DNA from: Actinomycetes bacterium
GTDB lineage: Bacteria; Actinomycetota; Thermoleophilia; BMS3ABIN01
Assembly: GCA_021787475.1 (NCBI GenBank)
Contig: JAJYLW010000016.1
Span: forward strand, 1-42,506
Length of the DNA: 42,506 bases
Reading direction: 5' to 3'
A program made the translations under genes and the position numbers. The notes beneath the pieces are model-generated. The model worked only from the letters and a program-made list of their open reading frames with translations. It had not been told where the DNA came from and did not search any database. The first letter of the stretch is position 1. Each line of letters starts with the position of its first letter. This document shows positions 1 through 42,506 of the stretch, piece by piece.

Positions 1-17
1 CGGCGCCTGCGGCGCCG
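1..17. other. Perfect GC inverted repeat
   Basis: CGGCGCC-TGC-GGCGCCG is a perfect 7-bp stem with a 3-base loop. It lies about 85 bases past the groEL stop in the direction of groEL transcription, so it may help end that transcript. The window edge hides any U-tract, so terminator function is a guess. The rest of 18-101 holds only the heptamer repeat listed separately. Confidence 0.35.
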
Positions 18-36
18 CCCCCGACGGATTGTTGGT

Positions 37-97
37 TATCCAGAATCCGGTTTTTTGGTTTTTATCCAGAATCCAGGATCCGGCATCCAGAACCCGC
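37..97. repeat. Heptamer-period repeat, copy A
   Basis: This AT/CC-rich stretch between groEL and the window edge has units such as ATCCAGA, ATCCAGG and ATCCGGC in near-perfect 7-base phase. A GGTTTTTTGGTTTTT spacer interrupts them. It belongs to a family seen at about ten other places in the window. It ends five bases short of the groEL stop codon. Confidence 0.75.
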
Positions 98-101
98 TTT
101 A

Positions 102-1718
<1,617 letters not shown>

Positions 1719-1746
1719 TCACTCCTTTCCCGGCTTCGGGTTTTGC

Positions 1747-2040
1747 CTACTTTTTTACGACCTTGGCCAGGATGTCGCTCGCTTTCAGGATCAGCAGTTC
1801 CTCGCCTTCAACCTTGACCTCGGTGCCTCCGTACTTGCTGTAGATAATTTCATCGCCTTTCTTAACATCCAGCGGAACCCGCTTGCCGCTGTCGTCCAGC
1901 CTGCCGTCGCCCACAGCGATGACCTTGCCCCGCTGCGGCTTTTCCTGAGCCGTGTCAGGAAGAACGATGCCGCTGGCGGTAACGTCCTCGGATTCCACCG
2001 TCTTGACGATTACGCGGTCTTCAAGAGGCTTTAGATTCAT
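1747..2040 (-). CDS. groES: Co-chaperonin GroES (Hsp10)
   Basis: GroES caps the GroEL ring. The protein is 97 residues, the usual size, from [13 protein letters not shown] to the C-terminal [12 protein letters not shown]. It contains the mobile-loop region around residues 18-34 ([16 protein letters not shown]) and the [11 protein letters not shown] segment. A longer reading frame extends upstream to 2157, but the ATG at 2040 is chosen: it sits behind a GGAGG ribosome site, matches the family N-terminus, and leaves the CIRCE operator in the 5' leader. It is the first gene of the groES-groEL operon. Confidence 0.97.
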
Positions 2041-2087
2041 AAAACAACCCTCCTTCGTATTTGTTTTAAAACGGATCTTGACGCTTT

Positions 2088-2114
2088 CTGGCACTCTCAA
2101 GCTGAGAGTGCCAA
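2088..2114 (-). promoter_or_regulatory. CIRCE operator (HrcA binding site)
   Basis: Read on the minus strand, TTGGCACTC-N9-GAGTGCCAG is a 9-9-9 inverted repeat that closely matches the CIRCE consensus TTAGCACTC-N9-GAGTGCTAA. It lies between the groES promoter and the groES start codon. In known systems HrcA bound at CIRCE represses groE until heat shock. The hrcA gene is not in this window. Confidence 0.93.
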
Positions 2115-2128
2115 ACCAGCGCCAGAAC

Positions 2129-2157
2129 ATGATAATGGGGTGCCGCGGCTTTGTCAA
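2129..2157 (-). promoter_or_regulatory. groESL promoter, sigma70 type
   Basis: On the minus strand, TTGACA (2157-2152), a 17-base spacer and TATCAT (2134-2129) form a near-consensus vegetative promoter. The predicted start falls just upstream of the CIRCE element, as expected for an HrcA-repressed operon. Confidence 0.8.
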
Positions 2158-2280
2158 ATGGCCGCGCCTATCAACAAATGGCAGATTTTTTGCCTTCGGG
2201 GGGGATTAATCTACGCAAAAAACCCAGCAGATGGCATGCTTTTAGCCTGCCTTTGGGAGGCCCCCTTCACACACCCATCT

Positions 2281-2526
2281 TTACCCACGATCGTCGTTGC
2301 CGCCGCCTTTCTTCCCGCCAGCCTTTTCCTCGGCAAAGACGTGGCGAAAACACTGGCTGGCGCCCGGGCACCACTCGATGCATGACGCCACCTCCCGCCA
2401 GACCAGCTGGCCGCAGTCGGGGCATTTGGCTTTTGCCTCCCCTGTAAACAGCTCCACTTCGCCGCCGCAGCGGGGGCAGGGCCTGATTGTAATTTGAACG
2501 TCGCTTCCCGGACACTTGACTGACAT
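2281..2526 (-). CDS. Small zinc-ribbon protein, function unknown
   Basis: This 81-residue protein has eight cysteines: C5, a CPRC pair (17-20), a CPDC pair (35-38), and C49, C53 and C59 in a CIEWC...C segment. The first two pairs make a classic zinc ribbon. The CIEWC-type stretch recalls short Cys-rich proteins of anaerobes, a recollection I cannot verify here. The C-terminal 15 residues are Gly/Lys/Asp-rich and probably disordered. The ATG at 2526 follows GAGGA at good spacing. It lies upstream of, and in the same orientation as, groES, but a separate promoter for groES suggests independent expression. No enzyme activity can be assigned. Confidence 0.7.
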   Translation of the reverse strand: MSVKCPGSDVQITIRPCPRCGGEVELFTGEAKAKCPDCGQLVWREVASCIEWCPGASQCFRHVFAEEKAGGKKGGGNDDRG

Positions 2527-2558
2527 TATTTCCTCATCTTTCGATCAAACGCTTTTTA

Positions 2559-2592
2559 GACCCTATCCTATTAGGCATTTTCTGCTGCGGCC
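2559..2592 (+). repeat. Transposon-end-like repeat, half copy
   Basis: About 31 of these 34 bases match, in inverted orientation, the right arm of the inverted repeat at 27214-27282 (shared core TTAGGCATTTTCTGCTGCGG). Only one arm is present here. It sits in the 435-base gap (2527-2961) between the zinc-ribbon gene and the propeller gene. That gap holds no convincing coding sequence. Confidence 0.6.
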
Positions 2593-2615
2593 GGCTGCAG
2601 GCCATAAACAGATGT

Positions 2616-2692
2616 CGGATCTTGGATATTGGATAAAACGAAGCCTTGATCTTGTTGACCAAACATCTGAGATCCAAAGTCCGGTTTTGGGG
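2616..2692. repeat. Heptamer-period repeat, copy B (two blocks)
   Basis: Block 1 (2616-2636) reads GGATCTT-GGATATT-GGATAAA in 7-base phase. Block 2 (2669-2692) reads in the opposite sense, ATCCAAA-GTCCGG, and ends in GGTTTTGGGG, a tail shared with the copy at 30509-30574. The two blocks are roughly inverted to each other. Confidence 0.55.
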
Positions 2693-2781
2693 CTTTCCCC
2701 TTCTGCGTCCTTACCATGGCTTTTTCGCTCATCCTCGCAACGAACAGACTAACGGGACAGTTCCGTAAGCAAATGAATAAT

Positions 2782-2811
2782 TTGCGCAACTGAACAAATC
2801 TGCATTATAAA
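2782..2811 (+). promoter_or_regulatory. Candidate promoter for propeller-glycosylase pair
   Basis: TTGCGC (2782-2787), an 18-base spacer and TATAAA (2806-2811) form a plausible vegetative promoter about 150 bases upstream of the lipoprotein gene at 2962. The -35 box is weak. A CCCGGGCCCGGG palindrome lies in the presumed leader near 2872. Confidence 0.4.
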
Positions 2812-2961
2812 TACATTAGCAATATTCCCCGCTGAAGGGCAGCCAAACTGTTAAACACCTTTGAAAATGCACCCGGGCCCGGGAATTCCGGCCCGCCTCG
2901 CCTCCGCCCTGCGCCGGAAGCAGCGGGCCCGGCAAACCAAAAGGATCGTTCAGGCCGGGTC

Positions 2962-3915
2962 TTGTTGATTCTTTTACTGGCCGTCCCGGCTCTTGTCGTC
3001 TTCCTGGGCGGCTGCAGTTCCCCCGACACCTCGGCTCCGGCGAGGACGATCATCAACCGGTCCGCTGACTGGCGCGGCGCCCTGCTTTACATTGCTGACG
3101 CCAAGGGGCCCGACGCCCAGTTTGGCTCCATCCGCATCTATGACAACGTCAGCGGTTTCGTCGAAAAGACGGTCGAGCAGGACCTGGCCGCTTCCCCTTC
3201 TGATGTCTATGTATCGCCGGATGGCAGCTCCATGTACGTAGCCAGCGCCGCCAACGGCGAGATTGACAACTTTCGTTGGGACGGAAACAATTGGGTTCAT
3301 GACCGCGACATCGAGACCCCGGCGGCGAGCCTGAAGACGCTGGTGGCCGGTCCTGACAAGCTACTTTATGCAGCCGGAGCCATCGACGGCAACGGCCCCG
3401 CCCGGTTGTTTTACCGCCTCGATCCGGCCAGCGGCCGCCTGGCTGCTCCGGTAAACTTTCCGGAGCTTTCATCGGTAAGCGGCATTGCCTGGTCGCCCGA
3501 CGGCGCGAGTGCGTACGTTGCCGGCACGGGCACAAACGGCGCCGCCGAACTGGCGATTTACAGCTGGCCGGCGCAGTCGCTGAGAAAAACGGTCGCCCTT
3601 GCCGGGATCAAGGAAACGCACGAGATCGTCACCTCCTCCGACGGCAGGTTTGTCTATGTCATGTGCCGGGGAAAGATTCTCAGGATTGAGGCAGCCAGGG
3701 GACTGCTGGCCGGCGCGCTAACGCCGGATCCGAACCCCGGCGCAGATTACTACGGCGCCGCTTTCAGCGCGGACGGCAGGTACCTGTTTACGGACGCGAC
3801 CGATCCGGGTAGCGGCGAAAGCATTCTTTACGTCGTTGACCTCAATACTAACAAACTCGTCAAAAAAGTGGACAAGATTAGCGTCGAGGCCAAGGGAATG
3901 AAAAGGACCGCGTAA
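2962..3915 (+). CDS. Beta-propeller lipoprotein
   Basis: This predicted lipid-anchored, exported protein has 317 residues. The hydrophobic N-terminus ends in a lipobox (FLGGC, Cys18), followed by five or six repeats of about 45 residues with the PSDVYVSPDGSSMYVAS pattern typical of YVTN/lactonase-type propellers (for example SGIAWSPDGASAYVAG, EIVTSSDGRFVYV). Such propellers usually bind partners or surface ligands; no catalytic set can be recognised. The start is uncertain. TTG at 2962 is the first usable codon in the open frame, it has no well-spaced ribosome site, and the signal peptide then lacks the usual positive N-region. The gene ends three bases before the glycosylase gene, so the two are probably translated together. 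Confidence 0.75.
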   Translation: MLILLLAVPALVVFLGGCSSPDTSAPARTIINRSADWRGALLYIADAKGPDAQFGSIRIYDNVSGFVEKTVEQDLAASPSDVYVSPDGSSMYVASAANGEIDNFRWDGNNWVHDRDIETPAASLKTLVAGPDKLLYAAGAIDGNGPARLFYRLDPASGRLAAPVNFPELSSVSGIAWSPDGASAYVAGTGTNGAAELAIYSWPAQSLRKTVALAGIKETHEIVTSSDGRFVYVMCRGKILRIEAARGLLAGALTPDPNPGADYYGAAFSADGRYLFTDATDPGSGESILYVVDLNTNKLVKKVDKISVEAKGMKRTA

Positions 3916-3918
3916 GCG

Positions 3919-4713
3919 ATGCCGGAACTGCCGGAGCTGGAAGTGGCGCGGAGATCGCTGGCCTCTTGCGCGGCGGGCAAAAAAATTGCGGGCGTGCTGG
4001 TTGAACGCGAGCGCTCCATCCGCACCCCGCGCGAGGACGGGCGGGCTTTTGCCGAGGGGCTTGCCGGGCGCATGGTCAAGGACGTCGAGCGGCGCGGCAA
4101 AGCACTCCTGTTCCAGTTAAGCGGGGGGGCGGCTGTTATCTTCCATTACAAGCTGGGGGCATTGGCCGCCTGCCGCGGCGAACCGGTCTTGGAAACCGAC
4201 GGTGTGGCCTGGAACTTTGAGGGCGGCTCGGCGCTGGAGTTCACCGACATGCAGTTGAGCGAGTTTCATCTTGCCCCAGTGGACAGGCTGGAGGCGCTGC
4301 CGGTTCTGAAAAGCGGCCTTGATCCGCTTTCGCCCGGTCTGACGGCGAAAAAGCTGGCCCACATGCTTCCTCCCAACAAGCAGCTTAAGGCGGCGCTGAT
4401 GGACGCGCTGGGCGGCATCGGCAACAACTACTCCGACGAAATTCTTTGGAACGCCCGCTTAAGCCCGTTTCGCAAGGTCTCCGCGCTCTCGGAAAAAGAA
4501 ATGTCAGAACTCGCCAAGCAGATCAAGTCAACGCTCAGGGAAAGCATCAAAGCCGGCGGCGAGGAGGAGTTTCGCGACGCCCGGGAGCGCCACGGCCGCT
4601 ACCGGGAGAAGGTTCACCGCCGCGCCGGCCAGCCCTGCCCGCGCGATGGCCACAAGATCGAGATGGTCAAAAAAGGCCGGAAGACCTTCTGGTGCCCGCA
4701 CTGCCAGGTTTAG
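3919..4713 (+). CDS. mutM: Fpg/Nei-family DNA glycosylase, divergent
   Basis: Family members excise oxidised bases and nick DNA by beta,delta-elimination. The 264 residues carry the catalytic Pro2-Glu3 (MPELPELE), the conserved Lys in ERRGKALLF (about 61) and the helix-two-turn-helix segment with IGNNYSDEILW (about 156-166). Three departures from E. coli Fpg are visible. The lesion-loop RRFG motif is replaced by a DMQLSEF region, the HLGMSG strand reads HYKLGA, and the C-terminal zinc finger has Asp243 where the second Cys should be (Cys240, Cys259 and Cys262 remain; His245 lies nearby). It is therefore a family member of uncertain lesion preference rather than a textbook MutM. It follows the propeller gene by three bases. 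Confidence 0.85.
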   Translation: MPELPELEVARRSLASCAAGKKIAGVLVERERSIRTPREDGRAFAEGLAGRMVKDVERRGKALLFQLSGGAAVIFHYKLGALAACRGEPVLETDGVAWNFEGGSALEFTDMQLSEFHLAPVDRLEALPVLKSGLDPLSPGLTAKKLAHMLPPNKQLKAALMDALGGIGNNYSDEILWNARLSPFRKVSALSEKEMSELAKQIKSTLRESIKAGGEEEFRDARERHGRYREKVHRRAGQPCPRDGHKIEMVKKGRKTFWCPHCQV

Positions 4714-4763
4714 CTCATCTTCCATCGCGCCAGCCACCTGATACTCTTTGAATATCTCGAACC

Positions 4764-4871
4764 TCACAATGATCGAACGAGCCGCCGGTCTGCCGTGATC
4801 AGGAACGTATCAAGCTCGCTGGCCATGGCGATACAGGCGCCGTCACGCCTTTGCATCTCCTTTAAATCCAT
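4764..4871 (-). pseudogene. Possible PIN-domain toxin (VapC) C-terminal relic
   Basis: A 35-codon minus-strand frame in the gap between the glycosylase and EF-G-like genes ends in ASELDTFLITADRRLVRSL. This resembles the last strand and helix of PIN-domain nucleases, where an acidic TxD motif and LxxAL tail are common. The segment DGACIAMA fits the preceding helix. Nothing upstream matches the rest of a PIN domain, so if the resemblance is real this is a decayed fragment. The remaining gap sequence shows only the ribosome site of the next gene. The call is tentative. Confidence 0.35.
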
Positions 4872-5007
4872 CTCCCAAAGGGATAAAATTCATCCTTGGC
4901 GCGTCTGTGCTGAGAATGCGCTTTTGCCGTGAGTCTCACGAGATTCTTCGCCGCTAACGCGGCTCTAATGACTTTTGAAATCCCGAACCAAAGGAGTTGC
5001 GTAAGAG

Positions 5008-7086
5008 ATGCCCGCTCAGGATCCCGCCACCATCAGAAACATTGCCGCCGTCGGCCACCGGGGCACCGGCAAGACTTCTCTCACCGAGGCGCTTCTTTTC
5101 GCTTCGGGCGCGGTCAACAGGCAGGGGACGATCGAGCAGGGAACCACGGTGGCCGATTATGACGAAGATGAGAAGAAGCGCCAGCACTCCATCAGCGCCG
5201 CCCTCTGCCACGCTACATGGAGAAACCATGATATCAACTTGATTGACACGCCCGGCGACCCCAGCTTCCACGCCGACACCATCGCCGCCTTAAGGGTCGT
5301 CGAGGGCGGGCTGGTGGTTGTGGGCGCGCCGGCGGGAGTGGAAGTGCAGCATGAGCGCCTATGGCGCCAGTGCGAAGACAACGCCATCAGCCGGGTAATT
5401 TTTATCAACATGATGGACCGGGAGCGGGCCGATTTTTTTGCGGTGCTGGAGCAACTGCAGGAATCCTTTGGCCCGGGCGCCGTCGCCGCCCAGTTGCCGA
5501 TTGGCGCCGAAGACAAGTTTGCCGGCGTTGTCGACCTGTTCGCCATGAAAGCCTTTAGCTATGAAGACGGTAAGGCCAAGGAGTCTCCCATTCCCGAGGA
5601 GATGGCCGCCCAGGCGGATGAATATCGCGAGAAGCTGATGGATGTGGTGGCCGAGAACGACGACGCCGTCATGGAAAAGTACCTCGATGGCGAGGAGATC
5701 AGCAGGGATGAAATGTTTGCCGCGCTCAAGGCCGGGGTGGCCGCCGGGACCGTCTTTCCGATCGGCGCCGGCTGCGCCACCAGGAACATCGGCATTGACT
5801 TGCTGCTCGATCTGATCGTTGACGCCGTTCCCTCACCCGCCAGACGGCCGCCGGTGACGGCGCTGGCAGCCGCGGGCGGCGAGGAAGTTGAGCTACATGG
5901 CGACCCCGGTGAACCGGTGGCGGCGTTTGTTTTCAAGACGCTGGCGGACCCGTTCAGCGGCCGCATCAATGTGTTCCGTGTTTTTGCGGGCGAGCTTAAA
6001 AGTGACAGTAATGTGTACAATCCGGCAAGCAGGACAAAAGAGCGCATCGGCCAACTGCTCAAGCTGCAGGGCAAGGACAACAGCCCGGTGGACGCGCTGG
6101 GGCCGGGCGACATTGGCGCCGTCGCCAAGCTGAAGGAGACAAAAACAGGAGACTCTCTCTGCGCCGACTCCAGGCAGGTTGTGTTTCCGCCGCTAAAGTT
6201 TCCCAATCCGGTGATGTCATTCGCGGTCGAGCCCAAAAGCAAGGGCGATGAAGAGAAGGTCAGCGCAGCCCTTAAGCGCCTCCAGGAGGAAGATCCGACG
6301 CTGGTGGTCGAACGCGACGCGCAGACGAATGAACTGGTGGTGTCAGGCCTCAGCCAGGTGCACGTTGAGGTGATCATGGGCCGCGTCAAAAGGCGTTTCG
6401 GTGCTGAAGTCAACCTGAAACCGCCGCGGGTTCCCTACCTGGAGACGATTCGCAAGCAAGCCGAGGCGCAGGGCAAGTACAAGAAGCAGACCGGCGGCCG
6501 CGGCCAGTACGGCGATGCCTGGCTGCGCATCGAGCCCAGGCCGCGAGGCGAAGGGTTCGAGTTCGCCGACAAGGTTGTCGGCGGGGTGATCCCGCGCGGT
6601 TTCATCCCGGCCGTGGAAAAAGGCGTTGTCGAGGCCCTGAAAGAAGGTGAACTTTCCGGCCATCCCCTCGTCGACATGAAGGTGACAGTTTATGACGGCT
6701 CTCACCATCCGGTCGACTCTTCGGAAATGGCGTTTAAAATTGCAGCATCGATGGGCCTGAAGAAAGCGGTGGCCGCCGCCGACCCGGTGCTGCTGGAGCC
6801 GATTATGGCTGTGCACGTTACCGTCCCGGAAGAAAACGTCGGCGATGTCATCGGCGACATGAATTCGCGCCGGGGTAAAGTACTTGGCATGGAGCCGAAA
6901 GGAAAGACTAGCCAGGTGAACGTCGAGGCGCCGCTGGCGGAGATGCTCACATACGCGCCCGACTTACGCTCGATGACCGGCGGCCGCGGCGACTATACGA
7001 TGGAATTTCTCCGCTACGACGAGGTGCCGGCGCACCTGTCCCAGAAGATAATCGAGCAGGAGAAAAAGATCCAGGAAGAACGGTAA
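5008..7086 (+). CDS. Elongation factor G-like GTPase (EF-G2 type)
   Basis: This 692-residue translational GTPase has the full EF-G domain order: G domain (about 1-280), domain II (about 290-380), domain III, domain IV (about 475-590, including GGRGQYGDAWL) and domain V. The P-loop is GHRGTGKT (16-23), as in the second EF-G-like class, not the AHIDAGKT of canonical FusA. Switch II DTPGDPSFHAD is present. The usual NKxD guanine-specificity motif reads NMMD (134-137), so Lys is replaced by Met. The ATG follows AAAGGAG at 10 bases. It is not next to rpsL/rpsG/tuf, which also argues that it is an accessory paralogue, not the main EF-G. Its cellular role in this class is unsettled. Confidence 0.9.
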   Translation: MPAQDPATIRNIAAVGHRGTGKTSLTEALLFASGAVNRQGTIEQGTTVADYDEDEKKRQHSISAALCHATWRNHDINLIDTPGDPSFHADTIAALRVVEGGLVVVGAPAGVEVQHERLWRQCEDNAISRVIFINMMDRERADFFAVLEQLQESFGPGAVAAQLPIGAEDKFAGVVDLFAMKAFSYEDGKAKESPIPEEMAAQADEYREKLMDVVAENDDAVMEKYLDGEEISRDEMFAALKAGVAAGTVFPIGAGCATRNIGIDLLLDLIVDAVPSPARRPPVTALAAAGGEEVELHGDPGEPVAAFVFKTLADPFSGRINVFRVFAGELKSDSNVYNPASRTKERIGQLLKLQGKDNSPVDALGPGDIGAVAKLKETKTGDSLCADSRQVVFPPLKFPNPVMSFAVEPKSKGDEEKVSAALKRLQEEDPTLVVERDAQTNELVVSGLSQVHVEVIMGRVKRRFGAEVNLKPPRVPYLETIRKQAEAQGKYKKQTGGRGQYGDAWLRIEPRPRGEGFEFADKVVGGVIPRGFIPAVEKGVVEALKEGELSGHPLVDMKVTVYDGSHHPVDSSEMAFKIAASMGLKKAVAAADPVLLEPIMAVHVTVPEENVGDVIGDMNSRRGKVLGMEPKGKTSQVNVEAPLAEMLTYAPDLRSMTGGRGDYTMEFLRYDEVPAHLSQKIIEQEKKIQEER

Positions 7087-7178
7087 GGGCGACCCGGCGG
7101 GTCGACTCTACAGTTGAGCAAATCAAGCAGCACAAAGAAACGGCTTTTGACCGGCCGCTTTTTGTTGGCATTGATACA

Positions 7179-7222
7179 GTTTAGGGCCGCGCTGCGGCTT
7201 CGCCCGCAGCGCGGCCCTAAAC
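7179..7222. terminator. Perfect 19-bp hairpin between convergent genes
   Basis: The arms 7179-7197 and 7204-7222 are exact reverse complements around the loop CTTCGC. The stem core is GGGCCGCGCTGCGG. The hairpin separates the plus-strand EF-G-like gene from the minus-strand NifU-type gene. It probably acts as a bidirectional terminator, although neither side has a long U-tract; AAAC/GTTT closes the stem. Confidence 0.7.
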
Positions 7223-7231
7223 AAACAAACG

Positions 7232-7459
7232 TCAAACTGCTTCAACCAACTCAACTTCCGGGATCTCTTCCTTTAACCGCTGCTCGATCCCCATCTTTAA
7301 AGTCATTTGTGACATCGGGCAGCCGCCACATGCTCCCATCAATTTTACCGTCACCTTTCCCCCCTCAGTCACATCTATCAACTCAAGGTCGCCGCCATCC
7401 GCCTGCAGCGCCGGCCTGATCTTCTCCAGGGCCTGCTCAACCTGCTCCTTCAAAGCCAT
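7232..7459 (-). CDS. nifU: NifU-type Fe-S cluster scaffold/carrier
   Basis: This 75-residue protein consists of the NifU C-terminal (Nfu) domain alone. It contains the CGGCP motif whose two cysteines bind a [4Fe-4S] cluster between two subunits, preceded by [17 protein letters not shown], which is highly typical. It would carry or assemble Fe-S clusters in the cytoplasm. The ATG follows a very strong GAGGAGGTGA ribosome site. It is monocistronic, convergent with the EF-G-like gene and divergent from recJ. Confidence 0.93.
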
Positions 7460-7540
7460 TTTTTCACCTCCTCACACCTGAGCCCAATCAGCTCTCACCT
7501 TAATTATGCCAGAAAAGCCGCCCCGCTTCACGAAGTCTCG

Positions 7541-7579
7541 CGGGTTTTGGGTTTTCAACCATCCACCATCCGGGGTTTA
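7541..7579. repeat. Heptamer-period repeat, copy C (CCATCCA type)
   Basis: GCGGGTTTTGGGTTTTCAA is followed by CCATCCACCATCCGGGGTTT. The ACCATCC units and flanking GGTTTT are shared with copies at 31748-31780, 33830-33888 and 37565-37616. It lies 15 bases upstream of the recJ start codon, within the likely recJ leader. Confidence 0.65.
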
Positions 7580-7594
7580 TGATAGGATTCAGCC

Positions 7595-10339
7595 ATGCGT
7601 TCGGCTGCCTGGTACACTTCCCCCCTTAATTACGACGCCGTCAGGAAGCTAACGCAAACCCTCGGGACAAGCGAGATTCTGGCGTCGGTGCTCGTCCGCC
7701 GCGGCTATGACACCCCCGAGGCCGCCGGAGGGCTTCTGTCCCCGGCTGCGGACCTGCACGACCCCTTCCTGTTCCCGGAAATGGAGCGCATCTGCGCCCG
7801 CCTGCGCCGGGCTATCTCCGCCGGCGAGAAAATCTGCATCCATGGAGACTACGACGTAGATGGAATAACGTCAACAGCGCTGCTGGTTGACGTACTCCGG
7901 GAACTGGGCGCCAGCGTTTTTTACCACTTGCCCAACCGGTTTGCCGAAGGCTACGGAGTCACAGCCAGCACCGTGGAAAAAATTGCCGCCGATGGCGCCT
8001 CGCTGCTGATCACGGTGGACTGCGGCATCGGCGCCCAGGGACCGCTTGAGCGCGCCGCGGAGTTGGGGCTGGACAGCATCGTCATCGACCATCACCGCCC
8101 GGACCAGGGCAGTCTTCCTCCGGCGATGATCATCTCCTCCCTGCTATGCGATTATCCTTTCAAAGAGCTGGCCGGCGTCGGCCTGGCTTTTAAGGTGGCG
8201 CAGGCGCTCATTGCCGGCCGCGAAAACGGGGACGGTTTAAACCCGCTCCTGAGGCGCCAGCTGGATCTGGTGGCCCTAGGCACCATTGCCGATGTGGTGC
8301 CGGTGCTGGGCGAGAACCGCAGCCTGATCAAACGCGGGCTGGTCCAGCTGCGGCATACCCGCCGACCCGGTTTGAAAGCCCTGATGCAGGCCGGCCGTGT
8401 GGAGCCGGGGCGGATTAACGCCGGCCTGGTTGCCTTTCGCCTGGCGCCGAGGATAAATGCGGCCGGGCGCCTCGATGATCCTGAGCCGGCCCTGAAGCTG
8501 CTCCTGAGCGAAGATGAGAAGGAGGCTTCTGGGCTGGCGCAGCACCTGGACGGGCTCAACCGTGAGCGCCAACGGATTGAAAACCGGATGGTCGCCGAGG
8601 CCGAAGCGCTTGTGAGCAGCCTGCCTGACAAGGAGAGAGCCGGACGCGGCTATGTCCTTAGCTCGCCCGGCTGGCATGAAGGCGTCATCGGGATTGTGGC
8701 CTCGCGACTGGTGGAAATGCACCTCAGGCCGGTAATCATGATTTCCGAGAACGGCGAGAGAGGCAAGGGCTCGGGCCGCAGCATTCCCGCCTTCGACCTG
8801 CACCGGTCGCTGTTGTCGCTGCGGCACCTCCTTCAGACCTTTGGCGGCCACCGCGCCGCTTGCGGCCTCACCATCAGCCTGGAGCAAATCCCGGATTTCA
8901 AGCGCGAGTTTGGCACCTGCGCCGATGCAACCTTAACAGACGGCGACCTGCGCCCGGACCGCTATGTTGACGCGCTTGTCCTTGGCTCGGAGCTGACGCT
9001 CGACCTGGCAGAAGAGCTTGCGCAGCTGGAGCCCTTCGGCCTCGGCAATCCTTCTGTCAGCCTGCTGGCCCCGGGAGCCCGCATCATCGGCGGGCGGGCT
9101 ACCAGAGACGGCCGCCATTTTCAATGCCAGGTCGAGATCGGCAGCACCAGGTCAAGCGCGATCGGTTTTAAACAAGCATTTCTGGCAGACCAGTTGCCGG
9201 CCACAGGCAGCTGTGACGTCGCCTTCAGGTTGGAGCGCAATGAATGGAACGGCTCGGTGGCGCCCCAGCTTAACCTGCGCCGGATTTTTCCCAGGAAGGC
9301 AATGGAATCATACGGAGAGCCATGTCCCCATCGCTGTGATTATGGCTGCCCCGACCGTGTCCAGGGAGAAGAGTTCTGGTCCATGTTCCTGGAGGGGTGT
9401 TCCCTGCCGGAGGACTCCCTGCCGGACGCCTTGCTGACGAGCACGGGGCCGGAACAGCCGCAGTTTTCGGGGGCGGCGGCGCATTATCCGGCGCCCCATT
9501 CGGGGGCGCAGCATGCAGTCGCATGCTACGCCCCGCCCGCAGGCACGCATGGCCAAGCGCCCCGGCATTACGATGATGCGGCCCTCGCCGCCCGCCTGAT
9601 CGACCGGCGCGGCCTGGGGAATATCCAGGGGCAGATCGCTCAGCTTGTCTCCACCGGCGAAAACCTGTTGTTGCTGACAGCCGACGTGGCCCGCCGCCGC
9701 CAGCTGCTCAGGTCGCTCCCCCGGACAAACAGCGGCGGCGGCCAGGTCCTGCTGGCCGGCTCGCGCTGCGCGGCTCAGGCGCTTCGGCAACGGCTCAAGA
9801 GGACCCGGGAAAACCCGCCCGTGCTGGCGCTGGCGGACTTTGCCACCGTGACGGCAGTGCCGGAAGCGGCCGCCGGTTTTAGCCACATCGTCTTTATCGA
9901 CCCGCCGCTCAACCGGGCAGTTTTCCGCTCGGTCGCGGCCGGCGCAGCCGGCGCCTACATCCATTTATTACATTGCCTCCATGAGGTACAATTTACAGAG
10001 AAGGTGCTTGAACATGAATTCAGCCTGCGAGCGCCCATCATCAAGGTATACCGGCACCTGAAAACGGGAAAAACCTATCCTCTTGACGAAACCACGGAAA
10101 GGCTTCTCCTGGCGGGGGGCAAGTATCTGCGCCAGCCGGCAATGGTGGCCCGGTGCCTCAGGGTCCTGGAAGAGCTTGATCTGCTTTCGGTTGAGGACCG
10201 GGCGGGAAAACCGATAATGACGCTGCAAGATGCCGGCAAGACGAGCCTGGAAAACTCGGCCACATATCAGGCAGTGCAGGCTTTTTATCAGGAGTGTTTA
10301 AGATTCTTGAGCAAGTCGCAAGACGTGAAGATGGCATAG
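7595..10339 (+). CDS. recJ: Single-strand DNA exonuclease RecJ, long form
   Basis: RecJ degrades single-stranded DNA 5' to 3' in recombination, mismatch and base-excision repair. The DHH phosphoesterase core shows HGDYDVDG (83-90), VDCG (141-144) and DHH (165-167). A DHHA1 region follows with GRSIPAFDLHRSL and a conserved GGHRAACG segment, then an OB-like domain to about residue 565. At 914 residues it is much longer than the E. coli enzyme (577). The C-terminal extension (about 620-914) resembles the RecJ C-terminal domain of Gram-positive bacteria and contains a cysteine-rich stretch (CPHRCDYGCPDRVQ). The start ATG at 7595 has only a weak TAGGA site. The 3' end overlaps rel by 46 bases. Confidence 0.95.
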   Translation: MRSAAWYTSPLNYDAVRKLTQTLGTSEILASVLVRRGYDTPEAAGGLLSPAADLHDPFLFPEMERICARLRRAISAGEKICIHGDYDVDGITSTALLVDVLRELGASVFYHLPNRFAEGYGVTASTVEKIAADGASLLITVDCGIGAQGPLERAAELGLDSIVIDHHRPDQGSLPPAMIISSLLCDYPFKELAGVGLAFKVAQALIAGRENGDGLNPLLRRQLDLVALGTIADVVPVLGENRSLIKRGLVQLRHTRRPGLKALMQAGRVEPGRINAGLVAFRLAPRINAAGRLDDPEPALKLLLSEDEKEASGLAQHLDGLNRERQRIENRMVAEAEALVSSLPDKERAGRGYVLSSPGWHEGVIGIVASRLVEMHLRPVIMISENGERGKGSGRSIPAFDLHRSLLSLRHLLQTFGGHRAACGLTISLEQIPDFKREFGTCADATLTDGDLRPDRYVDALVLGSELTLDLAEELAQLEPFGLGNPSVSLLAPGARIIGGRATRDGRHFQCQVEIGSTRSSAIGFKQAFLADQLPATGSCDVAFRLERNEWNGSVAPQLNLRRIFPRKAMESYGEPCPHRCDYGCPDRVQGEEFWSMFLEGCSLPEDSLPDALLTSTGPEQPQFSGAAAHYPAPHSGAQHAVACYAPPAGTHGQAPRHYDDAALAARLIDRRGLGNIQGQIAQLVSTGENLLLLTADVARRRQLLRSLPRTNSGGGQVLLAGSRCAAQALRQRLKRTRENPPVLALADFATVTAVPEAAAGFSHIVFIDPPLNRAVFRSVAAGAAGAYIHLLHCLHEVQFTEKVLEHEFSLRAPIIKVYRHLKTGKTYPLDETTERLLLAGGKYLRQPAMVARCLRVLEELDLLSVEDRAGKPIMTLQDAGKTSLENSATYQAVQAFYQECLRFLSKSQDVKMA

Positions 10340-12540
10340 AGGCCGAAGAAGCCGCCCTGGAAGATCTCTTCCAGGCGATTGCGCAGTACAATCCCAATTT
10401 CGACCGCGAGCTGATCACACGCGCCTTCGCCTATTCCCGCGACCAGCACAAAGGCCTGCTGCGGAAAAGCGGCGAGGACTTCATCTACCATCCCCTTGGA
10501 GTGGCACGAATCTGTGCCGATCTCAAGCTGGACAGTGTGACGATCACGGCCGCCCTCCTGCACGACGTCGTCGAGGACACCTCAACAACAATTGCCACGA
10601 TCCGCAAGTTGTTCGGCGATGAGGTGACGGCGCTGGTGGATGGGCTCACCAAGCTGCAAAAAGTCTCCCTGAAAGGAGAAGAAGAGGAGCAGGCGGAGAA
10701 CCTGCGCAAGATGATCATCGCCATGGCCAAGGACATCCGCGTCATCCTGATCAAGCTGGCCGACCGGCTGCACAACATGCGCACGATCTGCCATCTTGAC
10801 AAGCAGAAACAGTTCCAGAAAGCCAAGGAGACGCTGGAGATTTACGCTCCCCTTGCCCATCGCCTTGGTATTTACAGCATCAAGTGGGAACTGGAGGATC
10901 TGGCGTTTGCAGCGCTGCACCCGCGCAAGTACTCGGAGCTGCAGCAGATGGTGGCGCAGCGGCGCGCCGACCGCGAGGACTACGTGCAGCAGGCCGCCGC
11001 CTTCCTCGAGGCGGAACTGAAGAAGGTTGGCATTAAAGCAAAGATCGACGGGCGCGCCAAGCATTTCTACAGCATTTATACCAAGATGGTGAAGCGAGGC
11101 AAGGAATTCAACGAGATTTACGACCTCACCGGCATGCGGGTGCTTGTTGACTCGGTGAAAGATTGCTATGGCACGCTGGGCATCATCCATTCATTCTGGA
11201 AACCGATGCCGGGCCGGTTCAAGGACTATATCGCCATGCCCAAATTCAACATGTACCGGTCGCTGCACACCACGGTGATCGGGCCCCAGGGAAAGCCGCT
11301 CGAGATTCAGATCCGCACCGACAAGATGCACCAGACGGCCGAGTACGGCATCGCCGCACACTGGCTCTATAAGGAAAAAGGACAGGAAGGGGGATCAACC
11401 ACTCCTGCCGGCAAGCTTTCCTGGCTGAGGCAGATGCTGGAATGGCAGAGCGAGACTGAGGATCCGAAAGAGTTCATGAAGACGCTCCGCATTGACCTTT
11501 TCGAGGAAGAAGTATTTGTGTTCACGCCAAAGGGGGAAGTCATCAGCCTGGCGGCGGGTTCGACCCCCGTTGATTTCGCCTACGCCGTCCATACCGATGT
11601 TGGCCATCATTGCGTCGGCGCCAAAGTGAACGGGCGCATAGTGCCCCTGCAGCATGCGCTCCTGAGCGGCGATTTCGTCGAGGTGCTCACTTCCAAGTCA
11701 AGCCAGGGCCCGTCGCGAGATTGGCTCAATTTCGTCAAGACATCGCGGGCGCGGAACAAGATCCGGCAATGGTTCAAAAAGGAGCGGCGCCGCGATTCGG
11801 AGCATATCGGCCGGGAGTTGCTACAGGAGGCGCTTCGGCGCAAGGGGCTGGCCAACCAGAAGATCGTGGCGTCGCCGGCATTTTCCGAGATGACGCGGGC
11901 GATGGGGTTTCTGAAGGCCGAAGATCTCTACGTTAGCCTGGGCACCGGCAAGATGTCGCCGCAACAGGTGATCACGCGCATCACCAAGGAGCTTGATATC
12001 GCCGGCGGCATTCCTTCGGTCGTGACCAAACCAAGCGCCATGCCGGCGCGGGAGCGGGCGCAGACCGCTGCCCCCCGCCAGTTGGGCGTCAGCGTCGACG
12101 GCGTCAGCGATGTCGGCGTCCGCCTGGCCAAATGCTGCAAGCCCCTTCCCGGCGACAAGATTGTCGGTTACATTTCGCTGGGGAAAGGCGTCAGCATCCA
12201 CCGCAAGGACTGCCCTAACGCAAAAGCCCTGCAAAAGGACAGCAGGGAAAGGTTTATAAATGTCGCCTGGAAAGGAACGTCGGAGTCCGCCTTCCGGGCC
12301 GAGTTCCTTGTAGAAGCGATGGACCGCAGCCACCTGCTGGAGGATATCTCCCGCACCCTGAGCGCGTCGGGCGTAAACATAGTCTCCGCCGTCTGTAACA
12401 CCACGTCAGATCACTTGGTCAACAACAGGTTTGTGGTAGAGGTTGGCGACGCCAAGCTGCTCGACACAGTGCTGGAAAACATAAAAAGCATCGACACCGT
12501 CTTTGACGCTTTCCGCATCACCCCCACCTCCGGCAACTGA
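10294..12540 (+). CDS. rel: Bifunctional (p)ppGpp synthetase/hydrolase
   Basis: This controls the stringent response by making and degrading (p)ppGpp. The domains are an HD hydrolase with ALLHDVVEDT (87-96), a synthetase with EIYDLTGMRV (about 273-282) and the YRSLHTTV segment (about 316), TGS (about 405-465), a zinc-finger-like CCKPLPGD and HRKDCPN region, and C-terminal ACT (about 665-745). The length of 748 matches the family. Both active sites look intact, so it should be bifunctional. The GTG at 10294 is the only initiation codon that keeps the N-terminus. It lies inside recJ, 46 bases before that gene's stop, which suggests translational coupling. The ribosome site is unusually close to the start codon. 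Confidence 0.96.
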   Translation: MFKILEQVARREDGIEAEEAALEDLFQAIAQYNPNFDRELITRAFAYSRDQHKGLLRKSGEDFIYHPLGVARICADLKLDSVTITAALLHDVVEDTSTTIATIRKLFGDEVTALVDGLTKLQKVSLKGEEEEQAENLRKMIIAMAKDIRVILIKLADRLHNMRTICHLDKQKQFQKAKETLEIYAPLAHRLGIYSIKWELEDLAFAALHPRKYSELQQMVAQRRADREDYVQQAAAFLEAELKKVGIKAKIDGRAKHFYSIYTKMVKRGKEFNEIYDLTGMRVLVDSVKDCYGTLGIIHSFWKPMPGRFKDYIAMPKFNMYRSLHTTVIGPQGKPLEIQIRTDKMHQTAEYGIAAHWLYKEKGQEGGSTTPAGKLSWLRQMLEWQSETEDPKEFMKTLRIDLFEEEVFVFTPKGEVISLAAGSTPVDFAYAVHTDVGHHCVGAKVNGRIVPLQHALLSGDFVEVLTSKSSQGPSRDWLNFVKTSRARNKIRQWFKKERRRDSEHIGRELLQEALRRKGLANQKIVASPAFSEMTRAMGFLKAEDLYVSLGTGKMSPQQVITRITKELDIAGGIPSVVTKPSAMPARERAQTAAPRQLGVSVDGVSDVGVRLAKCCKPLPGDKIVGYISLGKGVSIHRKDCPNAKALQKDSRERFINVAWKGTSESAFRAEFLVEAMDRSHLLEDISRTLSASGVNIVSAVCNTTSDHLVNNRFVVEVGDAKLLDTVLENIKSIDTVFDAFRITPTSGN

Positions 12541-12566
12541 CCATCCGGCAGCGGCTCCCGCGTTTT

Positions 12567-12651
12567 GAGCCTACCAGGTAGGTGCATCCTGCCCGGCCGG
12601 CTGCAAAGGCCTCGTTCGGCCTCGTCACGAGTTACCTGCTGGGACAGGCTC
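12567..12651. repeat. Imperfect inverted repeat, transposon-end-like
   Basis: GAGCCT (12567-12572) pairs with AGGCTC (12646-12651). Internal AGGT/ACCT and AGGCC/GGCCT pairs would allow a branched fold. The right edge, GGGACAGGCTCTTAA, resembles the edge GGGATGGGCTCTTAA of the element at 27214-27282. It lies in the 220-base gap between rel and the CAP gene. It could be a MITE-like relic or a structured RNA. No gene is visible in the gap. Confidence 0.4.
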
Positions 12652-12760
12652 TTAACGCCGGCGCCGGCGCGTCCAATGAAATAATCAGGAGCAACTAACT
12701 TCTGAACACGCCGCCGATTTTGTTTCTTCCCCGTCGTCGCCATTCTCATAATTTAGACGG

Positions 12761-13693
12761 ATGCTTCACAGCCAGGGGATAAAAAGAGCCATTCTATACG
12801 CATGCTGCCTGGCATCGCTGGCCGCCGCCCTCCTCTTTTTTGTTTCGCCGGCTGCGGCTTACGATGACCAAGAGCTGGCCTTCCTGAGCCTGATCAACGG
12901 CTACCGCCAGCAAAACGGCCTGCTGCCGCTGACGCTGTCGGCCTCGCTTTCCAGCGCGGCCCTCGGCCACAGCGAGGACATGGCCGTCCACAACTTCTTT
13001 TCGCACACGAGCTCGGACGGCAGCACCCCCTGGGACCGGATACGGGCCGCCGGTTATACGTACAGCACATGGCTGGGAGAAAATATCGCCGCCGGCTACA
13101 ACGACGCCCAGTCAGTTTTTAACGCCTGGCGCGCCTCGCCTGACCACAACGCCAACATGCTCGATCCCAATTACCGCGCCATCGGCATCAGCAGATATTA
13201 CGGCGCCTCCTCCAGTTATGGCTGGTACTGGACGACAGATTTTGGCGGCGTTGCCGAAGCGCCCTATGTCACCATTCCCGCCCCCACCGGCGCCGCGATG
13301 GTGAGCGGCCTCGTGATTTTTCAAGCCAATGCTTTCGATTACGCCGGCATTGCGCGGGTTAACCTCTTCATCGACGGCCAGCCGGTGGCAAGCCGCACGG
13401 TGCCGCCTTTTTCCTACTACTGGAATACGACCGCATTTGCCAACGGGAATCACACTCTTTTTGCAACTGCAAACGGCGGCAACGCCGCCGCAAACGTGGC
13501 TGTTTACATAAACGGCGCCCTCAAACGGCAGGTATCGATTCCTGCTGGTGGCAATCTCCCCCTCAGCTATCCCGAAACGATGGGCGGCCCGGTTAGAGTT
13601 ATTTCGGTAAATAGCCGGCCGCTTTACGTTACCCAGCGTGTCATTTACAAAAACAGCTTCAACGAGATTGCCGGCCAAAACCTGACATCTTAG
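12761..13693 (+). CDS. Secreted CAP-domain protein with Ig-like module
   Basis: The 310 residues start with a signal peptide (1-34, cleavage near SPAAA-YDD). A CAP/SCP domain follows (about 35-165) with HSEDMAVHNFFSH and GENIAAGYNDAQ motifs of the YkwD type. An Ig-like module (about 175-245, VNLFIDGQPVASRTVPPFSY) comes next, then a segment with VAVYINGALK and TMGGPVRVISVNSRPLYVTQ. That last part resembles a surface-protein repeat I recall from other Actinomycetota; here it stops early, right after the NEIAG motif. The function of bacterial CAP proteins is poorly known; an extracellular or cell-wall role is likely. CATAAT lies eight bases before the ATG, so a near-leaderless mRNA is possible. 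Confidence 0.85.
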   Translation: MLHSQGIKRAILYACCLASLAAALLFFVSPAAAYDDQELAFLSLINGYRQQNGLLPLTLSASLSSAALGHSEDMAVHNFFSHTSSDGSTPWDRIRAAGYTYSTWLGENIAAGYNDAQSVFNAWRASPDHNANMLDPNYRAIGISRYYGASSSYGWYWTTDFGGVAEAPYVTIPAPTGAAMVSGLVIFQANAFDYAGIARVNLFIDGQPVASRTVPPFSYYWNTTAFANGNHTLFATANGGNAAANVAVYINGALKRQVSIPAGGNLPLSYPETMGGPVRVISVNSRPLYVTQRVIYKNSFNEIAGQNLTS

Positions 13694-13820
13694 AAGATTC
13701 CGCAATAGCCGGCCGGCAAATTCAAGCCCCCGGTGGGCAGTTCTGCGGTCAGGTGGTTTAAGCTTAATTTTGCTTAACTTGACCTGGAAGAATGCTCTAA
13801 TGAAATATTAATAAGGTTAC

Positions 13821-13846
13821 AAAATAAAAAACCCGGGCGAGCCCGG
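13821..13846 (-). terminator. Rho-independent terminator of tRNA gene
   Basis: On the minus strand, CCGGG-CTCG-CCCGG is followed by GTTTTTTATTTT. It starts eight bases past the CCA end of the tRNA and is a good intrinsic terminator. Confidence 0.8.
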
Positions 13847-13853
13847 TTAAGAC

Positions 13854-13930
<77 letters not shown>

Positions 13931-13940
13931 TCACGGCGCT

Positions 13941-13946
13941 ATTATA
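13941..13946 (-). promoter_or_regulatory. -10 box of tRNA-fMet promoter
   Basis: A perfect TATAAT on the minus strand lies ten bases upstream of the tRNA 5' end. The -35 region (TTTATG, 16 bases upstream) is weak. Confidence 0.6.
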
Positions 13947-14053
13947 TCACAAGCCCCTTGTACATAAACACTTCCAAACCTTCACAGCTTCGGACGCTTC
14001 TAAGGCCCGGCGCCTCTTCAGGCAATCGGCTCAAATCCGATACTAACCTGGAC

Positions 14054-15181
14054 ATGAGCAATCAGACAAAAAGGTTTTCTCTCTTCGGCCGGCTTTTGTT
14101 TGCCCTTACGTGCCTGGGGCTAGTGCTGCTGCCGGCCGGGGTGCTTCTTGCCGACCCCGGCGGAATGAGCGCGGCCCCGGGTGGCTCTGACTCAGGCGTT
14201 GCCGCCAGCATCCAGTTGCAGGATCTTCAGGCCCAGGCCAGTGAAATCCAGTATCAAGTCAGAGGCCTTGATCACGATCTCGAACTCCTGGTCGAGAAAG
14301 AGAACGCCACTAAAATAAATATTGACAACCTGACCACACAGCTTGCCGACAGCCGCCACAGGCTCGATGACGCCCGTGCGCTTCACGATGTCGAGGAAGG
14401 CCAGATCGCGGCAAGGCTGAACGCCATATACAAAGCGGGGAACCTTAATATCATGGATGTGCTCTTGTGCAGTGGCAGCCTGGCCGATTTCTATGAGCAG
14501 GCCCTTTACATGACTAAAATTAATGATCAGGACCTGAAACTCGAAACCCGGTTCACCAATGATACGGCAGCAATGCAAATGCTTGTTGACAGCGTCGACA
14601 GGGAGCGCAAGGAGCAGCTTGATCTCCGGCAGAAACAAAAGGAGCAGGAAACAGAAATTCAATCAAAAATTACGGAAAGGCAGATGGCGCTCTCAGGCCT
14701 GAACGCACAGGTCCAGCAGATTATCGCCCAGCAGGAAGCAGAGCAGCGCGCCGAGCAGGCTAGGATTGCCGCGGAGGCGGCAGCCGAGTTGCAGAGCCTT
14801 CAGATTAGCAACCGGCTGCAGGCGGAGGTTGTCCAGACAGCCCTGCAATATCTGGGCGTGCCTTATGTCTGGGGTGGAGACAGCCCGCAAGGATTCGACT
14901 GCTCTGGTCTGACCAAGTATGTTTTTGCCCGGTTTGGCGTCAACCTGCCGCACAACGCGGCGATGCAGTTTAATATGGGGGCGCCCGTTCCGGCTGGCCA
15001 ACTGGAGCCGGGAGACCTGGTCTTCTGGGGGCCCGGCGACCCATACCACGTCGGCTTGTACATTGGCAGGGGGAAATTTATCGAAGCGCCCAGCTTTGGC
15101 GAAACAGTAAGGATCTCCACGCTGGACACCTCAAGCGGAGATTACGCCGGCGCCCGCCGTTACCCGCTTAAGAGCCCGTAA
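14054..15181 (+). CDS. NlpC/P60 peptidoglycan endopeptidase with coiled coil
   Basis: This predicted exported hydrolase cuts peptide stems of peptidoglycan. From the ATG at 14054 the protein has 375 residues. A signal peptide (1-33, ending AGVLLA) is followed by a long coiled coil (about 50-245, Gln/Glu-rich, as in CwlO/RipA-type enzymes) and an NlpC/P60 domain (about 255-375). Catalytic Cys283 sits in GFDCSG and His332 in YHVGLY. An open frame reaches back to 13958, but only the 14054 start places the signal peptide at the N-terminus (MSNQTKRFSLFGRLLF). The ribosome site is poor. The coiled coil probably regulates or localises the enzyme, as in relatives that bind FtsEX. That last point is inference. 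Confidence 0.93.
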   Translation: MSNQTKRFSLFGRLLFALTCLGLVLLPAGVLLADPGGMSAAPGGSDSGVAASIQLQDLQAQASEIQYQVRGLDHDLELLVEKENATKINIDNLTTQLADSRHRLDDARALHDVEEGQIAARLNAIYKAGNLNIMDVLLCSGSLADFYEQALYMTKINDQDLKLETRFTNDTAAMQMLVDSVDRERKEQLDLRQKQKEQETEIQSKITERQMALSGLNAQVQQIIAQQEAEQRAEQARIAAEAAAELQSLQISNRLQAEVVQTALQYLGVPYVWGGDSPQGFDCSGLTKYVFARFGVNLPHNAAMQFNMGAPVPAGQLEPGDLVFWGPGDPYHVGLYIGRGKFIEAPSFGETVRISTLDTSSGDYAGARRYPLKSP

Positions 15182-15221
15182 CGTTAAGCATTTTCTGCTG
15201 TATGATCAGTTAACGTTTTTT
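15180..15221 (+). terminator. Candidate terminator after NlpC/P60 gene
   Basis: AACGTTAA (15180-15187) and TTAACGTT (15210-15217) are exact inverted repeats followed by a run of Ts. The loop is long (22 bases) and the stem AT-rich, so strength is uncertain. The loop contains GCATTTTCTGCTG, also found at 2575-2587. Confidence 0.5.
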
Positions 15222-15263
15222 CAGGAAGCGCGCTTCCGCTCGCCAGGTCGTGTGATTTTGGCC

Positions 15264-15291
15264 TTGCTTTCGCGCCAATCCACCCTAAAAT
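15264..15291 (+). promoter_or_regulatory. Promoter giving a leaderless mRNA (predicted)
   Basis: TTGCTT (15264-15269), a 16-base spacer and TAAAAT (15286-15291) are followed after only six bases by the ATG at 15298. Transcription would begin at or next to the start codon, and no ribosome site is present. Both facts point to a leaderless transcript. Confidence 0.6.
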
Positions 15292-15297
15292 ATAGAT

Positions 15298-15618
15298 ATG
15301 CTTCTTTACCTGGAGATATTTCTTGTCATCATCGCAGTTGTGGCAGTGATTACCGCGGGAATATCGGCGCTGAAAAACGCGCTTAGGTTCGGCAGAACCC
15401 TGCGGGAATCCGCTAGCCAGTCCGGTGCAAAATTGTTACTGATAAACCAGGGAGTTTCCTCGGCACAGGAGCGCGCCCATCTGGTTTCCCAGGCGGCGCT
15501 TTTTCTCAGGGGCCGCTTGGCAGTCCTGAGCGTCTCCCTGAGAAAAATGTTGGTTCTTGTCTCTGCCCTCAGAGAAGCCCGGCATCGATTTGATCCCTTT
15601 TTCGAATACCTTGGCTAG
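15298..15618 (+). CDS. Small membrane-anchored protein, unknown
   Basis: This 106-residue protein has one strong N-terminal membrane span (residues 3-24, LYLEIFLVIIAVVAVITAG). A mostly helical, basic cytoplasmic or surface portion follows (35-106) with two amphipathic stretches (SAQERAHLVSQAALFL and RKMLVLVSALREAR). It resembles in general layout the DUF948/YtxH-like small membrane proteins but I do not recognise the family. The ATG directly follows a predicted -10 box. It lies between the NlpC/P60 gene and the multidomain regulator, in the same direction. Confidence 0.6.
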   Translation: MLLYLEIFLVIIAVVAVITAGISALKNALRFGRTLRESASQSGAKLLLINQGVSSAQERAHLVSQAALFLRGRLAVLSVSLRKMLVLVSALREARHRFDPFFEYLG

Positions 15619-15742
15619 TGAGCTCCCCAAAAATAATTCCCATCCTTTAAGATAGGTGACCTGCTGCCTTAATTGTAATAATAAGACAGGCGTAGTAGAA
15701 TTCTTGTCAGGGAAGACGGGGAGGGTATTTAAGGGAGCTTGC

Positions 15743-17527
15743 GTGAAGCCATTTTCATTCGAAGATCTTTCGGGTCCTGCCGCCGCGATGCAACTTCACA
15801 TCTTTCGGGCGTTGCGGCTTCTGGCATTGACAGGCACGGGCGGCGACGCCCATTCATATGAAGAGGTTAAGAAACTGGCTATCCAGTTGGAGTTAAACAG
15901 CCTCTCGCGCCTGAAGACCATTTTCCACAACCTTGACCTGGGAGAGCTTGAGCTTTCCATGGGCAACAATCAAATCCAGGTTTGTCTATCTCGCTCACCC
16001 GGATCCGGCCCGGCAGAACACCGGTGTGAGCTTGAAAAAGGCCTGATCGACGGCGCCCTGGAGCTTATTGCCGGAGTCCCGGTCACGACGGCAAATGCTG
16101 ACTGCGAACTGCGCGGTGACGGCTGCTGCAAGTTTGAAGCCATATTTAACGGCGACAGTTACGGTTCTGGTTTTTTACCAGGCAAAACCAGCAGCGTGCG
16201 GCCGGTTGTCAGCACCGGCGCCAGCATGGATGCGCTCCCGGACCTGCGCTCATGGTACCTGGATCTGGCTGGCCGTGAGCTTGCCCGCGCCAGGCGGCAC
16301 CAGCGCGCGCTCGCCCTGCTCTATATCGACATTGATGACCTGGGAAAAATCAACAGGCGTGCGGGGCGGCGGCACGGAGACGCTGCCATTAACGCAGCGG
16401 CGGCCTCATTGGGGAAAAACTGCCGCATGGAGGACATCGTCTGGCATAACGGCGAAGACGAGTTTGTGGTTTTGCTTTCCGAAGCCGGCCCTGGCGGCGA
16501 GGCCGCGGTAGCCGAACGGTTGACAACATTGATGTTTTTTGATGGAAGCGACGCCTTTTCGCCTCAGGTTAAAATGAGCATCGGCTTGAGCATCGGCTGC
16601 GCTGTCTTCCCCGGCGATGGCGAAGACATCCCCGGGCTGCTGACCGGGGCAAAAAAAGCCCTGTACCTGGCGAAGGCAGACGGAAAAGGGAAGTGGCGCG
16701 AGGCCGGAGCCGGTGGAAAAAACCAAAACGGGAAAGAGAAAAGCGGAGGGCCACGGGAAGGGGAAAAAGCAGGTTTGGGTATCGAAGCTGTAGACTCCGC
16801 CGAAGATCAGGTAAAAAGCAGCAGTGCTGCCCCGGCTGTAACCGGCAATGACGAGATTTCCCGGCGCGAAGACCTGCTCAAGGGGGCATCGGTTTTAATC
16901 GCTTCGATAAGCCCTCTCATTTTGACCGGTATGCGCGAAATAATCTCTTCCGCACAGCCCGTGCTGAAAAATGGAATCATTGCGAGCGAGATCACCGACC
17001 CCGCGAGTCTTCCCGAGGCCGTTCCCGACTTGCGGCCCGATCTGATTTTTACTGACATGCAAATGGCGACGCATGACAACTTTGCCCTCCTGCGCCTTGT
17101 CCGGGACGACAACCTTCCCTGCAAGATTGTGGTCTTTGCCGCAGATATAGACAGCGATGTGATCAAACTGGCTTCCAATTATTCCCTTGACGGCATGATA
17201 ATGCAGACAACGCCGGTCAACGAGACCCAGTCATTGCTCGATAAAATCTACCACGGGATTTCCTACCTGCCGGAGCAGGTCAGCGCCGCCTTGACCGAGG
17301 TTGAAAGCAACCGGCGCCAGTTGGGCGATCTTTCCGAACGGGAGCTTGAAGTTCTCAGGCTGGTGTCAGAGGGCAAATCAAATTCGCAAATTTCGGAACA
17401 ACTGTTCATATCCATTAATACTGTCCGGTTTCACCTGGCCAACATCTACCAAAAACTTGGCGTCTCAAACCGGACCGAGGCGGCCAATTATATTTTGCGC
17501 CATAACCTGAGGTCGGTCTCGTCATAA
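15743..17527 (+). CDS. V4R / GGDEF-like / REC-like / LuxR fusion regulator
   Basis: This predicted cytoplasmic transcription regulator has 594 residues. The N-terminal ~140 residues resemble a V4R ligand-binding domain, with GALELIAGVPV and the CELRGDGCCKFEAIF end. A GGDEF-type fold follows (about 170-320; YIDIDDLGKIN and ALYLAKADGKGKW), but its signature reads GEDEF (237-241). A charged Gly/Lys/Glu linker (about 325-370) leads to a receiver-like domain (about 380-505). That domain keeps the phospho-acceptor Asp438 (FTDMQ) but has lost the acidic pair (LIASISP) and the conserved Lys. A NarL/LuxR HTH ends the protein (about 529-590, LSERELEVLRLVSEG). GTG at 15743 is chosen over GTG 15656 because AAGGGAG precedes it at ideal spacing. 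The degenerate sites suggest ligand sensing rather than catalysis or phosphorelay. Confidence 0.88.
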   Translation: MKPFSFEDLSGPAAAMQLHIFRALRLLALTGTGGDAHSYEEVKKLAIQLELNSLSRLKTIFHNLDLGELELSMGNNQIQVCLSRSPGSGPAEHRCELEKGLIDGALELIAGVPVTTANADCELRGDGCCKFEAIFNGDSYGSGFLPGKTSSVRPVVSTGASMDALPDLRSWYLDLAGRELARARRHQRALALLYIDIDDLGKINRRAGRRHGDAAINAAAASLGKNCRMEDIVWHNGEDEFVVLLSEAGPGGEAAVAERLTTLMFFDGSDAFSPQVKMSIGLSIGCAVFPGDGEDIPGLLTGAKKALYLAKADGKGKWREAGAGGKNQNGKEKSGGPREGEKAGLGIEAVDSAEDQVKSSSAAPAVTGNDEISRREDLLKGASVLIASISPLILTGMREIISSAQPVLKNGIIASEITDPASLPEAVPDLRPDLIFTDMQMATHDNFALLRLVRDDNLPCKIVVFAADIDSDVIKLASNYSLDGMIMQTTPVNETQSLLDKIYHGISYLPEQVSAALTEVESNRRQLGDLSERELEVLRLVSEGKSNSQISEQLFISINTVRFHLANIYQKLGVSNRTEAANYILRHNLRSVSS

Positions 17528-17633
17528 AACTGACCGGTTAATTGTGAAAAATGCCGCCCAATCATTCGCATGGTAAACTTTCGCTTCTTTAAAAGTCCGA
17601 TAGCTCATTAGCCGCCTGGCAAGCTTCTTAATT

Positions 17634-17658
17634 TGCAAAACTGTCCGTTTGGTTTGCA
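17634..17658 (+). promoter_or_regulatory. Inverted repeat TGCAAA-N13-TTTGCA
   Basis: A partly symmetric site lies in the 264-base gap between the fusion regulator and the small peptide gene. It could be an operator for one of the neighbouring LuxR-type proteins. This is inferred only from symmetry and position. Confidence 0.3.
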
Positions 17659-17684
17659 TCTAAACTATCGCTTTGCAGGTGGCG

Positions 17685-17760
17685 TCTTCAGGCTCAATTC
17701 CCGAAGCTGTTTGAAGATTCACTCCCTGAAAGTCCTTGGGTGTGCGGATTGCCCATCAGG
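17685..17760 (+). promoter_or_regulatory. Two-hairpin leader upstream of small peptide gene
   Basis: Hairpin 1 (17685-17717) pairs TCTTCA-GGCT with AGCT-GTT-TGAAGA. Hairpin 2 (17725-17760) pairs CCTGA and TGGG with CCCA and TCAGG around an 11-base loop. The second hairpin ends 19 bases before a very strong ribosome site. The arrangement could be an RNA regulator, but it does not match the c-di-GMP, c-di-AMP or other riboswitch consensus I know. Confidence 0.4.
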
Positions 17761-17791
17761 TTATAGTTCGGCAATTGTCGGAGGTGACAAG

Positions 17792-17869
17792 GTGAAAACA
17801 AAGTTTTTTGGCGCCATCGCCACACTGGCCACTCTGATTACGGCGTGTGCCGGTAGCTGGAAGTTCTAA
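17792..17869 (+). CDS. 25-residue exported peptide / mini-lipoprotein
   Basis: A GTG start sits seven bases behind a near-perfect GGAGGTGA ribosome site. The peptide has a positive N-region (MKTKFF), a hydrophobic core (GAIATLATLITA) and ends CAGSWKF. ITAC fits a lipobox, so signal peptidase II would release a 7-residue lipidated Cys peptide; alternatively it is a signal-peptide-like pheromone precursor. It lacks the conserved C-terminal tail of AgrD, so it is not a standard cyclic lactone autoinducer. Its position between a LuxR-type fusion regulator and a membrane HD-GYP protein makes a signalling role attractive, but this is inference. The frame is open back to a TTG at 17633; the ribosome site favours the short form. 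Confidence 0.5.
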   Translation: MKTKFFGAIATLATLITACAGSWKF

Positions 17870-17946
17870 ACAGATTTAACTAAACCTATCCCCGCTTTCC
17901 TTCCTTTTTTCGTTCTTTCTTGCTTTAAATAAAAGCTTCAATTCAT

Positions 17947-17976
17947 TTGGTTTTCATCATTAGCTTTTATTATAAT
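17947..17976 (+). promoter_or_regulatory. Promoter of HD-GYP gene
   Basis: TTGGTT (17947-17952), an 18-base spacer and a perfect TATAAT (17971-17976) lie about 40 bases upstream of the start codon. The surrounding sequence (17880-17990) is AT-rich, unlike the coding regions. Confidence 0.7.
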
Positions 17977-18017
17977 GATGAACACTTTACTTCAAATTGA
18001 TTCTAACGCTGGAGTCG

Positions 18018-19424
18018 ATGGTGAGGTTTCAAAAGAGCGGCGCATCTGCGACTGCCTGGATTTTATTTCTTGCCGGCCTTGCTTTGCTCTGGCTGAGCAT
18101 CTCCGGGATCAATCTGCCGGGCAACCTTCTAAATGAAACGTCCCTGCTTAGCACTTTTGTCTTACTATCCTTTACGATAGTTGCTGAGGAGCTAACGGTT
18201 GAATACTCGCCGGGGATTTCTACAAGCGCAGGCAGCCTGCCCATTTTACTGGCTGTTTTTTTTATAAATCCGTTCGTTGCCGGCCTGATTGGCTTGACGG
18301 CAGCCGCCATAGCCTCCCGAAAGCTTCGTCCCTCTTCGATTGTTTTTAACCCTGTTAACTATGTGATGTCGGTTGCCGCCGTCTCAATGATAGTTAACGG
18401 CATCGGCCCGGTTTTGGGTCTGCGCTCCGCCGCGGGGGTCGATGTCGAGCTGCTCGTCATAGCCGCACTTGCCTCGGTCGCCTTCCTGATTACAAACTTC
18501 ACTCTCGGCTCGATATTCATTTTATTCCGGGACGGCATTAAACTTCGTGACAGCTGGAGCAGAAACTTTCTTGACGCCATCCCCTCCCAATTTATTTTTG
18601 TCGGCGTCTGCCTGATCGTTATTGCTGTTTATGCCAAGGCCGGCGTCGCCGCTGCCGTTCTGTTTCTGATTCCAATGTTTGCCGGCCAGCACGTATACAA
18701 GTTGCTGGTTCAACAGAAAGAACTGCTACTCGACCAAAAGAGCGTATCCCGGGAGTTAATGGATATGAATATCGGCCTGGCGGGCGCCTTGATCATGTTA
18801 CTTGACAGCAAGGATCATTATACGGCCAGTCACTCCGCCGGGGTCGCCGTTTATTGCCGCGACATGGCCAAGTTGATGGGCATGCCTTATGACCAGCAAC
18901 GAATCGCGCATATGGCTGGTCTGCTTCATGACCTGGGAAAGGTTGGCACGCCCGATTCCATATTGAAGAAAAGAGGCAGATTAACTCCCCAGGAGTGGGA
19001 ACTGGTAAAACAGCATCCCACCACGGCGGCGGAAGCGATCTCGCAGCTTGCAACCCACCAGGAAGTCGCGGAAATCATTCTCCACCACCAGGAGCGTTTT
19101 GACGGTACGGGTTACCCTTACGGCAAAAAAGGCGAAGAGATTCCCACGCTTAGCCGCATGCTGGCGGTTGCGGATACATACCATGCTCTGACTTCAAACC
19201 GGCCATACCGCGAGGCCAAGAGTCCTTTCGAAGCGTTAATTATTCTGCGGCGCGCAGCCGGAACACAGCTCGATCCTCAGTTTGTGGAAATCATGGCTCA
19301 GGTTCTTAAGAACGAAGATGTAAGCTATAGGGAGGGGAGCAAAGCCGACTTCCTGATCGAGTTTCAGAAAGACCGGCCCGCTCTTAAGTTGGACGCGATT
19401 CGCGCTCGCGCGAATGAACATTAG
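18018..19424 (+). CDS. Membrane HD-GYP c-di-GMP phosphodiesterase
   Basis: From the ATG at 18018 the protein has 468 residues. About seven or eight hydrophobic spans fill residues 10-225. A cytoplasmic HD-GYP domain follows (about 245-430), with HSAGVAVYCRDMA, the metal-binding H304-D305 (LLHDLGKVG), HHQERFDGTGYP (Y366-P367) and VADTYHALTSNRPYR. All main catalytic residues are present, so it should hydrolyse c-di-GMP. The integral-membrane sensor part is not one I can name. The likely start is ATG 18018, or GTG 18021, which is better spaced from GGAG. The gene stands just downstream of the small peptide gene but has its own promoter. A degenerate GGDEF protein lies two genes upstream; no active cyclase gene is in view. 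Confidence 0.9.
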   Translation: MVRFQKSGASATAWILFLAGLALLWLSISGINLPGNLLNETSLLSTFVLLSFTIVAEELTVEYSPGISTSAGSLPILLAVFFINPFVAGLIGLTAAAIASRKLRPSSIVFNPVNYVMSVAAVSMIVNGIGPVLGLRSAAGVDVELLVIAALASVAFLITNFTLGSIFILFRDGIKLRDSWSRNFLDAIPSQFIFVGVCLIVIAVYAKAGVAAAVLFLIPMFAGQHVYKLLVQQKELLLDQKSVSRELMDMNIGLAGALIMLLDSKDHYTASHSAGVAVYCRDMAKLMGMPYDQQRIAHMAGLLHDLGKVGTPDSILKKRGRLTPQEWELVKQHPTTAAEAISQLATHQEVAEIILHHQERFDGTGYPYGKKGEEIPTLSRMLAVADTYHALTSNRPYREAKSPFEALIILRRAAGTQLDPQFVEIMAQVLKNEDVSYREGSKADFLIEFQKDRPALKLDAIRARANEH

Positions 19425-19530
19425 TACACCCCAGCCGATCTGCCATCTCCCACTCCTGGTTTTATTTCCGCTGCTTCTTCCCCACTCTCACCATTTCCCA
19501 CGGCAAAAGCGCAGATCAGCTTTCCCTGAG

Positions 19531-19564
19531 GCCCGGAAAATCGCTGGGCGGAAATCTTCCGGGC
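19531..19564. other. 8-bp inverted repeat in convergent gap
   Basis: GCCCGGAA and TTCCGGGC flank an 18-base loop in the 279-base gap (19425-19703) between the converging HD-GYP and LuxR genes. It may serve as a terminator, but no U-tract follows. The rest of the gap is pyrimidine-rich on the plus strand and holds no convincing gene. Confidence 0.3.
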
Positions 19565-19703
19565 TGCTCACCCGCTTACCCTATTCGTACTGTCCAATCG
19601 CCCTTCGTCCTCCCCAATTGCCGCCTGTCACCGCGGACAAGCGGCCAACATGGTCAATTTTATCAATGAAAAACATGTTTGCAATCAGACTTTGGTTGTA
19701 TTT

Positions 19704-22526
19704 TCAATCCTGAAAAGTTGTATTTTCCCCTCGCCAATCCTCATGATAAAAAAATGCGGCTTCCCACCTGTTCGTCACACCCAGCTTCTTAAAAATCTTG
19801 TTGATGTGTGTCTTAACCGTCTTCTCACTGATAAACAGCTGCTTTGCTATGTTAACGTTTGAGGCACCTGTTGCCAGCAACCCGAGGATCTGCTCCTCGC
19901 GGTTTGTGAGCACGTCAGACGGGGCCTTTAACAGGCTCCGAAGGTGCCGCAACGATTGCCTTACACTCCGCCGCGCAAGCGGGTCCGCATCATTGATGAT
20001 CCGCCGCAGCAAAGCGATGCCGTCCGTATCGCCAATCCTGCCAATTAGGACCGCGGCGGTGGCTCTCACGGCGGCGTCATCATGCTCCAGGAGAGAGGCC
20101 ATCGCGGGGAGAGCTTGCTTGCCGATTCGCTCGATCAGCCAGGAAATATAATCCACCTCTATGTTATTAACCACCGCCAAAGTTAAAAGTGGAGAAAGAA
20201 TCTTGCATTCCTGAATTGTCACGTGGTTGTGCTGGAATACACGCACCCGCCTGAGCGCCTGCTCCAGGAAGCATTTCGCTTCTTTCTCACGTCCCTTGAG
20301 GTGAGCTGCCCAGGCAAGATAAAGGTCGGCCAGCGTCAGAACGCAACCAAAATTAAAAGCCGATGCCGCTTTTTTTGAGTTGATCAAGTGCGCGGCTGCT
20401 TCACGGTTGCCCAGCAGTAGCAGGTCCGCACCCAGCGCGGCTTCAGCGGCGGCCGCATAATAATGATCTTCCCACCTTCTGGCAATGCGCATGCTTTTTT
20501 CATGATACTGGCAGGCGGCGGCGAAATCCTGGCGGCGCCGCTCAAGGGAGCCTAAATGGCAAAAGACTCTCGCTAGCATCGTCCCCGAAGCATCGCCGCT
20601 GATTGCGACAACAATGGCGCGCTCCAGGCAAGCTTGCCCCTCTTCGGCAAAACCGGCAGCTATCAAAGCGCTTCCGTTAATATCGAGAGCCAAGGGCAGG
20701 ATTCTTCTCTCTTGTCTTTTTTCGATCCAATCAAGGCCCTCGTTGGCCTGCTTTAGGCATTCCTCATAGTTGCCCTGTTTCAGCACGCATTCGGAAAAAT
20801 TGATTTGCGCCAGGTTGGATTGGCTTGCCGGAATATCGTGGCTTAATGCTGAAGCTAGAAGCTCCTGCGCGCGGCTTATTTCGCCCCTCCTCATCGCTGC
20901 CGCGGCCAGAATCATGTTTAGCGGACCGGATTTTCGCTCCAGTCCGTTTGCGGCCAGCAAATTAAACGCCTTTTTTTGATAAACAGCCGATTCTTTGTAT
21001 TTTGAGGCCTCGTGATTTATCTCGGCCAGTTTACAGGTTACGTCAAAACCGAGAAGCGGGGGTAAAAGATGAAACGGCAGCTTTTTTAATTCCTTTATCG
21101 CCATCCGCCGTGCGCCCATGCGTTTGTAACAATCAGCCAGGTCTATCGCGGCACGGCAGACAAGCGCCATCTCATGCTGAGCAAGTTCCGCTCTGGCGCG
21201 ACGCAGTTTTGCCAAAGCCTGCTTGTATCTGGCACCAGCAATCATTACTTCGGCTTCGCAAATTTGCAAGGCCGCCGGCAGTGTTTTCTTTGGCAGCTTC
21301 ACAAGCCACCGCTTAAGAACTGGATACTCGGCTTTCCAGACCATCTTTTCCCAAATGGCGGATAAAACCGCGAGCGCCTGTTCATAATGGGCGCCCGCCA
21401 GATATTGTTCAACAGCCTGCCGTTCCTGGCCCGCCGCGTTCAGAGCATTGCCTGTCTGCAATCTCAGCTTTCTGATTCTTTCTTTTTCAAACTGGGCCAG
21501 TCGCGATTGCAGGAACCGGCGAAAAAGCGGATGGAACCGGTACAAAGTCTCTGATTCCCGGAAGCGCTCCAGAAACAGGTTGTCCGTTTCCGCCCTCTTG
21601 AAATAGTTCTTGGAATTATCTTTGCCCAGAACCACATCGATTATCTTCGGGTCAACGACATTCATTAGCGAACTCTGTATCAACAGCTCCTTCATTTCCT
21701 CGGCCTGATGATCAATAACTTCTTCAGCGAGGTACTCATAAATGTTTCTGAGCGCAAGCGGGCCGTCGAGCGATCCTGATAATTTGCCGCGCGTTTTTAA
21801 TGCGTCGATGATCAACACTGCTCCCGCAATCCAGCCCTCGGTGAGGTCGTAGAGGGTGCTAATTGTCGCTGCCTCCATGGGCACGCCCCAGGCGGAGGTG
21901 ATAAGCTCCTCCATCTCCGCTGACGAGAACTTGAGCTGGTTGCCGCTTAATTCTTTTACCAAGCCGAGGGAATGGAGGCGCCGGAGCGGTATCTGTGGCC
22001 GCCTGCGGCTTGCAATGACCACAAAAACGTTATCGGGCAAGCAGTGAGCCATCTGTGTTATCAGCCTGTCGGCAAACCGTTTGTTATCAAGCAGCTGAAA
22101 ATCATCAAAATAGAAACCGAGTGGTTGCTCGTCCGGCTCGGCCTCATCCGCCAATGCTGCCAGGATGATGCCTGCTTCGGCGCGGATATCATCCGCTTCG
22201 GCCAGGCGTTTCAGGCTGCGTGATCCCCTGATCCCACAGGCGCGGGATGCAGACCCGATTAAATTCTTGAGGAAGCGCTCCGGATTGGTGTCGATCTCAC
22301 TGAGCCTGTACCAAACATTCTTTCCGGGGAAGGACAAGGACAGCTGCGACATTAAAGTTGTCTTGCCGTACCCTGCGGGGGCGGAGATCAGCGCCAGCCC
22401 GTGGCCCATAACTGGTTTCGCTGCCTCAACCAGCCGCGGGCGCAGAAGTGCGTGCCTCATTTTTGGCGGCACAGTTTTTACCTCGAGCATGGGTGCCGGT
22501 TCCATGCCCATTGCTTCATGAAGCAC
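19704..22526 (-). CDS. MalT-like ATPase-TPR-LuxR regulator with HEAT module (1)
   Basis: This large signal-integrating transcription regulator has 940 residues. An N-terminal STAND-type NTPase has Walker A APAGYGKTTL (49-58) and Walker B GFYFDDFQLL (about 136-145). A long alpha-helical TPR-like region follows (about 340-780). Two HEAT-like units (about 800-865; PAMASLLEHDDAAVRATAAVLIG and LLRRIINDADPLARRSVRQSL, given here in parts) precede a C-terminal LuxR HTH (about 875-935; LTNREEQILGLLATG, VKTHINKIFKKLGV). In MalT the TPR part binds inducer and ATP drives oligomerisation. GTG at 22526 is preferred over TTG 22532 because GGGAGG lies six bases upstream. It is the second gene of a tandem pair, 25 bases after its paralogue. 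Confidence 0.9.
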   Translation of the reverse strand: MLHEAMGMEPAPMLEVKTVPPKMRHALLRPRLVEAAKPVMGHGLALISAPAGYGKTTLMSQLSLSFPGKNVWYRLSEIDTNPERFLKNLIGSASRACGIRGSRSLKRLAEADDIRAEAGIILAALADEAEPDEQPLGFYFDDFQLLDNKRFADRLITQMAHCLPDNVFVVIASRRRPQIPLRRLHSLGLVKELSGNQLKFSSAEMEELITSAWGVPMEAATISTLYDLTEGWIAGAVLIIDALKTRGKLSGSLDGPLALRNIYEYLAEEVIDHQAEEMKELLIQSSLMNVVDPKIIDVVLGKDNSKNYFKRAETDNLFLERFRESETLYRFHPLFRRFLQSRLAQFEKERIRKLRLQTGNALNAAGQERQAVEQYLAGAHYEQALAVLSAIWEKMVWKAEYPVLKRWLVKLPKKTLPAALQICEAEVMIAGARYKQALAKLRRARAELAQHEMALVCRAAIDLADCYKRMGARRMAIKELKKLPFHLLPPLLGFDVTCKLAEINHEASKYKESAVYQKKAFNLLAANGLERKSGPLNMILAAAAMRRGEISRAQELLASALSHDIPASQSNLAQINFSECVLKQGNYEECLKQANEGLDWIEKRQERRILPLALDINGSALIAAGFAEEGQACLERAIVVAISGDASGTMLARVFCHLGSLERRRQDFAAACQYHEKSMRIARRWEDHYYAAAAEAALGADLLLLGNREAAAHLINSKKAASAFNFGCVLTLADLYLAWAAHLKGREKEAKCFLEQALRRVRVFQHNHVTIQECKILSPLLTLAVVNNIEVDYISWLIERIGKQALPAMASLLEHDDAAVRATAAVLIGRIGDTDGIALLRRIINDADPLARRSVRQSLRHLRSLLKAPSDVLTNREEQILGLLATGASNVNIAKQLFISEKTVKTHINKIFKKLGVTNRWEAAFFYHEDWRGENTTFQD

Positions 22527-22535
22527 CAACAACCT

Positions 22536-22544
22536 CCCCCCCCC
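22536..22544 (-). repeat. G9 homopolymer in leader of LuxR regulator 1
   Basis: Nine consecutive G residues on the minus strand run straight into the AGG of the ribosome site of the 19704-22526 gene. Such tracts can slip in length and alter expression. It is the only homopolymer of this length noted at a translation start in the window. Confidence 0.6.
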
Positions 22545-22551
22545 TATGCAG

Positions 22552-24828
22552 TCATTCCCAGTTTAGAACAAGGCCTTTCTGTTTCTGCAGGTGGCTCTTG
22601 AAGTACTCGATCACCTGCCTCCGCCTGTTCAACCCAATTTTAAGAAAGATATTGGAAACATGCCTTTTGACTGTAGCCTCGCTAATTGACAGTTTCCCCG
22701 CGATTTCCATATTGCTTAACCCAGAGGCTATTTTTGTCAGGATTTGCTTTTCACGCCTGGTGAGCAACTGCCAGGGATCGACGACGGCCGTGTGGATTTC
22801 GGCAAGCTCTTTTCTGGCGACGGAGCGGACATGAGAGTCTTTATCACGCAGAAATGGCCGAAGCGTCTCCGCGGCCGCCGGCCCGGCCGCCGCCGCAAAA
22901 GCAGCAATGGCGGCCGCTCTTTCCGCCGCCGGCTTGCCTGTCAGCAGGCGGGCCAAAAGCGGCATCGCTTCCTCCCCAATCAGACCAAAAATGTTTTTAA
23001 GGAAATCGCGCTCAACGTTGCATTCAAAAGCATAGGCCAATAATTCCACGTTGATTCTGCCTTCCCCGGCAATGAAGCGGCGATGCGATAAAGGTGCGGC
23101 AAGGCCCAGGGCGGCCTTGATATGCTTGCCCGCCTGCGCTTTTCTGCCGGTATGAAACGCCTTCCAGGCCCAGTGGAAATTACATTGGCATTCTACATAT
23201 TTGTAACCGTGGCGACGCGCCAGCGCAAAAGCAGCGGCAATCTCATTTTCGCCGGCATCGCCCAGCCCACTGCTAATTCTGAATTTGTCGGCGCCGATAT
23301 TTGCGAGGATGCCGGCATATTCAATCAGCCTTTTTTCACTGCTTCGGCAGCATGCCAGACTCTGCTCGTGGAGATCTAACGCCATGCAGAATGCGCCCAT
23401 CCGCCTGGCCTGCGTTCCCATGCGATTGGCCGTAAGCGCGCTGTAGCGAAGGCCTTTGTGATTCTCCGCCGCCCTGAACCGGTGCGCGGCCCTGGCAACA
23501 AGGTCTTTGGAGCCGGCTGGCTCGGCTCTGTTGAAATTAATATGCGCCTGAGCAAGGCAAAGCCAAGGGTGCTTTATCTGTAAACCTGGGGGAATTTTTT
23601 CCAGCCAGTTCTCGACTGTCTCAAGGCTTTCCGCTTCGACCAGCCCGGCTGCCAGCCCCTCTGCCAAACTGGCGGCACAGTCAAAGTCTTCCGCCTCGAT
23701 GAAGTGATGAACTGCTTTGCGGACATTGCCGGCGCCGGCATACGCGCGCGCAAAATTGCGGTGCAATTTACTTATTTCCGACCTGGAATGAACCTGTTTC
23801 AGTTTATAAACAAGAAACTCGCGAAACAGAGGCTGGATGCTGAAAGTTGCATCAGGCTCATCTGTGGCGGTTATCAAACCAGACAATTCGGATTCATTAA
23901 CAAACAATCCCTGCCCAGTTTCTATTCCGGCCAAAGCGCAAATGGCGGGCTCAACCGGTTCGACCAGCGAGCACTCCATGAAAAAATTGCGGCGCCACGC
24001 GTCGAGGCCGTTCCAGATTTCGGTCAGGTAGCCATTGAGCGCATCCGGACGATTGATCAACTCTGACACTTTTTCAGCAAAGGCATTCCTCCGTTCGGTC
24101 AGCTCCGCTCTTATAATGTCAAGAGGGGCGGGCCAGCCTCCGCCAGCCTCATGCCATGCCATAATCTCCTTTTCGGTCCAGCGCATCCCTGCCGCCGGGC
24201 GGAGGAATGCAGCGGTCTCTTCAGGGGTGAACTTGAGATGCGACTGATTGATTTCGACCACTTCACGTGCCGCGCGCAAGCGGCCGATGCCCAGATTTGG
24301 CCTCGATCTGGCAGCAACATACATGCGGCTGCCGCGGGGGAAATGGCCAAGCAGGTGCCGGACAAATGCGATTGTCTCAGGGCTGTCATTGACCATCTCT
24401 AGGTTATCGAAAAACAAGGTCAGCGGTATTAAAGTCTTTTTGTGCAGTTCCTGAACAAAATCAAAAGGCGATTCGGCCGCACCCTCGCCGCTGTCTAGCA
24501 GCCCTCGGTAAACTTTTTCCTCGAGGCTGCCTCCAAACCCGGGTTGAAGACGGCGCGCTGCTAAAATGAGACTTAAAATAAAATTGCGCAAATCGCGGTC
24601 GCTGTCCTGAAATGAATGAAAAATTGAATTGCCGCGGCAGCGGCTTTCAAGTTGTTTTAAGAGTGTTGTTTTGCCAAATCCAGGGCCGGCAGTAATGACC
24701 ACCAGGCTCTCATCGTTTACTCCCAGAACCTGTCTTTCCAGCCGCAAGCGAGTCAGCAAACTTGCGCCGGCAGGTCTTCCTTTTCTATATTTAATTGGGC
24801 ATTTCATGAAACAAGCATGCAAAGGCAT
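22552..24828 (-). CDS. MalT-like ATPase-TPR-LuxR regulator with HEAT module (2)
   Basis: This paralogue of the downstream gene has 758 residues. The NTPase has Walker A AGPGFGKTTL (47-56) and Walker B LTLFFDNLEM (about 134-143). A shorter helical repeat region (about 340-600) is followed by HEAT-like units (about 610-685; EEAMPLLARLLTG, LRPFLRDKDSHVRSVARKEL). The LuxR HTH is at about 692-750 (LTRREKQILTKIASG, VKRHVSNIFLKIGL). It is about 180 residues shorter than its neighbour, mostly in the TPR section. The ATG at 24828 has no ribosome site; the internal ATG at 24807 is an alternative. It is the first gene of the pair and has a good promoter 40-68 bases upstream. Confidence 0.9.
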   Translation of the reverse strand: MPLHACFMKCPIKYRKGRPAGASLLTRLRLERQVLGVNDESLVVITAGPGFGKTTLLKQLESRCRGNSIFHSFQDSDRDLRNFILSLILAARRLQPGFGGSLEEKVYRGLLDSGEGAAESPFDFVQELHKKTLIPLTLFFDNLEMVNDSPETIAFVRHLLGHFPRGSRMYVAARSRPNLGIGRLRAAREVVEINQSHLKFTPEETAAFLRPAAGMRWTEKEIMAWHEAGGGWPAPLDIIRAELTERRNAFAEKVSELINRPDALNGYLTEIWNGLDAWRRNFFMECSLVEPVEPAICALAGIETGQGLFVNESELSGLITATDEPDATFSIQPLFREFLVYKLKQVHSRSEISKLHRNFARAYAGAGNVRKAVHHFIEAEDFDCAASLAEGLAAGLVEAESLETVENWLEKIPPGLQIKHPWLCLAQAHINFNRAEPAGSKDLVARAAHRFRAAENHKGLRYSALTANRMGTQARRMGAFCMALDLHEQSLACCRSSEKRLIEYAGILANIGADKFRISSGLGDAGENEIAAAFALARRHGYKYVECQCNFHWAWKAFHTGRKAQAGKHIKAALGLAAPLSHRRFIAGEGRINVELLAYAFECNVERDFLKNIFGLIGEEAMPLLARLLTGKPAAERAAAIAAFAAAAGPAAAETLRPFLRDKDSHVRSVARKELAEIHTAVVDPWQLLTRREKQILTKIASGLSNMEIAGKLSISEATVKRHVSNIFLKIGLNRRRQVIEYFKSHLQKQKGLVLNWE

Positions 24829-24867
24829 TACGACTGGAAAGATGACGAAGCAAAACGCGGGTATCCA

Positions 24868-24896
24868 ACTATAATCTGATTCAGGTTGTTTGTCTA
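24868..24896 (-). promoter_or_regulatory. Promoter of tandem LuxR regulators
   Basis: On the minus strand, TAGACA (24896-24891), a 17-base spacer and TATAGT (24873-24868) form a strong vegetative-type promoter. The predicted start is about 30 bases upstream of the ATG at 24828. Confidence 0.65.
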
Positions 24897-24959
24897 TCAG
24901 ACTTCAGTTGTATATGAAAGACAAAAAAGGTGTAGAAAGACAAGTTTACAAGTTAAATT

Positions 24960-24998
24960 TAGAATAAAAGGGCCCTGCCGCCTCCGGCGGCAGGGCCC
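24960..24998 (-). terminator. Terminator of cold-shock gene
   Basis: A perfect 13-bp stem (24970-24982 with 24986-24998, core GGGCCCTGCCGCC) around a 3-base loop is followed on the minus strand by TTTTATTC. It lies 22 bases past the csp stop codon. Confidence 0.88.
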
Positions 24999-25019
24999 TC
25001 CGAATTCCCCTATAATCCC

Positions 25020-25220
25020 TCAGAGCGGGACTACATTTGAAGCCTGCAGGCCCTTTGCTCCTTCAGTAACTTCGAACTCGACCTTCTGACCCTCATTAAG
25101 AGTTTTAAAACCCTCGATCTGGATCTCAGAGAAGTGCACGAACAGGTCATCGCCGTCTTCTCTCTCGATAAAGCCATAGCCCTTTTCGTTACTGAACCAT
25201 TTTACGGTTCCTTCTGCCAA
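25020..25220 (-). CDS. csp: Cold-shock domain RNA chaperone
   Basis: This 66-residue CspA-family protein melts RNA secondary structure. RNP1 (KGYGFIE) and RNP2 (LFVHFSEI) are intact, and the fold is complete from AEGTVKWF to ASNVVPL. An open frame extends to 25265, but the TTG at 25220 is chosen. It gives the standard CspA length and N-terminus ([10 protein letters not shown]), with purine-rich ribosome sites (GGAGGGTAGGA) directly upstream. The upstream 300 bases (25221-25522) are AT-rich and contain a stable hairpin. A long cold-responsive leader is plausible. Confidence 0.95.
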
Positions 25221-25281
25221 CTTTCCTACCCTCCCATCTGACGCCCCGCGCAGCCGCACGCCCAACTGCTAAACATTAGCC

Positions 25282-25305
25282 CTGCCGGAAAAACATTCCG
25301 GGCAG
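25282..25305 (-). promoter_or_regulatory. Hairpin in presumed csp 5' leader
   Basis: CTGCC-GGAA and TTCC-G-GGCAG pair around AAACA, with one bulged base. It lies 62 bases upstream of the csp start in an otherwise AT-rich region. It may be part of a temperature-responsive leader, or a terminator facing upstream transcription. No clear promoter could be fixed. Confidence 0.35.
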
Positions 25306-25522
25306 AACATTGGTACAGCAAAACACTACTACATTATTAAAGGCTTGTAAACAAATTTGATGAAAATCTTTTCCTGATAACTGGATAAATAATGTCAAAA
25401 AACATATATTGCAAAGGAGAAATGCGGCCCGTCTGGAAGACGTGATTGCGTTAAGCGCGGGCGGGTTTGTCCTCATAATAAACATGGCCACCGGACAAAG
25501 ATGATTACGCGGCCAACTTCTT

Positions 25523-27061
25523 GTGTTGACTGCTTGGACTCTGGAGAAACCGGTTAACCAAAAAAATAACCCCAATATCGTCCTGGCCGTGCTCTGCACG
25601 GGCATATTTCTGGCCGCCGTTGATCAGACAGTTGTCGTCACCGTACTTCCACAGATAGTCAGTGACCTCCAGAATGGCTTCAGCTCGGCGGGCGTCGAGC
25701 GCGCCGGCTGGATCGTGACTGCGTATCTGACCGGTTATACCATCATGCTGCCGTTAATGGGCAGGGTTGCGGACCTGCACGGTCATCGCCGCACCTACAA
25801 TCTGGCAATGGCCATTTTCGCCGCCGGCTCGCTGATGTGCGCCCTCACTCCCAATCTTTTTTTCCTGGTGGGCTTTCGGGCGATCCAAGCTGTCGGTGGC
25901 GGCGCCGTTTTGCCAATCGCCCTGGCTGTTGTGGGCGACAGGTTTCCGTCCGGAAAACGGGCGCTCGCCCTTGGCATTATCGGGGCCGCGGCGGAGGCCG
26001 GCGGTGTGCTGGGACCCCTTTACGGTTCGCTCATCGGCCAGTATCTTGGCTGGCGGGCGATTTTTTACTTGAACATCCCACTGGTGCTGCTCATCATCTG
26101 GCTGATGCGCAGGTATGTTGCTGAAAGCGGGCGCCGCGGCAGCCGCGTGGACTGGCGCAGCGGCGCCCTCCTGGCTGCCGCCCTGGGGCTGGCAACTGCC
26201 GGAGTATCCGGGGCTAGAGAGGCTGGCTGGCTTGTCTTTGGCGGACCACTGCTAGCCTTATCAATTGGGTTTCTGGCCGGCTTCATCTTTTCCGTTAAGC
26301 GGGCCGAGCATCCTTTGATAGATTTTTCCATGTTCCGAAGCCGCTCCTTCAGCGCCGCCAACGCCGCCCATTTTCTGCTGGGGGTGGCCTTGATCACGGC
26401 CCTGGCGCAGGTGCCTGTGTTTGCTTACAGCGCCGGCTGGCCCGAGACGGCGGACGTCTCTCCTCTGCGAGGCGGCCTGCTGCTGATTCGCCTCACCTTG
26501 CTAATTCCTGTAGGTGCAGTGCTGGGCGGGCTGCTGAGCGCCAGGGTCAGCGGCCGCCTGGCTGCAGTGGCCGGTTTTTGCCTTAGCGCCTTCGGACTCT
26601 GGCGGCTGAGCATGTGGCAGACAACCGTTGGCGACCTCAGGCAGACATTCGACCTGATGACGAGCGGCATTGGCTTCGGCCTCGTGATCGCCCCCATCTC
26701 GCTGGCGGCGATCGAGGCGCTTCGCAGAGACCGGCTGGCCTCCGGCGCCTCCGTTCTGACGGCCTCCAGGATCACCGGGATGGCAGTGGGCCTGGCTGCC
26801 CTGAACAGCTGGGGGATCACTGATTTTGAGAGCACAATGTCGCGTTTCCCGGCCCCTCTGCCACAGATAGGAGAGAGTTTCTCGACCTATCTAAACCAGA
26901 TAAGCGCTTGGGAGCACCGCAACATAATTACAATTCTGGGTGTTTTCAGAGACTTCTTCCTGATCGCCGCTGCCGCATGCCTGCTTGCAGTTATTCCGGC
27001 GATTCTCCTTTTTAGCGGCAAACGGCGCCCGGCCGGGAGCAATGAAGACGGCTTCGATTAA
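25523..27061 (+). CDS. MFS drug exporter, DHA2/EmrB-like
   Basis: This proton-driven exporter of the major facilitator superfamily has 512 residues and about 14 predicted membrane spans. Motif D1 (AVDQTVVVTVLPQIV, near 30-45) and motif A (GRVADLHGHRR, about 88-98) are clear. Motif C (AAEAGGVLGPLYGSLIGQYLG, given loosely, about 160-180) places it in the DHA2 class, together with the WRAIFYLNIP signature. Substrate cannot be predicted. The start is not firm: GTG 25523 and TTG 25526 are adjacent and neither has a ribosome site. It is monocistronic and divergent from csp. Confidence 0.9.
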   Translation: MLTAWTLEKPVNQKNNPNIVLAVLCTGIFLAAVDQTVVVTVLPQIVSDLQNGFSSAGVERAGWIVTAYLTGYTIMLPLMGRVADLHGHRRTYNLAMAIFAAGSLMCALTPNLFFLVGFRAIQAVGGGAVLPIALAVVGDRFPSGKRALALGIIGAAAEAGGVLGPLYGSLIGQYLGWRAIFYLNIPLVLLIIWLMRRYVAESGRRGSRVDWRSGALLAAALGLATAGVSGAREAGWLVFGGPLLALSIGFLAGFIFSVKRAEHPLIDFSMFRSRSFSAANAAHFLLGVALITALAQVPVFAYSAGWPETADVSPLRGGLLLIRLTLLIPVGAVLGGLLSARVSGRLAAVAGFCLSAFGLWRLSMWQTTVGDLRQTFDLMTSGIGFGLVIAPISLAAIEALRRDRLASGASVLTASRITGMAVGLAALNSWGITDFESTMSRFPAPLPQIGESFSTYLNQISAWEHRNIITILGVFRDFFLIAAAACLLAVIPAILLFSGKRRPAGSNEDGFD

Positions 27062-27213
27062 ACAAAACGATTATCCAACTCGATCAGGATAACCGGAGAA
27101 ATGTAAAATTGCGAGGGGGTTGATGAGGTCCGGCCGCAGGGAGGCAGGAGCGGAGCAAGGAGGACGGCAGCGCCCACGTAAAGGTTTCTTCCGGCGAGCA
27201 TGTCTGAGGCCCA

Positions 27214-27282
27214 GAGCCTATCCCATGAGGCTGTTCGTAGTGAGGGCGGGCCGCAGCAGAAAATGCCTAATGGGATGGGCTC
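27214..27282. repeat. MITE-like imperfect inverted repeat
   Basis: The arms GAGCCTATCCCATGAGGC (27214-27231) and GCCTAATGGGATGGGCTC (27265-27282) match at 16 of 18 positions when inverted. The right arm plus adjoining bases is nearly identical to 2559-2592 in the opposite orientation. The 378-base gap 27062-27439 holds this element and GC-rich sequence with no convincing gene. It could be a miniature transposable element, paired transposon ends or a structured RNA. Confidence 0.55.
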
Positions 27283-27400
27283 TTAAAAGGGCCGAGTTGC
27301 GGAGCCGGTAGAATAGTTTCGCCAATGGATGTTCGCCGTCCGCCGCCGCGGAGCCGGCCGGACATAGGCAGAGCGAGGCAAGCCCGCGAGCAGTTTCCTG

Positions 27401-27420
27401 AATAAACTGGATGATCAGTT
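27401..27420 (-). terminator. Weak terminator candidate after hydrolase gene
   Basis: AACTG and CAGTT pair around GGATGA about 20 bases past the stop codon of the minus-strand hydrolase gene, followed by TTATT on that strand. The stem is only five pairs. Confidence 0.25.
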
Positions 27421-27439
27421 AAACAAAGGAAGAACCATG

Positions 27440-28111
27440 TTATTCCCGGCCGAGGCGCTTCTGAAACCACCGCGCCGCCAGACGGGAAACTTCCTCAAGC
27501 GCCCCCGGCTCCTCAAACAGGTGAGTAGCTCCGGGCACAACTTCCAGCGCTTTCTCCGTACTTAACTGTATCAAGGCTTCGCGGTTCATACCGATCACCG
27601 GCATGTCGTTACCGCCGACGATCAGCAGAGTCGGCGCCCGCACCCGGGAAAGATATGAGCCGGCCAGATCAGGGCGTCCGCCGCGCGACACAATCGCCTT
27701 TACTGCCGCAGGCCGCAGCGTCGCCGCAACCAGCGCCGCGGCAGCGCCTGTGCTGGCGCCAAAATAACCAATCTCCAGCTCCCTGGTTTGAGGCTGGGAC
27801 AAAAGCCAGTCCGTCGCGCTTACCAGCCTGCCCGCCAGCAGCTCTATGTCAAAACGCAAATGTCCTGTTAATATATCGACGCCCTCCTCCTCGACAGTCA
27901 GAAGGTCAATCAGGAGCGTCGCCAGGCCTTCCCGGTTCAGGGAAGAGGCTACCTGACGGTTCCGGGGGCTCAAACGGCTGCTGCCGCTGCCATGAGCAAA
28001 CAGCACCACGCCGCCCGCACCGTCCGGCACCGTCAGACTGCCCTCCAACGACACCCGACCGGAGGGGATCCGAGCCAGCTTCTCTGAGCTTGTCCTGCCT
28101 GTCTGCGCCAC
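27440..28111 (-). CDS. Alpha/beta hydrolase, dienelactone hydrolase-like
   Basis: This 223-residue cytoplasmic hydrolase has the nucleophile elbow GASTG (Ser at about 119), an oxyanion region FAHGSGSSRLSPRN (about 38-51), an acidic residue in LLIVGGNDMPVIG and the catalytic His in GATHLFEEPGAL. This subfamily often occurs fused to, or beside, phosphoribosyltransferase-like domains; none is present here. The substrate is unknown. The start is the GTG at 28111, with only a weak ribosome site; no better in-frame codon precedes the first strand. It is transcribed alone, downstream of a terminator that ends the AMIN-like lipoprotein gene. Confidence 0.85.
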   Translation of the reverse strand: MAQTGRTSSEKLARIPSGRVSLEGSLTVPDGAGGVVLFAHGSGSSRLSPRNRQVASSLNREGLATLLIDLLTVEEEGVDILTGHLRFDIELLAGRLVSATDWLLSQPQTRELEIGYFGASTGAAAALVAATLRPAAVKAIVSRGGRPDLAGSYLSRVRAPTLLIVGGNDMPVIGMNREALIQLSTEKALEVVPGATHLFEEPGALEEVSRLAARWFQKRLGRE

Positions 28112-28219
28112 AACCAGCCTCCGGGAAAATAATGCACCACAAAGATGATTGCCGTCTTGCGACAGTTTAAACTCACGACTTTCAGCTGGAGCGGGACCTG
28201 CGAATGCAGGTGTGAAGTG

Positions 28220-28245
28220 AAAAAATTGTCCGACGCCTGGCGGAC
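28220..28245 (-). terminator. Terminator of AMIN-like lipoprotein gene
   Basis: On the minus strand, GTCCG-CCAGGCGT-CGGAC is followed by AATTTTTTC. It begins 24 bases past the stop codon at 28269. Confidence 0.7.
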
Positions 28246-28268
28246 TTTACCCAGCCGCACCAGCCTGG

Positions 28269-28880
28269 CTATTTCGGTATGTCTATTACTATCCGCCCGG
28301 GAGAACCGAGGCCGGCTAAGGCATATGCGGAAGGCGCGGACAGGTTGATGACGTAAGTTAACGATTGATCGTCTTTCCCGGGAAGCCTGTTGATGCTTGT
28401 TGCTGAACTGTCTCCGGTTTTCAGCGCCGTTGCCTTCGCGCTGGCGCTGCTGCCTATGGAACGAATCCCCCCCAGGACAACCTTGATCTGTTTGCCATCC
28501 GCAGAAAGCGACGCCTGCGCATGCGGAATTTGTAGCAGGGGCTTTCCGTCGGGAGTCGCCATTTCAAAAACAACGCGGAAGAAAGAACCATGGCCGGACC
28601 AGCGAATATTTTTCAGTTGCAGCCCGTCAATAAGCATGCCGACGGATTGAGAACTCCTCGAGAAGGGACCGTAGGGCCCAGGCTGCTCTTGAGCCTGACT
28701 TGCGCCCTGTGGCGCGGGAGTCGGCAGCGGCTTCTCGGATGACCGGGCGCCGCCTGTAGAAGCAACGGTTGCCGCGCCGCCGCCTCCTCCGCAGCCAGCC
28801 GCGAGCAAAAAGGCGGTCGAAACCAGAATGAGCGCCGCCAGCGGCGCCCCGGGGTACCTCGGGATCATCATGAGCTGCAT
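28269..28880 (-). CDS. AMIN-like domain lipoprotein
   Basis: From the ATG at 28880 the protein has 203 residues. A signal peptide ends in the lipobox LAAGC (Cys at about 29), followed by a Gly run and a Pro/Gln/Ser-rich linker to about residue 75. A beta-rich domain (about 80-203) contains IRWSGHGSFFRVVFEM and ends SPGRIVIDIPK. This matches the outline of actinobacterial AMIN-like lipoproteins, thought to bind cell-wall polymers. The frame is open to 28967, but the 28880 start has AAGGTG five bases upstream and gives a proper signal peptide. The function is inferred from the fold only. Confidence 0.75.
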   Translation of the reverse strand: MQLMMIPRYPGAPLAALILVSTAFLLAAGCGGGGGAATVASTGGARSSEKPLPTPAPQGASQAQEQPGPYGPFSRSSQSVGMLIDGLQLKNIRWSGHGSFFRVVFEMATPDGKPLLQIPHAQASLSADGKQIKVVLGGIRSIGSSASAKATALKTGDSSATSINRLPGKDDQSLTYVINLSAPSAYALAGLGSPGRIVIDIPK

Positions 28881-29126
28881 TCTACACCTTTTGACCCCGG
28901 GAATGGGAAGGAATGGGGACAAGGGAAAGGATCTGAACGAAGAAACAGGCAGAACGAAAAGCGGCAAGACAAAACCCCAAGGAACCTTCTCAGCCTGTCA
29001 TCCCTAGCTTCCGCTTTCGTTAAGTTTCACCGTACTCTGCGGCTTTTTTAGCTCCGCATTTCCTCCACTCCTCCACTTAACGCTTTTCGCGTCTGCCTCC
29101 AACCGGCCTGTCCGACTCCTTGGGGC

Positions 29127-29167
29127 TTTTATAAATATATACCCATTTCGGCGGAAATGAAATGGGT
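29127..29167 (-). terminator. Terminator of gap-pgk transcript
   Basis: ACCCATTTC and GAAATGGGT are exact 9-base inverted arms around a 9-base loop, followed on the minus strand by ATATATTTATAAAA. It starts 49 bases past the pgk stop. The rest of 28968-29126 shows no gene. Confidence 0.6.
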
Positions 29168-29215
29168 CAGCTCATTACAATTTGTGATAGACCGAACGCG
29201 AAGTTGAAGCTTGCC

Positions 29216-30394
29216 TTATTTGTCGGCAAGGACAACGATACCGGGCAGCTCTTTTCCTTCAAGGAATTCCATGGCGGCGCCGCCGCCCGTGGAAACGTGG
29301 TCTATCCGGCCGGCAACCCCAAAGGCGTTCACAGCCGCGACAGTGTCACCGCCGCCAGTAACCGTCAGGGCGGCGGCGGCGGCAACAGCCTCGGCAATCG
29401 CCCGGGTGCCTTCGGCGAAGGGCTCCATCTCAAAGGCGCCCATGGGACCATTCCAGAAGATGGTGCGGGCCGCCTCGACCTCGCTGACGAAGGCGGCAAT
29501 TGTGGCCGGACCGATGTCAAGACCCATCCATCCTGCCGGGATTTTATCAACCGGCACGACCTGCGTCCGGGCGTCAGCGCCAAAATGGCTGGCGACGACC
29601 AGATCGTCCGGGAGCAGGATTTTGCACCTCGATGCCTTTGCCTTTTCCAGGGCGGCCGCCGCGACGTCAACAGACTCTTCCTCAATCCTGGAAGCGCCGA
29701 CATCAATCCCCCTGGCTTTTAAAAAACCAAAACACATGGCGCCGCCAATCAGGATGGCATCGGCGAAATCAAGGAAACGGTCGATGACCCCAATCTTATC
29801 TGAAACCTTTACGCCGCCCAGGATTGTGACAAACGGATGCTCAGGATTGCGGGTCAGGCGAGACAGCTGCTCAAGCTCGCTTTCCACCAGCAGGCCGGCC
29901 ACGGCGGGCAGATAAGCCGCCACGCCGGTGGTGGTAGCGTGGGCGCGATGGGCGGCGCCGAAGGCGTCATTGACATAGATGTCGGCAAGGCTGGACAGCT
30001 GCCGGGCCCATTCGGGATCATTCTCCTTCTCAAGCGGAGTAAAGCGGCAGTTCTCCAGCAGCGCGACCTGGCCCGGGGCCAGCCTGTCCAGGCTCGACTC
30101 GACATCAGGGCCTGTGCACTCGTCAAGCTTCATTACCGGCGCCCCCAGAAGCTCGGAGAGACGATCCCCCACCGGATCCATGCACAGGTTTTTCTCAACT
30201 CCTTTGGGGCGCCCCAGGTGAGAGATGAGAATGATGCGGGCGCCATGCAGGCGCAGGAAATTAATCGTCGGCAGCGCCGCCCTGATTCTGGTGTCATCGG
30301 CGGCACGCCCGTCCTTTAGCGGCACATTGAAATCGACACGGACAAGAACGCGCTTGCCGTCAACGTCGATGTCCCTGACGGTCTTCTTATTCAA
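29216..30394 (-). CDS. pgk: Phosphoglycerate kinase
   Basis: This glycolytic enzyme converts 1,3-bisphosphoglycerate plus ADP to 3-phosphoglycerate plus ATP. From the TTG at 30394 it has 392 residues, the usual length. Conserved DFNVPLKDG, SHLGRPKG, LLENCRF, LGGVKVSDKI, NGPMGAFE and GGGDTVAAV motifs are all present, ending STGGGAAMEFLEGKELPG. The start is unclear. The frame runs back to a GTG at 30445, but codons between 30395 and 30427 lie in a heptamer repeat (giving NSEPGT-type residues absent from Pgk proteins). Neither start has a good ribosome site. It follows gap in the same direction; no tpiA follows. Confidence 0.95.
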   Translation of the reverse strand: MNKKTVRDIDVDGKRVLVRVDFNVPLKDGRAADDTRIRAALPTINFLRLHGARIILISHLGRPKGVEKNLCMDPVGDRLSELLGAPVMKLDECTGPDVESSLDRLAPGQVALLENCRFTPLEKENDPEWARQLSSLADIYVNDAFGAAHRAHATTTGVAAYLPAVAGLLVESELEQLSRLTRNPEHPFVTILGGVKVSDKIGVIDRFLDFADAILIGGAMCFGFLKARGIDVGASRIEEESVDVAAAALEKAKASRCKILLPDDLVVASHFGADARTQVVPVDKIPAGWMGLDIGPATIAAFVSEVEAARTIFWNGPMGAFEMEPFAEGTRAIAEAVAAAAALTVTGGGDTVAAVNAFGVAGRIDHVSTGGGAAMEFLEGKELPGIVVLADK

Positions 30395-30427
30395 AGTTCC
30401 GGGTTCAGAGTTCCGAGTTTTCGGGAA
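30390..30427. repeat. Heptamer-period repeat, copy D, at pgk start
   Basis: On the minus strand, AACTCGG-AACTCTG-AACCCGG-AACTTTG are four units in 7-base phase. The last unit contains the likely TTG start codon of pgk. The repeat therefore forms the pgk translation initiation region. Confidence 0.75.
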
Positions 30428-30508
30428 AACATGACAATTGTTCACTTGCTATCAAGGGCTATCAAGCAGTGAGTTCCAAGGTCAGCTCATTCTTTAATTT
30501 GACTTTTT

Positions 30509-30574
30509 GTCCAGAGTCCAAGTTCCAGAATCCGCTATCCGGTTTTGGGGATTAATTCCGATTCTAAAATCCGC
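30509..30574. repeat. Heptamer-period repeat, copy E, between gap and pgk
   Basis: AGAGTCC-AAGTTCC-AGAATCC-GCTATCC is followed by GGTTTTGGGG and further degenerate units (AATTCCG, AATCCGC). It fills most of the 188-base space between gap and pgk. A direct repeat of GCTATCAAG (twice, near 30449-30467) lies next to it. Confidence 0.7.
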
Positions 30575-30582
30575 ATACCCTT

Positions 30583-31659
<1,077 letters not shown>

Positions 31660-31687
31660 TCATGAATTCTGTACTTTGGCTAAGACT

Positions 31688-31735
31688 TATTCCAATATCC
31701 AAAGTCCAGTGCTCAAAATCCTGTTTTTAATCCCG
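31688..31735. repeat. Heptamer-period repeat, copy F, upstream of gap
   Basis: TTCCAAT-ATCCAAA-GTCCAGT-GCTCAAA-ATCCTGT lie in exact 7-base phase, followed by TTTTTAATCCC. It is in the 282-base gap between whiA and gap, in the presumed gap promoter region. Confidence 0.7.
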
Positions 31736-31747
31736 CGCAATTTTACC

Positions 31748-31780
31748 AAAAACCGGGTGGTGGATGGTAGACAACCAAAT
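31748..31780. repeat. Heptamer-period repeat, copy G (CCATCCA type, inverted)
   Basis: Read on the minus strand, TTTGGTTGTCTACCATCCA-CCACCC-GGTTTTT closely matches copy K at 37565-37616, which has TTTGTCTACCATCCACCACCC on the plus strand. The shared 20-odd bases show that these are dispersed copies and not chance simple sequence. Confidence 0.75.
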
Positions 31781-31863
31781 AATAAACTGATCATACAATT
31801 CGCTCGGCTTTCGTTGTCAGCTCAGGATGACAGCTCCCGAGGAACTTGATAATCAACAATAAT

Positions 31864-32823
31864 CTAACGGCAGCTCGGGCTCAGAACTCGGAACCCGGAA
31901 CCTGCTTCTGCGATCTGCATCAACCGCCGCAGGCGGTGATTGACAGCGGATTTGGTCAGCGGCGGGGCCGCTTGTTGACCCAGCTCAATGATGGTCATGG
32001 ATGGATGCCGCATGCGCAGTTCGGCAATCTCAACCAGCCCCGGGTTTAGATGACCCCATTCAGCCGAGCGGCGCATCGCCTTGATGGCGTGAACCTGGCG
32101 GGCGGCGGCTTTGCTGCAGCGGACGGCATTGGCGTGGTCAAAGTTGGCGCGGCGGTTGGCATCGCCGCGAACTGCCGCCATGATGGCCTGCTGCTCAAAC
32201 TCAAGAGTGGCTTCGTGCGCTCCTGTTTTGACAAGGAAGTCGCGCACCGCAGTCAGGTTTTTTGTATAAATGAAGCTGGATTTCCTGCGCACGGAGGTGC
32301 GCAGGCTGATATCAAGGCCGGCCGCAGCTTCGCGAACCGTCGCCAGGAATTCCGGCCCGCCGCCGCAAATCTCGAGATGGGCTGGCTGGCCCGGCCTGCT
32401 CACTGACCCGCCGGCGAGGAAAGCGCCGCGAAGAAAAGCGCTGCGACAGCACTGCCGCTTGATTATCCGCCGCGGCGTCATCCTGCGCAGGGCCATTCCG
32501 TCAGAAAGGATTCCGATCTCATTCAGGAACTGTACAAAGCGGCTGCCGCCCTCCAGATACAACTCAAAGCGCTTCCGCTGCCGCAATCTTTTTTCCTCCC
32601 TGACCCTGATCTCGACGGGAAGCTGAAACGACCTGATCATTGGTATCGCGTTGCGCGCCGTTGCCGAGAGCCCCAGGTTGGCCTCCAGCCCGAATCTCTC
32701 CCGCCCCTTAATATGGAAGCTGCCAGCACCGCGGAACAGCGCGGCCAACTGAGCCGTCCGGCAGCAAGGCCTCTCCGGACGAACACGGTTGAGTTCCTGC
32801 TTGACTTTTACGCTAAAAGACAT
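31864..32823 (-). CDS. whiA: WhiA sporulation/cell-division transcription regulator
   Basis: WhiA has a LAGLIDADG-homing-endonuclease-like N-terminal part without nuclease activity and a C-terminal HTH. It controls sporulation-septation genes in Streptomyces. The 319 residues include the N-terminal SFSVKVKQELNRV, LRGAFLAGGSVSRPG (about 132-146), NFDHANAVRC and the C-terminal HTH (HPSMTIIELGQQAAPPLTKSA). The last dozen residues (GSGFRVLSPSCR) are encoded by a heptamer repeat and look appended. The ATG at 32823 lies nine bases after the yvcK stop, so the two are co-transcribed, as in most Gram-positives. Confidence 0.96.
   Translation of the reverse strand: MSFSVKVKQELNRVRPERPCCRTAQLAALFRGAGSFHIKGRERFGLEANLGLSATARNAIPMIRSFQLPVEIRVREEKRLRQRKRFELYLEGGSRFVQFLNEIGILSDGMALRRMTPRRIIKRQCCRSAFLRGAFLAGGSVSRPGQPAHLEICGGGPEFLATVREAAAGLDISLRTSVRRKSSFIYTKNLTAVRDFLVKTGAHEATLEFEQQAIMAAVRGDANRRANFDHANAVRCSKAAARQVHAIKAMRRSAEWGHLNPGLVEIAELRMRHPSMTIIELGQQAAPPLTKSAVNHRLRRLMQIAEAGSGFRVLSPSCR
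31871..31904. repeat. Heptamer-period repeat, copy H, inside whiA 3' end
   Basis: On the minus strand, GGTTCCG-GGTTCCG-AGTTCTG-AGCCCGA forms four units in 7-base phase. Two are identical to, or one shift from, the GTTCCGG unit of the 37423 array. The repeat is translated as the WhiA C-terminal tail. Confidence 0.75.
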
Positions 32824-32832
32824 CTCAATTTG

Positions 32833-33807
32833 TCATTGTTTTATTAGGGCCATGATGGCGGCCGCCAGACGGTCGCTGTCGTGCCGGAAAAAATCTCCGG
32901 CGGAGCAGACATCGGCGGCAACTACCTCGACGCCCATCTGTCTCAGGCGCCGCTCATCGACCATTACAGGCCCGGCGCCGGTTGCCAGGTAGAGCTTGAC
33001 GACGTCTTCCGGTGGCGAGACATCATTAACTAATATTGTGTCAACCAAACCCTCGCGCGAGTGCGCCAGCAGCGCTGCCAGGTGATCGGCGGCAGTAAAT
33101 TCCAGCGTCTCGCCTGGCTGCGTCATGACATTGCAGACAAACACCTTGCGGCCGGCCGTCTCTCCGATCGCGCCGGCGATGTCCTTGATGAGGAGGTTCG
33201 GTATGATGCTGGTAAAAAGGCTTCCGGGGCCAAGCACAACGATATCGGCGGCCCGGATGGCTTCAAGCGCCGCCGCTGTCGCCCTGGCTCCCTGGGGATC
33301 GAGCCAGACACGGCGGCAGGACTGGCGCGAGCCGGCGATGGCAGACTGGCCGTTCACCTGTTGCCCGTCGTCAAGCTGCGCCCGCAGGGAAACGGTTTCG
33401 GGTGTCGCCGGCAGAACCCTTCCCCGGGTCGCCAGAATGGTGCTGGACAGCCTCACCGCTTCTTCGAAATCGCCCGTCACCTTGGTGAGCGCTGCCAGGA
33501 ACAGGTTGCCAAAGCTGTGACCGGAAAGAGGGCCGTCTTCAAAGCGGTACTGGAAGAGCCTGGCCAGCAGCGACTCATCCTCAGACAGGGCGGCAAGACA
33601 GTTGCGGATGTCGCCGGGGGGCTGGATGTCCATCTCCCGCCGAAGACGGCCGGAGCTGCCGCCGTCATCAGCGACGGTTACCACGGCCGTCAGCCGGCTG
33701 GTAAAGCGTTTAAGTCCTCTGAGCAAGGTTGCCAGCCCCGTGCCGCCGCCGATGACAACCATCTCCGGCTCGTGGCCAGCAGGGCCGTTTGTCTGGTCAG
33801 GAAACAT
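32833..33807 (-). CDS. yvcK: YvcK/CofD-like regulator of carbon use and cell wall
   Basis: This protein of the CofD-like fold binds UDP-sugars and is needed for growth on gluconeogenic carbon and for normal cell-wall synthesis in Bacillus and Mycobacterium. The 324 residues contain VVIGGGTGLATLLRGLK (17-33), VTVADDGGSSGRLR (about 43-56), PPGDIRNCLAAL and ADIVVLGPGSLFTSIIPNLL (about 186-205). The ATG at 33807 has no good ribosome site; no better start is present. It lies between rapZ and whiA in a conserved trio. Confidence 0.96.
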   Translation of the reverse strand: MFPDQTNGPAGHEPEMVVIGGGTGLATLLRGLKRFTSRLTAVVTVADDGGSSGRLRREMDIQPPGDIRNCLAALSEDESLLARLFQYRFEDGPLSGHSFGNLFLAALTKVTGDFEEAVRLSSTILATRGRVLPATPETVSLRAQLDDGQQVNGQSAIAGSRQSCRRVWLDPQGARATAAALEAIRAADIVVLGPGSLFTSIIPNLLIKDIAGAIGETAGRKVFVCNVMTQPGETLEFTAADHLAALLAHSREGLVDTILVNDVSPPEDVVKLYLATGAGPVMVDERRLRQMGVEVVAADVCSAGDFFRHDSDRLAAAIMALIKQ

Positions 33808-33829
33808 ATACTTTAATTCTTTTGTTTAT

Positions 33830-33888
33830 GGTTTTGGTTTCCGTTTTGTCTGCCATCCACCATCCACCGTACACCATCCGGGTTTTCA
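33830..33888. repeat. Heptamer-period repeat, copy I, between rapZ and yvcK
   Basis: GGTTTTGGTTTCCGTTTTGTC is followed by TGCCATCCA-CCATCCA-CCGTACA-CCATCCG-GGTTTTCAG. The last TCA is the reverse complement of the rapZ stop codon, so the element abuts the end of rapZ exactly. It belongs to the CCATCCA subfamily with copies C, G and K. Confidence 0.7.
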
Positions 33889-34776
33889 GTCCTTGCCTAT
33901 ATCCCTGTGCCTGGTGATGATGTTATAGCCCTGGCCGCGATAGTGTTTTGCCAGCTCTTCGACGATCGCCACCGAGCGGTGATGCCCGCCCGTGCAGCCG
34001 AAACCGACTGTCAGGTTTGACTTGCCCTCCCCCAGATACATCGGCAGCAGGTAATCAAGCAGCGGCATCAGGCGGTCAAAGAACGCCTTGTTTGTTTGCG
34101 TATTTATGACATAGTCCTGCACCGCCTTGTCAACGCCCGTCAGCGACTTGAGCTTGGGATCATAATTGGGATTAGGGAGGAAGCGGACGTCAAAAATCAA
34201 ATCCGAATCAAGCGGAGCGCCAAATTTGTAACCAAATGAAACCAGGATAATGACGAGACCCATCGTTCCCGCCGGCACGATGTTCTCAACAATCCTGCTC
34301 CTCAGCTCGTGCACGTTCATTTCCGAGGTATCGATGACCCAGTCGGCCCGCTGCCGGAGCCCGGCAAGCATTTCGCGCTCGCTCGCGACGCCGGCGGGAA
34401 TGTCGCCGTCCGGCGCGAGGGGGTGCGGCCGGCGGGTCTCCTTAAAGCGGCGCAGCAGCACCTCGTCGGAGGCCTCAAGAAAAAGGAGGCGGTATTTCAT
34501 GTCCTTCTGGTCAAGCTCGTTGAGGCAGCGGTCGATTTCCTCGAAATACTGGCCGCCTCTCACATCGCTGACTACCGCGGCTTTTTCCACCTTGCTGCCT
34601 TCGTGTGAAAACAGCTCCGCCGCCGCCGGAATCATCTGCGGCGGCAGATTGTCAATGCTGAAAAAGCCCGCGTCCTCAAAGGCGGCCAGCGCATGCGACT
34701 TACCTGCTCCGGAAAGGCCGGTGATCAGGGTCAGCTCGACGCCATTATGATGAGGGCCCTGCGCCGCTTTTGTCAT
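33886..34776 (-). CDS. rapZ: RapZ/YvcJ nucleotide-binding protein
   Basis: This is an RNase adapter / nucleotide-binding protein of the P-loop RapZ family. The 296 residues show Walker A GLSGAGKS (20-27), SIDNLPPQMI (about 40-49), FLEASDEVLLRRFKETRRPHP and the C-terminal signature FGCTGGHHRSV (about 263-273). In E. coli RapZ tunes GlmS through a small RNA; in Gram-positives YvcJ binds GTP/ATP and its role is less clear. The ATG at 34776 follows AAGGAG. It belongs to the uvrC-ogt-rapZ-yvcK-whiA run. Confidence 0.97.
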   Translation of the reverse strand: MTKAAQGPHHNGVELTLITGLSGAGKSHALAAFEDAGFFSIDNLPPQMIPAAAELFSHEGSKVEKAAVVSDVRGGQYFEEIDRCLNELDQKDMKYRLLFLEASDEVLLRRFKETRRPHPLAPDGDIPAGVASEREMLAGLRQRADWVIDTSEMNVHELRSRIVENIVPAGTMGLVIILVSFGYKFGAPLDSDLIFDVRFLPNPNYDPKLKSLTGVDKAVQDYVINTQTNKAFFDRLMPLLDYLLPMYLGEGKSNLTVGFGCTGGHHRSVAIVEELAKHYRGQGYNIITRHRDIGKD

Positions 34777-34836
34777 TTTGACTCCTTGCTTTTAACCGGT
34801 ATTTCAGCCCCGGGAGCCATTGTTCGTCAGCCAAGT

Positions 34837-35439
34837 CTATTCGTTAGTCGAGTTGGTTTCCAGACTGGATGTTCGTGAACCAGCCTGATGACGGTCCTGC
34901 CTCAGGCAACCTTCCAGCTCAAGAAGTTTTTTTTTCCAGCCGGCGCCGGCGGAAAAACGTCCCAGGCCGCCGTTGCTCTTGATAATCCTGTGGCAGGGAA
35001 GAATTACCGGAAAAGGATTCCGGGCCATGAAACTGCCGACTGCGCGCCAGGCGCGGCTGTAGCCGGCGCTTTCCGCCAGCTCGGCGTAGCTGCGCGTCTC
35101 TCCGTAGGGAACGGCGGCAAGGGCGGCGGCTACTCCTCTTTGAAACGGCGTCCATCCGGACCGGTCCATCGGAATTGCCAAGATGTCAAAACTGGCTGGC
35201 CGGCCAGAAAAATACCGCACAAGCAGCCGCGCCAGATTAAGAATGCAGGCCGGCGCACCTGCGATCTCCATGTCTGACGGCTGCCGTCGCCGCTCGGGAA
35301 GGCGGTGCGCGACCAGCAAGCCATTCCTAAAGACAAGGAGGCCATATCCAAAGGGAGTAATGTACGGAAAGCGTAAAACGCCGGCGACAGCGATTCCATT
35401 GCCAGGCGCTTGCCTATCCCAATTTGTGAACGATTGCAT
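34837..35439 (-). CDS. ogt: Methylated-DNA--protein-cysteine methyltransferase
   Basis: This suicide repair protein takes alkyl groups from O6-alkylguanine onto its own Cys. From the ATG at 35439 it has 200 residues: an N-terminal variable domain (1-90) and the C-terminal catalytic domain with VPYGETRSYAELA (110-122), RAVGSFMARNP and the acceptor Cys149 in LPCHRII. The frame is open to 35649 through uvrC, but the 35439 ATG has GGGAGG upstream and gives the normal size. It overlaps the uvrC 3' end by 26 bases. The placement between uvrC and rapZ is an insertion into an otherwise conserved order and makes a small repair pair with uvrC. Confidence 0.93.
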   Translation of the reverse strand: MQSFTNWDRQAPGNGIAVAGVLRFPYITPFGYGLLVFRNGLLVAHRLPERRRQPSDMEIAGAPACILNLARLLVRYFSGRPASFDILAIPMDRSGWTPFQRGVAAALAAVPYGETRSYAELAESAGYSRAWRAVGSFMARNPFPVILPCHRIIKSNGGLGRFSAGAGWKKKLLELEGCLRQDRHQAGSRTSSLETNSTNE

Positions 35440-37288
35440 ATGCCTCCCTTGCCACTTTGGCCGGCAGCCCGGGGACAGCCTCCAGCTCGTCCCGGCCCGC
35501 TGCCAAAAACCGCTCCGGAGAGCCAAAATGCACCAGGATTGCCCGTTTGCGGGACGGCCCGATGCCGGGAATCTCGTCCAGGATGGAGCTGGAAAGCTCC
35601 CGGTCGCGCCGCTGGCGGTGGAATTCGATGGCAAACCGGTGGGCTTCATTTCTGATTGCGATAAGCAGGCTCAGTCCTGGAGAGCCGGCCGCCAGGATTA
35701 GCGGGCCGCGCCGGCCCCGCAGATAGACTTCCTCACGCTTCTTCGCCAGCCCGGCGACGTCGACATCGCCAAGGTACAGCGTTTCGAGCGCCGCCGCCGC
35801 CGCCGAAACCTGGCCGGCGCCACCGTCAACCAAAATCAGGTCGGGAAGGGCGGCAAAACTTTCATCTGTTTTTCTTTCTTCCCCGGGGCCAATCCCGCTG
35901 CGGGAGAAACGGCGGCTAATGACTTCGGCCATCATGGCATAGTCATCGGGTCCTGCCGTCTTGACCGCAAACTTGCGGTAATGGCTTCGGCGTGGCAGCC
36001 CCGCTTCGAAAACCACCATCGAGCCGGCCGGATGCCCGCCGGCGGTATTGGAAATATCATAGCATTCAATCCGCAACGGCCGGCGCTTGAGGCCGAGGCT
36101 GCTTTTGAGATCCGCCAGCGCCCGGGCGGGGCGGGCGCGTTTCTCTTCTTCGCGGAGAATGTCCTGCTTTAAGGCCAGCTCCGCGTTTTCGGCCGCCATC
36201 ATGCCGAGCTCGCGTCGCCTGCCTCTAGTCGTCGCCCGCTTGACATCCACCCGGGAGCCCTTGGCCCGCGTCAGATAATCCGCCAGCGCTTCCGTTTCCC
36301 GAAAACCGGATGGCAGCACAACTTCAGCCGGCAGGCCGATTGGCTGCGAATAATACTGCATGATGAACTGCTCCAGGATCTCATCCCGGTGCTCGCCGGA
36401 GACGTTCCCAAGGAAAAAACTGCGCCGGTCGCTCAGAAGGCCGTCGCGGATCAGAAGCACCTGGATGTTCGCGCTATCGTCTTCGCAGTGAAGGCCGATA
36501 ACGTCGACGCTGTCAAGCCCGGCGGCGCTGGCCTGCTGGTCCTCCAGCAGATGCCTGAGCGCCAGCAGCCGGTTGCGTAAAAAGGCCGCCTCCTCGTAAC
36601 GCTGGGCGGAGGCGGCTTTTCCCATGGATCCGGCAATATCCGCTTCCAGGCTGTCCGCGTGCCCGGAAAGGAGCCGTTCCACCCGTTTTATCAACTGGCC
36701 GTATTCGGCCGCGCCAATCCTGCCGGCGCAGGGCGCGAGGCAAAGGCCAATATGGTAATTAAGGCACGGGCTTCCGGTCCGCCGGCCCGGCCGGTGTCCA
36801 TGGCACTTGCGGTAAGGGAAAATCTTGCCAAGCAGCTCGAGCGTCTGCCGCACCCGGCCGGCGCTCGTGAAGGGTCCGAAATAATCAATGCCGCGGCGGT
36901 GCGGCCTCCGGGTGAGAAAAACGCGGGGAAACTCTTCCCGCCAGGTTATGGCCACGTACGGATACGATTTGTCGTCGCGGAGCATGATGTTGAAAGGAGG
37001 GTGATGATGCTTGATAAAGTTAGACTCGAGCAGGAGCGCTTCGGTCTCGCTGGCGGCGACGACAAAATCGAAGTCGCGCATGCGCCGGAGCATACGGCTG
37101 ATACGTTCATCCGCTGCGCCCGCCGGCCCGAAGTAAGAGCGGACCCTTTTTTTCAGTGAGACGGCCTTGCCAACATAAAGCGGCTTTCCGGCCGCGTCCC
37201 GGAAAACATAAATGCCCGGCTTGTCCGGCAAAGAGGCCAGTAGCCTGGACATGCCTTTTTTGGGGTCGTTTTTATCGGTTTCTTTCAT
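35414..37288 (-). CDS. uvrC: Excinuclease ABC subunit C
   Basis: This is the nuclease subunit of nucleotide-excision repair; it makes both incisions around a lesion. The 624 residues contain the GIY-YIG domain (GIYVFRDAAGKPLYVGKA, about 25-42), the CLNYHIGLCLAPC Cys segment, a UVR motif (about 215-250), the RNase-H-like C nuclease (LRIECYDISNTAGGHPAGSM, DLILVDGGAGQ) and two helix-hairpin-helix motifs at the end (IPGIGPSRKRAIL, VPGLPAKVAREAY). The ATG at 37288 lacks a ribosome site; ATG at 37252 with AAAAAAGGC is an alternative that still keeps the GIY-YIG domain. It is the first gene of the cluster. Confidence 0.98.
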   Translation of the reverse strand: MKETDKNDPKKGMSRLLASLPDKPGIYVFRDAAGKPLYVGKAVSLKKRVRSYFGPAGAADERISRMLRRMRDFDFVVAASETEALLLESNFIKHHHPPFNIMLRDDKSYPYVAITWREEFPRVFLTRRPHRRGIDYFGPFTSAGRVRQTLELLGKIFPYRKCHGHRPGRRTGSPCLNYHIGLCLAPCAGRIGAAEYGQLIKRVERLLSGHADSLEADIAGSMGKAASAQRYEEAAFLRNRLLALRHLLEDQQASAAGLDSVDVIGLHCEDDSANIQVLLIRDGLLSDRRSFFLGNVSGEHRDEILEQFIMQYYSQPIGLPAEVVLPSGFRETEALADYLTRAKGSRVDVKRATTRGRRRELGMMAAENAELALKQDILREEEKRARPARALADLKSSLGLKRRPLRIECYDISNTAGGHPAGSMVVFEAGLPRRSHYRKFAVKTAGPDDYAMMAEVISRRFSRSGIGPGEERKTDESFAALPDLILVDGGAGQVSAAAAALETLYLGDVDVAGLAKKREEVYLRGRRGPLILAAGSPGLSLLIAIRNEAHRFAIEFHRQRRDRELSSSILDEIPGIGPSRKRAILVHFGSPERFLAAGRDELEAVPGLPAKVAREAYAIVHKLG

Positions 37289-37422
37289 AAGGTTTGGTGA
37301 AACAGCAGTCGTAAAATGCTAAAAGGTGCAGGTGCTCTTGCTAAAACAATAATAACACCGGGAACGAAAAGTGTGGCGCGAAAAAGCAGGAGGCGACTGA
37401 GCAAAAGCCCGGGGCGAGGGGA

Positions 37423-37527
37423 GTTCCGGGTTCCGGGTTCCGGGTTCCGGGTTCCGGGTTCCGGGTTCCGGGTTCCGGGTTCCGGGTTCCGGGTTCCGGG
37501 TTCCGGGTTCCGGGTTCCGGGTTCCGA
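37423..37527. repeat. Tandem array, 15 x GTTCCGG
   Basis: Fourteen perfect 7-base units (37423-37520) are followed by a fifteenth with its last base changed (GTTCCGA). It lies in the 328-base space upstream of uvrC. Because 7 is not a multiple of 3 it encodes, if read, a VPGSGFR-type 21-base repeat, but no gene starts there. It is the purest member of the window's heptamer family and is not a CRISPR (no spacers). Confidence 0.97.
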
Positions 37528-37564
37528 AAAAGTATGCTAACTATTTACTTATTGTCAAGTTATT

Positions 37565-37616
37565 CTGGTTTTTCTGGTTTCTGGTTTGTCTACCATCCAC
37601 CACCCACCATCCGCTT
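37565..37616. repeat. Heptamer-period repeat, copy K (CCATCCA type)
   Basis: TTCTGGTTTCTGGTTTGTC is followed by TACCATCCA-CCACCCA-CCATCCG-CTT. It touches the stop codon of the small membrane-protein gene at 37617, just as copy I touches the rapZ stop. It shares more than 20 bases with copy G. Confidence 0.75.
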
Positions 37617-37847
37617 TCAGACCGGCAGCTTCCGGATCAGCTTCTCAAGCAGCCGGCTTCTTTTTTCCGCCAGGGCGCCAATGGTATCAGGCCCGGGCCT
37701 CGGCGTAAACAGAAGCCCCAGCGCCAAGCCGAGGAGCATGCCGAACAAGACTGTCCTGAGCCCCGGCTGGCGCTTTTTTTTCTTAAGACCCAAACCGCCA
37801 GGCGCCTCTTGCCGGCGCCGGACTTTCCTGTGACATGGGCAGCGCAT
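37617..37847 (-). CDS. Small basic single-span membrane protein
   Basis: This 76-residue protein has a very basic N-terminus (RCPCHRKVRRRQ, then KKKKRQ at about 22-27). One hydrophobic span follows (about 30-48, LRTVLFGMLLGLALGLLFTP), then a short charged helix. The layout GxxxGxxxGLLFTP resembles YtxH-like proteins. The N-terminal CPCH could bind metal but is not a recognised motif. The ATG at 37847 follows GGGAG at five bases. It has no functional assignment. Confidence 0.6.
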   Translation of the reverse strand: MRCPCHRKVRRRQEAPGGLGLKKKKRQPGLRTVLFGMLLGLALGLLFTPRPGPDTIGALAEKRSRLLEKLIRKLPV

Positions 37848-37998
37848 CACTACTCCCGCAAGAATTTAACAACTGTTTTTGAAAATAACAAATGAGGAAG
37901 TGCGGCGCAAGGCGAACTTGAGCAAAAAATAATGATGCGAGGGGCTTGTCGAGATCTGGCCAAAAATGTCCCGCGCGGCTCAATTGTCTGCAAACAAT

Positions 37999-38027
37999 AA
38001 AAAAGGGGCGCAGCCGGACTGCGCCCC
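37999..38027 (-). terminator. Terminator of histone-like gene
   Basis: On the minus strand, GGGGCGCAG-TCCGG-CTGCGCCCC is followed by TTTTTTATT. A perfect 9-bp stem and U-tract make this a textbook intrinsic terminator, 28 bases after the gene at 38055. Confidence 0.93.
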
Positions 38028-38054
38028 GGGAAACCGCGTGATGGACCAGCCGAC

Positions 38055-38858
38055 TTACCTTCTGGCGCTTCTTTTTGCCTTTGCCTTCGGCTTGGCTTTC
38101 GCCTTTGTCTTCGGCTTAGCTTTGGCTTTGGCTTTTGCTTTGGCCTTCGGCTTGGCTTTCGCCTTGGATTTGGCTTTCGCTTTTGCTTTGGCCTTCGGCT
38201 TGGCTTTGGCCTTGGCCTTCGGTTTGGCTTTGGCGCGAGCGCTGGCCTTCGGCCTGGCCTTGGCTTTGGCCTTTGGTTTTGCTTTGGCGCGAGCGCTGGC
38301 CTTCGGCCTGGCCTTGGCCTTCGGTTTTGCTTTTGCCTTCGGCTTGGCTTTTACGGGGGTGCCCTTAAGCTTCAAGGCCTTTTCCACATCCCGTTTGAAT
38401 GCTTTCCAGTCGCGGCCATAAAGCCGGTACGGATTCCAGGCGGTAACGGTTTTGGTATAACGGTTAAACTCGTGAAAATTGGGCGCGCGGCCCAGCTTCT
38501 TGGCAATGCGCGCGCCCTCGTCAATATAGCGCTCCTTCGTCGGCTTCCGCGGCTTTTCGAGGCCGACCTTGACCTTGAGCTCGCGCACGCTCATTCCCAT
38601 CCGCAGGGCGGGATACTTGGCGTCAACCTTTTGCTTTTTGACGAGCCTCATCATCTCTTCCCTGGTCCGCCGGGCCGCAGGTATCATGCCCGCCTTGCGA
38701 ACAGCGTTGGTCCAGCCGCCAAACCTGGCCCGGATGGCCTCGGCGCTGGGCCTGTTCGGACCCTTGAGATAGCCATGATAAGTCGGGCCCATTAACCCGT
38801 CCTTGCTGGCTTTCTTGAGGGCGTTTATCAAATCCTGATCCGTATAGATTTTGTCCAT
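38055..38858 (-). CDS. DNA-binding protein: homing-endonuclease-associated repeats plus H1-like tail
   Basis: The 267 residues form two parts. Residues 1-165 hold two copies of what looks like the homing-endonuclease-associated (HNH-associated) helical repeat: YTDQDLINALKKASKDG...ARFGGWTNAVRKAGMI (about 5-59) and YIDEGARIAKKLGRAPNFHEF...YGRDWKAFKRDVEKAL (about 111-162). No nuclease motif is present. Residues 168-267 are almost only Lys, Ala, Pro and Arg in AKAKPKAKAK-type repeats, as in histone H1-like or HupB tails; one unit of about 18 residues (ARPKASARAKAKPKAKAK) occurs twice. This predicts a nucleoid-associated protein. The ATG at 38858 follows GAGGTAGG. It has its own terminator and lies after coaBC. 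Confidence 0.75.
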   Translation of the reverse strand: MDKIYTDQDLINALKKASKDGLMGPTYHGYLKGPNRPSAEAIRARFGGWTNAVRKAGMIPAARRTREEMMRLVKKQKVDAKYPALRMGMSVRELKVKVGLEKPRKPTKERYIDEGARIAKKLGRAPNFHEFNRYTKTVTAWNPYRLYGRDWKAFKRDVEKALKLKGTPVKAKPKAKAKPKAKARPKASARAKAKPKAKAKARPKASARAKAKPKAKAKAKPKAKAKAKAKSKAKAKPKAKAKAKAKAKPKTKAKAKPKAKAKRSARR

Positions 38859-38997
38859 TACCTACCTCTCTTGTCGTGCCCCGCACTGCGGAGACCTGAT
38901 TGAAGCCCTGGTGCGGGCCTCCCGACCAATTACCGGCCTCTGATTAGGCCGCGCCTTACAGTCGTCCAGACTGGAAGTGCCGGAACTGATTCGCTTC

Positions 38998-40191
38998 TCA
39001 ACCCTTTGCCGCCACCAGATCGAGAATCCGGTGCGCACACTCGGCCTTGCTGGTTTTGCCAACAAAGACATCTCTGCCGCTACCGGTCAAAATCGTAATT
39101 TCGTTCTCATCGCTCTCAAATCCGATATCTGACCTTGAAATGTCATTAAATACAATCATATCCAGTTTCTTTTGCCTCAGCTTCTGGCGCGCCCGCTCCA
39201 GCTTGTCCCTGCCATACTCGGCTGCAAAACCCACCTTTAGACCACTTGTATTATTCATTCCTAACCTGGAGACAATATCATCGGTTTTTTCCAGTTGCAA
39301 GTTAATTTTACTTTTTCGTTCAAGTTTTCCCATTGTCTGTTTGCCCGAAACCATATAGTCAGAGACGGCGGCGGCCATAATCAGGACATCACAGTTGTCA
39401 ATGTCGCTCTCCAGGGCTGCCATGAGCCCGGCGGCCGTGGAGACGTCAACATAACGGATTCCCGGCCGTCGCGGCAGAGAGCAGTTTGCCGCAATAAGGA
39501 TAACAGCCGCGCCCCGCATGTATGCCGCTTCGGCAATGGCGAATCCCATCTTCCCGCTTGACCTGTTGCTAATAAACCTGACGGCGTCGATGGGCTCCCG
39601 GGTCGCGCCGGCTGTCACCAGTAACCGCATTCCGGCGAGATCGCCTGTTATCTTTTCACCCAGCAGCTCCTGTATCCTGCAAAAAATGGCGGCTGGCTCC
39701 GGCAGGCGGCCTGCGCCCGTTTCCCCGCATGCCAGCTCGCCCGTCTCCGGAGGGACGACTGTTACGCCGCGCTGCCCAAGCAGCCTCACGTTTTCCCTGA
39801 CGGCGGCGTGGTTCCACATGCGATGATTCATTGCCGGGTAAATTATTGCCGGACATTCGGCCGCCAGATAAGTCGCGAGAAGGAGGTTGTCAGCCATGCC
39901 GGCTGCCATTTTGGCAATTGTGTTGGCAGTTGCCGGCGCCACCACCAGCAGATCGGCACGGGCCAGCTCAAGATGGGCAAAAGTATCGCTGCTGTCAAAA
40001 AGATCGGAGGCGACCGGATGGCCGCTGGCGGCGGCAAGGGCCGCTTCGCCGACAAAATGCCGGGAGGCCTCGGTCTGGATGATGTGAAGGTCATGGCAGG
40101 CACCCGCCAGGAGGCGGGCCAGCTCCACCGACTTTGTAGCGGCGATGCTGCCGGTGACGCCCATAACAATTTTGTGGCCTGGCTGGGTCAT
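38998..40191 (-). CDS. coaBC: Phosphopantothenoylcysteine synthase/decarboxylase
   Basis: This bifunctional enzyme performs two steps of coenzyme A synthesis: condensing 4'-phosphopantothenate with cysteine (CoaB) and decarboxylating the product (CoaC, FMN-dependent). The 397 residues include the flavoprotein part (1-185) with GVTGSIAATKS, APATANTIAKMA, PAMNHRMW and GELACGETGAGRLPEP. The synthase part (about 187-397) has VTAGATREPIDAVRFISNRSSGKMG and MAAAVSDY. The gene order mihF-gmk-rpoZ-coaBC is the usual one. The ATG at 40191 has no clear ribosome site. Confidence 0.97.
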   Translation of the reverse strand: MTQPGHKIVMGVTGSIAATKSVELARLLAGACHDLHIIQTEASRHFVGEAALAAASGHPVASDLFDSSDTFAHLELARADLLVVAPATANTIAKMAAGMADNLLLATYLAAECPAIIYPAMNHRMWNHAAVRENVRLLGQRGVTVVPPETGELACGETGAGRLPEPAAIFCRIQELLGEKITGDLAGMRLLVTAGATREPIDAVRFISNRSSGKMGFAIAEAAYMRGAAVILIAANCSLPRRPGIRYVDVSTAAGLMAALESDIDNCDVLIMAAAVSDYMVSGKQTMGKLERKSKINLQLEKTDDIVSRLGMNNTSGLKVGFAAEYGRDKLERARQKLRQKKLDMIVFNDISRSDIGFESDENEITILTGSGRDVFVGKTSKAECAHRILDLVAAKG

Positions 40192-40269
40192 GTCAAGCGC
40201 TCACGCATAGTCGCGCCGGCGGCGGCCAGCCGACGGCAAATGCGGCCTCTGGGGAAAGCCGGGTGAACT

Positions 40270-40500
40270 TTAAACGCGGTAGCGGTAGGAGATCTTGCCG
40301 GCCGCGATTTCTTCCAGCGCTATCGTGAGGATGTTTTTGCTCCTCGTATCGATCAACGGCGGCGGAATATCATCAATGCTTCCTTCTTCGCGGCTGCGGT
40401 AATAATTGTTGATCTGGCGGGCGCGCTTTGCCGCCAGGGATACCAGCGCATACTTGGAGTCAACCTTTTCAAGCAGGGCGTCAATCCTTGGCTTGTTCAA
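40270..40500 (-). CDS. rpoZ: RNA polymerase omega subunit
   Basis: This small subunit assists RNA polymerase assembly. The 76 residues show the conserved LLEKVDSKYALVSLAAKRARQIN segment in parts and end with ALEEIAAGKISYRYRV. The start is TTG at 40500, one base after the gmk stop codon, with GGAGG upstream inside the gmk end. The junction therefore couples translation of the two genes. Confidence 0.95.
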   Translation of the reverse strand: MNKPRIDALLEKVDSKYALVSLAAKRARQINNYYRSREEGSIDDIPPPLIDTRSKNILTIALEEIAAGKISYRYRV

Positions 40501-40501
40501 C

Positions 40502-41044
40502 TCAATCCTCCTTCAGGGCGTTCCGGATCGCTTTTTCCAGCTCATCGGCTGCTTTATCAACGGAATCGTTCACTATAATGTAATCAAATTCCTTCTGCGC
40601 CGCAAGCTCTTCCCGGGCCCGCGCCAGGCGGGCGTCAATCGTGGCAGTGTCCTCGGTGCCTCTTTCTTTCAGGCGGCGCCTGAGTTCCTCGAAATCAGGC
40701 GGGGCGATAAAGATAAGGACCGCTCCGGGCATCCGGCGGCGGATGTTGCGCGCGCCTTCCAGCTCGATTTCCAGGATGACGTTCCGCCCCGACTGCAGGC
40801 TTGCCTCGACCTCACTCCTGAGCGTGCCGTAATAATTTGCCCCGTAGTTGACGTACTCGATGAAATCTCCCACTTTGATCCGCTTTTCAAACTCAGCCTG
40901 GGTGAGGAAGAAATATTCCCGCCCCTGCCGCTCATCCGGTCGGCGGGGCCTGGTGGTTGCTGATTTGGCGAGAACGGTGTTCGCGAGGCGCAGCAGAACC
41001 CTGCCGATCAAGGTTCCCTTGCCGGCGCCCGAGGGACCCGACAC
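40502..41044 (-). CDS. gmk: Guanylate kinase
   Basis: This phosphorylates GMP to GDP. P-loop GPSGAGKG is followed by SATTRPRRPDERQGREYFFL (GMP-binding region), a DFIEY segment and LEIELEGARNIRR. From the GTG at 41044 it has 180 residues, but this start falls inside what is normally the first beta strand. In-frame codons just upstream read GRLLAV before SGPSG, the expected strand, yet they contain no ATG, GTG or TTG before a stop. The true start may be a CTG near 41050, or the gene may be slightly truncated. GGGAAGG lies at usable distance from both. Confidence 0.92.
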   Translation of the reverse strand: MSGPSGAGKGTLIGRVLLRLANTVLAKSATTRPRRPDERQGREYFFLTQAEFEKRIKVGDFIEYVNYGANYYGTLRSEVEASLQSGRNVILEIELEGARNIRRRMPGAVLIFIAPPDFEELRRRLKERGTEDTATIDARLARAREELAAQKEFDYIIVNDSVDKAADELEKAIRNALKED

Positions 41045-41087
41045 CGCCAGAAGCCTTCCCGGCGGGGAGGAAGGAGCCCTGCTGACT

Positions 41088-41417
41088 TTAGCGGTGAAAA
41101 AAGGTTATCAGCTCCCGCCGCTGCCGCTCCGACAACCCGCCCACGGTCTTGTTGGAGCTGATGCGGCAATGGTTTAATACCTTGGCAGATTTGACCTTGC
41201 CACAGTTGGGAACCGTCAGCAAAACATCGACAACCTTCGCCGTCCGGATGAACTCGGGAGGATCGGCCAGGATCTCGTCGATTTGCCTGACTCCCTTTTT
41301 GAGATCTTTTTTCAGCCGGGCCCGGCGAGAGCGGATTTCATTGGCCTTGCCAAGGGCGTCAAGCCTCTGCGCCAGGGTCCTTACCGGAGTTGCAGATGTT
41401 TGCTCGGAAGGAGACAT
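41088..41417 (-). CDS. mihF: Actinobacterial integration host factor (mIHF)
   Basis: This nucleoid protein is specific to Actinomycetota; it binds and bends DNA and is essential in mycobacteria. The 109 residues show the typical LAKANEIRSRRARLKKDLKKG-like helix (here LGKANEIRSRRARLKK), the IPNCGKVKA-type motif (here VPNCGKVKSAKVLNHCRIS) and the C-terminal GGLSERQRRELITFF. The ATG at 41417 lies only eight bases from a perfect TATAAT and has no ribosome site, so the mRNA is probably leaderless. It heads the gmk-rpoZ-coaBC run. Confidence 0.97.
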   Translation of the reverse strand: MSPSEQTSATPVRTLAQRLDALGKANEIRSRRARLKKDLKKGVRQIDEILADPPEFIRTAKVVDVLLTVPNCGKVKSAKVLNHCRISSNKTVGGLSERQRRELITFFHR

Positions 41418-41425
41418 CGTCGGTT

Positions 41426-41455
41426 ATTATATGAGCAAAAAGTCGTTCTTTGCAA
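41426..41455 (-). promoter_or_regulatory. Promoter of mihF operon (leaderless)
   Basis: On the minus strand, TTGCAA (41455-41450), an 18-base spacer and TATAAT (41431-41426). The predicted start is within two bases of the mihF ATG. Confidence 0.75.
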
Positions 41456-41490
41456 GGATTATTTTATTGAGGCCGGCATAAGAAATTCGC

Positions 41491-41521
41491 TTGGCAAATT
41501 TCGCAGGCCATGTGATATATT
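41491..41521 (+). promoter_or_regulatory. Candidate promoter of lipoprotein gene
   Basis: TTGGCA (41491-41496), a 19-base spacer and TATATT (41516-41521) lie about 50 bases upstream of the ATG at 41573. The long spacer lowers confidence. Confidence 0.4.
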
Positions 41522-41572
41522 CAACCGGTTTGGAGGGGAAGCCGTTAGGTAAATCAAGAAGAAAGGAAAAAC

Positions 41573-42307
41573 ATGGCACGAAAAATGGCAACGATGGGGG
41601 CAGTTATTTTGGCTGGCCTGGCGGCGCTGGCGGCTTTGACCGGCTGCGGCGGCAGCAGCCAGCCGCAGGCGCAGAATCTTCCCGCCGGGGTTACTTCGCC
41701 GCTCGCTAACCCGGGAAACAACTCCCAGGGCGCACTCAGCCAACAGATTGACGCGCTGAAAAAGATGGCGATGACCGTGGAGATCGTAGAGAACGGCAAG
41801 AGCGAGGGCAAATGGACGCAGGGCGCGGATGGCAGTTGGCGCTACCAGGGCAGCGACGGCACCATCTTCATCTACAATGCCGCCCAGAAGAAAAGCTGGC
41901 TGGTAAACGGAAACTCTGCTTACGAATCTCCGGTAGCGGAGGCTTCCTATGCGGCTTTTAACCCGGCAATGATGCTGACTGCCTTTGCCTACCTGCCCCA
42001 GACAGGCGGCAGCGGCGACGTACGCGAGTACAGTGAGCCGGGCCAGGGCAAAATTACAATCGAGTTCAAGGGCCCCAACGGCCTGCCAAGCAAAGTGACC
42101 AATGTGGACAAGCAGGGCAAGACGACGGTGACGGAATTTAATTACTCAGACGTGGGCTCGGTTCCGGAGAGCGACTTTGAGTTGCCCAGCGGCGTCTCGG
42201 TATCAACGGTCCCTGGAGCCGGGGCCGGGGCCAGCGTCACTCCGGGCGGAGAGAACGTGCCGGCGGCGCCGGGCGGAAGCGCGCCGTCGTTACCGCCGCA
42301 GCAGTAG
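41573..42307 (+). CDS. Lipoprotein with beta-rich domain and Pro/Gly tail
   Basis: This exported lipoprotein has 244 residues. The signal peptide ends in the lipobox ALTGC (Cys25), followed by GGSSQPQAQ. A domain of about 150 residues (60-205) has repeated beta-strand patterns (WTQGADGSWRYQG, TIFIYNAAQKKSWLVNG, KITIEFKGPNGLPSKVTN), reminiscent of LolA/LprG-like or DUF4412-type lipoproteins. The last 40 residues are Gly/Ala/Pro-rich. The ATG follows AAGGAAAAA. It is divergent from mihF and followed by a strong hairpin. No specific function is assigned. Confidence 0.7.
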   Translation: MARKMATMGAVILAGLAALAALTGCGGSSQPQAQNLPAGVTSPLANPGNNSQGALSQQIDALKKMAMTVEIVENGKSEGKWTQGADGSWRYQGSDGTIFIYNAAQKKSWLVNGNSAYESPVAEASYAAFNPAMMLTAFAYLPQTGGSGDVREYSEPGQGKITIEFKGPNGLPSKVTNVDKQGKTTVTEFNYSDVGSVPESDFELPSGVSVSTVPGAGAGASVTPGGENVPAAPGGSAPSLPPQQ

Positions 42308-42376
42308 GGGCTGACATTGCCATTTCCGGGCAGGCCCCGACACGGGCTGAATGATATCTAACAGGGGCGCCTAACA

Positions 42377-42407
42377 GGGGCGCGGCTGGCTGCGCCAGCC
42401 GCGCCCC
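42377..42407 (+). terminator. Perfect 14-bp hairpin, likely terminator
   Basis: GGGGCGCGGCTGGC and GCCAGCCGCGCCCC pair exactly around TGC. It lies 70 bases after the lipoprotein stop. The following sequence, CTCATTTAATT, is only weakly U-rich. Just upstream, CTAACAGGGGCGC occurs twice in tandem (about 42358-42384), so one arm overlaps a short direct repeat. The remaining 99 bases (42408-42506) show no feature. Confidence 0.65.
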
Positions 42408-42506
42408 CTCATTTAATTAATCTTTCTTTCACTCGACGCAAGCGCATGGCATGCCATGCCCATACATTAAATAAATCGGTTTCACCGCTGCGCCAGTCCG
42501 CTCAAC

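Follow-up and report, generated by a model that had tools for sequence, protein, structure and literature searches.

The 25-codon gene just upstream of a membrane HD-GYP protein in the stretch of DNA analysed here (the window, 42,506 nucleotides in full) is, judging from its conservation in relatives, a real gene under purifying selection at the codon level. By the same comparisons, it belongs to a previously unrecognised family of 24–33-residue peptides, found in at least 19 families of one phylum. Three things were observed for this gene family: it is under selection, it is tied in the genome to MASE9-like membrane proteins, and its C-terminal tail has recurred independently. Genes of this family nearly always stand beside a membrane-bound signalling enzyme, and this suggests a peptide signal feeding second-messenger control. 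Our preferred reading, held tentatively and at close to an even chance, is that the product is a small signalling peptide acting as dedicated partner of the adjacent MASE9-like sensor, with its tail presented or released outside the cell and read by the MASE9-like domain. The small gene beside MASE9-like proteins across the phylum offers a concrete candidate ligand or subunit for MASE9.

A protein search of 40 relatives recovered the peptide as a free-standing ORF of 25–26 residues in congeners and family members. It is present in 12 of the 19 genomes of the window's own family (f1), and its position, reading frame, length and ribosome site (GGAGGTG in the window) are kept in 11 relatives. Within f1, variation is greatest at third codon positions and pN/pS amounts to 0.42; over seven groups the ratio ranges from 0.17 to 0.61, values that are upper estimates, since synonymous sites are near saturation. 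The earlier note on this DNA had picked out the small gene from the letters of the window and had given non-conservation of the frame in relatives as the ground for discarding it. The frame was found phylum-wide, which decisively removes that ground. A length of only 25 codons might suggest a chance ORF, an explanation refuted by conservation and selection across many families and to which we attach a negligible probability. Features of the locus are collected in Table 1.

Table 1. Features of the window around the peptide gene (positions are those of the window)
Feature	Position	Strand	Remarks
tRNA gene	13857-13930	-	Rfam 65.4 bits; between CAP-domain and NlpC/P60 genes
V4R-GGDEF-receiver-like-LuxR (GerE) fusion regulator	15656-17527	+	Domain matches; adjoins the peptide gene upstream
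Promoter-like block AACTGTCC...ACTATC, 5' of the peptide gene	17638-17669	+	Conserved; putative function
Predicted leader hairpin region (structured leader of the earlier note)	17684-17722	+	Leader no stabler than shuffles; not treated as functional
Shine-Dalgarno GGAGGTG of the peptide gene	17780-17786	+	GGAGG invariant in aligned f1 leaders
25-codon peptide gene, VKTKFFGAIATLATLITACAGSWKF	17792-17869	+	GTG start, TAA stop; ORF translation
TATAAT, possible -10 of a separate HD-GYP promoter	17971-17976	+	Several relatives have a similar TATAAT here
Membrane HD-GYP protein, MASE9-like multi-helix N-terminus + HD_5	18018-19424 (best start ATG 18018)	+	HD_5 E 2.9e-45; proposed peptide partner/reader
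LAL/MalT-type regulator (AAA/STAND, TPR, LuxR HTH)	19704-22532	-	Convergent with the cassette

The members of the family (for example MKARIYTILTALATLVLAGGARFRF, MKTKIIVLLTSLAALVLGGGAGWRW, MKLAKRIALALGSLAALLLAGGAHWKG and MSKRLLVAMSSLAALVLSAGANVSWIR) follow a common pattern: an M-x(0-8)-[KR]-rich start, an L-A-[AT]-L helix, a [small]-G-[GA] element and a tail of 3–7 residues, typically x-[WF]-[KR]-x. The window peptide matches the cross-family profile with an E value of 8e-8, being itself one row of that profile. It has A in place of the central G (CAGSWKF), it shows the other family features, and its HD-GYP neighbour matches the family HMM.

Two groups of peptides, those of f3 and f7, were first noticed beside HD-GYP genes, and the other groups were reached via the peptide profile alone. 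In f3, 25–26-mers with a different tail, such as MKKVENALASIVLVLVASGGNSKIH, stand beside HD-GYP orthologues, and a profile made from them yielded four more members by sequence alone. In f7, the peptide MSQLKYRAYPLLITAITVIAATGAGFRGN and its relatives precede HD-GYP, with a divergent MerR-type gene upstream. A combined profile then recovered members in other classes from peptide sequence alone. Improved profiles detected members at E <= 0.02 in 21 of the 27 genomes of one class and in 25 of the 36 genomes of another, and an iterated profile run across the phylum gave 57 of 396 genomes at E <= 1e-3. The count of at least 19 refers to the search tool's numbered families among the loci examined. 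A possible peptide was looked for near the HD-GYP genes of f5 and f8 and did not turn up, and plasmid records contained no relative. No Pfam or NCBIfam model covers this widespread gene family, probably because of its small size. At the f7 loci (L093–L099), the regulator divergent to the peptide/HD-GYP pair is CarH-like, with repeated GATGCAAA-like motifs between.

The neighbourhood of the peptides was described with an HMM built on the membrane half of the HD-GYP proteins. A MASE9-like gene lay within about 1.5 kb of the peptide at 75 of 86 loci, against none of 53 control loci, where the same peptide profiles had matched by chance within long frames. Two of the 11 loci without a match are cut by contig ends, and no match was seen within 1.5 kb in 9 of the 25 f19/f53 loci. 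At the few of the 86 loci that had longer flanks, the match was again directly beside the peptide. In f1, the HD-GYP orthologue occurs in exactly the 12 peptide-bearing genomes and is missing from the same seven that have no peptide. The assignment to MASE9 (Pfam PF20972, cut-off 24.3 bits) rests on the matches of the homologous partners at L137 (31.3 bits), L138 (28.1 bits) and L171 (25.1 bits); the window protein itself scores 15 bits (E 0.025), below the cut-off. Its sequence carries an HHE.R.DG.GYP-type motif, HHQERFDGTGYP, and has the features that define an HD-GYP phosphodiesterase. An AF2 model of it, from a three-sequence alignment, had a pLDDT of 36 and was not used.

Inspection of the output domains revealed MASE9-HD_5 in most families and GGDEF-EAL in f19, and in one genome (G427) the peptide is flanked on either side by HisKA_3 kinases of the MASE9 type. 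Since the outputs vary while the MASE9-like part stays, the peptide travels with the membrane domain, and not with the output domain or the regulators. Five loci (L137, L139, L140, L141 and L224) share a longer synteny, consisting of a hibernation-factor-like gene, an unknown conserved gene of about 220 aa with no Pfam match, the peptide, two MASE-type HD-GYP genes, and a DUF5317-like gene or SecA.

The earlier note had described two adjacent hairpins ahead of the gene as a structured leader. The 117-nt leader of the window proved no different from dinucleotide shuffles (z = -0.12, with 89 of 200 shuffles equally stable), had no match in Rfam scans, and failed to align with the leaders of most relatives. 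Hairpins are seen in the leaders of one related genus, where two-sided changes affect only 7 of 41 predicted pairs (5 sequences), a weak outcome for the covariation check that the note had suggested. A riboswitch or structured RNA leader was rejected for the window after Rfam scans, folding and alignment folding, and the hairpin claim was given up. Further upstream, a block of the form AAC[CT]GTCC-N16/17-[A]CTATC, recognised by eye in the alignment, is common to the window and its relatives; it has no match to the sigma-70 consensus, and the TATAAT ahead of the HD-GYP gene is not part of a full sigma-70 match.

The peptide gene often lies 50–200 nt upstream of the MASE9 gene in the same direction, and f3 has further short ORFs upstream, an arrangement that would suit a leader peptide or attenuator controlling translation or transcription of the downstream gene. 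In f4 and over much of f19/f53, however, the peptide gene and the MASE9 gene point away from each other, or the peptide genes come as tandem pairs, and these arrangements disfavour such a role. So do the conservation of the whole peptide at the amino-acid level and, in the window, the unstructured leader with no Rfam match. We therefore give the leader-peptide explanation very little credence.

The gene order in f1 is LuxR fusion, peptide, HD-GYP and convergent LAL regulator, and in the window the LuxR-type fusion upstream and the membrane HD-GYP protein downstream stand as the earlier note placed them. That note had also considered the neighbouring regulators as readers of the peptide, a role that does not extend to the family as a whole: at E <= 1e-40, orthologues of the LuxR fusion occur only in f1, and two genomes (G007 and G009) keep the fusion without the peptide. 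The LAL regulator is kept as a neighbour within f1, with orthologues limited to f1 at the threshold used; it carries TPR-like repeats there and is not of the Rgg/PlcR type. Both were rejected as obligatory partners, being unconserved outside f1, whereas the MASE9-like protein is the constant neighbour. The combination of V4R, GGDEF, receiver-like and LuxR HTH domains in the fusion is unusual and specific to the family. In the window, two adjacent LAL/MalT-type STAND-TPR-LuxR regulators (19704–24828, minus strand) are convergent with the peptide/HD-GYP cassette.

Genes for an oligopeptide-binding protein (SBP_bac_5) lie beyond the LuxR fusion in most f1 loci, the window's clade being without one, and also flank the peptide cassette in f4. 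They are suggestive, and only that, of a classical imported pheromone, whose tail would enter through an oligopeptide permease and be read inside by the LuxR fusion or by the LAL/TPR regulator, with HD-GYP as an output gene only; the conservation of the LAL regulator in f1 points the same way. Nevertheless, the restriction of both regulators to f1 at the thresholds used, and the fusion without peptide in the two genomes just mentioned, argue against it, as does the finding that no oligopeptide permease was detected within the window. Outside f1, moreover, MASE9 is the neighbour everywhere. Import by Opp to the LuxR or LAL regulator is possible in f1 and cannot be the common mechanism; as an account of the peptide, we consider it improbable.

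Comparison of the peptides among themselves points to the tail as the part that is recognised. The tail contains K, R or H in 74 of 77 peptides, and W, F, Y or H in 68 of 77. In f3, short ORFs of 8–25 residues, which have no hydrophobic helix and are located 40–230 nt upstream, end in K-[ILMV]-H like the 25-mer. They were present in 7 of 7 leaders, that is, in all f3 loci with enough upstream DNA (locus range L072–L079), versus 0.0005 per shuffled leader. One of these ORFs, MKCEAGKMHISFAGKMHISFAGKMH, repeats the tail motif three times (GKMH x3); at another locus, two ORFs follow the form MTSxPVKIHAPVKIH. All loci were searched for mini-ORF copies of the tail, and clear cases came only from f3 and, in the form of full peptides, from f19/f53. 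In the latter, two unlike tandem peptides share their tail within a genome (WKPN/WKPY, WKV/WKV, WKAN/WKAN, WKG/WRG). This matching of tails was reached by 7 of 720 permutations, whereas for the helices 522 of 720 permutations did as well, revealing no covariation. What is supported of the earlier proposal is a real gene for a peptide of secretory type whose C-terminal tail is functional, linked to the membrane HD-GYP protein.

The tandem copies of f19, together with the small size, the hydrophobicity and the basic or aromatic tail, would also be in keeping with a type I toxin-like or antimicrobial peptide. A toxin would hardly explain the fixed MASE9 neighbour, nor that the peptide is usually present in one copy per genome, and this possibility seems to us highly improbable. 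In f19 (L144:1356-1980; L143 4659-4900, minus strand; L150), tandem peptides of types A and B with matching tails are separated by GC-rich inverted repeats, and the pairs adjoin a DUF5317 membrane gene, a domain on which no paper was found. Six f3 loci (L072, L073, L074, L076, L077 and L078) contain Sigma-28/WhiG-like promoters, TAAAG-N-GCCGATA. One, on the minus strand, points to a divergent MFS gene; another, present at three loci, is a plus-strand site in the interval separating peptide and HD-GYP. A link to motility or development is possible.

Conservation is not confined to the tail. The helix core A-L-[AT]-[SAT]-L-A-[AT]-L is conserved in a position-specific way, at 1.85 times the shuffled value; the corresponding figure for 26 signal peptides of lipoproteins encoded at these loci is 1.12. 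As these controls share no homology with one another, part of the excess may reflect common descent. Such conservation exceeds the needs of a mere export signal. An intact one-span membrane micro-subunit is thus a serious rival: packing, uncut, on the MASE9 domain of its own cell, the helix would set the activity or stability of the enzyme. Besides the helix core, whose conservation between classes goes far past that of ordinary signal peptides, this reading would account for the median of 18 uncharged residues, which suffices for a short span, for the constant total length (24–33), for aromatic residues at the outer end that suit a membrane interface, and for the constant MASE9 partner. Taken alone, it leaves unexplained the recurrence of the tail without a helix in the f3 mini-ORFs and the matching of tails, not helices, in the f19/f53 pairs, and homologous descent may explain part of the helix conservation. 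On balance we hold the intact subunit to be unlikely and favour the tail as signal, the tail evidence speaking for the signal and the helix evidence for the subunit. Both could be true, if the peptide stays uncut and offers its tail to the MASE9 domain.

Cleavage before the tail is compatible with the sequences. Signal peptidase I follows a (-3,-1) rule of small residues, and the column counts at this place, A-x-G|[GA], fit it. The residue at -1 is almost always Gly; a nearly invariant Gly at this position is unusual for signal peptidase I.

A different processing had been proposed in the earlier note, which read the ITAC of the window as a lipobox and CAGSWKF as a 7-residue product of lipoprotein type. 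The lipobox is indeed present in the window, but its Cys is limited to 3 of 77 peptides, those of the window and of two congeners. Other members carry A-[SGA]-G-G at this position, so lipidation is not a property of the family. The Pfam model LPAM_1 matches 2 of 34 peptide members, with E >= 0.028. Consequently, a lipoprotein or lipoprotein-derived pheromone was rejected; since its Cys is specific to one lineage, CAGSWKF is unsupported as a lipoprotein-type product. What is conserved as a unit is the helix followed by a tail of about five residues, G/A-x-[WF]-[KR]-x.

In the mechanism that we prefer, where the tail is the signal, the N-terminus of the peptide (M-x-[KR]) would stay inside, and the hydrophobic helix of 15–18 residues would carry the peptide into or across the membrane. 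The last 4–6 residues after [small]-G-[GA] (G-S-W-K-F in the window) would be displayed at the outer face, or cut and released there. The MASE9-like membrane domain would recognise this tail and relay its state to the output domain, which is an HD-GYP c-di-GMP phosphodiesterase in the window, and GGDEF-EAL or a histidine kinase elsewhere. We infer the membrane topology, the release of the tail, its binding and the direction of the effect on c-di-GMP.

More broadly, MASE9 domains might be receptors for a phylum-wide set of ribosomally made short peptides with Trp/Lys-Arg tails, such that c-di-GMP phosphodiesterases, diguanylate cyclases/phosphodiesterases and histidine kinases all read the same type of signal. 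This extension is plausible, and on the whole we doubt it somewhat. If true, it would define a peptide communication system distinct from the Agr, RRNPP and ComC types and wired straight into second-messenger metabolism. There is a real chance that MASE9-like proteins are a new receptor class. A review of c-di-GMP sensing lists MASE1 as a domain without known purpose, with no ligand recorded, and names only BDSF and AI-2 as quorum-sensing ligands of c-di-GMP enzymes, with no peptide signal (PMC8846402). Our literature searches found no relevant paper on MASE9 (PF20972), and none linking small peptides to HD-GYP or MASE9.

Among known systems, AgrD/AgrC pairs a small peptide precursor gene with a multi-helix membrane sensor, and here too the peptide gene adjoins such a sensor. 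In contrast to AgrD, the present peptides have neither a conserved core Cys for a thiolactone nor a C-terminal recognition region, and no AgrB-like gene was identified. Membership among the AgrD cyclic lactone autoinducers was rejected, as the NCBIfam cyclic lactone peptide models gave no match at E <= 0.1 and the peptides end 3–7 residues past G-[GA]. The small membrane proteins KdpF, AcrZ and CydX are enzyme subunits made of a single hydrophobic helix of about 20 residues with one dedicated partner, a description that also fits the peptides studied here. To our knowledge, no known small membrane subunit belongs to a c-di-GMP enzyme or a MASE-type domain.

The resemblance to the SHP/Rgg and ComS/XIP systems of streptococci is wider. 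Those genes are also very short and rarely annotated, with a basic start and a hydrophobic stretch, the candidate signal is formed by the few C-terminal residues, and the cognate partner gene is adjacent; ComS-type tails are tryptophan-rich (PMC3679016, PMC5131902, PMC7564271). Oligopeptide transport genes are nearby as well, in our case in f1 and f4. The partners of SHP and ComS, however, are cytosolic RRNPP regulators, reached after import of the peptide (PMC3679016, PMC5131902, PMC7564271), whereas the present peptides have a membrane MASE9-like domain with a c-di-GMP or kinase output as their constant partner, and the phylum is another one. Membership in the SHP/Rgg or ComS/ComR (RRNPP) systems was rejected, since no RRNPP-type cytosolic regulator is adjacent and the constant neighbour is MASE9-like. 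DbfQ of Vibrio cholerae, a periplasmic protein that binds the sensory domain of the histidine kinase DbfS, provides another parallel: a small secreted protein encoded beside a membrane sensor, which it modulates directly, in a pathway that ends in c-di-GMP control (PMC12714742). The present peptides differ in having 24–33 residues and an all-membrane sensor domain. By analogy, the peptide would work most like the SHP/ComS-type peptides or a small secreted modulator such as DbfQ, while being neither by partner or by sequence.
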